DNA from: Solobacterium moorei
GTDB taxonomy: Bacteria; Bacillota_I; Bacilli_A; Erysipelotrichales; Erysipelotrichaceae
Assembly: GCF_036323475.1 (NCBI RefSeq)
Contig: NZ_AP028934.1
Span: forward strand, 2,046,001 to 2,110,000
Direction of reading: 5' to 3'
DNA length: 64,000 bases
A program made the position numbers and the translations under genes. Shown one piece after another: positions 1 to 64,000 of this stretch. The notes beneath the pieces were generated by a model. It saw only the letters and a list, made by a program, of their open reading frames with translations, was not told the origin of the DNA and did no database searches. How positions within the stretch are numbered: the stretch's first letter is position 1; the number at the start of each line of letters is the position of its first letter.

Positions 1-11
1 GGTCAAACATG

Positions 12-44
12 AACAGTAAATCAAGAAGATTTACTGTTTTTTCT
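12..44 (+). terminator. Rho-independent terminator before tnpW-like gene
   Basis: A perfect 11-bp stem (arms 12-22 and 28-38, five-base loop) is followed by a run of T. It lies 28 bases before the start codon of the next gene, so that gene is separated from upstream transcription. Confidence 0.75.
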
Positions 45-71
45 TTGCCCAAAAGATGGAAAGGAGGACTT

Positions 72-236
72 ATGGAAGAAGAAAAAAGAGGAACAAAAGC
101 ACCGCCTAACAAACAGTTAATTATGGATATTGGAAAGACAAAATATACTGTAAACCTACATTTCAAGCAAGGAACAGGCGAAACATACAAAGATAAAATA
201 CTAAAACTAATTAAGAGGGAAGCAGAAAAGATATAA
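72..236 (+). CDS. TnpW-family small transposon protein
   Basis: A 54-residue protein. The start at 72 was chosen because AAGGAGG lies five bases upstream (61-67); the longer open frame from 9 starts inside a terminator hairpin. The centre (residues 15-40) has the Met-Asp-Ile-Gly-Lys-Thr-x-Tyr-x-Val pattern followed by a Lys-rich helix. That is the signature I associate with TnpW proteins of Tn4451-like and ICE elements. Their biochemical role is not established. It has no neighbour in its operon within the window and runs into the broken virD4. Confidence 0.6.
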   Translation: MEEEKRGTKAPPNKQLIMDIGKTKYTVNLHFKQGTGETYKDKILKLIKREAEKI

Positions 237-268
237 ATTTATCAAAGAAATTTTGTTTATGTCCTTGA

Positions 269-1513
269 CAAATCTTCCCAAAAGGAACAATAGTCATTGA
301 GTGTGGCAAGATGCTTGAAGATAATGGCTATGAGATAAAAATCTTAAATACCATCAACTTCAAAAAGAGTATGAAGTATAATCCATTCGCCTATCTCAGA
401 AGTGAAAAAGATATACTCAAATTAGTGCAGACAATCATTGCAAACACTAAGGGTGAGGGTGAAAAAGCAGGCGAGGATTTTTGGGTCAAAGCCGAAAAAC
501 TCTACTATACGGCTCTTATCGGCTATATCTTCTATGAAGCTCCAAAAGAAGAAAAGAACTTTGCAACACTACTGGATATGATAGATGCTTCAGAAGTCAG
601 GGAAGATGATGAAACATATATGAATCCCATAGACAGACTCTTTGAAGCACTTGAAAAGAAAGAGCCTACGCATTTTGCGGTCAAGCAATATAAAAAGTAC
701 AAACTTGCTGCTGGAAAAACAGCAAAGTCTATTCTTATTTCATGTGGTGCAAGGCTTGCACCTTTTGATATTCAAGAGCTTAGGGACTTGATGAAAGAAG
801 ATGAACTTGAGCTTGATACACTTGGAGATAGAAAGACAGCACTCTTTGTTATTATCTCTGATACAGATGATACTTTTAACTTTGTGGTGTCTATTATGTA
901 CTCGCAGTTATTTAACCTACTTTGCGATAAGGCAGATGATGAATACGGGGGAAGATTACCTGTTCATGTAAGGTGCTTGCTTGACGAGTTTGCCAACATC
1001 GGCTTAATTCCTAAATTCGAGAAATTGATTGCAACAATCCGAAGCAGAGAGATTTCAGCAAGCATTATTTTGCAAGCACAATCTCAGCTAAAGGCAATCT
1101 ACAAGGATAATGCAGATACCATTGTAGGCAACTGCGATAGCACTTTGTTTCTTGGTGGGAAGGAAAAGACCACACTAAAGGAGCTATCTGAAACACTTGG
1201 TAAAGAAACCATAGATCTGTATAACACATCGGAAACACGATCCAATGCCAATAGCTATGGACTGAATTACCAAAAGACAGGAAAAGAGCTGATGAGTCAA
1301 GATGAGATAACGGTTATGGATGGCAGTAAATGTATTTTTCAGCTTCGAGGTGTAAGACCGTTTTTATCAGATAAATTTGATATTACAAAGCATAAGAATT
1401 ACAAGTTACTTGAAGATTTTAATAAGAAAAATGCCTTTGATATTGAGGAATATATCAAGCGAAAAGGGAAAGTAAAATTAAATAGAGAAACGGTTATTAC
1501 AAGAGTGCAGTAA
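269..1513 (+). pseudogene. virD4: VirD4-like coupling protein (TraG/TraD), N-terminally truncated
   Basis: The type IV coupling protein links the relaxosome to the secretion channel and hydrolyses ATP. The readable part corresponds to the C-terminal two thirds of the CD1115-type family (usual length about 600 residues). It includes the Walker B-like stretch Leu-Leu-Asp-Glu-Phe-Ala-Asn-Ile and the arginine-finger region Thr-Ile-Arg-Ser-Arg-Glu. The N-terminal membrane helices and the Walker A loop are missing. The frame is open back to a stop at 266-268 and homology starts at 278 (Pro-Lys-Gly). The first in-frame ATG (311) has no ribosome site. So this is a fragment of about 400 residues, probably split by the element on its left. 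ATP binding would be lost. Confidence 0.8.
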
Positions 1514-1544
1514 GTCTAAAGAACATAGATTTACTGCTTTTTTT
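1507..1544 (+). terminator. Terminator overlapping the end of virD4
   Basis: An 11-bp stem (arms 1507-1517 and 1527-1537, one G-T pair) is followed by seven T. The first arm contains the virD4 stop codon. Confidence 0.75.
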
Positions 1545-1549
1545 ATTGC

Positions 1550-1647
1550 AAGGAGAAGATATGATAAGGATACGAAGTCCCACTAAGGAAAACTAAATAA
1601 CACGAGCATAAGCGATTGGAAAAGAAAAAACTCCAGTCGCTTTTTTT
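1550..1647 (+). promoter_or_regulatory. Leader peptide and attenuator-like hairpin before ssb
   Basis: AAGGAGAAGAT (1550-1560) is followed directly by an 11-codon open frame at 1561-1596 (Met-Ile-Arg-Ile-Arg-Ser-Pro-Thr-Lys-Glu-Asn). A hairpin follows (arms 1610-1620 and 1632-1642, one G-T pair) with a T run to 1647. The ssb start is 26 bases further on. A short translated frame followed by an intrinsic terminator is the layout of transcription attenuation. Whether ribosome movement really controls the hairpin is inference. Confidence 0.5.
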
Positions 1648-1673
1648 ATTGAAAAGAAAAGGAGAAATTTTTA

Positions 1674-1985
1674 ATGAAGCAAGAAATGATTAACATCAAT
1701 GCCAACTTATTGGCAGAACCAACTTTTTCAAGTTTTGACAAAGATGGAGAAACGGTAGAAGTTACAAACTTTACACTTGTAAAAAAGTATGGAAAAGGCA
1801 AGGAATATATCAACTGTGCAGCCTATGGAGAAAAATCAGAAACAGCAAAAGCCTTTGAAAAGGGTGATTTGATTCATATCTTTGGCTACTTCAAGAAACG
1901 TGAAAAAGAGGGAAAGACTTACAAAAACTTTGTTGTGAAGTCATATAACAAGATTGAAAAGAAAGAAGAAAACGAGGAGGAATAA
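1674..1985 (+). CDS. Single-stranded DNA-binding protein-like (OB fold)
   Basis: A 103-residue protein with the OB-fold pattern of SSB: an early beta strand with Asn-x-Asn-Leu, then Val-Thr-Asn-Phe-Thr-Leu, Tyr-Ile-Asn-Cys-Ala-Ala-Tyr-Gly-Glu, and the strand Gly-Asp-Leu-Ile-His-Ile-Phe-Gly-Tyr. It ends in an acidic Glu-rich tail, as SSBs that recruit partners often do. AAGGAG lies upstream. It is shorter than housekeeping SSB (about 150-170) and stands first in the transfer operon. It probably coats the single strand arriving by conjugation. A second SSB-like protein of the same ICE lies at 25324. Confidence 0.8.
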   Translation: MKQEMININANLLAEPTFSSFDKDGETVEVTNFTLVKKYGKGKEYINCAAYGEKSETAKAFEKGDLIHIFGYFKKREKEGKTYKNFVVKSYNKIEKKEENEEE

Positions 1986-1988
1986 ATT

Positions 1989-2204
1989 ATGGAATTTTTT
2001 ACACAGGCAGTTAATGTATTAAAGATTTTAGTTATGGCAGTAGGTGCAGGACTTGGAGCATGGGGCGTAATTAACCTGATGGAAGGTTATGGAAATGACA
2101 ATCCGGGTGCAAAATCTCAGGGCATCAAGCAGCTTATGGCTGGAGGCGGTATCGTCTTAATCGGATTAAAGCTGATTCCGCTTCTTGCAAATGTACTCAA
2201 GTAA
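1989..2204 (+). CDS. Maff2-family small membrane protein (VirB2-like)
   Basis: A 71-residue protein with two hydrophobic helices (about residues 8-28 and 50-68). A glycine-rich loop between them contains Gly-Tyr-Gly-Asn-Asp-Asn-Pro-Gly. Size, topology and place directly before the VirB6-like gene match the Maff2 family, taken to be the pilin-like VirB2 counterpart of Gram-positive ICE secretion systems. The stop of ssb is three bases before its start region, so the genes are co-translated. Confidence 0.8.
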   Translation: MEFFTQAVNVLKILVMAVGAGLGAWGVINLMEGYGNDNPGAKSQGIKQLMAGGGIVLIGLKLIPLLANVLK

Positions 2205-2223
2205 GAAGAAAAGGAGAAATTAA

Positions 2224-3087
2224 ATGTTTGGAATATTCGACAAGATAGAGGAGTTTTTCAAAGATCTTCTACTGGGCGGTATCCAAGCAAATCTTGAGTC
2301 CATGTTTCTTGACATCAACGATAAAGTTGGTGCGATTGCAACGGATGTGGGAAAGACACCGATGGGGTGGAACGGACAGGTTTTCAGCTTTATTAAAAGC
2401 ATTAACGATTCCGTTATCATTCCCATTGCAGGGCTAATCATAACGGCAGTCCTTTGTATCGAGCTTATCAATATGGTTATGCAAAAGAACAATATGCACG
2501 ATACGGATACCTTTGAATTTTTCAAATACATCATAAATATGTGGATTGCCGTATGGTTAGTGTCTCATGCTTTTCAGTTTTCTATGGCAGTCTTTGATGT
2601 GGCACAGCACATGGTAAATAAAGCGGCAGGGGTTATCAATACCTCTGCCGTTATCTCCGGAGATCAGATTGTAACGATGGTAGAAGGCTTAAAGGAAAAA
2701 GGTCTTGGAGAGCTTGTCATGATACTCTTTGAAACCTCGCTCATAAAGGTGGCAATACAGGTCATTTCTATTGTGATTATGTTGGTGGTTTACGGAAGAA
2801 TGTTTGAGATATATGTTTACTCATCCGTTTCAGCCATTCCATTTGCAACTATGGGAAACAAAGAGTGGGGACAGATTGGAACAAACTATATCAAAGGCTT
2901 ATTTGCCATAGGACTACAAGGACTCTTTTTAATGGTTTGTCTTGGAATATACGCAGTATTAGTTAAGACAATACAGATAACAGATATACACACAAGTACC
3001 TTTACGATACTTGGATATGCGGTTTTGCTGGGGTTAATGATGCTAAAGAGCGGAACACTGGCCAAAAGCGTATTAAATGCACACTAA
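2224..3087 (+). CDS. VirB6/TrbL-like conjugal transfer membrane protein (CD1112 family)
   Basis: A 287-residue polytopic membrane protein. The N-terminus is soluble (residues 1-50, with Asp-Lys-Ile-Glu-Glu-Phe-Phe). About five hydrophobic segments follow, including those near 62-85, 95-115, 175-200, 225-250 and 255-275. This matches the TrbL/VirB6 subunit that forms the inner channel of the secretion machine. AAGGAG precedes the ATG, and it lies between the Maff2 and PrgI genes in the usual CTn order. Confidence 0.82.
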   Translation: MFGIFDKIEEFFKDLLLGGIQANLESMFLDINDKVGAIATDVGKTPMGWNGQVFSFIKSINDSVIIPIAGLIITAVLCIELINMVMQKNNMHDTDTFEFFKYIINMWIAVWLVSHAFQFSMAVFDVAQHMVNKAAGVINTSAVISGDQIVTMVEGLKEKGLGELVMILFETSLIKVAIQVISIVIMLVVYGRMFEIYVYSSVSAIPFATMGNKEWGQIGTNYIKGLFAIGLQGLFLMVCLGIYAVLVKTIQITDIHTSTFTILGYAVLLGLMMLKSGTLAKSVLNAH

Positions 3088-3101
3088 AAGAAAGGATAGA
3101 T

Positions 3102-3368
3102 ATGATGAATAAAAGAAAAACAGTATTGATAGCAGTAGCAGTTGGAACAGGTATTTTGGCAGTGATGGATAGAATCAGGCTTCACAGCAAAGTGAATGAC
3201 TTGGAAGCAAGAACAAAGGATATCGGTCGCTGCCATAATGATTTTTGTCTAATTCAGGAAAGATATAACAGAAGCACAGATGAACAGATTGCAAGTATTC
3301 AGGAAGAAATCGGCTCCGTATATGAGCATATAGAAGAGCTTTCAAAGGGTAAAGAAGATGGGAGGTAA
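3102..3368 (+). CDS. Small membrane-anchored coiled-coil protein of the transfer operon
   Basis: An 88-residue protein. The N-terminal hydrophobic segment (about 6-22) anchors it, and the rest is a charged helix with heptad spacing suggesting a coiled coil (30-85). Two cysteines sit near residues 43 and 48. Not assigned to a named family. Its constant place between VirB6 and PrgI genes in this ICE type suggests a structural role in the channel. The stop lies three bases before the PrgI start. Confidence 0.6.
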   Translation: MMNKRKTVLIAVAVGTGILAVMDRIRLHSKVNDLEARTKDIGRCHNDFCLIQERYNRSTDEQIASIQEEIGSVYEHIEELSKGKEDGR

Positions 3369-3371
3369 GTT

Positions 3372-3761
3372 ATGGCGTATGTACCTATCCCAAAAGACTT
3401 AAAGAAGGTAAAAACAAAGGTGGCATTTAACCTGACGAAAAGACAGCTTATCGGTTTTACGATTGCAGGACTGATTGGAATACCAATCTATTTATTTATG
3501 CGAAAGGTAGTTCCAAATGATATAGCAGTTATCTTTCTCATTGTGTCCACACTTCCCATATTTTTCATCACTCTTTTTGAAAAGGACGGACTTAGCTTTG
3601 AGAAATATTTTAAGTATATTTACCTTCATAAATTTTATCAGCCACAAAAAAGAGTGAGAAAGGAGGTTTACCTTGAAAGACAAAAGAAAGATTCAGCAGC
3701 TAAAGTTAGAACAAAACCAAAAGAAGTTAAGAAGTCAAAAACAGGACTTAAAGCAAAATAA
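3372..3761 (+). CDS. prgI: PrgI-family protein (VirB3-like)
   Basis: A 129-residue protein starting Ala-Tyr-Val-Pro-Ile-Pro-Lys-Asp-Leu, followed by Lys-rich residues and two close membrane helices (about 30-48 and 52-72). This is the PrgI/VirB3 pattern. The C-terminal 40 residues are basic. Its last 89 bases overlap the start of virB4 in another frame, so the two are probably translationally coupled. VirB3-like proteins work directly with the VirB4 ATPase, in line with this arrangement. Confidence 0.85.
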   Translation: MAYVPIPKDLKKVKTKVAFNLTKRQLIGFTIAGLIGIPIYLFMRKVVPNDIAVIFLIVSTLPIFFITLFEKDGLSFEKYFKYIYLHKFYQPQKRVRKEVYLERQKKDSAAKVRTKPKEVKKSKTGLKAK

Positions 3762-6102
3762 GGGGAAGTCTAAAAAAGATAGGGGCGGATTACTTGACCT
3801 TATCTTTAGGAAAGAACCGAAAAGATACACAGTTGAAGATACCATTCCCTATCTTAGACTCTTAAAAAGCGGGATATGTCAGATTGATGAAAAGCATTTT
3901 AATAAGAGTATCGCTTTTGAGGATATAAACTATCAGCTTGCCTTAGAAGAAGATCGAGATTTGATTTTTAATCAGTTTGCAAATTTTCTTAATTTCTTTG
4001 GTCCAAGTGTCAGCATAGAGTTTTCATATATCAATCAGCTTGGCAGAAATGAAGAAATGAAATCAGCTATTCAAATACCGGATAAAAAGGACGGTTTTGA
4101 CGATATACGCCTTGAGTTTAGAGAAATGCTGAAAAGTCAGATTGTAAAGGGAAATAACGGACTGAAAAAATCAAAGTATGTAACCTTTACGGTGGAAGCG
4201 GATAATTTAGAGCAGGCAACATCAAAACTGGAAAGACTGGAGATAGATATATTATCAAGTCTTAAAAGTATGGGAGTAAGAGCAGAAAGCCTGAACGGAG
4301 AGGAAAGACTAAAGATACTTCATGATGTTTTAAATCCCAATAAGACCTTTGAATTTTCATATAAGGACTTAAAGAAAAAGGAAAGCACAAAGACATATAT
4401 TGTGCCTGATGAATTTAACTTTACACCGTCAAGGTATTTTAAGTTTGGAAAGTTTATCGGAGCGGCAAGTCATTTTCAAATCCTTGCAAGTGAGCTTTCA
4501 GACCGTATGCTTGCCGAGTTTTTGGATATAGATGATAACATCAATATTTCTTTTCACATCAAGGCAATCGAACAGTCAGAAGCCATCAAGATGGTCAAAA
4601 GAAAAAATACCGACATTGACAAGATGAAGATTGAGGAAAATAAAAAGGCTGTAAGAAGTGGTTATGATATGGACATTCTTCCAAGTGATTTAATTACCTA
4701 TGGAGAAGATGTAAAAAGTCTTTTAAAAGATCTCCAGACAAGAGATGAGCGTATGTTTGTCGTAACCATTATCTTTATGAACTTTGCAAGGACAATTCAA
4801 AAGCTGGATAATACCATTTCTCAAATCAGCTCCATTGCCAATAAGCATAATTGCAAGTTAAAAAGACTTGATCACTCACAGGAACAGGGATTAATCAGTG
4901 TACTTCCACTTGGGGTAAATAAGATTGAAATTGACAGAGGACTAACCTCATCATCTACGGCAGTATTTATGCCTTTTACCACAGAGGAGCTTTTCATAAA
5001 TTCGGCGAACAGTTTGTATTATGGACTAAATGCCCTAAGTCATAACCTGATTATGGCAGATAGAAAGAAACTGAAAAACCCGAACGGTCTAATCCTCGGA
5101 ACTCCGGGAAGTGGTAAGTCCTTTAGTGCTAAAAGAGAAATGGCAAATGCGATTCTTACAACCGATGATGATGTGATTATCTGCGATCCGGAGGGCGAGT
5201 ATGGAAACCTTGTGCGTCAGTTTAAAGGAGAAGTCATAAAGGTAAGCAGTAAGTCAAAGGACTATCTCAATCCCCTTGACATCAATATGAACTATGGCGA
5301 TGGGGATGCACCACTAAAGGACAAAGCAAACTTTATTATGTCCATGCTGGAGCTTGTTGTAGGTGGCAGCGGTCTTACAGCAGAAGAAAAGTCGGTCATA
5401 GATAGATGCCTTCCTAAGATTTATGAAAAGTATTTTGAAAATCCAAAGCCTTATAATATGCCGATTCTTCAAAACCTGTATGATATGTTAAAAAATCAGG
5501 AAGAAAAAGTCGGTAAAAAGCTGGCAACGGAAATGGAGATTTATGTAACAGGTTCTCTTAATGTATTTAACCATCAGTCCAATGTGGACTTAAATAAGCA
5601 GCTTCTTTGTTTTGACATTAAGGAGTTAGGCTCACAGCTTAAAAAAATCGGAATGCTTGTTATTCAGGATCAGGTGTGGAACAAGGTGTCGCAAAACCGA
5701 GGAAATAAGGCTACAAGGTACTATATCGACGAGTTTCACTTATTGTTAAAAGACGAGCAGACAGCTTCCTATTCCGTAGAAATTTGGAAAAGATTTCGTA
5801 AGTGGGGAGGAATTCCGACAGGCATTACACAGAATGTCAAAGACCTACTGATGAGTAAGGAGATAGAAAATATCTTTGACAATACGGACTTTGTTTTAAT
5901 GCTCAATCAGGCTTCAGGCGATAGAGAAATTTTAGCAAGGAAACTTAAAATCTCACAGCCACAGCTAAAATATGTAACCAATTCCAATGCAGGAGAAGGA
6001 CTTTTGTTCTTTGGAAATACCATTGTCCCTTTCCTTGATAAATTCCCGAAAGACACAATCCTTTATCAGAAGATGACAACTAAGCCTGAAGAAGTGAGGT
6101 AG
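3673..6102 (+). CDS. virB4: VirB4-like secretion ATPase
   Basis: An 809-residue ATPase that powers assembly and substrate transfer of the type IV channel. The start is TTG at 3673 behind AAGGAGG (3660-3666), inside the 3' end of prgI. The N-terminal 400 residues are the VirB4 accessory domain. Walker A (Gly-Thr-Pro-Gly-Ser-Gly-Lys-Ser) is at about 476 and Walker B (Tyr-Ile-Asp-Glu-Phe-His) at about 683. A conserved Thr-Gly-Ile-Thr-Gln-Asn-Val motif follows near 717. Length and motifs are complete, so this subunit looks functional even though virD4 is broken. Confidence 0.93.
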   Translation: MKDKRKIQQLKLEQNQKKLRSQKQDLKQNKGKSKKDRGGLLDLIFRKEPKRYTVEDTIPYLRLLKSGICQIDEKHFNKSIAFEDINYQLALEEDRDLIFNQFANFLNFFGPSVSIEFSYINQLGRNEEMKSAIQIPDKKDGFDDIRLEFREMLKSQIVKGNNGLKKSKYVTFTVEADNLEQATSKLERLEIDILSSLKSMGVRAESLNGEERLKILHDVLNPNKTFEFSYKDLKKKESTKTYIVPDEFNFTPSRYFKFGKFIGAASHFQILASELSDRMLAEFLDIDDNINISFHIKAIEQSEAIKMVKRKNTDIDKMKIEENKKAVRSGYDMDILPSDLITYGEDVKSLLKDLQTRDERMFVVTIIFMNFARTIQKLDNTISQISSIANKHNCKLKRLDHSQEQGLISVLPLGVNKIEIDRGLTSSSTAVFMPFTTEELFINSANSLYYGLNALSHNLIMADRKKLKNPNGLILGTPGSGKSFSAKREMANAILTTDDDVIICDPEGEYGNLVRQFKGEVIKVSSKSKDYLNPLDINMNYGDGDAPLKDKANFIMSMLELVVGGSGLTAEEKSVIDRCLPKIYEKYFENPKPYNMPILQNLYDMLKNQEEKVGKKLATEMEIYVTGSLNVFNHQSNVDLNKQLLCFDIKELGSQLKKIGMLVIQDQVWNKVSQNRGNKATRYYIDEFHLLLKDEQTASYSVEIWKRFRKWGGIPTGITQNVKDLLMSKEIENIFDNTDFVLMLNQASGDREILARKLKISQPQLKYVTNSNAGEGLLFFGNTIVPFLDKFPKDTILYQKMTTKPEEVR

Positions 6103-6106
6103 GCTT

Positions 6107-8266
6107 ATGGGAAAGAAACTGAAAAAGGACTTTAAGGAAAGGCAAAGGGCAAGGATTGAAAAGGAAAGGCTGCAAAGTAATGGCAGCATAGAGCCTGAAG
6201 AAAGTAAGTTAAAGCATAACGATGATTACAGAGGGAAAATCGTCCATGACAAAGACCGTTTTCAAGATAAGGTTCATGAAAAGGTCAGTAAGAGAATTGC
6301 AGAAACTGAATTAAATGGAAAAACTTCTAAAAGAAACGCAAGGTATAGAGCTTCCGATAAGGATAGCGTAGCTTCTGTAACTGAAACAGAAGGTGTAATT
6401 TATAAAGAAATTGGAAAAGTTGATTATATTACTGAGGTTAAGGATGGAAAAATCTATGATCCTTTAGGAAAAGACCTCGACAATGATGGGATTGTAGACA
6501 GATATGACAATGACTTTAGGGACAGCGACTATTTTGAGTCAACCTATGATGTGGAGGACAATCTTCATCATAAAGTAGAAGATACAAAAGGCTTTTCAAA
6601 AAGCCAAAAGGCTCAAAGGAAAAATTATAAGAGAAAAAACTATTCCGATAAGCTCTATACCAGAAAAAAGGACAAAGAAGCCAAAGAGGAAAAGGCTGAC
6701 AATAAACAAAGGGGAAAAGAAGCCATTCTGGATAGAGAAAAGAAAAACAGGCTTTCTAAAGAACAGGAAAGAACTTTTAGGGATAAGGCTTCTAAGGTGT
6801 CCGCTTTATCAGGACTTGCTAAAGGAAGTGAAACTGTAAGAGATTACTTATCACATGGAAGTGATGAAAATCAAGGGGTAGAGGCAGGAGAAAAAACAGC
6901 CGATACAAGCTCAAAACTCATTCATGGCATTAAGAACTATTCAGATAAGAAAAGAGCAAAAAAAGGATATGACCTTACGAATAAGGACTATAAAATCAGA
7001 AAGCGAAAATCCAAGTTAGAGTTTCGAGATGCCAAAGAGGAGCTAAAAAAGACACAGGAGTATCAAAAAGCAAATAACTTTAAGCGATTTCAAAAGCGAA
7101 AGCAGATGAAAGATTCCATTAAAAGGCAGAATAAGTCAAGGCTTAGAGATCGCATTAAGGAAGGGCTTATAGGAAGTCTTAAAAGTTCAAAGGAAGTTAT
7201 ATTAAGAAAAGCGAAGGGACTTATGATTATTTTCATAGGTCTTATTATTTTGGGAACTTTCTTTATCAACTTTGCAGGAACGGGAATGACAGGCTTTATG
7301 AACTCCACAAGTTCTGTTCTTACAACAAGCTATTTGTCAAAGCCAAATGTCCTAAATGAAATCAATCAGAACTTTTCCGCTATGGAAAGTGAGCTTCAAA
7401 ACGAGGTTGATCATGTCAAAGAGAATTATCCCGGATATGACGAGTACATCCTAAATAACACAGAGTACATCGGGCATAATGTACATGAGCTTTTATCCTA
7501 CATTACATCAAGGTGCGGAGAAGTAAAGAATGTATCGGAAGTAAGCTCTGTATTAAATGAGCTTTTTAAGTCCATGTATGACCTTGAGTATAAGGAAGAA
7601 GTAGAAATCAGATACAGGACAGTTACAGAAACCTATACCGATGAAGATGGAAATGAATATACCGAAAGCCATGAAGAACCTTACGAGTACAAGAAACTCA
7701 TTGTAACCCTTCATAAAAGGGAAATGGACAGCATTATAAAGGAAGTCTTTGCAAACTATCCTGACAATCTGAAACACTATGAAGCTTTATTCCTTGCTCA
7801 AGGCAATATGGGAGAAGCCTTTGGTAATAGCGACCTTATTGCTTCCAATGGAGGTATCGGAGGTGGAAAAGAATATGAAGCTTCTACGGAAGTTCAAAAG
7901 AAGATTGTAAATGCTGCATACATTACGCCATCTCCGGGTGCAGGCTGGTGTGCTATGTGGGTATCGCAGGTTTATCAAAATGCAGGACTTGGATATATCG
8001 GAGGAAATGCCTGTGATATGTACCGAAACCACACCTTTACATCAGATAAATCAAAACTCAAGGTAGGAATGCTTATTGCAGTTGAAAGTAGTAGTAGTGG
8101 AAGCAGTGCAGGACTTACCTATGGTCATGTAGGCATTTATATAGGCGATGGCAAGGTAATAGATAATATCGGTCGAATCAGAGTAACAACTTTAGATGAT
8201 TGGATAGCGTCTTTCTGCAAGCACCATCCAGTAGGCTTCGGCTTTCCGCCAAATGTAAACAGATAA
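6107..8266 (+). CDS. Membrane-anchored NlpC/P60-type cell-wall hydrolase (VirB1-like, CD1108 family)
   Basis: A 719-residue protein. Residues 1-365 are highly charged and probably cytoplasmic. One membrane helix lies at about 371-392. The outer part ends in a papain-like hydrolase domain with a catalytic Cys at about 615 (Gly-Trp-Cys-Ala-Met-Trp) and His at about 673 (Gly-His-Val-Gly-Ile-Tyr). It should open the peptidoglycan for the conjugation channel. Residues about 115-157 carry an Asp-Leu-Asp-Asn-Asp-Gly acidic module. A near copy of that module ends the SNF2 protein of the same ICE (25042-25166). The start lies four bases after the virB4 stop. Confidence 0.85.
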   Translation: MGKKLKKDFKERQRARIEKERLQSNGSIEPEESKLKHNDDYRGKIVHDKDRFQDKVHEKVSKRIAETELNGKTSKRNARYRASDKDSVASVTETEGVIYKEIGKVDYITEVKDGKIYDPLGKDLDNDGIVDRYDNDFRDSDYFESTYDVEDNLHHKVEDTKGFSKSQKAQRKNYKRKNYSDKLYTRKKDKEAKEEKADNKQRGKEAILDREKKNRLSKEQERTFRDKASKVSALSGLAKGSETVRDYLSHGSDENQGVEAGEKTADTSSKLIHGIKNYSDKKRAKKGYDLTNKDYKIRKRKSKLEFRDAKEELKKTQEYQKANNFKRFQKRKQMKDSIKRQNKSRLRDRIKEGLIGSLKSSKEVILRKAKGLMIIFIGLIILGTFFINFAGTGMTGFMNSTSSVLTTSYLSKPNVLNEINQNFSAMESELQNEVDHVKENYPGYDEYILNNTEYIGHNVHELLSYITSRCGEVKNVSEVSSVLNELFKSMYDLEYKEEVEIRYRTVTETYTDEDGNEYTESHEEPYEYKKLIVTLHKREMDSIIKEVFANYPDNLKHYEALFLAQGNMGEAFGNSDLIASNGGIGGGKEYEASTEVQKKIVNAAYITPSPGAGWCAMWVSQVYQNAGLGYIGGNACDMYRNHTFTSDKSKLKVGMLIAVESSSSGSSAGLTYGHVGIYIGDGKVIDNIGRIRVTTLDDWIASFCKHHPVGFGFPPNVNR

Positions 8267-8278
8267 GGAGGACACAAT

Positions 8279-8515
8279 TTGAAAAAAGAACTGACAGCAG
8301 TAAAAAACAGAATAAAGAAGTTAAAAGATAAAAAGGCTCTAATTGATGAAGAATTGGAGCCTTTGTTCATTCGTGAGGAAGAACTTGAAAACGAAGAAAT
8401 TATTGCCATTTGCAGAAAGAACAACATTACAATCAGTGATTTAATGGCAAAAGTAAACAGAGAAAAAGCAGAAATGAAAAAGGAGAAAACAAATGAAAAC
8501 CAGTTTGAAAAATAA
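8279..8515 (+). CDS. DUF4315-family coiled-coil protein
   Basis: A 78-residue, almost entirely helical, charged protein with a start TTG behind AAGGAGG. The pattern Lys-Lys-Leu-Lys-Asp-Lys-Lys-Ala with a central acidic helix, and the position between the wall hydrolase and the DUF4366 protein, identify it as DUF4315. Function unknown. Its 3' end overlaps the next gene by 23 bases. Confidence 0.8.
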   Translation: MKKELTAVKNRIKKLKDKKALIDEELEPLFIREEELENEEIIAICRKNNITISDLMAKVNREKAEMKKEKTNENQFEK

Positions 8516-10679
8516 AAGAATTACAGCCATTGTTGTAGCTTTTACCCTGTTAATGGGTGGAGTTTTAGGGGTGTTAAAAGTTGGTGCAAAGACAGTGTTT
8601 GCGTCAAATGAACCGCCTGAAAAATATGAAACATATTATGAACTGAAATTTGAGGATCATACTTCAGATGACACCTTTAGAGGATTTTATCATCTCGGAA
8701 AAGGAAATAAGGAAGGTCAGCCATTGAACTTTAAATTTTTCTTATCAAAATCCTTTGAAGAAAAGGGCGGTGTAGTTCTCGATAAGTATAATGAAACCTT
8801 TACCAATGAGAATATGGACAAGGTAAATCAGTTAGATGATCTAAGATATATGACAAAGAAAACTTATCCATATTATCGAATTCATAATGTAGGGACAGGT
8901 GCTTTTACAAGTATCGTTTCTCCAAGAGATAAAGATAATTACTATATTGGAGATATTACAGAAAATGCAGAAGAACGAACTGTAAAAGGAAAGAAAGCAA
9001 ATGTCATTGTCTATACCTGCCCTGTTCTACAGTTAAATAGAAATATTGAGAAAGTAACGGTTGATTATGAGGGAGAGCTTAAAGAGGAAACAAAGAACGC
9101 TATTATTGGCAGAGTAAAGGAAGCAAATCCCAATATCAACAATGTAAAAGAAATTAAGATTGTTAAAGACAAGCTGATTATTGAAACATGGAACAGATTT
9201 CATACCGGTGTACCCTACCTTGAATTACCTTTAGAGGATTTATATAAGAGAGTATCGAATGCGTCAACTCAAACAGACAATAAGGATACAAAGGATCAGG
9301 AAAGTCAGACAAAAAGTGAAGTAAAGGTCAAATATCAATATCAGGATGGAAAGGTATATAAGGAGTATTCAGCTTATTTTGATAAAAATCAGGTGATTGA
9401 CGCTTCTGATCTTGAAATGCTTCCTGATAACATGAGCTTTAATGACAATTTTGTAAGCTACAAAGTAAAATGTGATGGAAGCGATAGTATTATCCGAATT
9501 GTAAAAAAGTTAGAAAGTAATGCTCAGACGCAGACGGAAAAGCAAAAAACAGAAGATAAGGGAACTCAAACAGAGCTTAGCAAAGATGATATTTCCAAAA
9601 TGGAAAAGGAATCTAAGGAACTTCAGGAAAAACTTGATAAGCTAAGTCAGGAGATTAAGGACAAGGATAAATTAAGCGACAAGCAAAAGGAGAAAATCAA
9701 AGACCTTGAGGAAAAAATAGATAAGCTGAAGGAAAAACTTGAAAAGGGCAAAGACGATAAGGACTTATCGGCGGATATGAAAAAGGAGATAGACAAGCTA
9801 ACTGAGAAAATTAAGGAGCTTGAGAAAAAGACGAATGAGGTTGGCAAGGCTACAGTTACGCATAATCCTACTGTAACACCAATCAGCCCTATCTCCGGAA
9901 TGAAAACAGGAACAGGAAACTTTCCTCAAACATCTGTAAGTGATACGGGTAAAGGCTCATCATCACAGGATAATACAGGAAAGATTACAAAGGACACAAA
10001 TGTTGACAAGACCGATGGAAAAGAAAAAGAAGTTCGTTATCCCAATAAGCTGACACCGAAACAGCCTGCCAATAACAGCGGTCAGGATTCCTCTATGGAT
10101 GGTTCAAGTAAGAATGTAAATACCAATAAAGGAGTTGCTTCTGCTCCATCAAAGGCACGAGGAACTGTTACGGAAAATAAGGATAATGCGAACAAGGATT
10201 ATCCGATTCATCATGGAGATAGCAGTGATAAGAAAGAAACGGACATGTATTCAGCGGACGCAAGACAGTTTGTTACCTTTACTACTAAGAATGGCAAGAC
10301 TTTCCATCTAATCATCAATCACGATGAGGATAGCGAGAATGTCATGCTCCTAACAGAAGTATCAGAAGATGATCTTCTCAATATGGTTGAAAAGAAAGAA
10401 GCTCCGAAACAGGAAATTAAAAAGGAAGAACCTGAAAAAGAAGAACCTAAGCCAGTAAAAAAGGAAGAAAGCAGCAATATGGGAACCTACTTAATTCTCA
10501 TTCTTGTAGTAGCAGGAGCATTAGGTGCAGGATATTATTTCAAGGTCGTTAAGAAAAAAGAAGATAAGGAGCTTGAAGGCTTTGAGGAGGAAGATGATGA
10601 TTTCTTTTCAGAGGCAGAAGAAAGTGAAAATGAAGTAGATGAAACAGAAACAGAAGATAAAGAAGATGAATTGGAATAA
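8493..10679 (+). CDS. DUF4366/CD1107-family surface protein, long form
   Basis: A 728-residue surface protein. An N-terminal signal segment (about 8-35) comes first, then an extracellular beta-rich region. Thr-Gln-Thr motifs recur near 258, 345 and 357. A coiled coil spans about 370-455. A Ser/Thr/Asn-rich linker leads to a DUF4366-like domain (about 580-630). The C-terminal helix (about 664-684) is followed by a Lys then Asp/Glu-rich tail. Family members in other CTns are usually nearer 200-300 residues, so the coiled coil and linker look added. It may be a mating-pair contact or wall-spanning factor; that role is inference. Confidence 0.75.
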   Translation: MKTSLKNKRITAIVVAFTLLMGGVLGVLKVGAKTVFASNEPPEKYETYYELKFEDHTSDDTFRGFYHLGKGNKEGQPLNFKFFLSKSFEEKGGVVLDKYNETFTNENMDKVNQLDDLRYMTKKTYPYYRIHNVGTGAFTSIVSPRDKDNYYIGDITENAEERTVKGKKANVIVYTCPVLQLNRNIEKVTVDYEGELKEETKNAIIGRVKEANPNINNVKEIKIVKDKLIIETWNRFHTGVPYLELPLEDLYKRVSNASTQTDNKDTKDQESQTKSEVKVKYQYQDGKVYKEYSAYFDKNQVIDASDLEMLPDNMSFNDNFVSYKVKCDGSDSIIRIVKKLESNAQTQTEKQKTEDKGTQTELSKDDISKMEKESKELQEKLDKLSQEIKDKDKLSDKQKEKIKDLEEKIDKLKEKLEKGKDDKDLSADMKKEIDKLTEKIKELEKKTNEVGKATVTHNPTVTPISPISGMKTGTGNFPQTSVSDTGKGSSSQDNTGKITKDTNVDKTDGKEKEVRYPNKLTPKQPANNSGQDSSMDGSSKNVNTNKGVASAPSKARGTVTENKDNANKDYPIHHGDSSDKKETDMYSADARQFVTFTTKNGKTFHLIINHDEDSENVMLLTEVSEDDLLNMVEKKEAPKQEIKKEEPEKEEPKPVKKEESSNMGTYLILILVVAGALGAGYYFKVVKKKEDKELEGFEEEDDDFFSEAEESENEVDETETEDKEDELE

Positions 10680-10680
10680 A

Positions 10681-10754
10681 TTTGCACCCAAAACTATACA
10701 ATATTTGGTGCAAAAGACAGGGCGGGAGAGTAACATCTTCCGCCCTATTATTTT
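10681..10754 (+). terminator. Double hairpin and terminator before topB
   Basis: A first stem pairs 10681-10688 with 10707-10714. A second GC-rich stem (10719-10728 with 10737-10746) is followed by a T-rich tract. The topB ribosome site comes right after. Transcription of the secretion operon should stop here in part or fully. Confidence 0.8.
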
Positions 10755-10776
10755 GAAAAACAGGAGGAAAAAATAG

Positions 10777-12483
10777 ATGAATTTAGTAATTGCTGAAAAG
10801 CCAAGTGTTGCAATTTCTATTGCAAAAGTGATCGGAGCAACAAAGAAGAAAGACGGATATTATGAAGGAAACGGATATAAGGTAAGCTGGTGTGTTGGAC
10901 ATTTAATTAAAATGGCAAATCCGGAAAGCTATGATGAAAAGTATGCTAAGTGGAATATGGCGGATTTACCGATTATTCCAAAGGAATATAAGTATGAGAT
11001 TGCAAAGTCCACAAAGAAACAATTTACGATTCTTAAAAAGCTGATGAATGATAAGGATATAGACATCGTGATAAATGCCTGCGATGCAGGGCGTGAAGGA
11101 GAATCCATCTTCAGGCTTGTATATAATCAGGCAAATTGTAAAAAGAAGATGAAGCGTCTTTGGATTTCATCAATGGAAGATAGTGCCATAAAAGAGGGCT
11201 TTGATAACCTAAAAGATGGAAGTTCTTACGATAATCTATTTGAGTCTGCACAAGCAAGAGCAATAGCAGATTGGCTTGTGGGAATGAATTTAAGCAGACT
11301 GTATTCGTGTCTATACAAGCAAAATTACAGTGTGGGCAGAGTGCAGACACCTACCCTTGCAATGATTGTAAAAAGAGATGATGAGATAGCCAATTTCAAG
11401 AAAGAAAAATATTTTACAGTGGAATTAAGCCTTAATGGCTTTACACTATCAACAGATAGAATTGATGATGAAATAACAGCGGAACAGCTCTTAAATTTAG
11501 TAGGCGATAAGATAGAAATTACCGATGTTATTCAAAAGGAAAAGATAACAAAGCCTGAGCTGCCATTTGACCTTACGACGCTTCAAAGAGAGTGCAATAA
11601 ATATTTTGGATACTCAGCTAAGCAGACACTTGATTATGCTCAAAGTCTTTACGAAAAGAAACTGATTACCTATCCAAGAACAGACAGCAGATGCCTTACG
11701 GAAGATATGATTGTAAGTACGGTTAATAACATTTTAGGAAAGAATGATTTTGACACAGAGCGTATCAAGACGGTATTTAATTCTAAAAAGGTTACAGACC
11801 ATCATGCGATTATACCGACAGCAAGCAGTATGAATGAGGACTTAACTTCTCTTCCGGAAAGTGAATTGAAGGTATATGAACTTATTTTAAATAAGCTACA
11901 TGCAAGTGTAGGCTATCCTTTAATTGAGAATGCAATGAAGATTGTGGCTGAATTTGATAGCTTTGCTTTTACAAGCTCAGGCAAGACAATTAAAGATGAA
12001 GGTTTTACAAAATATCTTAAAGAATATAAGTCTAAGAAAAATGAAGATATGGCACTTCCTGATGTGAGCATTAGTGATGTATTAAGCATTGAAAACAAGG
12101 AAATAAAAGAAAAGTACACTCAACCAGCTAAGCATTTCACGGAAGATCTTCTCCTAAAGGCGATGGAGCTTGCAGGAAATGATGCACTTGAAAAAGGAGT
12201 AGAGGTTGAGCGAAAAGGACTTGGAACACCTGCAACAAGAGCAGGGATTATTGAAAATCTGATTTTCAAGGGATTTGTAGAAAGAGATAAAAAGAACCTT
12301 ATTGCTACACATAAGGGAATCAGCCTTGTAACGATTGTCTCAGATACTTTTAAATCAGCAGGTACAACCGCTAAGTGGGAAATGGAGTTATCGGATATTG
12401 CAAAGGGAAAATCTTCAAAGGAAAAATTTTTAAAAGCGATTGAAAATGAGATAAAAGAAGTGGTTTCAACTTATATCAAGTAA
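10777..12483 (+). CDS. topB: DNA topoisomerase III (type IA)
   Basis: A 568-residue type IA topoisomerase that relaxes and decatenates DNA during element replication or transfer. It shows the TOPRIM domain (residues 1-130, acidic motif Asp-Ala-Gly-Arg-Glu-Gly-Glu-Ser near 103) and the Gln-Ala-Arg-Ala-Ile-Ala-Asp-Trp-Leu motif. It also has Gly-Arg-Val-Gln-Thr-Pro-Thr-Leu and the catalytic tyrosine in Ile-Thr-Tyr-Pro-Arg-Thr-Asp-Ser-Arg (about 299). It ends near 568 without the long zinc-finger C-terminus of chromosomal enzymes, as is usual for ICE copies. AGGAGG lies before the ATG. Confidence 0.95.
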   Translation: MNLVIAEKPSVAISIAKVIGATKKKDGYYEGNGYKVSWCVGHLIKMANPESYDEKYAKWNMADLPIIPKEYKYEIAKSTKKQFTILKKLMNDKDIDIVINACDAGREGESIFRLVYNQANCKKKMKRLWISSMEDSAIKEGFDNLKDGSSYDNLFESAQARAIADWLVGMNLSRLYSCLYKQNYSVGRVQTPTLAMIVKRDDEIANFKKEKYFTVELSLNGFTLSTDRIDDEITAEQLLNLVGDKIEITDVIQKEKITKPELPFDLTTLQRECNKYFGYSAKQTLDYAQSLYEKKLITYPRTDSRCLTEDMIVSTVNNILGKNDFDTERIKTVFNSKKVTDHHAIIPTASSMNEDLTSLPESELKVYELILNKLHASVGYPLIENAMKIVAEFDSFAFTSSGKTIKDEGFTKYLKEYKSKKNEDMALPDVSISDVLSIENKEIKEKYTQPAKHFTEDLLLKAMELAGNDALEKGVEVERKGLGTPATRAGIIENLIFKGFVERDKKNLIATHKGISLVTIVSDTFKSAGTTAKWEMELSDIAKGKSSKEKFLKAIENEIKEVVSTYIK

Positions 12484-12502
12484 GATGGCACTAATTTCAA
12501 GG

Positions 12503-12531
12503 TGGAAAAAATGCCCTAAAAATGATATAAT
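12503..12531 (+). promoter_or_regulatory. Likely promoter of the AlbA_2-domain gene
   Basis: A perfect TATAAT at 12526-12531 lies 17 bases after a weak -35 (TGGAAA, 12503-12508) in the gap after topB, about 34 bases before the next start codon. Only the -10 is strong. Confidence 0.45.
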
Positions 12532-12564
12532 ATATTGATAGATTTTTTGAAAAGAGGAGGTATT

Positions 12565-14100
12565 ATGCAGCTTTTAGATATAAAGAGAATGGCTCATAAC
12601 ATTCTTGAAAACCAAAATATAGAAAGCAGTTTTATTGAATATAAAAAGTCGGCAAATTTTAAAGATAAAATTCTAAAAACTGCCTGTGCCTTTGCCAACA
12701 ATTATATGAACGATGAGATTGGTTTGTTGTTTGTCGGTATAGAGGAAGTAGATGATAAAGAAACCGGTGATAAGGCAATTCCCAAGAGACCGATTGAAGG
12801 GATAGCAGAATCAAAACTTGAAGGCATTGAAAATGAATTAAAATCACTTCTTTCCAACATTCATCCTAAAATCACCTATCATATTATTTCAGACACGATT
12901 GATGATAAGTATTATATCGTTGTTGCTGTTGAAAGCACTTCAGGTGGACCGTTTCAGACAAGTGAAAAGGCAGAAAAAGACAAAAATATTAGATTAAAGG
13001 CAGGAAGATATATCAGAGTCGGGAGAGATTCAAGACTTCCTAACCCTACGGAAGAATTTGAGTTATTAAAGAAATTTGCAGGCTTTTCTTTTAGCTCTAA
13101 CCTCAATGATACAGCAACCATAGATGACTTAAGCTATGAGTACATGAAAGAGTATCTGCTTCAAACAGGAGCGAAAAAAGATATTAGAGAGATGTCCAAA
13201 CTTGATATGGCAAAGAGTATGGGACTTGTAAGTGAAAGTGAGTACGGAGGTTATAGAGCCAAGAATTTTGCTGTGCTTATGTTTGCAGAAACACCAAATA
13301 AATTTATTCCAAATGCCCATGTTGAAGTTATAAGAGAAATTGACGGAACGGATAAAATGGAATCAAAAAGATTTGATGGGCCTGTTTGGATACAAGCAAA
13401 ACAAGTCAGCAAGTATTTTGAAGATAATATCATGGCTTCATATACAATAAGGGAAGCTGATAAAATCGAGCATAAAATTATATTTAACTATCCACTTACA
13501 GCATTTGAGGAGCTTGCTACAAATGCTATCTTACACAAGGAATATGATACGCCTGAGTATGTAGGTATCTATATATACAAAGACAGAATTTCTTTTGTGA
13601 ACCATAATAGACCACTCCCGCCGGTAACAATCGAAGCACTTAATAGAGATAGAAGTTTTGATAGAAGGCAATATCTTAATAAAGAGCTGAAAGATATGTT
13701 CTTTTCCCTTAACTTAATAGAGTCTTACGGTTCAGGCATAAGGCGTGCGAAAGATGCACTATTAGAAAATGACTCTCCTGAGCTTAAATTTTATCCGGAG
13801 AATGAAGAAGATAACTATACAAATGCAGTTATGGGGATCAATGTTGAATTTTTGAAAGAGTTTAATGGTAGCACTACTAAAGAAACTACCAAAGAAACTA
13901 CCAAAGAAAAAGGTAGTATTCAAGCTCAGATAGTTAAACTTATGGAGAGCAATCCAAATATTACTGCTGAACAAATTGCTGAAGAAATACAAGATATTAC
14001 AGCAGATGGAGTCCGCTATCATATAAGAAACCTAAAAGCTCATGGAATCATAGAAAGAGAAGGTTCTACGAAAGCTGGTAAATGGGTAGTGATAAAATAG
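12565..14100 (+). CDS. AlbA_2 domain / HATPase-type putative transcriptional regulator
   Basis: A 511-residue protein; ATG at 12565 chosen for AGAGGAGG at 12553-12560. The N-terminal AlbA_2 (Schlafen-type) domain begins Glu-Ser-Ser-Phe-Ile-Glu-Tyr-Lys-Lys-Ser. The middle region has an ATP-binding HATPase_c_4-like pattern (Glu-Leu-Ala-Thr-Asn-Ala-Ile-Leu-His-Lys-Glu-Tyr; Gly-Ser-Gly-Ile-Arg-Arg-Ala). A short Thr-Thr-Lys-Glu repeat links to a winged helix at the C-terminus (about 460-511). This architecture is common in putative regulators carried by ICEs, some linked to stress or phage interference. The target is unknown. Confidence 0.8.
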   Translation: MQLLDIKRMAHNILENQNIESSFIEYKKSANFKDKILKTACAFANNYMNDEIGLLFVGIEEVDDKETGDKAIPKRPIEGIAESKLEGIENELKSLLSNIHPKITYHIISDTIDDKYYIVVAVESTSGGPFQTSEKAEKDKNIRLKAGRYIRVGRDSRLPNPTEEFELLKKFAGFSFSSNLNDTATIDDLSYEYMKEYLLQTGAKKDIREMSKLDMAKSMGLVSESEYGGYRAKNFAVLMFAETPNKFIPNAHVEVIREIDGTDKMESKRFDGPVWIQAKQVSKYFEDNIMASYTIREADKIEHKIIFNYPLTAFEELATNAILHKEYDTPEYVGIYIYKDRISFVNHNRPLPPVTIEALNRDRSFDRRQYLNKELKDMFFSLNLIESYGSGIRRAKDALLENDSPELKFYPENEEDNYTNAVMGINVEFLKEFNGSTTKETTKETTKEKGSIQAQIVKLMESNPNITAEQIAEEIQDITADGVRYHIRNLKAHGIIEREGSTKAGKWVVIK

Positions 14101-14124
14101 AAGTAAACAAACACACAGAATTCA

Positions 14125-14158
14125 AAGGTGATTAGAGTAAAATCTAACCGCCTTTTTT
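14125..14158 (+). terminator. Terminator before the SNF2/methylase gene
   Basis: A 12-bp stem (arms 14125-14136 and 14143-14154, two G-T pairs) is followed by a T run. The next ribosome site begins 14 bases later. Confidence 0.75.
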
Positions 14159-14183
14159 GTTTGTAAAAAAGAAGGAGGTAAAC

Positions 14184-17100
14184 ATGCGAATAAATGATTT
14201 TCATAACATTTTGGAACTAATAAAACAAGATGTTCTGCAGAGTGAAGCAGAATATCTGAAGCTCTTAAAGGTTGTCGGAAACAATCAGAAATATGATTTT
14301 AGAAGTCAGTTAAGTATTTATGATAAAAATCCTGAAGCGACAGCTTGTGCCAAGTTTGATTACTGGAGGGAACGCTTCGGAAGAACCGTTATGCGAGGTC
14401 AAAAGGGTATTCCCATTTTAGAGGACTACGGCACATACAAAAAGGTGGACTATATCTTTGATATTAGTCAGACAGTTTCCAAAAACAGAGATGTCAATGA
14501 GGTAAATCTTTGGAGATTTGATAAAGAAGCTCATAGAGATGTATTAAAAGAATTGATAAAAAGTAAAGGCTATGAAGAAAGTGAAAGCACCTTAGAAAAT
14601 ATCTTTTCTTTAAGTAGGCTCTACGGAGATGAAAAAGTAGATAGCTTGATGAATGAACTTAGAATATCTGATGAGGACAGAATATCCTTTACCAAGTTTG
14701 CAAGGGACTCGGTGAGCTATGCAGTAGCTTCAAGATTTAAGTTAGACTATCCTATGGATAAGGAGCTGTTAAAGGAAAACTTTGCAATGCTTGACAGCAT
14801 TTCTCTTATGAGCATTGGAGAAACGGTATCGGACATTAGCGGAACAGTAATTGGTGCAACCATTCAAAAAAGCAAAGAGTTAGAGCTTCAAAAAGAAGTT
14901 TTAAGAGGTAAAGAAGCAGGATATAATAAAATAAAAAAAGAAGAATTAGAGGAGGTAGAAGAAAATGTACTTCGACGAGATGATCAGGAAAGAATTAGTG
15001 AAAACGAGCGAATTTTCCGAAATGGAGAGTACGGACGAGATAATAGAGAAAATCAAAGAGAATACACTGAATCAGTTAGAGGAAGAGATGGACTTTATGA
15101 GGGAATATCCGAATCCGACATACGCAGTGATGAGGCTGGATTATCTTTCAAACAGCGAGGAGCAGAGCCACTTCGAGATGTTATTGGATCTATACAAGGA
15201 GAAGAAGCTGACAAAACACCTGATGGATACTCAGAAACAGGCGATAGAGTTTATGAGAGCAGAGAAGCCGAAACTGATGATGGCTTGGCAGATAGAGGAC
15301 GAGAGCCATCCGCAGTACAAAGCGATGATTTCAGCCCTCAAAGAAATGACAATCAAGGAAATAGTGGAAATCTAAAAGAAAATACGGATAAAGAGATAAG
15401 AGAAGCTGACAAGGCTTCTTTTTCTTTACCCGAAAACAGATCAGGACAGATTAAACTTACAATACCTCTTACACAAAATGATATTGACAGTATTCTTGTA
15501 AACGGTGGAAACCATGAGGGCGAAAGACTTCCTATCATTGCTGAATTTTCCAAAGGAAAAACAGTAGAAGAATTAGGAGAATACCTTAAAGATACCTTTA
15601 GAGGTGGAAACGGATTTTACATTGATGAAAGAGAAGTATCTTCCTGGTATTCGGATAAAGGCATTCATTTAGCTTATGGAACTTCTGCAAGAGAAGATAT
15701 GACACAAATTTTAAGCTGGAGCAATGCTGCAAGAAGAATCAGTGAGCTTTTAGAAACAGGAGAGTTTGCTACAAATGTAGAGCTTTTAGAAGCACAGGAC
15801 TATGAAAGAGATAGAGTGTCAGAATCGCTATGGTATCTATATCACGATTTAAGTGAAAAAGGGAAAGCACAAGGCTATTTTGATTTTATAGAAAGAGGTG
15901 GTGGCTTTCCGAAAGAAACAAGACAGTTATCGGAAGCTCTTAAAAATCCTGACTATCTAAAAAATGTTATTTCCGAATACAGCCGTTTTTTAGCAGGATA
16001 CAAAGAAAACAAAGATGTACTAAGGTTTCACTATCACAAGGTAGATAGCCTTTATCAGAAATTACAGGAGCTTGAACTTCCGAGAAAGGAATATGCCTCT
16101 AATCTTACCGAACTTCCAAAGGTACAAGGCTTTATTACAGAAGATGAAGTTCTTGCTACGATTTCAAGAGGAAGTGGAGTCGATAAAGGAAAAGAGCGAA
16201 TTACTAAGTTTTTCAAAGAAAATCATACCTTGCAGGAAAAAGCAAATTTCTTAAAAGATGAGTATGGAATCGGAGGTCATTCTCATGCTGTTTCAGGAGC
16301 AAAGGGAAGTGATGAATGGCACGATGCAAAGGGACTTAAATTACAGAAGAATCATTGTAACGATGTATTTCTTACATGGTCAAATGTAGCAAAGCATATA
16401 GATGAGCTGCTTTCTAAAAATCTTTATATTGAAGAAAAAAATATTGAAAGCAAGGTAGAGATAGAAGAACAAAAAGAATCAAGTTATTACTCTAAAGACG
16501 ATCCAAATAATCTAATGACTGATGAAATGCTTGAGCGAGTGCCTGAGCTTTATTCACAGGAAGATGTAGCCTTAGCAGACAAACAGGTTCATGCAGCATA
16601 CATTATTCCATTTAGAAGTAACTGGACTTGGTATATGACGGAATATGACAGGGAAAGTAAAGATGCTTTTGGACTTGTTTTAGGTATCGAACCGGAATGG
16701 GGATATTTTAATCTTGAGGAGTTAAAGGAATTAAATGCCCAAAGACTTGTTTTAGAGGATTTTCCAAAGACCTTTAGAGAACTTAAAGACAGTGAACTTA
16801 AAAAGCAGATGGATGAGCAGGAGCTTCAGTCTGCCTTTAATGGAGAACTTAGCTTTGAAGATAAAGTAGAGCTTGAAGCACCTGAAGAAACAGAAGAAGT
16901 TAGAAGGGCTGACACAGTTCAAGCTACCTTATTTGATTATCTAAAGGAAAGAGAAGAAGTAGAGCTTAATGAAAAAGAGGAAAGTTTTTCAGATGAGTTT
17001 GCAGTTAAAGAAGGCGATACCGTCTATTTTAATCATGAGGAGTACAAAGTAAGAGAGATCTCTAAAAATCAAATCACAGGAAGAAATGATTTATGGCTTG

Positions 17101-20100
17101 ATCCTATAAGACAAGGTAATCATCAAATACCGATTGTAGCCTTTGCAGATAATGAGGATTTATTAAAACAAGTAAGTTTTGAAAGACCTGACTTTATCAT
17201 CGGTGATGAAGTGAAATATAAGGGAAAAGACTGTACCATCACAAGATTTGATGATATGGGAAATAACCTAAAGACCGTAACGGTTAAGGATAATACAGAG
17301 TATCTTGGAGGTATGATTACAGGCTCCGATGTTATTCCTTATTACAAAGAAAGTGAGCTTGATAAAATCTTTGAAAATCTTACCAATGCAAAGCCCGAAA
17401 AGACTTTTGAGGAAATAGAAATAAAGAACAATGAAGCTCACAATTTCAAGATTACAGAAGAAACTCTTCCTCAAAAGTTATCTCCAAGCGAGAGATTAAA
17501 CAATAACCTTGAAGCTATCTCTATGCTTAACAGGGTGGAAAGCGGAGAACGAGAGCTTGATATTACAGCTCAGGAAGTTTTAGCAAAATATGTAGGTTGG
17601 GGTGGACTATCTGATGTCTTTGATGAAAGTAAAGAAGGACAGTGGAAAGAAGCAAGAGCTTTCTTAAAAGAAAATTTATCATCATCAGAATATGAAGCTG
17701 CAAGAGAATCGACTCTAACGAGTTTTTACACACCAAAAACTGTCATTGACGGAATATATAAGACGCTTTCAGGTATGGGATTTAAACAGGGAAATATCCT
17801 TGAACCGTCAATGGGTGTTGGGAACTTTATCGGAAATCTACCTGATGAAATGAATAAGTCAAAGTTTTATGGCGTAGAGCTTGATTCGGTAAGCGGTCGT
17901 ATTGGAAAGCTGCTATACCCTGAAAGTGATATACAGGTTAAGGGACTTGAAGAAACGGGATTCTCCAATAACTTCTTTGATGTAGCAATCGGAAATGTTC
18001 CCTTTGGAGAGTACAAGGTAAATGATAGAGAATATAACCGAAATAACTTTCTTATTCACGATTATTTCTTTGCCAAGTCCATTGACAAGGTAAGAAATGG
18101 CGGGGTTATCGCCTTTATTACATCATCTGGAACAATGGATAAAAAAGATGAAAGTGTAAGACGCTATCTTGCAGCAAGATCCGAATTTTTAGGGGCAATC
18201 AGACTTCCAAACGATACCTTTAAGGGTGTTGCAGGAACAGAAGTAACTTCAGATATTATCTTCCTAAAGAAAAGAGATAGCGTATTGGAGCGAGATGAAG
18301 ATTGGATACACCTTGCGGAAGATGAAAACGGACTTTCATATAACAAATACTTTGTCGATCATCCTGAGCAGGTGCTTGGTTCTATGCGTGAGGTAAGTGG
18401 TCGATTTGGAAAAACTCTAACCTGTGAGCCGATAGCCTTTTTAGGGCAAGAAAACAACATGGAGTCATTAAAGGATCGTATCAAGATTGCAGGAGAAAGA
18501 ATTTCAAAAGATGCCAAGTATGAAGAAATAGAGCTACTTGATGATGAAATAACTTCTATCCCTGCAACTGATGATGTAAAAAACTTCTCTTATACCTTAA
18601 TTGATGATGAAGTCTATTACAGAGAAAACTCACTTTTTATCAAAAAGGAAGTATCAGACAAGAATAAAGAAAAAATCAAGGATTACCTTGAGCTGAATGC
18701 TGCCTTAAAAGATGTGATTTACAAGCAGAAAGAAGATTTTAACGAAGAAGAAATTAAGGCTTCACAGGAAAAACTAAATGAAGTATATGACAATTTTTCA
18801 AAGAAACATGGCTTTGTAAATAACCTAAGTAATACCAGAGCCTTGAAAGAGGACAGCAACTTCCCTTTGGTATCGTCCATTGAAATCCTTGATGAAGAAG
18901 AAAACTTTAAGGCAAAGGGAGATATTTTCTCCAAAAGAACCATTACAAAAGCCAAAGTCATAGACCATGTGGATACTTCTTTAGAAGCTCTTGTTTTATC
19001 GGTATCTGAAAAAGGTTATGTGGACTTTGACTATATGGGAAGTCTTACCGGAAAAGACAGACCAACTTTAATTGAGGAGCTTCGAGGGGAAATCTACCTA
19101 AATATTAGAGAAGAACAAAACTTTTACAGACCACTTTCCTTTAACTTGGAGGATGGGGATTTACCTTTTGCTTGTGCAAATGGCAGCAATTCCTATAAGT
19201 ATGGCTATGTAACAAAAGATGAATATTTAAGTGGGAATATCAGGGACAAGATTGCCATAGTAGACAGCTACTTATCAAAGCTAAGACAAACGGAAAGAGA
19301 ACTCCCTTATCTTGGCTATGAAGAAAATGGAAAAGAAAAAGAGCTGATAAGCTATGAAATGAACCGTTTGGAATATCAAAAAGCAGAGCTTACAAAAGTT
19401 CTTCCAAAGGAACTTGAAGCAAGTGAAATCAATGTGCGTCTTGGTGCAACTTGGATACCGATTAAAGATATTGAGAAATTCATCTTTGAAACGCTAAAAA
19501 CTCCGGGGTATGCCAAATGGGATATTAAGGTTAAATTTTCAAATCTCACAAGTGAATGGAATGTAGAAGGAAAAAGCAGGGACAGAGGAAATGACCTTGC
19601 TGAGATGACCTTTGGTACATCAAGGGTAAACGCCTATAAGCTGATTGAAGATGCCTTAAATCTGAAAGAAACAAAGGTATTTGACCAGATTGTAAATCCG
19701 GATGGCTCTAAAACTTCTGTCTTAAATAAAAAAGAAACCATGCTTGCAGGACAAAAGCAGGAGCTATTAAAAGAAGAGTTTAAAAACTGGATATTTAACG
19801 ATCAGGAGAGAAGAAACCGTCTTGTAAAACTGTATAACGAGCGTTTTAATTCCATCCGCAATAGAGAATATGACGGAAGCAATCTTTCCTTTGAGGGAAT
19901 GAATACGGAAATTGATTTAAGACCTCATCAAAGAAATGCCATAGCAAGAAGCCTTTATGGAGGAAATACCTTGCTTGCCCATGTAGTAGGAAGTGGAAAG
20001 ACCTTTGAAATGGTGGCTTCCGCAATGGAAAGTAAAAGGCTTGGAATGTGCAGTAAGTCATTGTTTGTTGTCCCAAATCACTTAACAGGGCAAATCGGTC

Positions 20101-21551
20101 GTGAGTTTATGCAGCTATATCCGTCGGCTAACATTATGGTGGCTGATAAGAAAGACTTTGAACCTAAAAACAGAAAGAGATTTATCGGGAAGATTGCCAC
20201 AGGGGAATACGATGCGGTTGTAATCGGACATACGCAGTTTGAAAAAATCCCCATGTCAAAGGAATATCAGGAGAAGCACATCCAAGATCAGATTGATGAA
20301 ATCGTAAAATATGTAGAAGAATACAAGCATGACAGAAATCAAAACTTTACAGTAAAACAGCTTGAAAAGACAAAGAAAAAACTGGAAACAAGGCTTGAGA
20401 AATTAAATGATGATTTTAAGAAAGACGATGTGATTACCTTTGAGGAACTGGGAGTTGATAAGCTCTTTGTTGACGAGGCACATAATTACAAGAACCTTTA
20501 TCTCTATACAAAAATGCGTAATGTTGCAGGTATCGGGCAGTCAGAAGCCTTTAAGTCCTCCGATATGTTTATGAAATGCCGTTACATGGATGAAATGACA
20601 GGTGGAAAAGGTATTGTCTTTGCCACAGGAACGCCTGTCAGTAACTCTATGACAGAGCTTTATACCATGCAAAGATATCTTCAGTATGAGAGCCTTAAAA
20701 AGAATGGACTGGAGCATTTTGACTCTTGGGCTTCCACTTTTGGAGAAACACAAAGCTCTTTTGAATTATCTCCTGAAGGTACAGGATATAGGGTGAAAAC
20801 GAGATTTTCAAAGTTCTATAACTTGCCTGAGTTGATGTCGATGTTTAAGGAAGTTGCAGATATTCAAACTGCGGATATGCTTAACCTTCCTACACCTGAA
20901 GCTAACTATGAAGTTATTAAGACGGTGCCTTCTGAAGAACAAAAGGAAATCCTAAAGAGCCTTTCTAAAAGAGCGGATGATGTCAGAAATAGGGTTGTAG
21001 AGCCTGATGAAGATAATATGCTTAAAATTACCAATGACGGTAAGAAACTTGCCTTAGATCAGCGTTTAATCAATCCCCTGCTTCCTGATAATCCTGATAG
21101 CAAGGTCAATGTATGTGTAAAGAATGTCTTTGCCATTTGGGATAAGACAAAAGAAAACAGGTCAACACAGCTACTTTTTTCCGATATGTCCACTCCAAAA
21201 GGAGATGTAGAATTTAACATCTATGATGATATTAGAGAAAAACTTGTGGCAATGGGCATACCTAAAGAAGAAATTGCCTTTATCCATGAAGCTAATTCCG
21301 ATAAGCAAAAAGATGAACTCTTTGCGAAAGTAAGAAAAGGAGAAATCCGTATCTTAATGGGTTCAACGCAGAAGATGGGAGCCGGAACGAATGTGCAAAA
21401 CAAGCTGATTGCTTTGCATGACCTCGATGTGCCTTGGCGTCCTGCCGATTTGGAGCAGCGTGCGGGCAGAATCGTAAGACAGGGAAACGAAAATGAGAAA
21501 GTGAATATTTATCGTTATGTTACAGAGAATACCTTTGATGCCTATTTATGG
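14184..21551 (+). CDS. SNF2-family helicase / adenine methylase, exon 1
   Basis: The first 2456 codons of a protein that is 2918 residues after intron removal (joined to 23893-25281). The start ATG at 14184 follows AAGGAGG; the TTG at 14157 lies in the terminator. An ArdC-like N-terminus is followed by an acidic disordered stretch (about 255-420) and two related modules (about 435-535 and 650-745). A DUF2958-like part follows. Next is an N6-adenine methylase core (Glu-Pro-Ser-Met-Gly-Val-Gly-Asn-Phe near 1205; Gly-Asn-Val-Pro-Phe-Gly near 1270). The helicase has Walker A Gly-Ser-Gly-Lys-Thr near 1935, Asp-Glu-Ala-His near 2096 and motif VI Gln-Arg-Ala-Gly-Arg. It probably protects and remodels incoming DNA. 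Without splicing the frame ends at 21572, seven codons into the intron. Confidence 0.9.
14965..15375 (+). CDS. Overprinted 136-residue protein inside the SNF2 gene
   Basis: An open frame of 411 bases in another frame of the SNF2 gene, starting ATG at 14965 with GAGGAGG (14949-14955) at proper spacing. The product has ordinary globular composition: acidic helices, Asn-Pro-Thr-Tyr-Ala-Val-Met-Arg-Leu, and a C-terminal helix ending Ile-Lys-Glu-Ile-Val-Glu-Ile. The SNF2 frame across the same bases is low-complexity Glu/Arg/Ser/Asn-rich sequence. A Lys-Lys-Leu-Thr-Lys-His-Leu then Gln-Ala pattern weakly recalls TnpV transposon proteins, but I cannot assign it firmly. Translation inside the larger gene is likely from the ribosome site. 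Confidence 0.6.
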
Positions 21552-23892
21552 GTGCGACATGAAGTCGCTTAATTTAACTGTTTGGCATAATGACCAAACC
21601 AACTATTCCGTTAGTTGAGCCAAGTATCGACTGCACTCAGGTGTGGTAAGCCGATATTAAAGTAGCCCTACTTGAGGTTGAACCGTGAGGGAATACCGAA
21701 ACTGCCAGCAACAAGGCGGTTAGGGAGCAAGGCTTGATAATATGGCTAACATATGTGAACTACTGATAAATGCCGTTAAGGCGAACAGGCTAAAGTTGCT
21801 GACAAGCCTGAACCAAAATGGTGCGTAGTCGGATAATCCTTTCCACAGTGGGATTACACGGACAAAATGACTACCGGCAGAGAGGTAGAGCCTAAGTTAT
21901 CAATGTTAATTAAGTGGAACATGGTAAGCCTGTACCGTTGCCAAAAGGCAAGGCAAATCGTAAGAAATGCTGATAATGGTGCAGGTAAAGGATAATGGAA
22001 AAAGCGAACGCCATCTTGTAATGAGATGGATAGGGGTTCAAAATTTGCCCTAACTTGAAAGAGTGCAGACTTCCATTTGGTTTTTAATCACAAGAGAACT
22101 TGTAGAATTTTTGAAAGGAGAAAGCAAATGAACAGTAAAATGTGTGCTACTACTAACAGAGCTAAAGACTGGGAAAGTATAGATTTTTCAGTAGCAGAAA
22201 GCTATGTTAAAAAACTACAAATGCGTATTGTGAAAGCGTGGAAAATGAGTAAATACGGAAAGGTAAAATCTTTACAGCATTTACTCACAACTTCATTTTA
22301 TGCAAAAGCCTTGGCTATTAAGAGGGTAACTGAAAACCAAGGCAAGAAAACAAGTGGTGTTGACGGCGAACTATGGCTAACACCACAGGCAAAGTATAAT
22401 GCAATAGGAAAGTTAAACTTAAGAGGATATAAACCTAAACCTCTTAAAAGAGTGTATATACCAAAGAAAAATGGTAAGAAAAGACCTCTTAGCATTCCTA
22501 CAATGACAGACAGAGCAATGCAAACACTATATAAATTTGCACTTGAACCTATTGCAGAAACAACAGCTGATTTTAACTCTTATGGATTTAGAGCTAAAAG
22601 GTGTACGCAGGATGCTATTGAGCAATGCTTTACATCTCTAAATAAAAAGAAATCTGCAAAATGGGTGCTTGAAGGAGATATAAAAGGTTGCTTTGATAAT
22701 ATTAGCCACGAATGGATAATGAATAATATCCCAATGAACAAGAAATTATTAAAACTCTGGCTTGAGTGTGGATATATAGAAAAACAAAAACTATTTCCAA
22801 CAGAAACAGGAAGTCCCCAAGGCTCACCAATATCACCTATTATTTCCAATATGGTATTAGATGGTTTAGAAAAAGCAATCAAAGAGAAATACCATAGAAG
22901 AACAGTAAATAAGAAAGCATATTTCCCAAAAGTTAATTTTGTCAGATATGCAGATGATTTTATCGTTACAGGGGAAAGTGCAGAATTGCTTGAAAATGGT
23001 GTAAAGCCAATCATTGTAAAATTCTTGGCTGAAAGAGGTTTAGAATTATCAGAGGAAAAGACACTCATAACACACATAAATGACGGTTTCGATTTTCTTG
23101 GAGTTAATATTAGGATGTATAAAGATAAATTACTAACAAAACCATCCGAAAAGAACTTCAAGGCTATTGTTGATAAAATAAGACAAATCATAAAAGATAA
23201 TCCGTCAATGAAACAAGAAATTCTGATTAGAAAATTAAATCCAATTATTATAGGTTGGATAAACTATCAGAAATATAATGTTTCATCTAAAGCCTTTGAA
23301 AAACTTGATTATGAAATATATAAAAGCTTGTGGACCTGGTGCGTTCGTAGACATCCTAAGAAAGGTAGAAAATGGATAGCTAAAAAGTATTTCCATACGA
23401 TTGGAAATAGAACTTGGACTTTCAGTGTAGCAACTGGAGACAGAATGGAAAATGGCGATAAATACTATCTTCGTCTTAAATATGCTACAGACACTGATAT
23501 TAAAAGATTTACCAAGATACAAGCTGAAGCAAATCCATTTGATGAAAATTGGCAAATATACTTTGAAGAAAGAGAAGAGTTAAAAATACGAAACGAACTT
23601 AAAGGACGTACAGTTATAAATAGACTGTATAAAACGCAAGATGGAATATGCCCTGTTTGTGGAGAGAAAATAACTATTGATACAGACTTTAGAGTACATC
23701 AAACAATTCAAAATAACATTACCCTTAAAACTTTAGTACACCCTTGGTGTCATAGAAAATTGCATATAAATGATGAAGAAAACACGCTGGCTCTTTAATT
23801 AGGGCTTATAAAAACTTGAGCCGTGTGAGGGGAAACTCTCATGCACGGTTCTTAGAGGGGAAAGGGATAGTAATATCCCCGACCTACTCGAC
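21552..23892 (+). mobile_element. Group II intron in the SNF2 gene
   Basis: It starts with GTGCG at 21552, right after the Trp codon of Asp-Ala-Tyr-Leu-Trp, and ends CGAC at 23892; the next exon begins Gln-Thr-Ile-Glu-Asn-Lys. Removing it restores one continuous SNF2 frame. Domain V is visible at 23818-23851: a 34-base hairpin with a GAAA loop and an AGC near its foot. It is followed by a domain VI-like hairpin. Bases 21573-22127 form the structured domain I-III region with no gene. The intron lies in the same direction as the host gene, so it can splice from the message. Confidence 0.93.
22128..23798 (+). CDS. ltrA: Group II intron reverse transcriptase/maturase with HNH endonuclease
   Basis: A 556-residue intron-encoded protein. 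The ATG at 22128 follows AAAGGAG (22114-22120). Its order is reverse transcriptase domains (Ile-Pro-Lys-Lys-Asn-Gly-Lys-Lys-Arg-Pro-Leu; Gly-Ser-Pro-Gln-Gly-Ser-Pro-Ile-Ser-Pro; catalytic Tyr-Ala-Asp-Asp at about 274-277), the maturase X domain (about 350-440) and an HNH endonuclease. The latter starts near 508 with Cys-Pro-Val-Cys and ends with His-Pro-Trp-Cys-His. All parts look intact, so splicing help and retrohoming are plausible. It lies in domain IV of the intron. Confidence 0.95.
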   Translation: MNSKMCATTNRAKDWESIDFSVAESYVKKLQMRIVKAWKMSKYGKVKSLQHLLTTSFYAKALAIKRVTENQGKKTSGVDGELWLTPQAKYNAIGKLNLRGYKPKPLKRVYIPKKNGKKRPLSIPTMTDRAMQTLYKFALEPIAETTADFNSYGFRAKRCTQDAIEQCFTSLNKKKSAKWVLEGDIKGCFDNISHEWIMNNIPMNKKLLKLWLECGYIEKQKLFPTETGSPQGSPISPIISNMVLDGLEKAIKEKYHRRTVNKKAYFPKVNFVRYADDFIVTGESAELLENGVKPIIVKFLAERGLELSEEKTLITHINDGFDFLGVNIRMYKDKLLTKPSEKNFKAIVDKIRQIIKDNPSMKQEILIRKLNPIIIGWINYQKYNVSSKAFEKLDYEIYKSLWTWCVRRHPKKGRKWIAKKYFHTIGNRTWTFSVATGDRMENGDKYYLRLKYATDTDIKRFTKIQAEANPFDENWQIYFEEREELKIRNELKGRTVINRLYKTQDGICPVCGEKITIDTDFRVHQTIQNNITLKTLVHPWCHRKLHINDEENTLAL

Positions 23893-25281
23893 CAGACGAT
23901 AGAAAATAAGCAGAAGTTCATTTCACAGATTATGACAAGTAAAACACCTGTCAGAGTTGCAGAAGATGTGGACGAAAGTTCATTAAACTATGCAGAAATT
24001 AAAGCTCTTGCCACAGGTGATCCGAAGATTAAAGAGAAGATGGATTTGGACAACGAAGTTACGAAACTAAAAATGCTTGAAGCAAACTATAAGTCTAACC
24101 GTTTCAGATTAGAGGATAAGGTGGCGAAAAATTATCCTGAAGAAATCGCAAGAACGGAAAAGCTCATAGAAGCTGTTAAGAAAGATATATCCGATGTAGA
24201 GCCAAAAGCGGAAGGTGAGGAAAAGTTTACTTCCATTACAATTGCGGGAGAAAAGATTACCGACAAGAAATTAGCCGGAGAAAGACTGCTTGAAGCAATT
24301 TCAAAGGTTAAAATCAATGAAAGCAAGATTATAGGCAAGTATAGAAATATGGATTTAGAGGTAAGCTATAACTTCTTTACCAATGAACATAACTTTAGCC
24401 TAAACGGTGCTGCAAAGCATTCAGGAGAGCTTGGAACAAGTGCGGACGGTAACATTACAAGACTTGATAACGCTCTTGAGAAAATGCCTGAGAAATTAAA
24501 GAGGCTTGAAGAAAAACTTATCAGCACAAAGGAACAACTGGAAAATGCCAAAGAAGAACTCAAAAAGCCTTTTGAAAAAGCTGATGAGCTGAAAACTAAG
24601 GTGTTAAGACTTGCAGAACTGAATAAGCTCCTTGATATGGGAGAAGTGGAAGAAAAGAGAAATGACAATCCTCTTGTGGAAGATGTAAAAAGAGCTATCA
24701 TAGACTTTTGCAACAGAGAATATGAAGAAAACCACAGTTATGATGAATTTAATACTCTATATCCTGACTTAAAGCACATTGGCATCGCCTATACCAATAC
24801 ACCTGACGAAAGACACGGCATCCAATATGAGCTTAATTTAGAAGCTAAAACATGGACACAGTATATTGATGATACTCCAATCAAAACAGAGAGCTTCGAC
24901 TATGAAAACAAGGGAGAAAATGAAGCTCTAAGGAATATGAAAAATGAAATAGAAATGTCCTCTTTTAGCGATTTGGTTTATGTTGATTCCGAAGATTTAA
25001 GAGCAGCAACAGGACTTGATATTGATGATGAGGGTAACTTCTATGATCCGCTCTCTAAAGACCTCGATAATGATGGCATTCCTGATAGATATGACAATGA
25101 CTTTAAGGACAGTGATTATTTTGAGTCAACCTATGATGTGGAGGACAATCTTCATTGCAAAGAAGAAACTGCACAAAAATCAGAGGATAAGCCATCTATT
25201 TTAGGACAGATAAGAGCTTATCAAAATGAAAGTAAAACAGAAGAAAAGCAAAAAACAAAAGAACAGGAATTTTTAAGATAA
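23893..25281 (+). CDS. SNF2-family helicase / adenine methylase, exon 2 (C-terminus)
   Basis: The last 462 codons, read in frame with 14184-21551 after splicing. It continues the helicase tail (Gln-Thr-Ile-Glu-Asn-Lys-Gln-Lys-Phe-Ile-Ser-Gln-Ile-Met), conserved in CTn SNF2 proteins, then a long coiled coil (about codons 50-240). It ends with the acidic Asp-Leu-Asp-Asn-Asp-Gly module (25042-25166) shared with the wall hydrolase. An in-frame ATG at 23932 exists, but has no ribosome site and lies inside the conserved tail, so it is not a real start. Confidence 0.88.
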   Translation, partial: QTIENKQKFISQIMTSKTPVRVAEDVDESSLNYAEIKALATGDPKIKEKMDLDNEVTKLKMLEANYKSNRFRLEDKVAKNYPEEIARTEKLIEAVKKDISDVEPKAEGEEKFTSITIAGEKITDKKLAGERLLEAISKVKINESKIIGKYRNMDLEVSYNFFTNEHNFSLNGAAKHSGELGTSADGNITRLDNALEKMPEKLKRLEEKLISTKEQLENAKEELKKPFEKADELKTKVLRLAELNKLLDMGEVEEKRNDNPLVEDVKRAIIDFCNREYEENHSYDEFNTLYPDLKHIGIAYTNTPDERHGIQYELNLEAKTWTQYIDDTPIKTESFDYENKGENEALRNMKNEIEMSSFSDLVYVDSEDLRAATGLDIDDEGNFYDPLSKDLDNDGIPDRYDNDFKDSDYFESTYDVEDNLHCKEETAQKSEDKPSILGQIRAYQNESKTEEKQKTKEQEFLR

Positions 25282-25282
25282 G

Positions 25283-25302
25283 GGGAGGGGAACCTCCCTT
25301 TT
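25283..25302 (+). terminator. Short hairpin with T run between SNF2 and the SSB-like gene
   Basis: A six-base GC stem (25283-25288 with 25293-25298) is followed by four T. The stem is short, so termination would be weak. Confidence 0.4.
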
Positions 25303-25323
25303 GCCATGAAAGGAGATAAAAAC

Positions 25324-25983
25324 ATGGATTACAAAACAATGAGAAATCAGATAGAAGATATGGTAAATGATAACCATAAGGACTTTGTAAAAGCGATTAT
25401 AAGCATGGAAAAAGGTATCAATGATGAAAGTGCCTTAGATAAGCTCTATGACGCTTATATGGACAATGACAGCCTTAATTTGCTGCATGAGGAATTTGAC
25501 TATATGATTGAGGATTTAAGGGAACAGGGGAAGATAAAAGACCTTCCTTATGTTCAGGAAGAAAAGGATAATCTTATCAATATCGTTGGCAATATTGTAG
25601 GGGAAGTCGATTTAGTTGAAAGGGAAAATAAGAACGGAGAAGCCTTTAAGGTGGCAAATTTCTCTGTTGTTTCTAAAGATGATGATGGAAATAAGGTATA
25701 TCACAACTGCTCCGCTTATGGAGAAAAGAGTGATATGCCAAAGGATTTTAAACAGGGGGATTTTGTTAAGCTCTTTGGACAAATCAGAACTTCCATTGAT
25801 GATAACGGCAAGGAGCATAACAATATCAGAATACTTTCTTCAAAGCTGTTAAAGGCAAAGGAACAAATGAAAGGACAAGAAGAAAAGAAAGAATCTGTAC
25901 TTGGGGCTATCAAAAAATATCAGGCTGAAGATAAGGAAAAGCCGAAAGAAAAGAAAGAAGCAAGCAAAGAAACTGAGAGATAA
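25324..25983 (+). CDS. SSB-like (OB-fold) conjugation protein
   Basis: A 219-residue protein. The ATG at 25324 follows AAAGGAGAT; an ATG at 25306 overlaps that ribosome site. The N-terminal 75 residues are an acidic helical domain. Residues about 80-175 form an OB fold (Asn-Ile-Val-Gly-Asn-Ile-Val-Gly-Glu-Val; Val-Ala-Asn-Phe-Ser-Val-Val; Tyr-His-Asn-Cys-Ser-Ala-Tyr-Gly-Glu) clearly related to the ssb at 1674. The tail is Lys/Glu-rich. It probably binds single strands near the relaxosome, as it ends convergent to mobA. Confidence 0.75.
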   Translation: MDYKTMRNQIEDMVNDNHKDFVKAIISMEKGINDESALDKLYDAYMDNDSLNLLHEEFDYMIEDLREQGKIKDLPYVQEEKDNLINIVGNIVGEVDLVERENKNGEAFKVANFSVVSKDDDGNKVYHNCSAYGEKSDMPKDFKQGDFVKLFGQIRTSIDDNGKEHNNIRILSSKLLKAKEQMKGQEEKKESVLGAIKKYQAEDKEKPKEKKEASKETER

Positions 25984-25990
25984 ATTTACG

Positions 25991-26028
25991 GTCGGTGTGG
26001 TCTTAGGACTGCACCGGCTCTTTTTTAT
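25991..26028 (+). terminator. Terminator between SSB-like gene and mobA
   Basis: A 12-bp stem (25991-26002 with 26007-26018, several G-T pairs) is followed by TCTTTTTTATTT. It stops the rightward transfer operon before the convergent mobA gene. Confidence 0.8.
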
Positions 26029-26050
26029 TTGCGAAAAAAGGAGATAAAGA

Positions 26051-27382
26051 TTATCTCTCCATCTCCTTACCCATATAAATTCCGTAATTTTTTCGTATCT
26101 TATAAAGCTCGTCCATAGTGGATTTTGAGGAAGAATACTCTTGCATAAGGGTGTTCTTTTTTTCTTGTAATTTATCAAGCTCAGCTAAAATATCCTTTGA
26201 ATTTGGGAGCTTGGAATAGGATTTTTTAAGCTCTGAGAGAGCATTTTCATATAGGGTAATCTGAGCTTTGTACTCTTCAAAAAATGCCTTGTCAGACGGA
26301 TTAGCAGTATATTCCTTGTAGCACGCTCTGTACTTTTTAACGGTATGAACTTGCTCCATAGTGGTGGAAAGCTTCTGCATTTCCTTATCAATAGCCTTGA
26401 TTTTCTCTTGTATATTTTGCCTTTCATCGGCTGCTTTTTGGATGTACTCATCAAGTTGCTTAACGGATTTAATACCTTGTTCTCTGAGAAAGATAACAGA
26501 CTCAGCCATTGTATTAAGGTTATGTTTGGTTGCCCAATATTCGTAGCCTTTGCTTTCTTTTACTTTAACATTTGTGTTCATGTCAATAACATTGCCGATG
26601 CGTTTTTTGACGGCAGGAGTCTTGATAAACTCTCTTTCTGCAATTCGTTCTTTTAATCTTTCTTCGGTATAATCTTCTCCGATTGTTTTAGTCCTTGTAA
26701 ATCTCGCCTTATCTTTTGGCTTAAAAGCAATGTGCTTACCGTATTTGATTTCATAGCCAAGATCAGCCATCTTCTTTAAAAATTCGTCCCAGTCCTTTGA
26801 CTGTTTTATCATTCTGTCAATGTCAAATTGAAGCCTGCTTTTCCAAGAAGTCCCATGCTTTGCCTGTTCGTTTTCATACCAAGATTTACCGTTAATCTTA
26901 TATTTTTTCTTATAGCTTTCGTAAAACTCGTCAATGACAGATAGGCTATTTTCTTTGCAGAGTTTATCACTCTGATAACGGATTTGGTGGTAGCTTTTCT
27001 TGTTAGACTGGTAGCACCTACCTGTTACCATATTTACATTATTGAAGATGATGTGATTGTGGATATGCCCCTTATCTACGTGAGTAGATAAGACAAATTC
27101 GTACTCATCTTTGAGTATCTTTTTACACAGCTCCATACCAATCTGGTGAGCCAATTCAGGGCTTGTTTCTCCCGGTAAAAAGGATTGAATGAGATGTCTT
27201 GCAAGAACGGTTCCTTTTGTTCCTGCGTCATTTCGTGTCCTTAAAAACTGAGTGTGAGCAGTTGATTCGTGGCATTTATGAGTGCTTACTAAAAGCTGCT
27301 CGTCTGTTTTATCTCCATTTACAATGTAGTCGATAGCAAGATTAAGAGTCGATTTTATTGGGTGTATTTTTGTAATAGCCAT
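26051..27382 (-). CDS. mobA: Relaxase MobA (MOBP-type)
   Basis: A 443-residue relaxase that nicks oriT and stays covalently bound to the 5' end through a tyrosine, probably Tyr19 (Ala-Ile-Asp-Tyr-Ile). The metal-binding triad is clear: His101-x-Asp103-x-x-His106-x-His108-Asn-His110. The nuclease domain ends near 260. The rest is coiled coil and charged (about 300-440), shorter than relaxases with helicase domains. It begins two bases after the mobC stop, so both are one transcript reading away from the oriT candidate. Confidence 0.93.
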   Translation of the reverse strand: MAITKIHPIKSTLNLAIDYIVNGDKTDEQLLVSTHKCHESTAHTQFLRTRNDAGTKGTVLARHLIQSFLPGETSPELAHQIGMELCKKILKDEYEFVLSTHVDKGHIHNHIIFNNVNMVTGRCYQSNKKSYHQIRYQSDKLCKENSLSVIDEFYESYKKKYKINGKSWYENEQAKHGTSWKSRLQFDIDRMIKQSKDWDEFLKKMADLGYEIKYGKHIAFKPKDKARFTRTKTIGEDYTEERLKERIAEREFIKTPAVKKRIGNVIDMNTNVKVKESKGYEYWATKHNLNTMAESVIFLREQGIKSVKQLDEYIQKAADERQNIQEKIKAIDKEMQKLSTTMEQVHTVKKYRACYKEYTANPSDKAFFEEYKAQITLYENALSELKKSYSKLPNSKDILAELDKLQEKKNTLMQEYSSSKSTMDELYKIRKNYGIYMGKEMER

Positions 27383-27384
27383 TA

Positions 27385-27741
27385 TTATTCACCTTCCGTT
27401 TCAGATGTTCTTTTCAGAAGTAGTGAATGAATTTGCCACAGCTCTTTTGAGAAATGTTCAATCTCTTTTTTTATATCACTGATGTCCTCTTTGTAGATTA
27501 CACCTGTCGAATTTACTCGCTTTGCAATCTGATTGATGTTGTTTGTTGCATTAGAAAGTAAGCCTTGTAAATCTCTGAAAGGCTCTAAATCCACTTGATA
27601 AATTTCCTTTTCCAAAACGCATTTGCGGATGAAATGGCTCATGTTTCTACACTTCGCAAGTCTTTTTTTCTCTTCAAAAAGAGCCTTTTCTTCTTCAGTT
27701 AGTTTAATTTCAAGTCTTTCGTTTCTTAATCTATTTACCAT
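27385..27741 (-). CDS. mobC: Relaxosome accessory protein MobC
   Basis: A 118-residue protein with an N-terminal ribbon-helix-helix-like stretch (residues 1-45: Arg-Leu-Glu-Ile-Lys-Leu-Thr-Glu-Glu-Glu). A MobC domain follows with Asn-Asn-Ile-Asn-Gln-Ile-Ala-Lys-Arg-Val-Asn, typical of proteins that open oriT for the relaxase. AAAGGAGG precedes the ATG. Confidence 0.9.
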   Translation of the reverse strand: MVNRLRNERLEIKLTEEEKALFEEKKRLAKCRNMSHFIRKCVLEKEIYQVDLEPFRDLQGLLSNATNNINQIAKRVNSTGVIYKEDISDIKKEIEHFSKELWQIHSLLLKRTSETEGE

Positions 27742-27975
27742 AGTCAGTTCCTCCTTTGAATGTATTTAGGGGTCTTAGGGTTCTCCCTAACAAGCTAAAA
27801 ATTGATAAAAAAAGAAGCAGATCCCCAAGGGCTGCTTCGTCAATTTTCCGTAAGTGTCCGTACACTTACTGTGCTTGCTACAAAAGAATGATTAGGGTAG
27901 CAAGCGTTAAGCTTTTATTAAGTATTACATTTGTATTATACCATAAATCAATTCCTTTAGCTGTATTTATATCAT
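27742..27975. other. Candidate origin of transfer (oriT)
   Basis: The gap upstream of mobC holds four inverted repeats within 135 bases. They are 27775-27780/27785-27790, 27814-27820/27832-27838, 27850-27857/27862-27869 and 27873-27881/27897-27905. Dense hairpins beside mobC are typical of MOBP origins. The nick site itself cannot be named from sequence alone. The remaining bases to 28255 are A+T-rich with no gene seen. Confidence 0.6.
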
Positions 27976-28259
27976 AGGTTTTGTATTAATTTTAAAATAT
28001 TTCTCTCCATAGAAGAACGCAGATTTGTTGATTTATATGGTGAATAATTCCAATCGAAGGACTTTTGTAATTCTTTATTATTTTGCAATAGTTTACATTC
28101 ATAATAAACATTTCTTTGTTTTAAGGCTCAAAAAGTTCTGGATTAAAGATAACATTAGCATTATAAGTTTAATTTGTTCTCGTATGATTTAATTTTTAGA
28201 GTAAATTTCAAACAGGAAATTGAAAAAATGTGAATATTATTATGAATGTAAAAAAACTA

Positions 28260-28316
28260 TTGACAACAATATACCATCGGTATATACTGATGGTATATAC
28301 CGATGGTATATTGTTG
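28260..28316 (+). promoter_or_regulatory. TetR promoter inside a perfect 24-bp inverted repeat operator
   Basis: Arms 28264-28287 and 28293-28316 are exact reverse complements with a five-base spacer. TTGACA (28260-28265) and TATACT (28283-28288) are 17 bases apart, so the -10 and spacer lie inside the operator. The next gene is TetR-type, 14 bases downstream. Autorepression of the regulator, and probably of the whole cargo operon, follows. Confidence 0.88.
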
Positions 28317-28330
28317 ATGGAGGTGTTTAA

Positions 28331-28945
28331 ATGACTATTTCTGAGACTCAAAAGAAAATATTGGCAGTCGGCAAGAAAGAATTTTTAAAAAAAGGATTTA
28401 AGGATGCTTCACTTAGAATAATTGTCGAGGAAGCAGGATTTACGAAAGGTGCTTTTTATGGTTACTATCCTAATAAAGCGGCCTTATTTGAAGCTATTGT
28501 TTCTGATGTAGCTGATGGGTTAATAGAACAGTTCAAAGCTGCACAAGATGCACATTTTGATTTAATTCCAGAAAATAAAACTTTAGAAAGCAGAGAGCTG
28601 TCTACAAAATATCTTTTGCATTTTGTGAATTATATTTATGATTATTTTGAAGAATTCAAGCTTGTAATTTGCTGTTCTGAAGGCACAAAATACGAAGATT
28701 ATATTCATGAACTTGTAGAATTGGAAGTATCCCGTACGGAAAAATATTACGCTATTCTTAAAGAAAAAGGCAAAATGGCAGGAAACGTCAGTCATGATTT
28801 ACATCACATGATTACCAGTGCATATTTTACAGCTGTTTTTGAAACGATTGTGCATGATATGACAAGAGAACAAGCCATTAAATATGTTAAAGAGCTTGCA
28901 GTTTTTTTTAATTCGGGATGGGATGGACTTTTAAGGTTTAAATAA
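28331..28945 (+). CDS. TetR/AcrR-family transcriptional regulator
   Basis: A 204-residue repressor. The N-terminal helix-turn-helix (about residues 10-50) has Gly-Phe-Lys-Asp-Ala-Ser then Lys-Gly-Ala-Phe-Tyr-Gly-Tyr-Tyr-Pro-Asn-Lys, the classic TetR signature. The C-terminal helices form the ligand pocket and are not informative. It is the first gene after the palindromic operator, GGAGG lies before the start, and it heads the cargo operon. Confidence 0.93.
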   Translation: MTISETQKKILAVGKKEFLKKGFKDASLRIIVEEAGFTKGAFYGYYPNKAALFEAIVSDVADGLIEQFKAAQDAHFDLIPENKTLESRELSTKYLLHFVNYIYDYFEEFKLVICCSEGTKYEDYIHELVELEVSRTEKYYAILKEKGKMAGNVSHDLHHMITSAYFTAVFETIVHDMTREQAIKYVKELAVFFNSGWDGLLRFK

Positions 28946-28966
28946 AGCGTAAAATTTTCACGCAAG

Positions 28967-28982
28967 GTTAGCAAAGGCTAAC
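28967..28982 (+). promoter_or_regulatory. Small hairpin between tetR and the ECF operon
   Basis: A six-base perfect stem (28967-28972 with 28977-28982) lies in the 66-base gap. No T run follows, so it is more likely an mRNA-stabilising or processing hairpin than a terminator. Confidence 0.35.
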
Positions 28983-29011
28983 AACTATATTTAGAAAGGA
29001 TATAGATTATT

Positions 29012-29611
29012 ATGAAAAATAGAGAAAATATATTACTAACAAGAGATTATATTTCCATAGGCGTTTTTTCACTTATTTATTTTGTTATTGCATTTGTTAT
29101 AGGCGGTATCGCACAAATGACACCTGTCACTTTTCCGTTTATGCCGATGATAGTAGCTTTATTTGCGGGCAGTGTTTTTATGTTATACACCGCTAAAATA
29201 CCGAAGCGCGGATCACTTTCCATACTTGGTATACTTGCCGGAATCTTGTTATTTGTTACCGGTATGTTTTGGATGATGTCGGTATTTTTCATCGTATTTG
29301 GATTTATTGCGGACTTTATTTGCCAATCAGGAAATTTCAAATCATTCAGAAGAAATTTACTTGCCTATTGCGTGTTTGCGCTGTCTCCAATGGGAGCCTA
29401 TATTCCCATGGCTATCATGCCTGCACAGTTTGATGAATTCATGCGTAGAAAAGGAGATGTTTCTTCTTTTGAAGGAATCATCAATGCTATTAGAATAAAT
29501 TGGTGGGTTATCCCCTTAATGATTTTGGGGACAATTATTTGTGCCATAATCGGAGGCCTTATAGGTAAAAAATTATTGAAAAAACATTTTGAAAAAGTGG
29601 GGATTATATAA
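29012..29611 (+). CDS. ECF transporter S component, MptD/Trep_Strep family (first set)
   Basis: A 199-residue integral membrane protein with about six helices (near 14-35, 42-60, 70-85, 88-105, 115-135, 168-190). The N-terminus has Asp-Tyr-Ile-Ser-Ile-Gly-Val and the C-terminus is a Lys-rich Gly-Lys-Lys-Leu-Leu-Lys-Lys-His-Phe motif. Both fit the MptD (Trep_Strep) substrate-binding subunits. The solute is not known. It joins the T and ATPase subunits encoded directly after it; the next gene starts at the base after its stop. Confidence 0.85.
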   Translation: MKNRENILLTRDYISIGVFSLIYFVIAFVIGGIAQMTPVTFPFMPMIVALFAGSVFMLYTAKIPKRGSLSILGILAGILLFVTGMFWMMSVFFIVFGFIADFICQSGNFKSFRRNLLAYCVFALSPMGAYIPMAIMPAQFDEFMRRKGDVSSFEGIINAIRINWWVIPLMILGTIICAIIGGLIGKKLLKKHFEKVGII

Positions 29612-30316
29612 ATGGCTTTAGATCCCAGAACAAAGCTGCTGATTTTATCAATAACAAGTATTTCCGTGTTTCTGAATGAAAGTATCGTTATAGAATGCCT
29701 TTTTACAGCAATCCCTATATTATTGCTCTTACAGGCGAAAGAGTTCCGTACTGCTTCAAAATACGGAATTCTCTTTATTGTGTTATTGATGGTACAGCTT
29801 TTTGTTATATCAAAATTACCTGTTACGATCGGAGGCATCATATATATGTTTGATGTCTATATAAGAAAACTTATTCCTTGTTTTATGCTCGGCACATTTT
29901 TAATACAAACTACAAAGGTCAGTGCTTTTTTAGCTGCATTCAGTCGATTGCATTTGCCTAAAGGTTTCACTATTGCACTTTCTGTTACATTGCGATACTT
30001 TCCGACAATGGCTGAGGAATGGAACTATATTAAGGACGCCATGGCTCTTCGAGGGATAACCGCTTCTTTTACAGGATTTTTACGCCATCCGGTCAAAATA
30101 ATGGAGTATGTATATGTACCCATGCTGGTATCTGCTTCTAAAATCTCTGATGAAATCACACAAGCCGCAATTACAAGAGGAATAGATCATGTCGGAAGGC
30201 GCAGCTGTATGGAAAAAGTTTGTTTTTCAATCCATGATGCTCTGATTGTAACAATCTATATAGGGATTATTTGCATGATATTTTTTGATTTTTTACGAGG
30301 AGGTGTATTCCCTTGA
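29612..30316 (+). CDS. ECF transporter T component (CbiQ family, first set)
   Basis: A 234-residue membrane scaffold that couples the S subunit to the ATPases. It shows the CbiQ-family features: an early Asp-Pro-Arg-Thr-Lys-Leu-Leu motif, four or five helices, and two coupling-helix Ala-Arg-Gly-like motifs (Ala-Leu-Arg-Gly near 148; Thr-Arg-Gly near 190). The next start overlaps its stop. Confidence 0.88.
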   Translation: MALDPRTKLLILSITSISVFLNESIVIECLFTAIPILLLLQAKEFRTASKYGILFIVLLMVQLFVISKLPVTIGGIIYMFDVYIRKLIPCFMLGTFLIQTTKVSAFLAAFSRLHLPKGFTIALSVTLRYFPTMAEEWNYIKDAMALRGITASFTGFLRHPVKIMEYVYVPMLVSASKISDEITQAAITRGIDHVGRRSCMEKVCFSIHDALIVTIYIGIICMIFFDFLRGGVFP

Positions 30317-31782
30317 TTGAATTTATAAAACTTTCTTTTTCCTACAAGGATATGGAAAAAGCTTCTTTACGGGAATTACACTTAAATATTCCAAAAGGAC
30401 AATGTGTTCTCTTGTGCGGTGCATCAGGATGCGGAAAAACGACTCTTACCAGATTGGTAAACGGGCTGATTCCTCATTTTTTTGAAGGAAAACTTTCAGG
30501 CAAAGTAACTGTAAAAGGAATGAATGTTGCCGAGACCGAAATTTCAACTCTTTCCGATAGTGTCGGCACGGTTTTTCAAAATCCGAGAACACAATTTTTC
30601 AACACAGATACAGATAGTGAAATTGTTTTCGGACTGGAAAACAGAATGCTGGAGATGAAAGAATTAAAACAGCAGCTTGAAAGGATTACTAAAGATTTGC
30701 ATATAGAAAAATTAAAAGGATGCAGCATTTTTGAACTTTCCGGAGGGGAAAAACAAAAAATTGCATTTGCGTCTGTGTATGCCACGAATCCGGATATTTT
30801 TGTATTGGATGAACCGTCCTCAAATCTGGATTTTCATTCCGTGCTTGAACTGAAAAAACTGATAGAAAAAATAAAACAACAAGGGAAAACGATTATCATT
30901 GCAGAACATCGCTTGTGGTATTTAACAGATGTTGCAGACAGGGTCATCTTAATGCAGGAGGGTCAGATTTTTAAGGATATGAGTATACAGGATTTTTGCG
31001 AGCTCCCGCTTGAACAAATACAAAATATGGGGCTCAGGTGTCGAAATCTTTCTGAAATCAAAACAAATACCAATGATAAAAAATTTTCCCAACACACCTT
31101 AGAGCTGAAAGATATTCATGTCAAATATGGTGAAAAGATTATCTTGCAAAACATCTCTTTTACCGCAAATGGTGGAGAGATCGTCGCAATTACCGGCGCA
31201 AACGGAACAGGAAAAACGACACTGGCACGCACGATATGCGGACTGATAAAACAAAAATCGGGAAATATTTTTGTAGACGGCAGGAGTTTGTCTGCAAAAG
31301 CGCGTATTAAAAAATCTTACATGGTGATGCAGGATGTCGGACATCAACTTTTTACGGATTGTGTGGAAACAGAATGCACACTCGGAACAAAAACAACAGA
31401 TGAGTCTGTTATTGACGAAACTTTATCGGCCTTATCTCTTTCCGAATTAAAAAACAGACATCCCCTTTCACTTTCAGGAGGACAAAAACAGAGGTTGGCA
31501 GTGGCAATCAGCTTGCTTTGTGATAAAGAAATTCTTATTTTCGATGAACCGACCAGTGGGCTTGACTTAAAAAGCATGCGGGAAGTAGGAACGATGGTAG
31601 AGAGACTTTCTGAACAGGAAAAAATCCTGCTCATTATTACACACGACATTGAATTTATAAAAACAATATGTTCCAGAGTTTTGCTTTTGTCAGGCGGTAA
31701 AATAATTGCCGATTTGAGAGGTGAAGAAAAGAAAAATATCGAAAAATATATTTTAGCAGAAGGAGATCGAAATGAAGAATAA
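30313..31782 (+). CDS. ECF transporter double ATPase (first set)
   Basis: A 489-residue protein with two ABC ATPase domains in one chain, replacing separate EcfA and EcfA' subunits. Domain 1 has Walker A Gly-Ala-Ser-Gly-Cys-Gly-Lys-Thr near 36 and signature Leu-Ser-Gly-Gly-Glu-Lys-Gln-Lys. Domain 2 has Gly-Ala-Asn-Gly-Thr-Gly-Lys-Thr near 296 and Leu-Ser-Gly-Gly-Gln-Lys-Gln-Arg. Start TTG at 30313, overlapping the T-component stop. All catalytic motifs are present. Confidence 0.92.
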   Translation: MIEFIKLSFSYKDMEKASLRELHLNIPKGQCVLLCGASGCGKTTLTRLVNGLIPHFFEGKLSGKVTVKGMNVAETEISTLSDSVGTVFQNPRTQFFNTDTDSEIVFGLENRMLEMKELKQQLERITKDLHIEKLKGCSIFELSGGEKQKIAFASVYATNPDIFVLDEPSSNLDFHSVLELKKLIEKIKQQGKTIIIAEHRLWYLTDVADRVILMQEGQIFKDMSIQDFCELPLEQIQNMGLRCRNLSEIKTNTNDKKFSQHTLELKDIHVKYGEKIILQNISFTANGGEIVAITGANGTGKTTLARTICGLIKQKSGNIFVDGRSLSAKARIKKSYMVMQDVGHQLFTDCVETECTLGTKTTDESVIDETLSALSLSELKNRHPLSLSGGQKQRLAVAISLLCDKEILIFDEPTSGLDLKSMREVGTMVERLSEQEKILLIITHDIEFIKTICSRVLLLSGGKIIADLRGEEKKNIEKYILAEGDRNEE

Positions 31783-33526
31783 GAAGAACAAAAACACATT
31801 GCATCGCTTATTTGAGTTTGCCGGATCATGTAAAGGCTTGCTTTTAAGTTCGGTTGTTTTTGCCGTTCTTGGTGCAGGGTTTGGAATCGTCCCGTATATT
31901 GCAGTTTCACGCATTATTATTCAAATATGCGCCGGCGATTACAGCTTGAAATCAATCATGCCGATGGCAGTAATTGCTCTTTTGGGGTACCTTTTGCAGC
32001 TTGGTCTATCAACTGTATCTACGGTGCGGTCTCACAAAGCCGCATTTACTATACTAAAAAATATTCGTACTGCACTTACGAAAAAGTTGTCACGAGTGCC
32101 CATGGGATTTGTCTTGGATACCCCGTCAGGAAAATTCAAAACGATGCTTGTAGATACGGTTGAAAAACTGGAGTTACCCCTTGCTCACATGATACCGGAA
32201 TTAACAGCAAATATTATGATTCCTGTCTTAATGTTGATTTATTTCATGTTCCTTGATTGGAGGCTGGCACTTATTGCTCTTGCAACCTTTCCTGTCGGAA
32301 TGCTCTGTTATATGGGAATGATGAAAGATTATGAGAAGCGTTATGACAGAGTTATTAAAGCCGCAAAAGCTATGGATGCCGCTACGGTTGAATATATAGG
32401 CGGAATCGAAGTGGTTAAGGCTTTTAATCAAAGTAGCGATTCTTATCGCAAATATGCAGAGGCGGTAAAGGAGAATGAAAATTCTAAATCGGAATGGTTC
32501 AAAAAGACGAATCCGTACTATGCGGCAGGTATTGCAATAGCACCCTCAAGTCTAATCGGAGTTCTTCCTGTCGGAAGTTTGTTTTATATAGGCGGAAGCA
32601 TAAGCGCAGGCAGTTTTATATCCTGCATTATTTTATCATTGGGCTTGATTGCTCCGCTTATTCAGGCATTGCGATATACAGACAGCCTTGCTATGGTAGA
32701 TGCCACCGTAAAAGAAATCGGAAGCCTTTTGGATACGGAAGAAATGGAACGCCCGGTAAAACGAGTACAGCTTAAAGGAGAAAAAATAGAATTTTCCAAC
32801 GTCTCTTTCTCTTACAAGGATACAGAGGTTTTACACAGCATTTCCTTTGAAGCGAATGAAAATGAAATGACGGCTTTGGTCGGACCGTCGGGATCGGGCA
32901 AATCCACTGTCGCCAGACTCATTGCGTCTTTTTGGAATGCGGGAAGCGGAACCGTGAAAATAGGCGGTGTCGATGTGCAGAACATACCGCTTTCGCAGAT
33001 AATGGAACATATTGCGTATGTTTCACAGGATAATTATTTGTTTCATCTTTCTATACGAGAAAATATACGAATCGGTAAGCCGGATGCTACAAACAGCGAA
33101 ATCGAAAATGCAGCAAAAAAAGCGGCATGCCATGATTTTATTACATCACTTCCCAATGGCTACGATACCGTTGTCGGAGACAGCGGAAGCAATCTTTCCG
33201 GCGGAGAAAAGCAGCGCATTGCCATTGCAAGAGCCATATTAAAAGACAGCCCCGTAGTTATTTTAGATGAAGCTACCGCCTTTACAGACCCTGAAAATGA
33301 GTCGATAATTCAGCACTCCATCAGCGAGCTTGTAGCGGGAAAAACGCTGATTGTCATTGCACATCGATTATCTACTATCACATCAGCCGATAAGATTATC
33401 GTCATGAATGCAGGAAATATAGAAGCGGAAGGAAAACATGAGGAGCTTACCCAAAATTGTGTTCTTTACAGAGAACTTTGGAATACACATATCAGCACGC
33501 TTGATATGAAGGAGGTATCAGCATGA
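31772..33526 (+). CDS. ABC transporter permease/ATPase, YbtP/IrtA-like half (A)
   Basis: A 584-residue half-transporter. Six membrane helices span about 20-300. The ATPase has Walker A Gly-Pro-Ser-Gly-Ser-Gly-Lys-Ser near 369, signature Leu-Ser-Gly-Gly-Glu-Lys-Gln-Arg and Walker B ending Val-Ile-Leu-Asp-Glu-Ala. It forms a pair with the next gene (equal length, four-base overlap). Such pairs import siderophores in yersiniabactin and mycobactin systems although built like exporters. The substrate is inferred from context only. Its start overlaps the end of the ECF ATPase. Confidence 0.88.
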   Translation: MKNKKNKNTLHRLFEFAGSCKGLLLSSVVFAVLGAGFGIVPYIAVSRIIIQICAGDYSLKSIMPMAVIALLGYLLQLGLSTVSTVRSHKAAFTILKNIRTALTKKLSRVPMGFVLDTPSGKFKTMLVDTVEKLELPLAHMIPELTANIMIPVLMLIYFMFLDWRLALIALATFPVGMLCYMGMMKDYEKRYDRVIKAAKAMDAATVEYIGGIEVVKAFNQSSDSYRKYAEAVKENENSKSEWFKKTNPYYAAGIAIAPSSLIGVLPVGSLFYIGGSISAGSFISCIILSLGLIAPLIQALRYTDSLAMVDATVKEIGSLLDTEEMERPVKRVQLKGEKIEFSNVSFSYKDTEVLHSISFEANENEMTALVGPSGSGKSTVARLIASFWNAGSGTVKIGGVDVQNIPLSQIMEHIAYVSQDNYLFHLSIRENIRIGKPDATNSEIENAAKKAACHDFITSLPNGYDTVVGDSGSNLSGGEKQRIAIARAILKDSPVVILDEATAFTDPENESIIQHSISELVAGKTLIVIAHRLSTITSADKIIVMNAGNIEAEGKHEELTQNCVLYRELWNTHISTLDMKEVSA

Positions 33527-35277
33527 TTCAGATGTTCAGACGACTTTTGGATTTTTCCGGAATGGAAAGAAAAAGATTGATTTTATCGTTTATTTTTCAT
33601 ATGTGCAATTCCGTGTTTGAGATGCTTCCCATTATGGCTGTGCTTGCAGTTTTGAACGGAATACTATTATCACTTTCAAGTGGCTTCATGTCGATTAAAA
33701 CAATATGGGCAGCCTTGGGGATTATGCTTTTAAGTATTTCAGGACGCATTCTATTTACGAATCTTTCCGCTGTAAAAAGAACCCTTGGAAGCTTTTCCAT
33801 GTGTTCCAAATGGCGCATGGAGCTTGGCGAAAAATTAAAACGCGTACCTATGGGATATTTTAATGAGCATCGCCTTGGAGATATTACAGCGGCAGTTACT
33901 ACAACACTTGGAGATCTGGAAACCAATGCAGTTACCGTCATGGAAGCGGTAGCCGGAGGATTTATCCACGCTGCAGTGATAGGGATATGGCTTTTGTTTT
34001 ATGAATGGAAAATTGGAGTTTTGATGTTCATAGGGCTTTTTCTTTCCCTTTGTGTGTACGCAAAAACACAAAAAGCTGGTATGAAATATTCTCCGCGCAG
34101 GCAAGCTGCACAGGCCGGACTTGTTACAGGCATTTTAGAATATATACAGGGGATGTCCGTGATAAAGGCATTCGGACTTGCCGACCGTTCGGACAAATCC
34201 GTAGACGCTGCAATCAATGAAAGCGCAGAGGCAAACATCGCTTTAGAAAAAGTTTTCTCCGGCTTAGCTGCCGTCTTTCAAATGATATTCAAATTTGCCA
34301 GATTCGCAATCCTTGTTGTTGCACCATACCTGCTTATGAACGGAGAAATAACTCCTGAAAAGTGCCTGCTCCTTATTGTCGCAAGCTTTATGATTTATAC
34401 GACTGTGGAGCTTGCAGGAAGTACGGCTGCCGTTGCAAGAGTTGTGGATGCTTCTTTAGACAGATTGGAAACAATATCCAATATTCCCCTTCTTGATGAA
34501 AAGGGAACAGACCTTATCCCGAAAGCATACGACATAACCGTTTCAAACATTTCCTTTGCATATGAGGAAAAGGAAATTCTGCACGATGTAAGCTTTTCTG
34601 TTCCTCAAGGTACGAGCTGTGCCATTGTAGGACCATCAGGCTCAGGAAAGACGACCCTTTGCAGTTTAATTGCACGCTTTTGGGACGTAAAAGATGGTGA
34701 GATTCTTTTAGGTGGCGTTAATGTAAAAGACTATACTTGCGATAGCCTTCTTAAGAATTTTTCCATTGTGTTTCAAAGGGTTTACCTTTTTGAAGATACC
34801 ATTGAAAATAACATTCTTTTTGGAAAACCGCAGTCAACAAAAGAAGAAATAGTGTCCGCGGCAAAGAAAGCATGCTGCCATGATTTCATATCCGCACTTC
34901 CGGATGGATACCAAACAAAGATTGGAGAAGGAGGTGCAACCCTTTCCGGCGGTGAGAAGCAGCGAATCTCTATCGCACGAGCGATTTTGAAAGATGCACC
35001 TGTTGTCATTTTAGATGAGGCTACGGCAAGTGTCGATCCTGAAAACGAACGGGAATTGCAGCAGGCTATTTCAGAGCTGACAAAAAATAAAACGCTTCTG
35101 ATGATTGCTCACAGGTTGAATACAGTTCGAGAAGCAGATCAAATTCTTGTTCTTGAAAATGGACGAATTGTGCAAAGAGGAAAACATCAGGAGCTGATAC
35201 AGCAGGAAGGACTTTATCGACGATTTGTTGAAATTCGGGGAAATGCAATTGGATGGAAATTAGGAGGCCTGGAATGA
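33523..35277 (+). CDS. ABC transporter permease/ATPase, YbtQ/IrtB-like half (B)
   Basis: A 584-residue partner of the preceding half-transporter. It has the same plan: six helices in residues 15-300, Walker A Gly-Pro-Ser-Gly-Ser-Gly-Lys-Thr near 372, signature Leu-Ser-Gly-Gly-Glu-Lys-Gln-Arg and Asp-Glu-Ala-Thr. ATG overlaps the upstream stop (ATGA). Its own stop overlaps the ATG of the thiazoline hydrolase-like gene, so all three are coupled. Confidence 0.88.
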   Translation: MIQMFRRLLDFSGMERKRLILSFIFHMCNSVFEMLPIMAVLAVLNGILLSLSSGFMSIKTIWAALGIMLLSISGRILFTNLSAVKRTLGSFSMCSKWRMELGEKLKRVPMGYFNEHRLGDITAAVTTTLGDLETNAVTVMEAVAGGFIHAAVIGIWLLFYEWKIGVLMFIGLFLSLCVYAKTQKAGMKYSPRRQAAQAGLVTGILEYIQGMSVIKAFGLADRSDKSVDAAINESAEANIALEKVFSGLAAVFQMIFKFARFAILVVAPYLLMNGEITPEKCLLLIVASFMIYTTVELAGSTAAVARVVDASLDRLETISNIPLLDEKGTDLIPKAYDITVSNISFAYEEKEILHDVSFSVPQGTSCAIVGPSGSGKTTLCSLIARFWDVKDGEILLGGVNVKDYTCDSLLKNFSIVFQRVYLFEDTIENNILFGKPQSTKEEIVSAAKKACCHDFISALPDGYQTKIGEGGATLSGGEKQRISIARAILKDAPVVILDEATASVDPENERELQQAISELTKNKTLLMIAHRLNTVREADQILVLENGRIVQRGKHQELIQQEGLYRRFVEIRGNAIGWKLGGLE

Positions 35278-35858
35278 CATACAAAAAATTTTACTTCGGA
35301 AAGTTAAATGCACAGATATTAAAAAAAATAGATGCGGAACATAAAACAAAAATGAAGCAGCTCATCAAAGAAATCAATCAAGGATCATGGACGGAAAAAC
35401 AGAAAAAAAGGCAAAAAAGAAGCATTATTTCAAATATAGCCCTATACCGATGTTTCATAGATAAAGGGCTTTCAAAAAATGAGGCAAAAGAATTGGTAAA
35501 GGAGTATTCATTTTATGTTGCCCAAAAGGCACATAAGCTTTTGAAAACATTTTTTTATATCCCCGGGTTTTTCAGGCTGTTCCGCTTGTTTATGAAAAAA
35601 GGGATGTCGGGCGATGAAATATGGAAAAGCAGAATCCTGTCGGATGACGGGGAATACTACCGTGTCGATGTGCTCAAGTGCCTTTGGGCGGATACCTGCA
35701 ATTTTTTTGAATGCCCAGAGCTTTGTGAGATATTCTGTCTGTGTGATCATATCGTATTCGGAAATATAAAGGGATTTGTATTTGAAAGAAGTCAGACACT
35801 GGGAATGAACGGTGAAAAATGCGACTTTTGCTTCATAAATAGGAAAGGGGAAAGTTAA
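35274..35858 (+). CDS. L-2-amino-thiazoline-4-carboxylate hydrolase-like protein
   Basis: A 194-residue soluble protein; ATG at 35274 overlaps the preceding stop (ATGA). The C-terminal part has the family's pattern: Asp-x-Leu-Lys-Cys-Leu-Trp-Ala-Asp, Cys-x-x-Cys-Asp-His-Ile, Phe-Glu-Arg-Ser-Gln-Thr-Leu and Glu-Lys-Cys-Asp-Phe-Cys-Phe. In Pseudomonas this family opens the aminothiazoline ring. In this transporter operon it may act on a thiazoline-containing ligand brought in by the ABC pair; that is inference. It is cysteine-rich for its size, so metal binding is possible. Confidence 0.65.
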   Translation: MTYKKFYFGKLNAQILKKIDAEHKTKMKQLIKEINQGSWTEKQKKRQKRSIISNIALYRCFIDKGLSKNEAKELVKEYSFYVAQKAHKLLKTFFYIPGFFRLFRLFMKKGMSGDEIWKSRILSDDGEYYRVDVLKCLWADTCNFFECPELCEIFCLCDHIVFGNIKGFVFERSQTLGMNGEKCDFCFINRKGES

Positions 35859-36599
35859 ATGAATAGGGCTGAGGAAAAATGGTCCGGGGATGCCGGAAAA
35901 ATGAAAATGTTTCTTCTTCAAGAAATAGAAGAAAGAGGTCTGGAATGGAGAGGTTTGTTAGAACGGTGTCTTGGAGATTGTCAAAAAAACAAAATTTTAG
36001 ATGTCGGATGTGGAACCGGGTTTATTTCGCTGCTTCTTGCACAAATTGGGTGTGATGTCATTGCAATAGACAATAATGTCGCAATGCTCAAGGAAGCTGA
36101 AAAAATATCTGAGGAGTTAGGATTTTCAAATAAAATCACTTTTATGCTTAAAGACGCAGAGTTAGTGGATTTTCCCGATAATACCTTTAATGCAGTGGTC
36201 TCAAGACATGCCTTTTGGCTATTTAATAATCCGAAAAAAGTTTATGCGCAGTGGTACAGAATTTTGAAATCCGGCGGTTGTATGCTGAATTTAGATGCAA
36301 ATTGGCTTTTCCCTTTTTGGGGAGAGGAACAGGCAAAGCTCTTTCAGTCAGATGAAAACATTTTAACAAAACGCTACGGCAAATTTCAGGATTATTATCA
36401 TGATACAGATATGATGGACGAATTGAAAAAACTCCCTTTAAGTTATATAAAACGCCCGGAATGGGATTTGGAAACATGCAGAGAAACAGGTTTTAAGAAC
36501 ATTGAAACAGAGACACTGTTACAGGAAAAGTATTGGAATCCTTTTATGGCACGCAGGTATCGCACGATGCCGACCTTTATCATCAAAGCTCAAAAGTAA
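35859..36599 (+). CDS. Class I SAM-dependent methyltransferase
   Basis: A 246-residue methyltransferase with motif I Ile-Leu-Asp-Val-Gly-Cys-Gly-Thr-Gly-Phe near 46 and an acidic motif II (Val-Ile-Ala-Ile-Asp-Asn). A Phe-Pro-Asp-Asn-Thr-Phe post-motif precedes motif IV. It starts at the base after the hydrolase stop. The substrate is unknown; small-molecule methylation in step with the hydrolase is a reasonable guess. It could equally modify a metabolite for export. Confidence 0.85.
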   Translation: MNRAEEKWSGDAGKMKMFLLQEIEERGLEWRGLLERCLGDCQKNKILDVGCGTGFISLLLAQIGCDVIAIDNNVAMLKEAEKISEELGFSNKITFMLKDAELVDFPDNTFNAVVSRHAFWLFNNPKKVYAQWYRILKSGGCMLNLDANWLFPFWGEEQAKLFQSDENILTKRYGKFQDYYHDTDMMDELKKLPLSYIKRPEWDLETCRETGFKNIETETLLQEKYWNPFMARRYRTMPTFIIKAQK

Positions 36600-36618
36600 T
36601 ATTTACGGAGGAAAATAA

Positions 36619-37227
36619 ATGAAAAAAAATAAAGCATTAAAATGGGAAATTAAAGATGTCATTGCGGCTGCTCTGTTGAGTCTCTTTCTCATTCTCATCC
36701 AGTTTATTGTAAATATGGTATGCATGACCAATCATTTTGTCAGTATGGTTTTATCAGTTGGTTTTACCATGTTCTTATGTGCACCTGTCTATTATCTGCT
36801 TTTGTGTCGGGTAAGGAAGCACTTTGTCAGCCTTGTTTATATGAGTATCGTCGGTATGATTTATCTGTTGATGGGGAACTGGTATCTTTTACCGTACTTT
36901 GTTGCAATTGGTATGATATGCGAAGCAATCTTGTGGAAAGATTGTTCTGAAAGGAATTCAAAACAAATTATAGCATCGTGGACTGTTGCCAGTCTTTTAT
37001 ATAACGGTGTCAATTTACTGCCGATTTGGTTCTTTTGGGAAACCTATTACAGCTTTGCAAAAAGCGGTGGCATGGATCAAAGCTATATAGACTCATATAT
37101 CAGCTACTATAAGACTCCCGGATGGATTATATTCATTGTTATCTTTACGGCGATATGTGGGCTTGCGGGTGGTCTGGCAGGCAAAAAAATTATGGGAAAG
37201 CATTTCAAAAAAACGGGACTTCTATAA
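36619..37227 (+). CDS. ECF transporter S component, MptD/Trep_Strep family (second set)
   Basis: A 202-residue membrane protein with six helices, a Lys-Trp-Glu-Ile-Lys-Asp-Val start and the C-terminal Gly-Lys-Lys-Ile-Met-Gly-Lys-His-Phe motif seen also in the first S component. The two are paralogues with different pockets, so they may take different or modified forms of one ligand. ACGGAGG precedes the ATG. Confidence 0.82.
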   Translation: MKKNKALKWEIKDVIAAALLSLFLILIQFIVNMVCMTNHFVSMVLSVGFTMFLCAPVYYLLLCRVRKHFVSLVYMSIVGMIYLLMGNWYLLPYFVAIGMICEAILWKDCSERNSKQIIASWTVASLLYNGVNLLPIWFFWETYYSFAKSGGMDQSYIDSYISYYKTPGWIIFIVIFTAICGLAGGLAGKKIMGKHFKKTGLL

Positions 37228-37922
37228 TGAGAAAAATTTCTTTTGCTGTCATAACTAAAATATGGGGATTCATTTGTGTACTAATAGCCATTTATATGGG
37301 AAAAGATGTCGTTTTCAGCTGCATCCTTACAATTGCCACTTTTTTATATTTAGGTATACAAGGGAAATGGAAAATCGTATTTGATTACGGCATATTCTAT
37401 ATCTTATTGGGAATTTTACTCTACGCCATACAACGTTTCGGACTTCATATGCTGATTTTTTCGGAGTTTTATGTGCTGATGCTTTGGAATCTTTCTCCTG
37501 CTTTCTTGGTATCATGGGATTTGATTACAACACCGCCTGGAAAAATTTCGGCATTCCTAAGTTCCATTCACCTTCCTACATCCGTTATTTTGGGTGTCCT
37601 TGTAGTATTTAGATTCTTCCCTACCATGAAATCGGAGTTAAGGAGTGTGTATCTATCTATGAAAAACAGAAATTTGACAGGTCTTAAACAGATATTGAAA
37701 GCACCCGCAAAGACATGTGAATATGTGCTGATTCCCCTACTCGTCAGAATCTTGATGATAGCAGATCAGCTTTCCGTTTCAGCTATTGCAAGAGGTGGGG
37801 AATCACCGGGGAAAAGAAGCAGCTACTATGAGAGCAAGATTGAAATAACGGATATATTTGCCATGATTTTATGGTTCGCTTTGATATCGGGTTATTTATG
37901 GATAGGAGGCATGAGAATATGA
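37227..37922 (+). CDS. ECF transporter T component (second set)
   Basis: A 231-residue membrane protein; ATG at 37227 shares its A with the stop of the S gene (TAATG). Family motifs include Arg-Phe-Phe-Pro-Thr-Met and the coupling motif Ala-Arg-Gly-Gly-Glu near 190. It corresponds to the first-set T gene but lacks its Asp-Pro-Arg-Thr-Lys start. Confidence 0.85.
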   Translation: MRKISFAVITKIWGFICVLIAIYMGKDVVFSCILTIATFLYLGIQGKWKIVFDYGIFYILLGILLYAIQRFGLHMLIFSEFYVLMLWNLSPAFLVSWDLITTPPGKISAFLSSIHLPTSVILGVLVVFRFFPTMKSELRSVYLSMKNRNLTGLKQILKAPAKTCEYVLIPLLVRILMIADQLSVSAIARGGESPGKRSSYYESKIEITDIFAMILWFALISGYLWIGGMRI

Positions 37923-39316
37923 TCGACTTACAGAATGTTTCCTTTCAGTATGCGGATAGCAATTATGGTGTGACGAATATAAATTTAGTGATAAAAGCCG
38001 GTGAATGTGTGGTTTTGACAGGAAAATCAGGATGTGGAAAAACGACCATTACAAGACTTATCAACGGTCTTGCTCCAAAATATTACAAAGGAACAAAAAA
38101 AGGCAGTATACGAATTGCAGGAAAAGATATTGAAATGATGCCGTCCTATGATATCGGTAAAATTGTTGGCAGCATATTTCAAGATCCTCAAAGACAATTC
38201 TTTTCATCAGAGCTTGAGGGTGAAATAGCATTTGGATGTGAAAATTACGGTTTCTCAAAGTTTGAAATTCAAAAAAGAACAAAGGATGCTATTCATAAGA
38301 TGAGATTGGAAAACATAGGAAAGATTTCCTTAGATTTGCTTTCAAGTGGTGAAAAACAACGAGCAGCAGTAGCTTCTGTATATGCAATGCATCCGGAGGT
38401 TTTTGTGTTTGATGAGCCGACTGCAAATCTGGACAAAGACGGCATCATTCAAATGAAAAACATCCTTATGCAGTTAAAGAAAGCAGGATACACATTGCTG
38501 ATTGCCGAGCATCGTCTCAGTTGGACAGAAGAACTTGCCGACAGGTATTTATATATGAAAGACGGACAGATACAGCATGAATATTCTTCTTTAGAATTTA
38601 GTACAATGAATGACTTGGAACGCATTTCAAAGGGACTTCGCCGTATTATAAATAAACCTTTTACAAAACAGATTGCCCCACCCCGAACGGACAATATTGC
38701 AATACAAGGAGAAAGGCTCTCTCTCAAGAAAAATAAAAAACAAATATTAAAAAATGTGGATATTTTTGCTAATGAGAAAAGTGTTACTGCAATCACAGGC
38801 AACAATGGTGCGGGAAAAACCAGTTTAGCTTTAATTTTAAGCGGACTTGAAAAATTAACAGAAGGTAATGTTTATATTCATGGTGAGAAGGCAGGGTACA
38901 GAGAACTTTGCAAACATACCTATTACTGTTCAAATGACACAGGGACACAATTTTTTACAGAAAGCATTTCAAAAGAACTTTTGCTTGGAACAAAATATGA
39001 TGCAGAGAATTTAGAAAATGCAAAAAAATTGCTTAAGGATATGTGTTTATACGAATATAAAGATTCTCATCCTGCTTCCTTGTCGGGAGGTCAAAAACAA
39101 AGACTTGCAGTATGCTGTGCGTTGTTGTCAGGTAAAGATATTTTGATACTTGACGAACCGACCAGTGGCTTGGATGCCGAAAATATGTTTTTGATTGCAA
39201 GGGAACTAAAGAAAGCTGCAGAAAAAGAAAAAACTATTTTGGTAATCACTCATGATGAGGAATTTATGGATGCTTGCTGTGAATACAGAATAAGTATCGA
39301 TAAAACGCAAAAATAA
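37919..39316 (+). CDS. ECF transporter double ATPase (second set)
   Basis: A 465-residue tandem ABC ATPase; ATG at 37919 overlaps the T-component stop (ATGA). Domain 1 has Gly-Lys-Ser-Gly-Cys-Gly-Lys-Thr near 37 and a shortened signature (Leu-Ser-Ser-Gly-Glu-Lys-Gln-Arg). Domain 2 has Gly-Asn-Asn-Gly-Ala-Gly-Lys-Thr near 295 and Leu-Ser-Gly-Gly-Gln-Lys-Gln-Arg. The Gly-to-Ser change in the first signature may make that site less active. Confidence 0.9.
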   Translation: MIDLQNVSFQYADSNYGVTNINLVIKAGECVVLTGKSGCGKTTITRLINGLAPKYYKGTKKGSIRIAGKDIEMMPSYDIGKIVGSIFQDPQRQFFSSELEGEIAFGCENYGFSKFEIQKRTKDAIHKMRLENIGKISLDLLSSGEKQRAAVASVYAMHPEVFVFDEPTANLDKDGIIQMKNILMQLKKAGYTLLIAEHRLSWTEELADRYLYMKDGQIQHEYSSLEFSTMNDLERISKGLRRIINKPFTKQIAPPRTDNIAIQGERLSLKKNKKQILKNVDIFANEKSVTAITGNNGAGKTSLALILSGLEKLTEGNVYIHGEKAGYRELCKHTYYCSNDTGTQFFTESISKELLLGTKYDAENLENAKKLLKDMCLYEYKDSHPASLSGGQKQRLAVCCALLSGKDILILDEPTSGLDAENMFLIARELKKAAEKEKTILVITHDEEFMDACCEYRISIDKTQK

Positions 39317-39337
39317 AGGACAAGGAGGGTTTTTATA

Positions 39338-40717
39338 ATGGATGTTCGTGATAAATTACTTATGGAAAATCCTTGGAAATTGATGATTCATCTTAGTTTG
39401 CCGGCAATTTTGGGTCAACTGATAGTAGGATTATATGCCTTTGTCGATTCAATTTATGTCGGGCAAATGGTGGGAACCGATGCCATGAGTGCAGTTTCGG
39501 CGGCATCTCCGTTTGTATTAATCAATAATGCGATTGCTGTTCTTCTTGGGATAGGTTCGGGCTCTGTACTTTCTCGGGCAATCGGAAAAAAAGATAAAGA
39601 AACCGTGGATAAGATTATAGGAAATCTAACTTTCTTGGTAATCGTTTTATCATCAGTAGTTATGATTATCGGTATCATATTTGCTCCTGAATTTTTACGC
39701 TTATCTGGTGCCGGCGGTGAAGTGATGGAGATGGGTGTTTCTTATTTAAGAACAGTATATCTCGGCTCCATATTCGTAAATTTTATGCAGGGTGCAAATA
39801 TGGTAATAAGGGCAGAGGGTCGCATGGGAATTGCAATGGGAATCATGGCGGCTGGTGCTATTTTAAATATTATATTAGATCCTATATTCATTCTGTTTAT
39901 GCCATCTCGAGGACCGCAAGCTGTTGCAATCGCAACTGTGATTTCTCAAATCAGTCAAGCTTTGGTCACCTTAATATACTTCTTGAAAAAAAGTCCGGTG
40001 GTTCGTTTTCATGGGATAAAACCTGCAAAAGATTTATTACCTGAAATTTTTTCCGTGGGAATGAGCGCTATGCTCATGCAAATTATGATGTTGGTTCAAA
40101 TGACAGTTGTATATAATACGGCAGTGCATTTTGGCGGAGAAAAGCAAATAGCTCTTATGGGAGCCGCTCAAAGAGTTATGCAGCTTGCATTTGTTCCGAT
40201 ATGGGGAATGAGTCAAGGGATGCAGCCCGCTGTCGGAACAAATTTCGGAGCAAAAGAATATATAAGGGTTAAAAAACTTACGAATGTATTTATTATAGGT
40301 TCTACTTGTCTTGCCGGATTTTTCTTTGCCATAATTGAAATTTTTTCAGTGCAGATATTATCTGCATTTATTACCGATTCAGTTATTGTAAGTTCAGGAT
40401 TATCTAATTTTAGGCTTATGTACTGCATATTTCCTACTTATGGCATGCTCATAATGACAGTCACTTATTTTCAGGCTATCGGTAAAGCAAAGCAGGCAGG
40501 AGTATTGGTTATACTAAGGCAACTTGCGCTTGTAATCCCTTTAGTATTGATATTACCTCGTTTTCTGAACGAAAATGTTCTCGGAGTATGGCTGGCGTTG
40601 CCTTTGAATGATGTCGTTATAATTTTGATTGCCATTATATTGCTAATTAGTGAATACAAGCGCATTACTAAGCTTGCACAGGAAATAAACAAGGTTAATG
40701 TTGGTGAGATATCATGA
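39338..40717 (+). CDS. MATE-family efflux transporter
   Basis: A 459-residue membrane protein with twelve predicted helices in two repeats. The N-terminal Asn-Pro-Trp-Lys-Leu-Met-Ile-His-Leu and Ala-Phe-Val-Asp-Ser-Ile-Tyr-Val-Gly motifs are typical of MATE (NorM/DinF group) cation-coupled drug exporters. AAGGAGG lies before the start. In this operon it could export the cargo ligand or a derivative. Full length. Confidence 0.9.
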   Translation: MDVRDKLLMENPWKLMIHLSLPAILGQLIVGLYAFVDSIYVGQMVGTDAMSAVSAASPFVLINNAIAVLLGIGSGSVLSRAIGKKDKETVDKIIGNLTFLVIVLSSVVMIIGIIFAPEFLRLSGAGGEVMEMGVSYLRTVYLGSIFVNFMQGANMVIRAEGRMGIAMGIMAAGAILNIILDPIFILFMPSRGPQAVAIATVISQISQALVTLIYFLKKSPVVRFHGIKPAKDLLPEIFSVGMSAMLMQIMMLVQMTVVYNTAVHFGGEKQIALMGAAQRVMQLAFVPIWGMSQGMQPAVGTNFGAKEYIRVKKLTNVFIIGSTCLAGFFFAIIEIFSVQILSAFITDSVIVSSGLSNFRLMYCIFPTYGMLIMTVTYFQAIGKAKQAGVLVILRQLALVIPLVLILPRFLNENVLGVWLALPLNDVVIILIAIILLISEYKRITKLAQEINKVNVGEIS

Positions 40718-42537
40718 AAAAAATCGTCATTTTGAGTTGTTTCATTGCTTTTGCCTTTGTCGTTTTATTTCCGCGTTCCTTTATTTTTGCTGCGGAAGAA
40801 ACTGAACATTACGAAACTGTTATTGATAAAGTTGCGGATGCGTATATAGGTAAAAGCGTTCCAGGTGCATGTGTCATTGTATCTGAACACGGAGAAATTG
40901 TGTTTTCAAAAGCCTACGGATACGCTGATTTAGAAAAAAATATACCTATGGATCCTGAAAACACAGTTTTTGAATGGGGATCAATATCAAAAACCTTTAT
41001 ATGGGTAGGTGTGATGCAATTAAATGAAGAAGGAAAAATTGATTTGGATGCGGATATTCGCAACTATCTACCAAAAGGTTTTTTGAAAAATTTACACTAT
41101 GATACACCTATTACAATGCGTCATCTCATGAATCATACGGCGGGCTTCGAGGAGCAGCTTATTAACCTTCGCTATTTTGAAAGTGATAAGGAATTTATAT
41201 TAGCCGAAGTCTTGTCCTCACATCAACCCGAACAGGTATTTTCACCGGGCAAGGTAAGCGCATATTCTAACTGGGGCGCTGCATTAGCTGCATTTATTGT
41301 AGAAAGAGTGAGTGGTCAAAATTACAAAGAATATGTAAATGAACACATTTTGAAACCTTTAGATATGAACAATACATCGATAGGTCCATTTCAAAATGAT
41401 AATCCTACGATTTTGGCAAGAAAGGCAGTCGGTTATTCTTTTTTTGAAAAGGGATTCCGCAAAGAACCGAATATGTATTTAAGAATGTACCCTGCTGGTG
41501 GAATGAATGGCTCAGCTGGGGATTTGTTGAATTATGCACAAGAGCTGGCTAAAAATAATGATAAAGATAATCTATTGTTTAATAATCCTCATACTAAAAA
41601 AGAAATGTTTACAGAAACCTATCGCTCCTATGGTGCAAATTCAGGTTTATCTCACGGCTTCTGGCAATATGCGAATAATCCGGAAATGCATGGACATGAA
41701 GGTGGAACATACGGATTCAAAACACAAATATGGGTAGAACCGAAAAATGAGAGAGCAATTTTAATATTGACAAATGTAATGGAGACGGAGTTTTGCTCGG
41801 AGATTATGGAAAAAATTGCATATACAGAAGCTGATGAAAAAAAGATAAAAGAAAATTTAGATCTCAAGATGTTAAGCGGAGATTATCTTCCTGCCCGCTC
41901 TGCATTGAAAAATGTTGGAAAAATACAAGGGAAAAAGCAAATGATTTCCATTAGAGTGACAGATGGAAATCGTCTTTGTCTTACCATGCCATTTGAAGAT
42001 AAAAAGCAATATTACGAACAAATAGATTCTAACATTTTCTTTTGCAAGGATGCGAGTCCTGAAGAAAAAATACTTGCTTTTAATATAAATGACGGCAAAG
42101 TACATTCTATGAGCTTTAGATTAGCTCATGATTATATCCCTGCCACTAACACACAAGGGAAAATAGCATTTTTGTTCAGCTTGGGAACTTATATATCAAC
42201 CACATTATTATTTTTAACATTACTGATTATATGCATCATTTCAACGCTACAAAGGTGGAAGAGATGTATGCGACATCATATATATCTATATATTTGTGGA
42301 GCTATGCTTGGGATTTCTGGAATTACAGGAATGGCTCATTGGTTTTCAATATATGAAATTCTTGCTCATGAACTTATGATTATTATTATTGCTGGATGGT
42401 GTTTTAGTATTATAGGGATTTTATGTGGAGGGTATGCAATTTTCAAAGAAAGAAGTATCAAAAACAGTGGATTACTACTAATATTTATAGCTCAGATTTT
42501 TTCGGCATATTATCTTGGGTTTTTAACTGTTGTATAG
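40714..42537 (+). CDS. Membrane-anchored serine hydrolase (beta-lactamase/PBP family)
   Basis: A 607-residue protein. Signal peptide 1-27 (cut near Phe-Ala-Ala-Glu). The class C beta-lactamase-like domain has Ser90-Ile-Ser-Lys93, Tyr184-Ser-Asn186 and a Gly-His-Glu-Gly-Gly-Thr motif near 330. The C-terminal 150 residues hold four membrane helices. Such proteins are mostly esterases or peptidases, not true beta-lactamases. It starts inside the MATE stop (ATGA) and ends the cargo operon, so a role in modifying or detoxifying the ligand outside the cell is plausible. Confidence 0.85.
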   Translation: MKKIVILSCFIAFAFVVLFPRSFIFAAEETEHYETVIDKVADAYIGKSVPGACVIVSEHGEIVFSKAYGYADLEKNIPMDPENTVFEWGSISKTFIWVGVMQLNEEGKIDLDADIRNYLPKGFLKNLHYDTPITMRHLMNHTAGFEEQLINLRYFESDKEFILAEVLSSHQPEQVFSPGKVSAYSNWGAALAAFIVERVSGQNYKEYVNEHILKPLDMNNTSIGPFQNDNPTILARKAVGYSFFEKGFRKEPNMYLRMYPAGGMNGSAGDLLNYAQELAKNNDKDNLLFNNPHTKKEMFTETYRSYGANSGLSHGFWQYANNPEMHGHEGGTYGFKTQIWVEPKNERAILILTNVMETEFCSEIMEKIAYTEADEKKIKENLDLKMLSGDYLPARSALKNVGKIQGKKQMISIRVTDGNRLCLTMPFEDKKQYYEQIDSNIFFCKDASPEEKILAFNINDGKVHSMSFRLAHDYIPATNTQGKIAFLFSLGTYISTTLLFLTLLIICIISTLQRWKRCMRHHIYLYICGAMLGISGITGMAHWFSIYEILAHELMIIIIAGWCFSIIGILCGGYAIFKERSIKNSGLLLIFIAQIFSAYYLGFLTVV

Positions 42538-42613
42538 AGGATCTTTTAAAAGAATGCTCTAATATATATTTTTCGAGTAAGGAAAATTTGATTAAATAGT
42601 GGAGGTAATTGCT

Positions 42614-42667
42614 ATGTGTTATGTAGGGTCTGTTATTTATATAGAAAATAATAATAGACCTTTTTGA
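42614..42667 (+). promoter_or_regulatory. 17-codon leader frame overlapping a terminator hairpin
   Basis: GGAGG (42601-42605) precedes ATG at 42614 and a frame of 17 codons ends at 42667. A hairpin (42627-42637 with 42650-42660, one G-T pair) lies within the frame and is followed by five T. It ends the cargo operon, and could be an attenuator for the sigma factor gene downstream. Confidence 0.55.
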
Positions 42668-42732
42668 TGTCAGTAATTATTATAAACAATTAAATTTAAA
42701 ACATTTTGGAAGAACAGGTTTCTTCCGTTTTC

Positions 42733-42772
42733 GAGGACTTTTTATGCTTATGTGCAGGAGTCCTCCTTTTTT
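42733..42772 (+). terminator. Terminator before the sigma-like gene
   Basis: A seven-base stem (42733-42739 with 42759-42765) is followed by a C and T run. It is the same hairpin-then-ribosome-site layout seen before other genes of the ICE. Confidence 0.7.
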
Positions 42773-42814
42773 GTCTGAAAAACAAATAGACAAAAAAGAA
42801 ATGGAGGAAACTTT

Positions 42815-43231
42815 ATGGCAAAAGAGTATTACCTTTATGTCAGAGGGCAAAAGGTAAAAGTCAGTGAAGATATTTATAAAGTCTACTGGCGAGAAAAAGA
42901 ACACGAGAAGTATTTAGAGCAGGTGGACAGAAAAAACCACCTGCTTTTCTTTTCCTCTTTGGATCATGATGGGAATTTTGTAGATAACATCGCTGATGAA
43001 AGCGTTGATGTAGCAAAGATTGTTGAAACACAGATGATGATTGAGGCAGTCAGAAATGCTATATCAAAACTAAACGATGAGGAAAGGGACATCATAGAGC
43101 GTTTGTATTTCAATGATGAAACGCTATCAAGCATAGCGAGAGGTAAGAAAGTGAGCTATCAAGCTATACAATGGCGAAAAAATAGCATTCTTAAAAAACT
43201 AAGTGTGCTATTGGAAGAATTTATGAAGTAA
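42815..43231 (+). CDS. Sigma-70-like factor of ICE type
   Basis: A 138-residue protein. The N-terminus (Tyr-Tyr-Leu-Tyr-Val-Arg-Gly-Gln-Lys-Val) is the conserved ICE form. The C-terminal 65 residues are a sigma region 4 helix-turn-helix (Leu-Asn-Asp-Glu-Glu-Arg-Asp-Ile-Ile-Glu-Arg-Leu then Ser-Tyr-Gln-Ala-Ile-Gln). Proteins like this regulate excision or transfer genes in Tn916/CTn elements. About half its residues match the copy at 62911-63333. Confidence 0.85.
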   Translation: MAKEYYLYVRGQKVKVSEDIYKVYWREKEHEKYLEQVDRKNHLLFFSSLDHDGNFVDNIADESVDVAKIVETQMMIEAVRNAISKLNDEERDIIERLYFNDETLSSIARGKKVSYQAIQWRKNSILKKLSVLLEEFMK

Positions 43232-43679
43232 TCGCCTTGTGCATGAGGGCAGATTTTCCTTGTATAAAGTGAAGGGAGATCTGTCCTCTTAATCTAATTG
43301 AAGAATTATTTTCAAGAATTGCTTAAAAGAAAATCTCTCTAAAAGCCAATAGGCACTTGTTCCTTGACAACTGAATAGACCAAGGTAGGACTTTATCTAC
43401 TTGTGGAGAATTATGACTTACGCCATGACCTTTCTGCTGAAAGAAATTTTGGTTTTATGAATACTGATAAATCAAGGAAACAAGAAAGCGAGCGATAAAT
43501 AAGAATACATAAAAACAGATGTGGCAATCTGTTCGTTGAAACAAGTAGTGATAATGATACTTCAATAGTTTAAGCCGGCTCGTCTGGAATAAGAGGCGGA
43601 GGTGAGATTCCTATGTTGCTGCCAAGCACCTACCAATGTCATTAAACTTAAAAATAAATTTGAATGAGGAGGAGTTGAA
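43232..43679 (+). other. 448-base gene-free structured region before the SHOCT gene
   Basis: It contains a 15-bp imperfect hairpin (43245-43259 with 43274-43288), a promoter-like TTGACA near 43363 and several small inverted repeats near 43516-43535 and 43603-43635. No open frame with a ribosome site is seen. Function unknown; see findings. Confidence 0.45.
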
Positions 43680-43826
43680 ATGAATAATGAATTATTAAAA
43701 TACAGCCTCCAATTATCTATGCTGTCTATGTTACTTTCTAAGCACTTACTCAGCGATATTGAATATAAAAAGATAAAAATTAAATTGATGAAAAAGTATA
43801 ACATTCCCACAGAATTATATTTATAA
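43680..43826 (+). CDS. SHOCT-domain small protein
   Basis: A 48-residue protein (ATG 43680, behind GGAGGAG). The first part is a hydrophobic helix (Leu-Gln-Leu-Ser-Met-Leu-Ser-Met-Leu-Leu). The second is a SHOCT-like motif (Leu-Leu-Ser-Asp-Ile-Glu-Tyr-Lys-Lys-Ile-Lys, then Met-Lys-Lys-Tyr-Asn-Ile-Pro). Such proteins sit before large serine recombinases in this ICE group and may help excision, like a recombination directionality factor. That role is inference. Confidence 0.7.
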   Translation: MNNELLKYSLQLSMLSMLLSKHLLSDIEYKKIKIKLMKKYNIPTELYL

Positions 43827-43888
43827 TGTCTTGGAAGTGTGGTATAATAAAACTGCATAGAAAGATACAAAAAAAGGAGGCGGGTGCA

Positions 43889-45688
43889 GTGAAAAGAGAT
43901 GTAAAAGTTATTAAAGGTGATACCACACTGAAAAGAACTGCATCAGGCTGTGTAGAGCGCTCAATAAAGAGGGTAGCAGCTTATTGCAGAGTCAGCACGG
44001 ATACCGAAGATCAAATTAACAGCTATAATTCTCAAGTAGAACACTACACAGATTTTATAAAGCAAAATAATGAGTGGACACTTGCGGGGATATATGCTGA
44101 CGAGGCGATAACAGGAACACAGGTTGATCGAAGAATTGACTTTCAAAGGTTAATAAATGACTGTATGAACGGCGATATAGATATGATAATTACAAAGTCT
44201 ATATCAAGATTTGCAAGAAATACATTAGACACCTTAAAGTATGTAAGAAAGTTGAAAGAGTTTAATGTTGCGGTCTTTTTTGAAGAGGAAAACATAAACA
44301 CCTTAACAATGGACGGAGAGTTGCTTTTAACAATTTTAAGTTCAGTTGCGCAACAGGAAGTAGAGAACATTTCAGCCAATGTCAAAAAAGGTTTGAGAAT
44401 GAAGATGGAAAGAGGAGAAATGGTCGGCTTTCAAGGGTGTTTAGGCTATGACTATGATCCGGAAACTAAAAGCATTTCTATCAATGAAAAAGAAGCTGAG
44501 ATTGTAAGATATATTTTCAGAAGATATATTGAAGGTGTTGGCGGTATGGTAATCTCCAGAGAACTTGAAGAACAAGGATATTTATCGCCAAGAGGAAATA
44601 AAAGATGGACGGAAACAACAGTTTTAGGAATCATAAAAAACGAGAAATATAAAGGGGATCTTATGATGGGAAAGACCTATACGGTTGATCCTATTTCAAA
44701 GAGAAGATTGGATAATTTCGGAGAACAGGATAAGTTTTATATAGAGAACCATCACGAGCCAATCATTTCGGAAGAAGATTTTGAAAAAGCTCAAGGTATT
44801 AGATTAAGAAGGTCAAAAAACAGAAATACCGTTGCTAATAATGGCGGTAAGAGAGAAAAGTATTCAAGAAAATATGCTTTTAGCAGCATGCTTGAATGTG
44901 GATTTTGCGGTCATAATCTTTCAAGAAGAAATTGGCATTCGAGTTCAGAGTATACAAAAGTTATATGGCAGTGTGTCAATGCTACTAAAAACGGAAAGAA
45001 GTATTGTCCGCATAGTAAAGGGATTGAAGAAGAAGCAATAGAAAAAGCATTTATGGAAAGTTATCGTCAAGTATGCCACAATAATGTAGAAATTACCAAC
45101 GAATTCCTTAAAACTGTTGAAGAAGAATTGAAAGACAATAGTTTAGCTAAAGACTTGAAGAAGATAAGCAATCAACTTGATAAAATAATAAAGAAAGAAA
45201 AAGATCTTGTTGAATTAAGGCTGAATGAGTCAATCAGCATGGATATATATCAGGACAAGTATAATGAAATAGCCATTAGCAAAGAGAAATTACTTGCAGA
45301 AAAAAGGACTTTAGAAGTAACACTTACTGATGAAAAAGCATTGAAGAAAAGGCTTGAGGGTTTTAAAAAATTACTTGAATCCAATAAATACCTTGAGGAA
45401 TTTGATAGGGCAGTATTTGAAAGTATAGTAGATAAAATCATCATTGGGGGAACTAACGATGAAGGTGAAATTGATCCTGCAATGATTACTATCATATATA
45501 AGACTGGAAAAAAAGATTCTCAGGACGGAAGATTATTTAAGAGCAGAAGAAAAAATGCCAAGGAAGTTAATGAGGAAACTGACAACAAATTGTATCCTCA
45601 TTCAAGCGACGAGGTTAATAATTTGTATTCCTATCCTATTAACAACACATACCGTGAAACTTTGACGGTATGCACACCTAATTCCTGA
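43889..45688 (+). CDS. Large serine recombinase (ICE integrase)
   Basis: A 599-residue recombinase; GTG at 43889 follows AAAGGAGG (43873-43880). Resolvase domain at residues 28-180, with catalytic Ser36 in Arg-Val-Ser-Thr and Arg-Phe-Ala-Arg-Asn later. The recombinase domain spans about 190-300. A zinc ribbon has Cys-Gly-Phe-Cys-Gly near 352, with Cys-Val and Cys-Pro-His partners. A coiled coil lies near 425-520. It catalyses integration and excision of the ICE. Its last codons (from about 45657) appear to be read from phage DNA across the junction. Confidence 0.92.
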   Translation: MKRDVKVIKGDTTLKRTASGCVERSIKRVAAYCRVSTDTEDQINSYNSQVEHYTDFIKQNNEWTLAGIYADEAITGTQVDRRIDFQRLINDCMNGDIDMIITKSISRFARNTLDTLKYVRKLKEFNVAVFFEEENINTLTMDGELLLTILSSVAQQEVENISANVKKGLRMKMERGEMVGFQGCLGYDYDPETKSISINEKEAEIVRYIFRRYIEGVGGMVISRELEEQGYLSPRGNKRWTETTVLGIIKNEKYKGDLMMGKTYTVDPISKRRLDNFGEQDKFYIENHHEPIISEEDFEKAQGIRLRRSKNRNTVANNGGKREKYSRKYAFSSMLECGFCGHNLSRRNWHSSSEYTKVIWQCVNATKNGKKYCPHSKGIEEEAIEKAFMESYRQVCHNNVEITNEFLKTVEEELKDNSLAKDLKKISNQLDKIIKKEKDLVELRLNESISMDIYQDKYNEIAISKEKLLAEKRTLEVTLTDEKALKKRLEGFKKLLESNKYLEEFDRAVFESIVDKIIIGGTNDEGEIDPAMITIIYKTGKKDSQDGRLFKSRRKNAKEVNEETDNKLYPHSSDEVNNLYSYPINNTYRETLTVCTPNS

Positions 45689-46248
45689 CGTTTAGCGCCG
45701 TCTGCATACATGCCAATTCGCTTATTTGTTGTACGTAATGACATCTCTGAGTACGTTGCCATGTTGACGTGTCTGCCACCTTTGTACACAACACAATTAA
45801 TGCCTCTAGTAAGAAAATCATTACTGGCCATATCAATTGCTTTATCAAGTGTTCCTGCGCCACTTGCTAAATACGTTTGAGCATTGTAGATGACTTTGCG
45901 GTACTCATCGTTAGCTTTACGCAGCATAGCATGTTCAGCCTTCACTAGATCACCGGTTGTCGCTTTAACTAAAGCTTGTACCTTACGGGAATGCACCCCA
46001 AAGAAGTTTGTTTCTTTTTGGCCAAGAATGCTAAGAAACTGCTCATTGATTGCTTTGAATTTCGAAGAAAAAAGTCTTGGATTTTTCTTTTTGAATTCTT
46101 CCAAAGACTTTAATTGCTCTGCCTGCCATCTAGACCAAGTGAAACCATACTTATTTTCTTCTTCATTGTGCCTTTTCCAATTTCGTTTCATAGATGAAAT
46201 CAGTTCAAGCTCAATACGTCTAAACGCTTCAGCAATATCGTATTCCAT
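45631..46248 (-). pseudogene. Phage minor capsid protein, C-terminally truncated by the ICE
   Basis: 205 codons remain of a minor capsid (Mu F-like, minor capsid 2) gene. The start overlaps the portal stop by one base. The conserved stretch Ala-Thr-Tyr-Ser-Glu-Met-Ser-Leu-Arg-Thr-Thr-Asn-Lys-Arg and the following His-Thr-Val-Lys-Val-Ser are present. The expected continuation (Tyr-Gly-Ala-Cys-Ser-Pro-type and beyond) is replaced by seven unrelated residues and a stop. The other half should lie at the left end of the ICE. Confidence 0.8.
45640..45690. other. ICE right attachment site (attR), inferred
   Basis: On one side the recombinase gene reads up to 45688. On the other, the leftward phage capsid frame is recognisable only to about 45657 (His-Thr-Val-Lys-Val-Ser) and then becomes unrelated. 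The crossover must lie here; the two-base core used by serine integrases cannot be fixed without the left end. Confidence 0.6.
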
Positions 46249-47765
46249 TAACTAAGCATATCCATATCTGCAGGTACATTCGGCTCAGGCAGCTGCACAG
46301 CACCACTTTCTTCAGCAATGCGTTGTGCTTCTTCATCTTTCCATGCATCTTCTTTAGATTCGCCATACATTTCATCAAGTGCTGTTCTTATTGACATAAC
46401 ACCGCCTTGCTTAGCCTTTGTAACTGTCTCAACAACAGCTTCAAATGACGGATTGGCATACTCTCCGAAATCAACATTCACATCAAGATCAAGTAATTGT
46501 GACAAGCCTTTATTTGTCATTCCGTCTTTTACCATAAGCACACTTGCTATTAGCTTAGGGACCATTTCTGTAAAGGCTTCAATGATTGCATTTCTTGTAT
46601 ACAGTGTTGTTTTCTCTTTCTCTCGCTGAGCTTCAGCATTCTCTAACTTCTTTGTATCAATGCCTAATGTGGATGGACTGATCAAGCCTTGTAGGCATAG
46701 GTCCAAATAAGTAATGTAGCTCTGCAGATAGTTTTCTGTCGGAATTGAAGGCTGTACAACGCTGATTTGCTGTTTCGCATCCTCGCCAATAGCGTTTCCT
46801 GTTTTTATAAAGCGATCATCAAAATCATTTGGTAACAGGTCCATTCCATTAGCGCCTTTAGGTACTAACGAATCAGGGATATACTTTGTTGCACGACCTG
46901 CTCTGACCGCATCTGCCCATTGCGAAACAACCTCATCCAAAGCATCGTATGAGTCCTTTTTCTTATCAAAAATCGACTCACCTCGACCTTTGTACATTGT
47001 TGATTCAAAAATTGAAAAAGGGATTGCCATCATAAAGCTTCCCTTTGTTTTTGTTTCCTCGTTATACCCACCAAATTGCACGTCTGCTAGGTCCTTTGTT
47101 TCTTCCAACTCGTACAAGTCTGTCTTATCTAAGCTGTATCCATTCACGTGAAATAGCTCATACTTAACATAGCCATATCCATAGCGTTCCTTTAGTAAGT
47201 ACTTACGTGTTGTTCCTTCTTGAATCTTAACCGTTTTAAAAACAATCTCCACTAATCTTCCACGTTTGTAGATTAAATCAATCTTATCTCCTGGATAAAA
47301 CTCAATGATTGGCTCATCTGAAACATCGCTATCAACTGAAATCTTGAAAGCACCATCCCCAACATACAGAGTATCTTTGATTGCTTGCTTAAACAGTTTC
47401 TTCAAATTGTTATCATTTGCAATCCTCTGCCATTCGTCATTACGCTTATTGACCTCGATTTTATTCAAATCGCGAATAACAATATCCGTTAGCACTCTTA
47501 CCGTTAATCCTGGCAAACCTGTATGAATCTTGTGAATCGGTGTAGACGGCGTTGCTCCCCAGAATGTTGCATTCTTATTGCTAGTACCCTTTATTTGCTT
47601 ATAGAGCGCCGATAATTCTGCTGGCTGACCACGCATCCATACTCGGTTGATTCCTGCGTTAAATTCATAATCGTAAGCTTCATCAATCGTTACACCTTCT
47701 CGATCAGCAGGTTTTATTTCAAGCCATGATTGAATAGCTTGTTTGATGTTCATTCCAATACCCAT
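46248..47765 (-). CDS. Phage portal protein (SPP1 gp6-like)
   Basis: A 505-residue protein forming the twelve-fold ring through which DNA enters the capsid. The middle (Gly-Asp-Gly-Ala-Phe-Lys-Ile-Ser; Phe-Tyr-Pro-Gly-Asp-Lys-Ile-Asp) and the later Gln-Arg-Glu-Lys-Glu-Lys helix match gp6-like portals. Standard length, standard place between terminase and minor capsid. Confidence 0.88.
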   Translation of the reverse strand: MGIGMNIKQAIQSWLEIKPADREGVTIDEAYDYEFNAGINRVWMRGQPAELSALYKQIKGTSNKNATFWGATPSTPIHKIHTGLPGLTVRVLTDIVIRDLNKIEVNKRNDEWQRIANDNNLKKLFKQAIKDTLYVGDGAFKISVDSDVSDEPIIEFYPGDKIDLIYKRGRLVEIVFKTVKIQEGTTRKYLLKERYGYGYVKYELFHVNGYSLDKTDLYELEETKDLADVQFGGYNEETKTKGSFMMAIPFSIFESTMYKGRGESIFDKKKDSYDALDEVVSQWADAVRAGRATKYIPDSLVPKGANGMDLLPNDFDDRFIKTGNAIGEDAKQQISVVQPSIPTENYLQSYITYLDLCLQGLISPSTLGIDTKKLENAEAQREKEKTTLYTRNAIIEAFTEMVPKLIASVLMVKDGMTNKGLSQLLDLDVNVDFGEYANPSFEAVVETVTKAKQGGVMSIRTALDEMYGESKEDAWKDEEAQRIAEESGAVQLPEPNVPADMDMLS

Positions 47766-47768
47766 TGG

Positions 47769-49136
47769 TTACTTTCCTCCAATTCCTATTTCTCTCTTAA
47801 ATGGCAGCCATGCATACTGATTTGCATTTATCGTATGATCATTGCCGTCTTCCGGCTCATACTTGTCTTCTCGCCAGCTGTACACTTCCATCTCATGTAT
47901 GTGATTCTTGCAGTGTTCCAGCACTAGGTAATCACCTTTGGCAATCCATCCTAGCTGTAGGTTGATACGGTCAATAATCTTTGTTTTCTTGTATGCCGGT
48001 ATCACCTCGTAGATGCTACCGTTCAAGCGTTTGTATTTCTGCCACTCTGTGATGGTTGCTTGATCGGCCGAATCCAAGAACATGTATTTCGCATATCCCC
48101 ACTTCTCTCGATTTCGTTCCGCAAAGTCCACTAGTCTTTGGACTGTATCGCTTGGCGCAATCGGAATCTGCAGATCCGCATTGTTGTAAACTTCTTCATC
48201 AAGCGTTACCAACTTGCCATTAACTGTTATTCCTTGGAACAACATTGCAATCGTATCAGGCGACTTTTGTGAGTAGGCTGTATCAACGCCTACAGTGAAA
48301 ACCTTAAAGGCCTTCCTGAGCTTGTCTTTGCCGCCTATTTGAGCGATTAATCGCTCGTACGTAATAACATTCGTCTTACGTTCGAAGTTGCTAAAAACAA
48401 GCCCTGTGGCTCTTCCACGAAGCCCTTTGATTTTATTCTTCCAAAGTTTTGTACCAACAGGCACTGATTCGATGATCTGCTTTTTCTTTTCTGCAGATAA
48501 TCCATAGTTATCATCAAAATTAAAAAACCAGTGTATCCAGTTTGGATGCTCCGGCTCGTTTAAATCATTTAGAATCTCTTGTGGCGTTTCCTTTGTCCAT
48601 TTCTGAATAGGACGGCAACGGTTGATGTACTCCTTGTATACAGGGAGTGATGGATCGTCAGGGTTCAACGTCATCATGGTATAGTCTGCACGCATAATAG
48701 ACTCACGTACAAATTCCATGTTTGCTGTGTTTACTTCGTCAATAAGTAAGCATCCATACTGGCCACCTAATGCATCCTTCCACTTCTCTTTTGTGGAATA
48801 TCCAACTATAAAAACAATCTTGTCTCCAGTTGTGGCATGCACGATCAAGTGTGGCATCTTGTACTCTTTAGAGCCATTGCCGCGGTACTCAACCAAATCC
48901 CCGAAGTCATCCAAAATCCCAAGGTCTTTGTTAATCAGGTTCTTTTCTACCGTACCTGTATCGTCACCTGCGATAATGTGAAGCTTCTTAGGGGATTGCC
49001 AAACTTTTAAGATGAACTTATAAACCCCAACGGTTGTTTTACCTGCAGCAGTTGAGCCTTCAAGTGCTTCAAGTTCTGCATCATACTTTAGAAATGCTTT
49101 GAACTTAGGGGATAAAATTAATCGCAAATCGCTCAT
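47769..49136 (-). CDS. terL: Phage terminase large subunit (PBSX/T4-like)
   Basis: A 455-residue packaging motor. Walker A-like Gly-Ser-Thr-Ala-Ala-Gly-Lys-Thr at about 28-35, Walker B Cys-Leu-Leu-Ile-Asp-Glu-Val-Asn near 132. The nuclease domain has Val-Gly-Val-Asp-Thr-Ala-Tyr near 276 and a later acidic Asp-Gly-Asn-Asp-His. Start overlaps the stop of terS by four bases. Confidence 0.92.
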   Translation of the reverse strand: MSDLRLILSPKFKAFLKYDAELEALEGSTAAGKTTVGVYKFILKVWQSPKKLHIIAGDDTGTVEKNLINKDLGILDDFGDLVEYRGNGSKEYKMPHLIVHATTGDKIVFIVGYSTKEKWKDALGGQYGCLLIDEVNTANMEFVRESIMRADYTMMTLNPDDPSLPVYKEYINRCRPIQKWTKETPQEILNDLNEPEHPNWIHWFFNFDDNYGLSAEKKKQIIESVPVGTKLWKNKIKGLRGRATGLVFSNFERKTNVITYERLIAQIGGKDKLRKAFKVFTVGVDTAYSQKSPDTIAMLFQGITVNGKLVTLDEEVYNNADLQIPIAPSDTVQRLVDFAERNREKWGYAKYMFLDSADQATITEWQKYKRLNGSIYEVIPAYKKTKIIDRINLQLGWIAKGDYLVLEHCKNHIHEMEVYSWREDKYEPEDGNDHTINANQYAWLPFKREIGIGGK

Positions 49137-49609
49137 TCTTCATCAGCAACCTTCAATTGTTCGATTACATCATCAACCTTAGACTGCTTTGTTTCTAGTC
49201 CGCCTGACAGTTCGACTTTCTTTTGGAACATGCCTAGATGTTCGCCTATTAGTTTAAGAGCTGTATTAGCTCCTTTACTGTCAAAGGTAAACTCAGCATC
49301 AGAATCAATGTAGGAATGTGAATCAGAATCCCACACCTTCACAGGCGTAGCTTGCATGCATCTGTTTTTAACTTCGATAAGATCTTTAAGTACATCTGCT
49401 GCAGTTATCTTAGCTTCTTGCGCGATCTGTTCCTTCAGCTCACACACGTACGCGGCAACGTTAGCATTTGCTAGCAGTCTACTAGAATTAGCAGATGCTG
49501 TTCTATCGCTTTTACAGTTAACATACACTAACTTATAAGCACGTATTGCATTGAGATCGACCACATACTCTTCACAGAAACGCTTTTGCTTGTCTGTTAA
49601 TTTCTTCAT
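49133..49609 (-). CDS. terS: Phage terminase small subunit
   Basis: A 158-residue DNA-recognition subunit; ATG at 49609 has AAAGGAG upstream. The N-terminus Leu-Thr-Asp-Lys-Gln-Lys-Arg-Phe-Cys-Glu-Glu-Tyr is the hallmark of the Terminase_2 family, followed by an Ala-Ser-Ala-Asn-Ser-Ser-Arg-Leu-Leu helix. Just downstream of the PanA-type cassette terminator. Confidence 0.9.
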   Translation of the reverse strand: MKKLTDKQKRFCEEYVVDLNAIRAYKLVYVNCKSDRTASANSSRLLANANVAAYVCELKEQIAQEAKITAADVLKDLIEVKNRCMQATPVKVWDSDSHSYIDSDAEFTFDSKGANTALKLIGEHLGMFQKKVELSGGLETKQSKVDDVIEQLKVADEE

Positions 49610-49742
49610 AGGCTTGCTCCTTTCTACATCGCACACACATTGGAAACTATCAGCCGGAAAGCTTAAACACAAAAGGAGTACTTATATGAATAGTTTTAGG
49701 GTGATTTCAAATGTTAAGCTGATAGCTTCGAATGTATGTACG

Positions 49743-49774
49743 AAAAAAACCACAAGCATTTCTGCTCATGGTTT
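49743..49774 (-). terminator. Terminator of the Panacea/membrane protein cassette
   Basis: Read leftward, a 12-bp stem with GAAA loop (arms 49763-49774 and 49747-49758) is followed by seven T. It lies 48 bases after the stop of the membrane protein gene and before terS. Confidence 0.8.
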
Positions 49775-49821
49775 TCGCCTACGCCCATTATACTGCATTT
49801 TTTCAATAGACATGTCTATTT

Positions 49822-50631
49822 TTACAAATTTTTTAATAATGATGGCGGACAAAAGATTGACGCAATAACAACTATAACAGCAATTGCAAGTAAAATTTTA
49901 TTAAATGTGACTAAGCTATTTTTCTTTTTATTGCTAGATTGTGCTTCTTCCACAGCACTTTTGCTATCATTGCTGATTACACTAGTTAATAAAGCAATAC
50001 TATTTACTAATATGAATGCTAATAGGTCAACTATTAACAACAATCTAAATATGCTTACATCTTTCATCGCATTTAATGTTGCTGACGAAAAGGATATTCC
50101 ACCCATAAAAGCAAGTACGATTGATGCAAATATACCAAGAATCGTTATATATTCACGTTCGATTACTTTCATATCTCTGTTTACTTCTTCTATGATTTTA
50201 GCTTTTACCCTATCATTACTTTTTTCTGCTATATTCCCAGCATTTTCAATTTGGTAATTTGCCAACTGACAATGGTCAAAAATCTTCACAACTATTTTTC
50301 TGCAATCACACTCAATATTTTTCGGTAAGTTTAGAGTATATTCAAGCAATGATTCAACATTTGTTAGAAAAGTTCCTCGTACACCTTCATCCATCCCATA
50401 AACTCGATTAGTTATTTCAGAATATAGCATTCTATCAAGCTTTGTATCATTATTAATATAATTTTTGAGTATAGTCATTGTCATTGACGGCATATATTCA
50501 TTGCTCTTATAACAAAGACTACTACATATTTTTTGAATTTCTTCTTTAGATATTAAGTACTCCTGTTTTTGTCTAAGCCCACATTGATCTCCTTCAGTTG
50601 TGCCCAATACATCTTTAACATCATCAGGCAT
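49822..50631 (-). CDS. Three-helix membrane protein, candidate toxin of a PanAT pair
   Basis: A 269-residue protein of no family I recognise. Residues 1-158 are soluble and mostly helical, with six cysteines up to residue 121 (20-121 region: Cys17, Cys36, Cys40, Cys108, Cys110, Cys121). Membrane helices follow at about 161-181, 194-219 and 243-262, with a charged Ser/Lys loop between the last two. ATG overlaps the stop of the Panacea gene by eight bases, so it is translationally coupled. In panAT systems the gene beside the Panacea antitoxin is the toxin, and many are membrane-active. Superinfection exclusion is the alternative role. Phage structural or lysis function is unlikely here. Confidence 0.6.
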   Translation of the reverse strand: MPDDVKDVLGTTEGDQCGLRQKQEYLISKEEIQKICSSLCYKSNEYMPSMTMTILKNYINNDTKLDRMLYSEITNRVYGMDEGVRGTFLTNVESLLEYTLNLPKNIECDCRKIVVKIFDHCQLANYQIENAGNIAEKSNDRVKAKIIEEVNRDMKVIEREYITILGIFASIVLAFMGGISFSSATLNAMKDVSIFRLLLIVDLLAFILVNSIALLTSVISNDSKSAVEEAQSSNKKKNSLVTFNKILLAIAVIVVIASIFCPPSLLKNL

Positions 50632-51076
50632 TAAAATATTTCCTCATCGAATCTATTGTTATGATACGATTTCTGTACTTAACATATGTATCTTTCCATG
50701 GGGCTTGCTCATGAGTAAGTTTCACCAAATCTGTGGCACTATAATTACTATATGCATCAACCACACTATTTATTAATTTTTTATCTTCCTTTGTAATTTC
50801 TTTATTTTCTCCAAATAACATAGTTACCTGTGGTTCTGCAACAGAAATATCACTACTTCCATACTTTTTATATACTCTATAGGCCTTAGGAACTACCGGC
50901 CCAAAATCCCAAGCTTCTATTTGATCGTCAAAACATGGAGTATGGTGTTCCTTCTTAACCAAAAAATATGCCTGTACCAAATATAAAATTTTCTGCAACT
51001 TAAGATTTGAAATTCCATACTGCTTTTCATTACTGTAATTAATGATATATTTACTAACCTCTAAAACATCATACAT
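50624..51076 (-). CDS. Panacea-domain protein (SocA/DUF4065), candidate antitoxin
   Basis: A 150-residue protein that is almost only the Panacea domain. Marks are Ile-Ser-Asn-Leu-Lys-Leu-Gln-Lys-Ile-Leu-Tyr, then Gln-Ala-Tyr-Phe-Leu, Ala-Trp-Asp-Phe-Gly-Pro-Val-Val-Pro and Leu-Thr-His-Glu-Gln-Ala-Pro-Trp. The domain is known as a versatile antitoxin that neutralises unrelated toxins, and as a proteolytic adaptor (SocA). It is the first gene after a palindrome-bearing promoter, and the partner overlaps its end. Confidence 0.85.
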   Translation of the reverse strand: MYDVLEVSKYIINYSNEKQYGISNLKLQKILYLVQAYFLVKKEHHTPCFDDQIEAWDFGPVVPKAYRVYKKYGSSDISVAEPQVTMLFGENKEITKEDKKLINSVVDAYSNYSATDLVKLTHEQAPWKDTYVKYRNRIITIDSMRKYFNA

Positions 51077-51110
51077 AGCAATCTCCTACCTTCCTCTGTT
51101 TATGCACCAT

Positions 51111-51158
51111 AAAGCAAGAAGTTTTTAGTATTATATACCAATAACTTCTTGCTTTCAA
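51111..51158 (-). promoter_or_regulatory. Promoter and 13-bp inverted repeat operator of the Panacea cassette
   Basis: Reading leftward: TTGAAA (51158-51153), 17 bases, TATAAT (51135-51130). A perfect 13-bp inverted repeat (51111-51123 and 51143-51155) brackets the -10. It lies 35-80 bases before the antitoxin start, which suggests autoregulation by the pair. Confidence 0.75.
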
Positions 51159-51228
51159 AAAACTATGTACAGTGATAATATATCATTTCTTTAACTTAAA
51201 ATGTATAAAATTAATAATTTTTAGTAAA

Positions 51229-51666
51229 TTATTCTAAATTTTTCATTATTTCCTCAATTTTCATCCGCAATGTATCCTTATTGCTACACATCACTACAGC
51301 CAACTCCCTTAAAGTTTTCTTGTACTTGTAACGTTGCTCAATTAGCAGTAACTCTTCATTCTCCAGCTTATTCAGTTTCACCTGCACTCTGCTGATCAAG
51401 TATAACAGGTCTTGCTTCTGCTTGATTAATTGGTCCTGTTCCTGGAATAGTTCAAGCATATTGATATCGCTATAAATCCTAGTGCCCTTCTGATACTTCG
51501 CTTCCTCCGGACTCATGATCCTAGGGCTACCAATTGATGTAAGCTGCGTATCGATCTCGGCAATACGCTCATTGACCATCTCAAGCTGACGTCTGTATTC
51601 GTAGTGATTTCTTAATTCTCTGTCAATCACTTGCAGGTCTTCTCTGTATGGATCTTCATTAATCAT
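51229..51666 (-). CDS. ArpU/DUF1492-type late transcription regulator
   Basis: A 145-residue helical protein. A coiled-coil N-terminus precedes a C-terminal sigma-region-4-like part (Glu-Gln-Arg-Tyr-Lys-Tyr-Lys-Lys-Thr-Leu-Arg-Glu-Leu-Ala). Proteins of this type end the early region of Gram-positive phages and switch on the packaging genes. The place just before the terminase block agrees. Confidence 0.7.
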   Translation of the reverse strand: MINEDPYREDLQVIDRELRNHYEYRRQLEMVNERIAEIDTQLTSIGSPRIMSPEEAKYQKGTRIYSDINMLELFQEQDQLIKQKQDLLYLISRVQVKLNKLENEELLLIEQRYKYKKTLRELAVVMCSNKDTLRMKIEEIMKNLE

Positions 51667-51703
51667 TCTTCACTCCAATCTAGTCTTAGTGCGTTGCAAA
51701 CGT

Positions 51704-51970
51704 CTAAGCTGCCTCATCTACGTACTCAACTCCAAGTTGCTTTAACTCTTCTATATATCCATTCATTTCAGAGTTAAATTCATCTAAAATCACATTGCGT
51801 ACTTTTATAGATAAATTTCCATCAATTTCAAAATTAATGTAATTAATTCTTACGCGAGCATCATCTATTCCTTCTTCTTTTGAACGATTAAGAGTTGCAG
51901 TTTCTTTTTTTAAACATTCTATTTTTGTTAATATCGTTTCTACTTTTTCTATATCAGTTGATTTCATCAT
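51704..51970 (-). CDS. Hypothetical phage protein with coiled coil
   Basis: An 88-residue acidic helical protein. Residues 1-35 show heptad spacing. No family recognised. Its start overlaps the stop of the zinc-ribbon gene by four bases, showing it is a real gene of the early operon. Confidence 0.6.
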   Translation of the reverse strand: MMKSTDIEKVETILTKIECLKKETATLNRSKEEGIDDARVRINYINFEIDGNLSIKVRNVILDEFNSEMNGYIEELKQLGVEYVDEAA

Positions 51971-52260
51971 TCTTCACTCCAATCCAGCGCCTGACCGCAT
52001 GAGCAACAATACAGTTGTCCCTCTATTACAACTTCATTCCTACTCCCTAATTTTTGTAACTCACCTTTACAGTTTGGACAGTATCCCTGCCGAACTACCG
52101 GTGTACTTTGATTGATAGGTTTCTTCGGTGTAGCCCTGTCCACAAGTTCCTGTAAGGTTTCTAATTGTCGTATCGCATTATACTTTTGCAATTTTTTATA
52201 TTGATGCGATTGTGCATAATAATATCGAATGTTCAGCAATGCTTCTTGGTATTTATTCAT
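51967..52260 (-). CDS. Small phage zinc-ribbon protein
   Basis: A 97-residue protein. The basic helical N-terminus (Tyr-Tyr-Ala-Gln-Ser-His-Gln-Tyr-Lys-Lys) is followed by a zinc ribbon with Cys-Pro-Asn-Cys near 61-64 and Cys-Cys-Ser-Cys near 85-88. Probable nucleic-acid contact; role unknown. Confidence 0.65.
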   Translation of the reverse strand: MNKYQEALLNIRYYYAQSHQYKKLQKYNAIRQLETLQELVDRATPKKPINQSTPVVRQGYCPNCKGELQKLGSRNEVVIEGQLYCCSCGQALDWSEE

Positions 52261-52263
52261 TTT

Positions 52264-52521
52264 TCATACTCCATAACTGTTTTGATAATCAAGTACACTT
52301 TGTATATAATCATCAACATATTCATCAAAATTATCTATGTGTAATCTGTTTCTAATATTATCAATGTAAAGTAATTTATCAGCACATCTATAATCCTTGT
52401 GTGTCCCCTCGGTAAACATAGCGAAATCTCCTTTTACCTTTGCACCTATTACAATCAAATCATTGTCTTTCTTCAGGTCTATATCAAAGTTTGCGTTAAT
52501 TAAGTGTAGTTTTGTTTTCAT
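52264..52521 (-). CDS. Hypothetical small phage protein
   Basis: An 85-residue acidic protein with beta-rich first half and a helical end (Tyr-Val-Asp-Asp-Tyr-Ile-Gln). No family recognised. It overlaps the upstream helicase-loader gene by 26 bases and ends three bases before the next start. Confidence 0.55.
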   Translation of the reverse strand: MKTKLHLINANFDIDLKKDNDLIVIGAKVKGDFAMFTEGTHKDYRCADKLLYIDNIRNRLHIDNFDEYVDDYIQSVLDYQNSYGV

Positions 52522-52969
52522 ACGCTTTATCCCATACCCTTTCTATTTCTTCATCTGTTAGTGGTGTGTTATCTGCGTATTCATTCCACCACTTCACTAA
52601 TTCTTCTTTTGTATCAACATCATGTGTAGCAATCAGTACAGCGCAATCTAGCAATATTTCTCTTCTTGTTCTTTGCGTTCCGGCTATTGCTAGTGGTTGC
52701 TGTTTTTCTTCTAGCATCTGCCCCCACATGTATTCAGGCATTGCCATGACCTTTGATTTTAATTGTGCAGCTGTAGGAGGATAGTTTGAGTTACCACTCT
52801 TGAAGTAACTATCTAATGCTCCTGCCACAGCAATCTGATCAACATCTGCAAGTGTGACTACAAAAGAGTTAAAAATATCAATAATTTCCTTTTTTGTTTT
52901 TCTTGCGTAGTACTCTGGATATCTCAATCGCAAAGTTTTCAACAAATTTCTTACTTGTGATTTTTCCAA
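52496..52969 (-). CDS. Putative replicative helicase loader/inhibitor (G39P-like)
   Basis: A 157-residue helical protein. Its N-terminal half (Leu-Arg-Tyr-Pro-Glu-Tyr-Tyr, Pro-Pro-Thr-Ala-Ala-Gln-Leu-Lys) fits phage G39P-like loaders that bring the host helicase to the origin. It lies directly after the DnaD-like gene, the usual order of phage replication modules. The match is by pattern, not strong. Confidence 0.55.
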   Translation of the reverse strand: MEKSQVRNLLKTLRLRYPEYYARKTKKEIIDIFNSFVVTLADVDQIAVAGALDSYFKSGNSNYPPTAAQLKSKVMAMPEYMWGQMLEEKQQPLAIAGTQRTRREILLDCAVLIATHDVDTKEELVKWWNEYADNTPLTDEEIERVWDKAYENKTTLN

Positions 52970-52996
52970 TTTCTGAAAATCCTCCTAATATAGATA

Positions 52997-53010
52997 AAAG
53001 TTGCAACTTT
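52997..53010. promoter_or_regulatory. 14-bp perfect palindrome upstream of the helicase-loader gene
   Basis: AAAGTTGCAACTTT is its own reverse complement and sits 28 bases before the loader start. It is a candidate operator or initiator site next to the A+T-rich tract. Confidence 0.4.
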
Positions 53011-53019
53011 CGTCAGCAC

Positions 53020-53182
53020 ACACTATTTATATTTCTTATATATGTATGCACTATCTATATTTCTTAGTATTCTTATACTTCTTTATATTCTTATCTTTCT
53101 TATATTCTTATATTGCTGTTAGCTCCCTGTTAGCTCCCTGTTAGCTCCCTGTTAGATTCCCTGTTAGATTCCCTGTTACCCT
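53020..53182. other. Candidate phage replication origin (repeats plus A+T-rich tract)
   Basis: Three 11-base repeats (53118-53150) and two related 12-base repeats (53151-53174), with a partial copy to 53182, lie beside a tract of nearly 100 bases made almost only of A, T and C. TTCTTA is repeated there about six times. Iteron-like repeats plus an easily melted tract inside or next to the initiator gene are the usual form of phage origins. Confidence 0.55.
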
Positions 53183-53516
53183 GTGAGTCTGTGGCTTGAT
53201 ATTTTGCGTAATTTACTATCGTTATAAGCCTTCCACACCCTGTTAGTTCGTCTGTTATTTCCCCTGTTGATTTTAGGTGATTTAGTGCAGTGCGTACATT
53301 CATGCATGTTAAACCTGTATTTTTAGATAGCGATGGTAAGGATTCAAGAACTTGACCTTTTTTTATTTTGATTGTTCTAAATTCTTGTTCTTCATCCAGC
53401 CAACTAGCACGCAATAGCAGATAGTGCCACAAGTGCGCAGTATTAGGGTCTTTAAACCATCGCCAATTCAGCAATGAACGATAATCCTTAATCCATCCAC
53501 TATCATTTCTACTCAT
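53130..53516 (-). CDS. DnaD-like replication initiator, N-terminal winged-helix part
   Basis: A 128-residue protein with the replisome-organiser start (Gly-Trp-Ile-Lys-Asp-Tyr-Arg-Ser-Leu; Trp-Arg-Trp-Phe-Lys-Asp-Pro) and a winged helix (Leu-Ser-Lys-Asn-Thr-Gly-Leu-Thr). The tail is Asn-Arg-Glu-Ser repeats encoded by direct repeats. The repeat unit changes from 12 to 11 bases near 53150, shifting the frame into an early stop. Relatives often continue with a further C-terminal domain, so this may be truncated. Confidence 0.65.
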   Translation of the reverse strand: MSRNDSGWIKDYRSLLNWRWFKDPNTAHLWHYLLLRASWLDEEQEFRTIKIKKGQVLESLPSLSKNTGLTCMNVRTALNHLKSTGEITDELTGCGRLITIVNYAKYQATDSQGNRESNRESNRELTGS

Positions 53517-53526
53517 ACTTCACCTC

Positions 53527-53979
53527 TTAGAACGGTAAATCATCAGAATTCACTTCCACATTAGGAAGATAATCGAAGTCTGACATTTGCTGTGGTTTTG
53601 GTGCCTGTGTTGCTTGTGGTTCATATGATGCTTGTTCTTGAGATTGTACTGTTTGCTTACTGTGCAATAAGTTAACTGAGTTTGCTAATACTTCAACCAC
53701 ATACACCCTCTGACCATCACGATCATAGCTGCGTGTCTGTAGCCTTCCTTCAACGCCAACTGTATCGCCTTTGTGCGCATAGTTTCCTAGAAAATCAGCG
53801 CTTCCACGCCATGCAACACAGTTAATAAAGTCTGCTGATTGCTCGTTATTGTTCTTCTGCGCTTGCGATAATCGTCTATCGCACGCAACTGTGAACGATG
53901 CAACGGATAATCCGCTTTGCGTTTTTCTGATTTCAACATCCTTAGTTAGTCTACCGACCAAAACTACACTATTAATCAT
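53527..53979 (-). CDS. ssb: Phage single-stranded DNA-binding protein
   Basis: A 150-residue SSB with the standard start (Met-Ile-Asn-Ser-Val-Val-Leu-Val-Gly-Arg-Leu-Thr-Lys-Asp). The OB fold runs to about residue 105, a Gln-rich linker follows, and the acidic tip is Asp-Asp-Leu-Pro-Phe. It protects single strands for the RecT recombination system encoded upstream. It overlaps the rusA stop by four bases. Confidence 0.95.
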   Translation of the reverse strand: MINSVVLVGRLTKDVEIRKTQSGLSVASFTVACDRRLSQAQKNNNEQSADFINCVAWRGSADFLGNYAHKGDTVGVEGRLQTRSYDRDGQRVYVVEVLANSVNLLHSKQTVQSQEQASYEPQATQAPKPQQMSDFDYLPNVEVNSDDLPF

Positions 53980-54407
53980 TGGTGACTCTCCTTATTTATT
54001 TCTGACAATCTCACTACAACTCTAGGATTGTCATCATACGCTTTATATACATACAACTCCGTTACCTGCTTATCATCCAAGAATGCTAAGCCATTCAAGC
54101 TATCAAGAATAATCTTGGCAATGTTATCTGAATCAGGTTTAACAGTTGGCAGTAGCTTGCATGCAATCGCATCACGCTGCTTTTGTTTTGAGAATGATTT
54201 TGGAATTGGAAAGTATGCAAGTATCTGAACTTTTAATGCTGTATCAGTTGGCTCATATCCAATCGGCAATGATCCTTGTGTACAGAATCTAACTTTTCGC
54301 TCATAATCTGCAGTATCTTTTGGGGTATAAGTGAAACCACGCTTTGTAAAACGTGGTCTCCCTTTTCCCTTTGGTTCACCTGGAATGGTAATAATGATGT
54401 CATTCAT
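53976..54407 (-). CDS. rusA: RusA-family Holliday junction resolvase
   Basis: A 143-residue endonuclease; ATG at 54407 overlaps the recT stop by eight bases and has GGAG before it. Family marks: Gly-Lys-Gly-Arg-Pro-Arg-Phe, Lys-Pro-Asp-Ser-Asp-Asn-Ile-Ala-Lys and Phe-Leu-Asp-Asp-Lys-Gln-Val. The aspartates of the last two motifs are the catalytic metal ligands. It resolves junctions made during phage replication and recombination. Confidence 0.92.
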   Translation of the reverse strand: MNDIIITIPGEPKGKGRPRFTKRGFTYTPKDTADYERKVRFCTQGSLPIGYEPTDTALKVQILAYFPIPKSFSKQKQRDAIACKLLPTVKPDSDNIAKIILDSLNGLAFLDDKQVTELYVYKAYDDNPRVVVRLSEINKESHQ

Positions 54408-55188
54408 GGATTTCTCCAGTTTCTGCATCGATGATTTGTGATAAGTCAATATCATTCTTAACTTCTTCCATATGATCAGAAATCGAGGATTTAACTGTTT
54501 CGTCCGTATTGATCTTCGAAACTAACTCTGTGGAAAGTGGTGCATATTTTAAAGCTTGTTTTAAAACTGTTTTCTTTGCCATGCTTTCAAAGTCTGATTG
54601 CCATGGTCCATTATTGAAAGTTTTTGAAAACTTCTTCGCATGCTCTAATACATCATCATGAGACATTACTTCAAAACCATATCCACCATTTGTATATTCA
54701 ATGACCGCATAGTATGCAGTAGGGTTTCCGCGATTGCTCATTGCTGGAACATGCACTAAATCGGAATGCAACCCTAACTCATACTTAAATTCATCATTTT
54801 CATATACTGTTTCTGTACGGATAGTTTTAATCTGTCCAGAATTATATGCCAACTGTAACAATCCTTTATATCCAAGCTGGAATTGACAACTATTTCCATA
54901 AGGAATTAAGTATGCTTGACCTAAAGGTGTGTTAGGCTCTAGTCCTAATTGTGCACTCTGCATCATTGCAGATAAGAACGTTGATGGTGAACATGCCTGC
55001 AGCTTAGGATTGTTAGATACTGCAGATAATGTGATACGTGTAAAACGCTCTGGAGTAATTGTTGAAGGAAGAGCCTTCTCAATCTCCGGTTTCATGATTG
55101 TAATGTAGTCTTTAATTGTTTTATTTTGTGTTGATACTCCAGCTTTTGCTACTGTTGCTGGTGCCTTAGCTGCTTTAATTTCTGTCAT
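54400..55188 (-). CDS. recT: RecT single-strand annealing protein
   Basis: A 262-residue recombinase. The core (Cys-Ser-Pro-Ser-Thr-Phe-Leu-Ser-Ala; Gly-Leu-Glu-Pro-Asn-Thr-Pro-Leu-Gly-Gln-Ala-Tyr-Leu-Ile-Pro-Tyr) is typical RecT. It anneals strands produced by the YqaJ exonuclease, whose gene overlaps its start by four bases. Confidence 0.95.
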   Translation of the reverse strand: MTEIKAAKAPATVAKAGVSTQNKTIKDYITIMKPEIEKALPSTITPERFTRITLSAVSNNPKLQACSPSTFLSAMMQSAQLGLEPNTPLGQAYLIPYGNSCQFQLGYKGLLQLAYNSGQIKTIRTETVYENDEFKYELGLHSDLVHVPAMSNRGNPTAYYAVIEYTNGGYGFEVMSHDDVLEHAKKFSKTFNNGPWQSDFESMAKKTVLKQALKYAPLSTELVSKINTDETVKSSISDHMEEVKNDIDLSQIIDAETGEIHE

Positions 55189-56138
55189 AGTGTTTTCTCC
55201 TTAATTTTTGTAATTTTGAATACTCTTGATTGAGTTGTTTTTAAATATTTTTGGTAAATCTCCGGATGGTCACTCTCTAAACTCTTGGCATCAATTGATG
55301 ATCTGTTTTGCGTTTTCCATGAGACTCTGTAAGCAGCTGTGAATCCGCCTTCGTGCTCACCAATCTCTGCTTTGATTTTGTTTTGATACTCCGCTTTAAT
55401 TTTGTTCAAAGCATCTATCTGTACATCTACATCTTGAATTGATTGTAAGCATTGTGTGACTGTGCTTGAGTAGCTTAAATCAATCACATCTTGTGTATCA
55501 TTTTGATATCGTTTCTGGAGCGCGTTAGATGTGCTTTCCGAGCCGTCTATATCTGGGGTAGTATTATTTACCACCAAATCCCAAAACGTTCTCTCTGCGC
55601 TTAATAACGCGTCTATATGCTTGTCATTTCGATCAATCTGTAGGATATGGAATTGTGTGTTGTCTTTTTTGACTGCGATGTACCATTTCTCACATCCTGT
55701 TAGCATCATGTAATGCATACACTGCCAGTAGTACTGTGGTGGTATCTCTCCATCCTGATAAGCCGTCTTATTCCATGCAGACGTTGTTTTACATTCCAAA
55801 CCAGCATTTTCTCCAACGACCATACGATCAACATGTCCAGCTAAGAATGGATATTCTTTGCAAAGGTATGTCATGTTAGAACGTCGTACAGATTTGCTTG
55901 TTTCTAAGCAGAATCGTTTAGCTACGATTTCCTCTTCTTCTGTGCCAAACCAAACCTGTAGCTTATCGCTAATATCATCCGGTTCTAGTTGTCCTGTTTT
56001 CTCTAGCCATAATTCATATTGAGATTTCCACGGATTGACATTCATGATCGTTCCGGCATCGCTGCCACCAATAAACTTATGTCTATCCTTTGCTGGATCT
56101 CCGCTAAATGGCTTTTTATAAAGTGTTAATTTCTCCAT
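55185..56138 (-). CDS. YqaJ-type lambda exonuclease-family recombinase
   Basis: A 317-residue 5'-3' exonuclease. Catalytic marks are Gly-Gly-Ser-Asp-Ala-Gly near 25, Ala-Gly-His-Val-Asp near 100 and Gly-Leu-Glu-Cys-Lys-Thr near 116. It works with RecT as the phage's recombination pair. The C-terminal part is helical. Confidence 0.92.
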   Translation of the reverse strand: MEKLTLYKKPFSGDPAKDRHKFIGGSDAGTIMNVNPWKSQYELWLEKTGQLEPDDISDKLQVWFGTEEEEIVAKRFCLETSKSVRRSNMTYLCKEYPFLAGHVDRMVVGENAGLECKTTSAWNKTAYQDGEIPPQYYWQCMHYMMLTGCEKWYIAVKKDNTQFHILQIDRNDKHIDALLSAERTFWDLVVNNTTPDIDGSESTSNALQKRYQNDTQDVIDLSYSSTVTQCLQSIQDVDVQIDALNKIKAEYQNKIKAEIGEHEGGFTAAYRVSWKTQNRSSIDAKSLESDHPEIYQKYLKTTQSRVFKITKIKEKTL

Positions 56139-56275
56139 TTGATTTCCTCGTATTTCTTATTCCAATTGAGTTGTGCATTCTCCATTGCTTCATCAAACAT
56201 CTCTTCGTATTTATCTTCTTCAGATGTGATAAATGATGGGAAATCTTCTTCTATAATCACTAGATCACTCTTCAT
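56126..56275 (-). CDS. Small acidic phage protein (49 residues)
   Basis: The frame runs from ATG 56275 to 56126 and overlaps both neighbours: the zinc-ribbon gene upstream and the exonuclease gene start downstream. It is very acidic (Glu/Asp-rich, with a Tyr-Glu-Glu-Met-Phe-Asp-Glu-Ala helix). No family recognised. The tight overlaps support real translation. Confidence 0.5.
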   Translation of the reverse strand: MKSDLVIIEEDFPSFITSEEDKYEEMFDEAMENAQLNWNKKYEEIKWRN

Positions 56276-56426
56276 CTTCTGCACCATCTTCTTTTTCCTC
56301 TATATTCTCCGATGAGCAAAATGGGCATACTGGATAAGTCCGATAAGAATAGTCGTAATATCCCTTTTTCCATTTCATGTCGTCATCTGCAAATGTTCTG
56401 TGACAGTGTTCGCAATACATTTTCAT
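56265..56426 (-). CDS. Small zinc-ribbon phage protein (53 residues)
   Basis: ATG at 56426 shares bases with the upstream stop (TAATG), which decides the start. Cys-Glu-His-Cys near 5-8 and Cys-Pro-Phe-Cys near 34-37 form a zinc ribbon. The tail is acidic. Function unknown. Confidence 0.65.
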   Translation of the reverse strand: MKMYCEHCHRTFADDDMKWKKGYYDYSYRTYPVCPFCSSENIEEKEDGAEDEE

Positions 56427-56530
56427 TAGTCGATACCTAGAACAAATGCGATGACCTTTACAAATAAAGCCCCGTAGAAAATGCAAATCCCTAGTCTTAA
56501 TGCTTCATTACTAAATTTATTTGTTTTCAT
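56426..56530 (-). CDS. 34-residue single-helix membrane peptide
   Basis: ATG at 56530 behind AAAGGG. One hydrophobic helix (residues 13-32, Gly-Ile-Cys-Ile-Phe-Tyr-Gly-Ala-Leu-Phe) follows a short polar start. Its stop overlaps the next start. Many temperate phages carry such peptides near the early genes; no function can be given. Confidence 0.5.
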   Translation of the reverse strand: MKTNKFSNEALRLGICIFYGALFVKVIAFVLGID

Positions 56531-56576
56531 TGTTCTACCCTTTCTGTGTTAAAATGGTAGTGACATTTTGTGGATG

Positions 56577-56852
56577 TCACTTAAGCGCTCTTGTCTTGCT
56601 GGACTGCGCTTTTTTTAGTTGTATGCCAAGTATTCTGATTTTTTCTTTGCTTCCTAGATCACAATCCGCTGTTAAACGGATAAACTCTGCATACTCTTCT
56701 TCTGTACTTAAGCATTGACTTCCATATCTGCGATAGCGCAATAGTCCAGCTTGTCTGTACCATCCAACTCTCACCTTTGTGCAATGGAGTCGATTTGCGA
56801 TTTCTTCCGTATCAATCAATGTGAGATTAGGAATGTCTTCCGGTGTTAACAT
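56577..56852 (-). CDS. Small DNA-binding-like phage protein
   Basis: A 91-residue protein with a MerR/excisionase-like helix-turn-helix (Ile-Asp-Thr-Glu-Glu-Ile-Ala-Asn-Arg-Leu-His-Cys-Thr-Lys-Val-Arg-Val, residues 13-30). A basic tail follows. Probably a small regulator; the target is unknown. Confidence 0.6.
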   Translation of the reverse strand: MLTPEDIPNLTLIDTEEIANRLHCTKVRVGWYRQAGLLRYRRYGSQCLSTEEEYAEFIRLTADCDLGSKEKIRILGIQLKKAQSSKTRALK

Positions 56853-56866
56853 GTTTGCTCCCCTTT

Positions 56867-57604
56867 CTAACTTCCGAGAAATTTGTTGATGAAGTACTGC
56901 TGACCTTTGCCAGTAACTTTGGTTGTACGTGTAATTCGTACACTTCCGTCCGGATTGCTGAAGGTACTTTCCTTCACTTTGAATAGTCCTAAATTCATAG
57001 CTAACTGTGTTGGCATATTTCGACTTGAACCGTACTTAATTAGATATCCATTATCACGTAGCCAATCGAATAAACGTTTTTGCCCGATATCGTGTCCGTT
57101 TTGTTTGATTAGCTTTGCTAGATCTCCAATTAGTATGTTTGAGTTACTTGCTGCTACTGCATCAGCAAATAAGGCTTTAGGCTTCATTTCTTGAATAATG
57201 ATTTCCTTTTGCTTTAACTGCTCACCAGCTTTCATAAGCAAATCCGCTAGTGATTGTGGATTATGTGTAATGTCATATGCTTTCTCATCTGTTAGATACA
57301 CACCGTTCTTTCTGATTGCTGGCAAGACTTCTGATGTGACCCACTTTCTGAATTCCTTTGCATTAGGCTTATCACTTCGAAGAATGACCGCATATAATCC
57401 GCTTTCTGTGATGACAGTCGCTTCACCCTGACGCCCTAAGTTAAACTTAGCCCGTTCATCATCTTCTAATCTATTTGCGACTACTGTCGGATTACTGAGT
57501 TCTAAGACATCACATACGTCTTTCAATACCCAATAATGTTGATTGTTTAGTTGTACTGTTCGTACGGGTTGACTGTTAAAACTGAATGTTTGTAAATTGT
57601 TCAT
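56867..57604 (-). CDS. Phage antirepressor (BRO-N plus KilAC)
   Basis: A 245-residue antirepressor. The N-terminal BRO domain includes Trp-Val-Leu-Lys-Asp-Val-Cys-Asp-Val-Leu, Val-Ile-Thr-Glu-Ser-Gly-Leu-Tyr and Phe-Arg-Lys-Trp-Val. The C-terminal KilAC domain includes Gly-Gln-Lys-Arg-Leu-Phe-Asp-Trp-Leu-Arg. It counters the CI repressor and favours lytic growth. First gene of the leftward block after the oppositely directed DUF4145 gene. Confidence 0.92.
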   Translation of the reverse strand: MNNLQTFSFNSQPVRTVQLNNQHYWVLKDVCDVLELSNPTVVANRLEDDERAKFNLGRQGEATVITESGLYAVILRSDKPNAKEFRKWVTSEVLPAIRKNGVYLTDEKAYDITHNPQSLADLLMKAGEQLKQKEIIIQEMKPKALFADAVAASNSNILIGDLAKLIKQNGHDIGQKRLFDWLRDNGYLIKYGSSRNMPTQLAMNLGLFKVKESTFSNPDGSVRITRTTKVTGKGQQYFINKFLGS

Positions 57605-57621
57605 ATTTATCCTTTCTTTGA

Positions 57622-57627
57622 TATAAT
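57622..57627 (+). promoter_or_regulatory. -10 element for the DUF4145 gene
   Basis: A perfect TATAAT lies 25 bases before the start codon in the gap between divergent genes. No good -35 is seen. Confidence 0.4.
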
Positions 57628-57652
57628 TTGGCTAAATAGTGAGGTTTAGTTA

Positions 57653-58306
57653 ATGAGTAATTCTTTTAAATGTCCCTATTGTGGGGAAACATATCCATTA
57701 ATTTCTGAAAATACCTTTTATAACAGGGGTACATATCTCTCTGAAAAAATGATTGAAAGCGGAAATCCATCTTATTCTGAAAGGATTGATTCCTATATTT
57801 ATAAGTGTCCTACTTGCCATAAAGCAGTAATTTCATTTTCTGGCAGGGGAGAGCTATTACAGTTTGATTACATCCAAGTAAAGCCAAAATCATTAGCCAT
57901 CAATTTCCCTGAATATGTTCCAGCGAATATACGCACAGATTATGAAGAAGCTTATGCCATCTTGCATCTATCCCCAAAGGCTTCTGCAACTCTTTTGAGA
58001 AGATGTTTACAGGCAATGATTCAAGATTTCTGGGGCATTACAAAAGGAAATCTTTATGAGCAAATATCAGCTATCGAACCTAAGGTATCTCCATCACAAT
58101 GGAAAGCACTCAATGGTTTACGTAAAATTGGTAATATTGGTGCTCACATGAAAGAAGATAGCGATAAGATTCTTGTTGATATCACTGTAGACGAAGCAGA
58201 GAAACTATTAGCCTTTATTGAACTTATAATTAAGCAATGGTATATCGATCGTCACGAACAAGAAGAATTGTATGAGAGCATAGCCACCATAGCTGAATCA
58301 AAATAA
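57653..58306 (+). CDS. DUF4145-domain protein with N-terminal zinc ribbon
   Basis: A 217-residue protein. Zinc ribbon: Cys-Pro-Tyr-Cys (5-8) and Cys-Pro-Thr-Cys (near 52-55). The DUF4145 domain (about 95-200) has Ala-Ser-Ala-Thr-Leu-Leu-Arg-Arg-Cys-Leu-Gln and Leu-Arg-Lys-Ile-Gly-Asn-Ile-Gly-Ala-His, the typical four-helix pattern. The family is found in defence islands and fused to nucleases. Here it is transcribed against the lytic genes, so it may be expressed in the lysogen. Confidence 0.8.
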   Translation: MSNSFKCPYCGETYPLISENTFYNRGTYLSEKMIESGNPSYSERIDSYIYKCPTCHKAVISFSGRGELLQFDYIQVKPKSLAINFPEYVPANIRTDYEEAYAILHLSPKASATLLRRCLQAMIQDFWGITKGNLYEQISAIEPKVSPSQWKALNGLRKIGNIGAHMKEDSDKILVDITVDEAEKLLAFIELIIKQWYIDRHEQEELYESIATIAESK

Positions 58307-58310
58307 TTCC

Positions 58311-58502
58311 TTAATTCGATACCTCATCTAAAGCATCTTTGGTAAACAGATATTCTAATTTCCCATCATTGCGCTGCTCATAATACTTATGAACGTATCT
58401 TGCAAGGTCATTTTCTGTCCCCGCACCCCTAACACATAGAATTTCTATAACGTTTACTTTACGGATTCCTCTGAATCTATCATTTAGTTCTATTTCCTTC
58501 AT
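58311..58502 (-). CDS. Hypothetical small phage protein
   Basis: A 63-residue basic/acidic mixed protein convergent with the DUF4145 gene (four bases between stops). No family recognised. AAGGAG precedes its start, in the same gap as the start region of the next rightward gene. Confidence 0.5.
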   Translation of the reverse strand: MKEIELNDRFRGIRKVNVIEILCVRGAGTENDLARYVHKYYEQRNDGKLEYLFTKDALDEVSN

Positions 58503-58565
58503 ATCTTCTCCTTTCTTTCGTACAACCCCTTTTCATATAATTAATCTGAAAGGAGGTGAATAATA

Positions 58566-58907
58566 ATGGATTGGTTTCATTTGGTTGAGTTAGCCATCAC
58601 TGCGTTGGTTCCATCATTTTTAAGTTACTTAATTGCAATTCGCGATAAAGAGATAAAAATTAAAGATATTGAACATAAATATGAAATTGAAATTAAGAGA
58701 TTAGAGTCGGAACAAGAAGCCTTGAAGCAAAAACATCAGCATGATTTAGAAATGTTGACAGCACGTTCAAACGCCACAAAGGATGAAGTGATGAACAACG
58801 CAATGGCTGGAGCAATCGGAAATGTTTTCAACAAATTAGTGACAGGCGAAATCGAAATTTCAAAGTTACAAGAGTTGTCCAAAAAATTTCCTGCGAAAAA
58901 ACAGTAA
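58566..58907 (+). CDS. Membrane-anchored coiled-coil phage protein
   Basis: A 113-residue protein with AAAGGAGG and a TATAAT (58536-58541) directly upstream. One N-terminal membrane helix (about 5-25) is followed by a long Lys/Glu coiled coil (28-70) and a helical tail. Not recognised as a family. Rightward direction inside the leftward early region and its own promoter suggest lysogenic expression, for example in superinfection exclusion; that is inference. Confidence 0.6.
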   Translation: MDWFHLVELAITALVPSFLSYLIAIRDKEIKIKDIEHKYEIEIKRLESEQEALKQKHQHDLEMLTARSNATKDEVMNNAMAGAIGNVFNKLVTGEIEISKLQELSKKFPAKKQ

Positions 58908-58910
58908 TCT

Positions 58911-59066
58911 TTATTTTGGGGATTCAAGTAATGTCTTTTTTACTAAATTGAAGCAATCTTGAATTCCTTTTTTATACCCTTTTCCATAGTCATTTAGCCC
59001 TTCATCCGGAATTAGAGATTGAAGGCTTGCGACTAAATTAATAAGTAACTCTTGCTTTTCTGACAT
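58911..59066 (-). CDS. Small hypothetical phage protein (51 residues)
   Basis: ATG at 59066 with AAGGAGG upstream. Helical, with Asp-Tyr-Gly-Lys-Gly-Tyr-Lys-Lys-Gly in the middle. No family recognised. It ends three bases from the convergent coiled-coil gene. Confidence 0.55.
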   Translation of the reverse strand: MSEKQELLINLVASLQSLIPDEGLNDYGKGYKKGIQDCFNLVKKTLLESPK

Positions 59067-59087
59067 ACGTGCGTTTCCTCCTTCCTT

Positions 59088-59300
59088 TCAAGCATTGCCG
59101 CTCAAATCATTGCGAATGTTGTTAGCGGAAAAATTCAAATCTAAATCTTTTTCATTTGTAACGATTCGAATCAATAGATGTGTTGTTTCAGAAGCACATC
59201 TTTTTAATTCGTAGCCAACAACATTTTGCAGTTCTACGTCATCAATAAAGATTCTTCCGATTCCGTCATAATCCTCAATTCTTATTTTTTGCTTGTTCAT
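59088..59300 (-). CDS. Small hypothetical phage protein (70 residues)
   Basis: The start ATG at 59300 is fixed by AAGGAGAAGG before it; a longer frame from 59354 overlaps the Cro-like gene and lacks a ribosome site. The sequence alternates beta strands (Gly-Arg-Ile-Phe-Ile-Asp-Asp-Val-Glu-Leu; Thr-His-Leu-Leu-Ile-Arg-Ile-Val). No family recognised. Confidence 0.6.
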   Translation of the reverse strand: MNKQKIRIEDYDGIGRIFIDDVELQNVVGYELKRCASETTHLLIRIVTNEKDLDLNFSANNIRNDLSGNA

Positions 59301-59350
59301 CGATATATCCTTCTCCTTTCTACTTTTGTCTAATTTATTAGTCTTTTGGT

Positions 59351-59539
59351 TCAAGAAAAAATATCGGATATCTTTAGATCAAGTGCATCAGCAATCTTTT
59401 TTAATGTTATCGCTGTTGTATTGCCGGCCTTATCAGATTCAAGATTTACTATAATCTGTCGAGATATTCCAGCCTTTTTCGCGAGTTCTTCCTGAGATAG
59501 TCCGAGCTTTTCTCGCCATTCTTTTACTTTGTATTGCAT
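59351..59539 (-). CDS. Cro-like XRE-family regulator
   Basis: A 62-residue helix-turn-helix protein (Leu-Gly-Leu-Ser-Gln-Glu-Glu-Leu-Ala-Lys-Lys-Ala-Gly-Ile-Ser, then Leu-Glu-Ser-Asp-Lys-Ala-Gly-Asn). First gene of the leftward early operon, divergent from the CI-like gene. It probably turns down the CI promoter during lytic growth. Confidence 0.88.
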   Translation of the reverse strand: MQYKVKEWREKLGLSQEELAKKAGISRQIIVNLESDKAGNTTAITLKKIADALDLKISDIFS

Positions 59540-59558
59540 CTCTGTTCACCTCCTGATA

Positions 59559-59616
59559 AAAGTCTAATAAGTTAGACTTTAAATGTCAAGCAAATTAGTC
59601 AAAAAGATGTATAATA
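59559..59616. promoter_or_regulatory. CI/Cro operator-promoter region
   Basis: A perfect 9-bp inverted repeat with four-base spacer (59559-59567 and 59572-59580), and a TATAAT at 59611-59616 for the rightward CI gene, lie in the gap between the divergent regulators. A half-site-like TTAGTC occurs at 59594. Confidence 0.7.
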
Positions 59617-59638
59617 AATTTAACAAAGAGGTAAACAT

Positions 59639-60301
59639 ATGAAATTAGGCAAAATACTAAAAGATTTTAGAAATCTTCATAAAATAAGCATGGAAGAAAT
59701 GGCGAAAAGGTGTGGAGTAAGTAAAGCCTATATAGGTTTTATTGAATCTGGAATAAACCCTTCTACCGGAAAGTCATTAGCTCCATCGATAGACACGCTC
59801 AAAAAACTTGCTAATGGAATGGGTATGTCAATTGATGATTTGATACCCCTAATGGGGGATGATGAAATCAGCTTATCTAATGAGCCCGACCCATCCAGCA
59901 TCCCAGGCATTATTCCCGTTCGTAAAATCAAGAAAATTCCTATACTTGGAACTTTATGCGCAGGAGATGGTGTATGGTGTGAAGAAAATTATGATGATTA
60001 TATATCTGTAGACGGCCACATCAAAGCAGATTTTGCTTTACACGTTCAAGGCGACAGTATGCTAAATGCAAACATCCATGATGGAGATATCGCTTTTTTT
60101 AAAAAGATAAACACCGTGGATAACGGACAAATAGCGTGCGTACTTTTAACAGAGACAAATGAAGTAATGCTTAAAAAAGTCTTATTTGCTGACAGCACTG
60201 CGATATTGCAACCCTGTAACGATGAATATAAGCCCATCATAACCAATGATTTTATTGTGCTTGGCTTGCTAAAAGGAATATATAAAGAAATAAATCAATA
60301 A
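59639..60301 (+). CDS. CI-like repressor with S24 (LexA-type) autoprotease
   Basis: A 220-residue lysogeny repressor. Helix-turn-helix at residues 5-65. The S24 domain has cleavage site Ala108-Gly109, catalytic Ser140 (Gly-Asp-Ser-Met) and Lys179 or Lys180. RecA-stimulated self-cleavage would link induction to DNA damage. All catalytic parts are present. Confidence 0.93.
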   Translation: MKLGKILKDFRNLHKISMEEMAKRCGVSKAYIGFIESGINPSTGKSLAPSIDTLKKLANGMGMSIDDLIPLMGDDEISLSNEPDPSSIPGIIPVRKIKKIPILGTLCAGDGVWCEENYDDYISVDGHIKADFALHVQGDSMLNANIHDGDIAFFKKINTVDNGQIACVLLTETNEVMLKKVLFADSTAILQPCNDEYKPIITNDFIVLGLLKGIYKEINQ

Positions 60302-60314
60302 GAGGATAGACATT

Positions 60315-60983
60315 ATGAAAAAATTACTCGGTTTTATGGAACGACTATCCAGTAAATATAATCAAAAATCAAAAAAATACGATATGGAGACTTTGGAAGG
60401 TATCAAAGCAATTCCCGTCCCTGCAAAAGACTATAATACTGGCAATGATCTAAAGGATGCTATTTGGTATATCTTACAAAGAAAAGCTACAGAGCATAAA
60501 AGAAATGGAAAGTTAGACTTAGCAATTGCTTGTTTGAGAAAATCTAACGAGCTGTCTGATTATGAAAGTAATCCTTTCCTTTTAGAAAAAGATTACTTAA
60601 GACTACCAAAATATATTGCGCTAACAGGTGATAAAGCGTTAGCTAAGTTAGAAGAAGATAATATTTATGCTAGGCATCCAGAGTTTAGAGATCGCAGACT
60701 TACAAATCTAAAATTAATTGCAAAACAAATTGAGATTTCAAAGAAAACTAAAAACGATTTAGTCCAAGTGTTTACTCATGGCAACTGTCCAAAATGTAAA
60801 AAACTTAATAAAAAAATCTACTCATTATCCGGAACATCAAAAAAATTTCCGCTTATACCTCCTGAAATATTTATTGATGGTGGGCATAATAGCACATGCT
60901 ATATCTCAGTATATTCATACTACCCAAATTTAGAAAATGACGATAAAGGGAATCCTGAAGATATAGCAGAGAAATGTTATTAA
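60315..60983 (+). CDS. Hypothetical protein after the CI repressor
   Basis: A 222-residue soluble protein. Residues 45-90 look like a helical repeat of TPR type (Ala-Thr-Glu-His-Lys-Arg-Asn-Gly-Lys-Leu-Asp-Leu-Ala-Ile-Ala). A Cys-Pro-Lys-Cys pair near 158-161 and a further Cys near 195 suggest a zinc site. No family recognised. It starts 13 bases after the CI stop, so it is co-expressed in the lysogen. It may be a lysogenic-conversion gene. Confidence 0.6.
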   Translation: MKKLLGFMERLSSKYNQKSKKYDMETLEGIKAIPVPAKDYNTGNDLKDAIWYILQRKATEHKRNGKLDLAIACLRKSNELSDYESNPFLLEKDYLRLPKYIALTGDKALAKLEEDNIYARHPEFRDRRLTNLKLIAKQIEISKKTKNDLVQVFTHGNCPKCKKLNKKIYSLSGTSKKFPLIPPEIFIDGGHNSTCYISVYSYYPNLENDDKGNPEDIAEKCY

Positions 60984-61012
60984 GAAAGAGAAGAAGGAGA
61001 TAAATAAAAAAA

Positions 61013-61035
61013 TCCGACTGCTACCAACAGTCGGA
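61013..61035 (-). terminator. Leftward-facing terminator upstream of the small gene at 61100
   Basis: A perfect 8-bp stem (61013-61020 with 61028-61035). The T run lies on the left when read on the minus strand, so it ends leftward transcription although no leftward gene precedes it. A second weak hairpin lies at 61038-61081. Confidence 0.5.
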
Positions 61036-61099
61036 CAGGCAGTAAACTCACAACCAAGTGCTTTTACTGTACTTGATTTTAACACGAAAGGAGTGTTAT

Positions 61100-61237
61100 A
61101 TGGAACAAATAGAAAAATATCTTGATGAAATTGAAGCAGCGCTCTACAAGATGTCACCAACAGAACGCGAGCACTTAATGGAAGTACTGCATCTAGCGTT
61201 TGCGGACTATTTTGATAATAACTATAGAAAATCTTAG
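61100..61237 (+). CDS. Small acidic phage protein (45 residues)
   Basis: ATG at 61100 behind GAAAGGAG. Two amphipathic helices (Glu-Lys-Tyr-Leu-Asp-Glu-Ile; Glu-Arg-Glu-His-Leu-Met-Glu-Val-Leu). It lies 14 bases before the integrase start. It could be an excisionase-type helper by position, but it is acidic, which argues against DNA binding. Confidence 0.55.
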   Translation: MEQIEKYLDEIEAALYKMSPTEREHLMEVLHLAFADYFDNNYRKS

Positions 61238-61251
61238 GAAGGAGAAAACAA

Positions 61252-62406
61252 ATGAAAGAGAAATGGATTGTTGAAATATCATCTAAGACTAAAGGTGATG
61301 GCTACAGAGTTGTAGCAAAAGCCTATGAATCCGGAGCTCGTAGAACGATTGACGGCGGTCGCTTCTACGCTTCAGAGTATGGTGGTGATAAGAAGTTGGC
61401 CAAGACTGCAGCAATCATTGCGCGCAACAAACTTCAGGAAGAAATTAGCCTTAACAAACATTCAAAGCAAGCTTTCTATACCGTACAAGAATGTTATGAC
61501 AAAACTGCTTTTCTATTACAATTCTCGATCAAGACAAAAGAACGACACGACTGCTTGTACAGAGCTTTGATTCCTGAAGGTTTGAGACACAAAAATATAC
61601 TTAAAGTAACAACGGAAGATGTCCAGCGCTCCATTAATGAATACTGCAAGACACACTCGCAGAATCAAGTAAAGCACGCTATGAGTGTTTGGAGACAAAT
61701 CTATAAAGTAGCGCTGCTTTCAGAGATTCCGGTTGTTGATAGATCAGCAATGGTTGTTATTCCTAAATCAAAAGTAATCGAAAAGAAACGTGGTACCATT
61801 ATCACTCATGAGAATTTTGAGAAATTTGCGGATGAGCTACTCATGTATAACTCACACACAGCTGCAGGGCGTCATCGTTCTATAGCGATTTGGTATGCAT
61901 GCAGAATCATGCTGCATACAGGACTCAGGCCACAGGAAGTATATGCCCTATCGCGTTCAGACATTGATTTAAACACTATGCAGATACACGTATGTAAATC
62001 TGTTGGATCAGATACAAATACTAAGCGAATGATCATCCCTGTAAAGACAGAGTTCTCTAATGCTACGGTTCCGATTTCCAGTACATTAAAGCCTATACTC
62101 GAAAAATTATTATCCTGGTCACAAAGTCCTGATCTACTGTTTCTCGATGTTGACGGATTACCTTTTGAAATCAGTGCGGTGAGCACATATGTCATTAATG
62201 TCTCAAAGAAGTGTAAAGCAAAATATGGTTTTACGTTCAATCAGTACATGTTACGCCACCTATTCAGTAGCGATCTGTTTGCAGCCAACGTTAATCCTAA
62301 GGTCATCCAATCTTTGATGAGACACGCCACAGAAAATATGAGCTTGTATTATGCATATGCTACAGAAGAAGATAAGCTAAAAGCGATTGAAGATAGAGAA
62401 CTATAA
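61252..62406 (+). CDS. int: Tyrosine recombinase (prophage integrase)
   Basis: A 384-residue integrase. An N-terminal arm-binding part is followed by a SAM-like domain (75-170) and the catalytic domain. Arg226 (Thr-Gly-Leu-Arg-Pro-Gln-Glu), Arg335-His336, His358 (Met-Arg-His-Ala-Thr) and the nucleophile Tyr366 or Tyr367 are visible. The usual box II His before Arg335 is Tyr332. It inserts and, with a directionality factor, excises the phage. GGAGG precedes the start. Confidence 0.92.
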   Translation: MKEKWIVEISSKTKGDGYRVVAKAYESGARRTIDGGRFYASEYGGDKKLAKTAAIIARNKLQEEISLNKHSKQAFYTVQECYDKTAFLLQFSIKTKERHDCLYRALIPEGLRHKNILKVTTEDVQRSINEYCKTHSQNQVKHAMSVWRQIYKVALLSEIPVVDRSAMVVIPKSKVIEKKRGTIITHENFEKFADELLMYNSHTAAGRHRSIAIWYACRIMLHTGLRPQEVYALSRSDIDLNTMQIHVCKSVGSDTNTKRMIIPVKTEFSNATVPISSTLKPILEKLLSWSQSPDLLFLDVDGLPFEISAVSTYVINVSKKCKAKYGFTFNQYMLRHLFSSDLFAANVNPKVIQSLMRHATENMSLYYAYATEEDKLKAIEDREL

Positions 62407-62635
62407 TTTGGAGAACTTTCGGAGAACTATTACCGAATTTATTCAATATATTTTGAATACTTAGTTAATACATAGAATGTAAAAACATTCGATAAATACA
62501 GTCGTTTGACATCTTTCTAACATGCATGCAATAGTTTTTCTTAAGTGGTAATTTATGTCATCGAGCACACCATTCAAATCAAAGTCGAACCCTTCATAAT
62601 GTTGGGTTTTTATTAAATAAATTGGCTTAATTAAC
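62407..62635. other. Gene-free right boundary of the prophage
   Basis: The bases after int contain a short direct repeat (GGAGAACT at 62410 and 62421) and a six-base hairpin near 62477-62492. The attR core must be close, but cannot be set with one end only. No gene is seen here. Confidence 0.45.
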
Positions 62636-62824
62636 TTAACGTGGACTTGTAATTTCTCTTTCAAAGGCTTCAAATACTCCACCTTTTTGTACCTTTCTTT
62701 TTGTTTCAGCATTCCTTTTAAGTTTACTTTTTTTCTGTTTTAATAGCTTAATCTTGTTTTCCGCCTGTTCTTTTTTCTTGGTTTCTCTTTCCAACTGGCT
62801 CATTACATTCTCTAACTCTTTCAT
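62636..62824 (-). pseudogene. DUF3847-family ICE protein, probably truncated
   Basis: 62 codons: a coiled coil (Glu-Lys-Glu-Gln-Ala-Glu-Asn-Lys) then Lys-Arg-Lys-Val-Gln-Lys-Gly-Gly-Val-Phe-Glu-Ala-Phe, the DUF3847 pattern. Family members continue with another 20-40 residues; here the frame ends abruptly. GGAGGA precedes the start. It follows the sigma-like gene, as in other ICEs. Confidence 0.55.
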
Positions 62825-62866
62825 TTTTCATTCCTCCGTTTCAATATTGTTGCGTTCCAAATAAAG

Positions 62867-62901
62867 AAAGGCTAAGCACCTTTTTTAGATACTTAACCTT
62901 T
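62867..62901 (-). terminator. Terminator between the sigma-like and DUF3847 genes
   Basis: Read leftward, a 10-bp stem (62892-62901 with 62867-62876, one G-T pair) is followed by a T-rich stretch, directly before the DUF3847 ribosome site. Confidence 0.65.
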
Positions 62902-62910
62902 CCCATCTCT

Positions 62911-63333
62911 TTAGAATTTATCTTCTAAAAGTTTTCTTAGTTTTTCTAAAATCTTATCCCTCCTTTTTCCGATTGCTTGATAACTTACTTTTTCCTTTTT
63001 ACCGATTGCCCTTAGACTTTCTTCTTTGTAGAAAATGGCTTCTATCAGCTCTCTTTCTTTTTTTGTGAGTGTTGCCAACGCCTTGTTTAATTCTTCAATC
63101 TGCATTTTGACTTCTACAATTTTTTCTATGTCTATTCTTTCATCTGTGATGTTGTCTACAAAGTGTCCGTCATAATCCATTGCTGAAAATGGAATTACGT
63201 CATACTTCCAATCCTTTCTCTGAAGATATTTTTCATGCTCCGTTATCTTCCAGTAGGCTTTGTATACTTCTTCACTGACAGGTACAGCTTTTCCTTTGAC
63301 ATAAATGAAATATTCTCTTTTATCTTTATCCAC
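62911..63333 (-). CDS. Sigma-70-like factor of ICE type (second copy)
   Basis: A 140-residue protein with the same plan as 42815-43231: Tyr-Phe-Ile-Tyr-Val-Lys-Gly-Lys-Ala-Val start and a C-terminal region 4 (Leu-Thr-Lys-Lys-Glu-Arg-Glu-Leu-Ile-Glu; Ser-Tyr-Gln-Ala-Ile-Gly). Roughly half the residues are shared. It belongs to a different, older ICE copy in which only this end remains in the window. Confidence 0.85.
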   Translation of the reverse strand: MDKDKREYFIYVKGKAVPVSEEVYKAYWKITEHEKYLQRKDWKYDVIPFSAMDYDGHFVDNITDERIDIEKIVEVKMQIEELNKALATLTKKERELIEAIFYKEESLRAIGKKEKVSYQAIGKRRDKILEKLRKLLEDKF

Positions 63334-63700
63334 CCAGTATTCCTCCTTTTCTATTATGAAATCAGGAATAATCTAGTCCTGATTTCAGAGAAAAAACTTC
63401 AGAAGAAGAATATGATATAGAGGTCAGGGACACTAGAATGTTTCTGGCCTTTCTCGTACAGGCATGTATGGGAATTGGTCTGGGTAAAGTGAGAACGTAC
63501 CTTCTTTTAGACCAGTGATATCATTGAGTCCGTCATAAAAAGCGTTCTGCTTCCCTCCTATATTCTTAGGCTGCTTTATCAAGATGACAATCCAGGAAAC
63601 AGCTAGATATGTCGTATATAAACCAGAAAAATAGTCGGATGTGGGGATGGGGAAGTTTACCAAGACATTATGCATATCAGAAAGAAAGGAGTATTCCATC
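63334..63700. other. Gene-free stretch including the probable left end of an IS110 element
   Basis: No open frame with a ribosome site is seen. The part after about 63,418 differs in base composition from the sigma gene flank and leads straight into the transposase, so it is likely the non-coding left end. IS110-group elements encode their bridge RNA in that place. Confidence 0.45.
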
Positions 63701-64000
63701 ATGGAAGGACCAATCATTACAGTGGATGTATCAAAGGGTTCCTGTCACTACCAGCCCTTCATAGAGAATGGACATCCAATGCGAAAACCAAAGCAGCTTT
63801 CAGCTACGATCGATGGTTTCCAGAAATTAGGGCAAACTATCAAAGACCTTGAAGCTAAGACAGAACGAGAAGATATACCAGTTATCTTTGAGGCTACAGG
63901 TGTCTATCATCGACCACTACAAAAATATCTTGAAGACCACAAGATAAGGTACTACATCATTTCTCCATTATTATCTGCGACCTATCGCAAGACCTCCCTA
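63701..64000 (+). CDS. IS110-family transposase, N-terminal part (cut by window end)
   Basis: 100 codons of a DEDD transposase. The start has AAAGGAG at 63684. The first acidic residue lies in Ile-Thr-Val-Asp-Val-Ser-Lys-Gly and the second in Val-Ile-Phe-Glu-Ala-Thr-Gly-Val-Tyr, the two signature motifs of the RuvC-like domain. Then Tyr-Ile-Ile-Ser-Pro-Leu. The rest lies beyond the window. Confidence 0.9.
   Translation, partial: MEGPIITVDVSKGSCHYQPFIENGHPMRKPKQLSATIDGFQKLGQTIKDLEAKTEREDIPVIFEATGVYHRPLQKYLEDHKIRYYIISPLLSATYRKTSL

Follow-up and report, generated by a model that had tools for sequence, protein, structure and literature searches.

Two rightward genes in a prophage early region of Solobacterium moorei, each facing a small lytic-strand gene, as candidate defence cassettes

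The stretch of DNA analysed here (the window) covers 64,000 nucleotides, positions 2,046,001 to 2,110,000, of the 2.6-Mb genome of Solobacterium moorei, and its right end is the early region of a prophage. Gene calls and family searches in the window place a cro-like gene, the antirepressor gene ant and replication genes on the leftward strand, and an S24 repressor and an integrase on the rightward strand. Two rightward open reading frames (ORFs) lie within the leftward early run (Table 1). A first-pass annotation of this DNA had described two rightward genes inside the leftward early region, each behind a TATAAT; both ORFs, their leftward early neighbours and both hexamers are present. The two genes do run against the lytic genes as that annotation pictured them, but they are not adjacent, since a conserved leftward gene lies between them. 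Each meets a small leftward ORF stop-to-stop, 58311-58502 in the first case and 58911-59066 in the second, across a gap of 3-4 bp. The palindrome between cro and cI is a likely repressor operator, and it is absent from both rightward promoters.

Table 1. Features of the prophage early region, in window positions.
Feature	Position	Strand	Remarks
Antirepressor gene ant (BRO-N/KilAC)	56867-57604	-	Divergent 5' neighbour; slot border here and in other phage contigs
Extended -10 of the HEPN gene, TGATATAAT	57619-57627	+	Also conserved upstream of homologues
Zinc ribbon + HEPN (DUF4145), 217 aa	57653-58306	+	PD-T7-4/RAZR-related defence candidate; Pfam, phrog_1305, PADLOC, AlphaFold2
ORF of the 'RGxGT...R.V.QYW..DG.L' family, 63 aa	58311-58502	-	Proposed cognate inhibitor; ends 4 bp from the HEPN gene stop; phrog_14088, 8e-8
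TATAAT of the coiled-coil gene	58536-58541	+	-35 not found
N-terminal membrane segment + coiled coil, 113 aa	58566-58907	+	Candidate defence or exclusion gene; phrog_2542, 2.2e-5; phrog_28321, 2.6e-5
Lytic-strand ORF, 51 aa	58911-59066	-	3 bp from the coiled-coil gene stop, stop-to-stop
Small leftward ORF	59088-59354	-	Neighbouring early gene
cro-like HTH gene	59351-59539	-	Head of the leftward early operon
Perfect 18-bp palindrome, AGTCTAATAAGTTAGACT	59561-59578		Between cro and cI; candidate repressor operator
CI-like repressor (HTH + S24)	59639-60301	+	Same direction as both cargo genes
Integrase	61252-62406	+	Named from its sequence

The product of the first rightward gene contains a DUF4145 domain (Pfam, 7e-14) behind two CxxC pairs, and DUF4145 has been assigned to the HEPN superfamily, as PMC3710099 describes. 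In the AlphaFold2 model (mean pLDDT 90) the best aligned solved chains over residues 86-202 are HEPN proteins (2hsb with a Z of 11.0, Csm6, MntA-HepT, AbiV and RnlA), which points to the HEPN four-helix fold, with the proviso that helical bundles reach such Z values by shape. A Foldseek search with the same model gave no match below an E of 0.001. The complex of RAZR with GP77 (9y9c) aligns to the model with a Z of 6.5 over 163 residues, a middling value that helical folds can reach by chance; by sequence, the DUF4145 profile matches 9y9c at 3e-13. The name RAZR stands for ring-activated zinc-finger RNase. The canonical HEPN motif Rx4-6H is absent and the family has R157-x7-H165 with GN between, G160, N161 and H165 being invariant in an alignment of 101 sequences. 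The resulting pattern R-x2-GN-x3-H is common to the window family, PD-T7-4 and RAZR. C7, C10, C52 and C55 are invariant in the same 101 sequences and correspond to the N-terminal zinc-binding cysteines of RAZR, in whose alignment the Cys pairs are also visible. The protein is probably an RNase.

The PADLOC profile for PD-T7-4, which is given here without a cut-off, matches the HEPN protein at 6.5e-18 over its full length (residues 2-211 on profile positions 11-196 of 211). The protein is a distant relative of PD-T7-4 compared with two streptococcal phage homologues that have the same small partner, phi891591_0053 and Javan263_0009, which match the profile at 5e-67 and 8e-71. Javan263_0009 also matches RAZR (9y9c) at 8e-43, and a RAZR fragment matches PD-T7-4 at 3.6e-69.

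The small ORF that faces the HEPN gene shares the motif RGxGT...R.V.QYW..DG with the rest of its family. In a set of 148 nonredundant DUF4145 loci, a member of this family lies at the 3' end of the DUF4145 gene, on the opposite strand, in 56 loci and anywhere else in none; 92 loci are without the partner. Judging from their titles, all 16 genome-collection loci with the partner belong to genera that we take to be Bacillota. The partner goes together with prophage genes: an integrase or repressor match is found in 42 of the 56 partnered loci versus 7 of the 92 partnerless ones. The repressor is co-oriented with the DUF4145 gene in 34 of the 35 loci having a repressor match, and the integrase in 25 of the 28 loci having one. 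All 10 phage records that contain the small gene also have an adjacent convergent zinc-ribbon DUF4145 gene; two of the phages contribute two records apiece, and Javan115 is truncated by the end of its record. A reverse search from the small ORF gave 79 loci, with a convergent HEPN gene in 32 (many of them on the same contigs as in the first search), the two genes side by side on one strand in 2, and no HEPN gene found in 45. Because 45 of the 79 loci have no zinc-ribbon HEPN gene found nearby, the small-gene family may have another role. The family accompanies three DUF4145 subfamilies. Among six streptococcal copies, mean dN/dS values of about 0.11 (small gene) and 0.15 (DUF4145 gene) indicate purifying selection on both. 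The small protein is predicted to fold as a three-stranded sheet (pLDDT 86), and a Foldseek search with this model returned no match. The operon form of the pair, a zinc-ribbon HEPN gene followed by an RGxGT small gene on the same strand, occurs at the loci L246 (3281-6967) and L250 (3291-4141), and in L246 a 928-aa gene comes after the pair.

The TATAAT of the HEPN gene (57622-57627) and that of the coiled-coil gene each lie about 30 bp 5' of the start. The HEPN gene promoter has the extended form from 57619, with a -35-like TTCATA at 57600-57605 and a spacing of 16. The window by itself carries no signal: TATAAT is not enriched in the 64 kb (65 found against 75 expected), and a promoter scan of the window returned 8 sites against a shuffle mean of 14.8, the site of the coiled-coil gene being unlisted. 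Homologue-based tests were therefore used. An exact TATAAT stands 5' of 36 of the 56 paired DUF4145 genes (controls, taken at small-gene starts, 2 of 55; shuffle mean 3.7), and a TG-extended -10 with at least five of six matches stands 5' of 28 of the 56 (controls 0 of 55; shuffle mean 2.5). When one representative is kept per 60% identity cluster, TATAAT is found in 17 of 31 (shuffle mean 2.8, maximum 7). The weight of the promoters comes from position and conservation, not from TATAAT frequency in the window; at the window rate the chance of a TATAAT in a given 21-nt stretch is 0.011, and both genes have one. The genome has, in front of a rightward gene in a second phage-like region, an 88% copy of the 33-bp leader of the coiled-coil gene (58533-58565, from the -10 to the start).

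Other phage contigs carry a cargo slot in the early operon like the one that ant borders in the window. A 20-base promoter pattern derived from the streptococcal phage copies was searched in IMG/VR and found in 50 stretches at 51 places; part of its conservation has another cause, since the pattern overlaps the divergent lytic gene and takes in its ribosome-binding site as the complement. An ORF lies within reach at 48 of the places and none at 3. Sorting by eye left 42 of the 48 that fit the slot and removed unrelated genes at L269, L290, L277, L285, L315 and L307. The cargo at the 42 places comprises membrane coiled coils (16), zinc-ribbon DUF4145 variants (8), TIR-like proteins (6), Abi_alpha (5), PD-T7-4 (1) and other membrane proteins (6). 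When ten slot representatives were scanned, Abi_alpha was matched at 5e-53 (Pfam), and a TIR effector at 2e-19 and PDC-S47 at 5e-49 (PADLOC); at a threshold of 0.01, PADLOC gave no match for 6 of the 10, and the coiled coil was marginal. The antirepressor is directly divergent in 27 of the 42 loci, as in the window. By first match at the 48 loci, the repressor is in the direction of the cargo in 30, opposed in 4 and without a match in 14, and the integrase is in that direction in 27, opposed in 3 and without a match in 18; the seven opposed matches sit 5-10 kb upstream. The partner family tracks the cargo in these loci, which were selected by promoter and are free of the bias in the pairing counts of the DUF4145 cluster, whose loci were selected for having a partner: coiled coils occur with one membrane family in 6 of 6, Abi_alpha with another in 3 of 3 and TIR-like proteins with a third in 4 of 5 (distinct proteins).

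Some further ORFs may be mentioned. The ungapped gene caller yields spurious ORFs and its list provides leads only; the 41-aa stretch at L234:4001-4123 is not a cargo gene and was rejected as part of a small ORF. Membrane proteins without a family match stand behind the slot promoter at L272:3645-4187, L280:6047-6514, L308:906-1373 and L311:7913-8524 and are candidate defence genes. Phage SM1 (L008:3677-5519) has two further rightward genes, the DUF4145-like gp14 and the TIR-like gp11, each of which overlaps a small gene of one common family (gp13 and gp10).

The second rightward gene of the window has few close homologues. Direct searches with the coiled-coil protein in phages, IMG/VR and 148 relatives returned only itself, and its relatives were reached via phrog_28321, phrog_2542 and one relative's copy. 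The profile relatives Javan583_0008, MissF_0065 and a copy in the genome G513 are co-oriented with the repressor, opposed to the early genes and face a small lytic-strand ORF. When the 538 window ORFs were compared with a model of the Javan583 and MissF partners, 58911-59066 ranked first, with weak similarity (E 0.02). Further matches of the family profile are one cousin directly after AbiLi/AbiLii (in G340), another directly after a type II methyltransferase (in G243), and membrane coiled coils of 141-149 aa in the phage slot (L275/L317). The link of this family to defence is suggestive, because coiled-coil matches carry composition bias. Judging from its context, the membrane-tethered product of the gene is probably a second defence or exclusion factor. 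The 51-aa ORF that faces the gene has a weak match (0.007) to a PHROG annotated as recombination directionality factor. Since Ith, the inhibitor of Tha, was mis-annotated as an excisionase, small 'xis' genes beside antisense genes may by analogy be inhibitors.

The Tha/Ith system of the Staphylococcus aureus phages 80alpha and phiNM2 is the closest worked-out case for the window locus. As set out in PMC11087260, a prophage HEPN defence gene lies on the lysogenic strand with a small opposite-strand gene at its 3' end, and one phage keeps the inhibitor alone. The HEPN and small genes of the window are likewise convergent on opposite strands, and the logic would be alike, lysogen immunity with a lytic off-switch, the window version being proposed by analogy. 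Tha and Ith have no significant sequence homology to the window proteins (with profiles, the lowest E values are 0.085 with Tha and 0.89 with Ith). In 80alpha, tha is in the cI operon beside int and ith is the antisense gene (PMC11087260), whereas in the window it is the defence gene that is antisense, lying within the lytic operon behind a promoter of its own. The lytic operon of 80alpha also contains two antisense genes, orf11 and orf19 (L319:5525-5755 and 8517-9374). The Abi_alpha/DUF4393 gene orf19 resembles the window genes in its position within the lytic operon and shares 40% identity with the Abi_alpha cargo in the streptococcal slot, but it belongs to another protein family than both window genes.

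PD-T7-4 (PADLOC PDLC04109) was found by functional selection for anti-phage systems (PMC9519451). Like the HEPN protein, which matches its profile at full length, it is a single zinc-ribbon DUF4145 protein in a mobile-element context; a small partner, as at the window locus, is not mentioned for it in the part of PMC9519451 consulted. RAZR (PDB 9y9c, RAZR:GP77, released 2025-12-24) shares DUF4145 homology and the R-x2-GN-x3-H pattern, but assembly with a phage protein is known for RAZR only. The window RecT was checked as a possible GP77 relative, and 9y9c did not come up. BstA (PMC8585504) is also a prophage defence with cognate self-immunity, but its self-immunity is a DNA element, according to the text of PMC11087260, and not a small partner gene. 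HEPN defence, prophage cargo and self-immunity are all of known kinds. A literature search found no report of a PD-T7-4/RAZR-type pairing with a conserved small lytic-strand family, and none of a slot with interchangeable cargo and matching partners, which is no proof of absence from print.

Gene layout, homology, the HEPN-type fold prediction, the conserved promoter, the orientation and the pairing of the first cargo gene support the reading of the locus as two convergent defence cassettes in a prophage early region, whose cargo would be expressed in the lysogen and each of which would have a lytic-phase off-switch (probability about 0.55). The first-pass annotation had already read the two genes as defence cargo in the lysogenic direction, and this gains from the PD-T7-4 match, from the repressor and integrase orientations and from the Abi_alpha, TIR, PD-T7-4 and coiled-coil genes in the slot; the gain is by homology for the HEPN gene and only by context for the coiled-coil gene. 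What it had overlooked are the paired small lytic-strand ORFs, and these suggest self-immunity. We infer the following course for expression, trigger, RNase activity and partner inhibition. Each cassette pairs a cargo gene in the lysogenic direction, behind a promoter of its own, with a lytic-operon gene of small size that it meets stop-to-stop. As the lytic promoter would be off in a lysogen, the cargo would be made there. The HEPN protein would stay inactive until a component of an incoming phage contacts its N-terminal part, whereupon it would arrest growth in an abortive infection, like PD-T7-4/RAZR and Tha. Upon induction the leftward lytic transcript would cross both cargo genes against their promoters, and the small partner proteins would be made, most likely as inhibitors that bind the cargo and keep the prophage from aborting its own lytic growth.

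The cargo might also be defensive and have no protein inhibitor, the small ORFs being ordinary early genes and opposite-strand transcription alone turning the cargo off on induction. This is unlikely, yet it would fit the 45 of 79 loci in which the small family has no zinc-ribbon HEPN neighbour, and tail-to-tail packing is expected of any gene inserted in a dense operon. It sits poorly with one small family following three DUF4145 subfamilies, and in other phage contigs a change of cargo brings a different partner, next to an unchanged antirepressor flank. In two loci the HEPN and small genes are side by side on one strand, and there antisense control cannot account for the link. It is quite improbable that the pair is instead a toxin-antitoxin unit for prophage maintenance, with a HEPN toxin, a small-protein antitoxin and no phage sensing. 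The HEPN fold does resemble the toxins HepT and RnlA, and the two genes form a tight unit that is found twice on one strand. Type II pairs, however, are normally co-transcribed and the small gene here is in the lytic operon; a toxin would be unopposed in the lysogen because that operon is silent there. PD-T7-4, moreover, was discovered through its anti-phage effect (PMC9519451), and the strict two-gene reading of the small gene was downgraded because many copies have no HEPN neighbour.

A role of the DUF4145 protein as a DNA-binding regulator of the lysis-lysogeny switch is a shade more improbable still. The annotation of phrog_1305 as 'DNA binding protein', the zinc ribbon and the position near ant and cro would agree with it, but the HEPN structural matches and the PD-T7-4/RAZR homology do not, and the PHROGs label was set aside because this evidence is stronger. 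DUF4145 homologues, moreover, span many phyla outside prophage early regions, and 85 of the 92 partnerless loci have no integrase or repressor match. That both ORFs are functionless passengers is very improbable, as the scarcity of close homologues of the coiled-coil gene is set against the low dN/dS of the streptococcal DUF4145 orthologues and the conservation of promoter and orientation.

With the two-cassette reading, a guess on two hypothetical genes becomes a testable rule: a rightward gene with its own extended -10, stop-to-stop with a small lytic gene. The rule retrieves several unknown families along with known defence families, and for PD-T7-4/RAZR-type proteins, TIR-like effectors and Abi_alpha it supplies candidate inhibitors. 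It would carry the self-immunity idea of Tha/Ith beyond Staphylococcus aureus phages, to unrelated families of defence genes. A broader proposal is tentative and somewhat short of even odds: the RGxGT proteins would be dedicated inhibitors of PD-T7-4/RAZR-class defences, giving self-immunity beside a defence gene and counter-defence against host copies at the 45 of 79 loci where they occur by themselves, and the early-operon slot would serve temperate Bacillota phages generally as a plug-in site for interchangeable defence genes, each with its own promoter and cognate inhibitor.

Elsewhere in the window, a 222-aa gene between the repressor and the integrase (60315-60983, +) gave no family match above the cut-off; it has a weak thioredoxin-like stretch and is a candidate lysogenic cargo gene. 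At 49822-51076 (-), a protein with a SocA-like antitoxin domain (NCBIfam 8e-27, below the cut-off) is encoded beside a 269-aa membrane protein, and the two are a possible toxin-antitoxin pair in the prophage. In the second phage-like early region of the genome (L002:1524-2584; G000:C1 near 1914761), a leftward small ORF faces each of two rightward genes. The first of these genes has the leader of the window coiled-coil gene, and both products of the second pair contain a hydrophobic segment.
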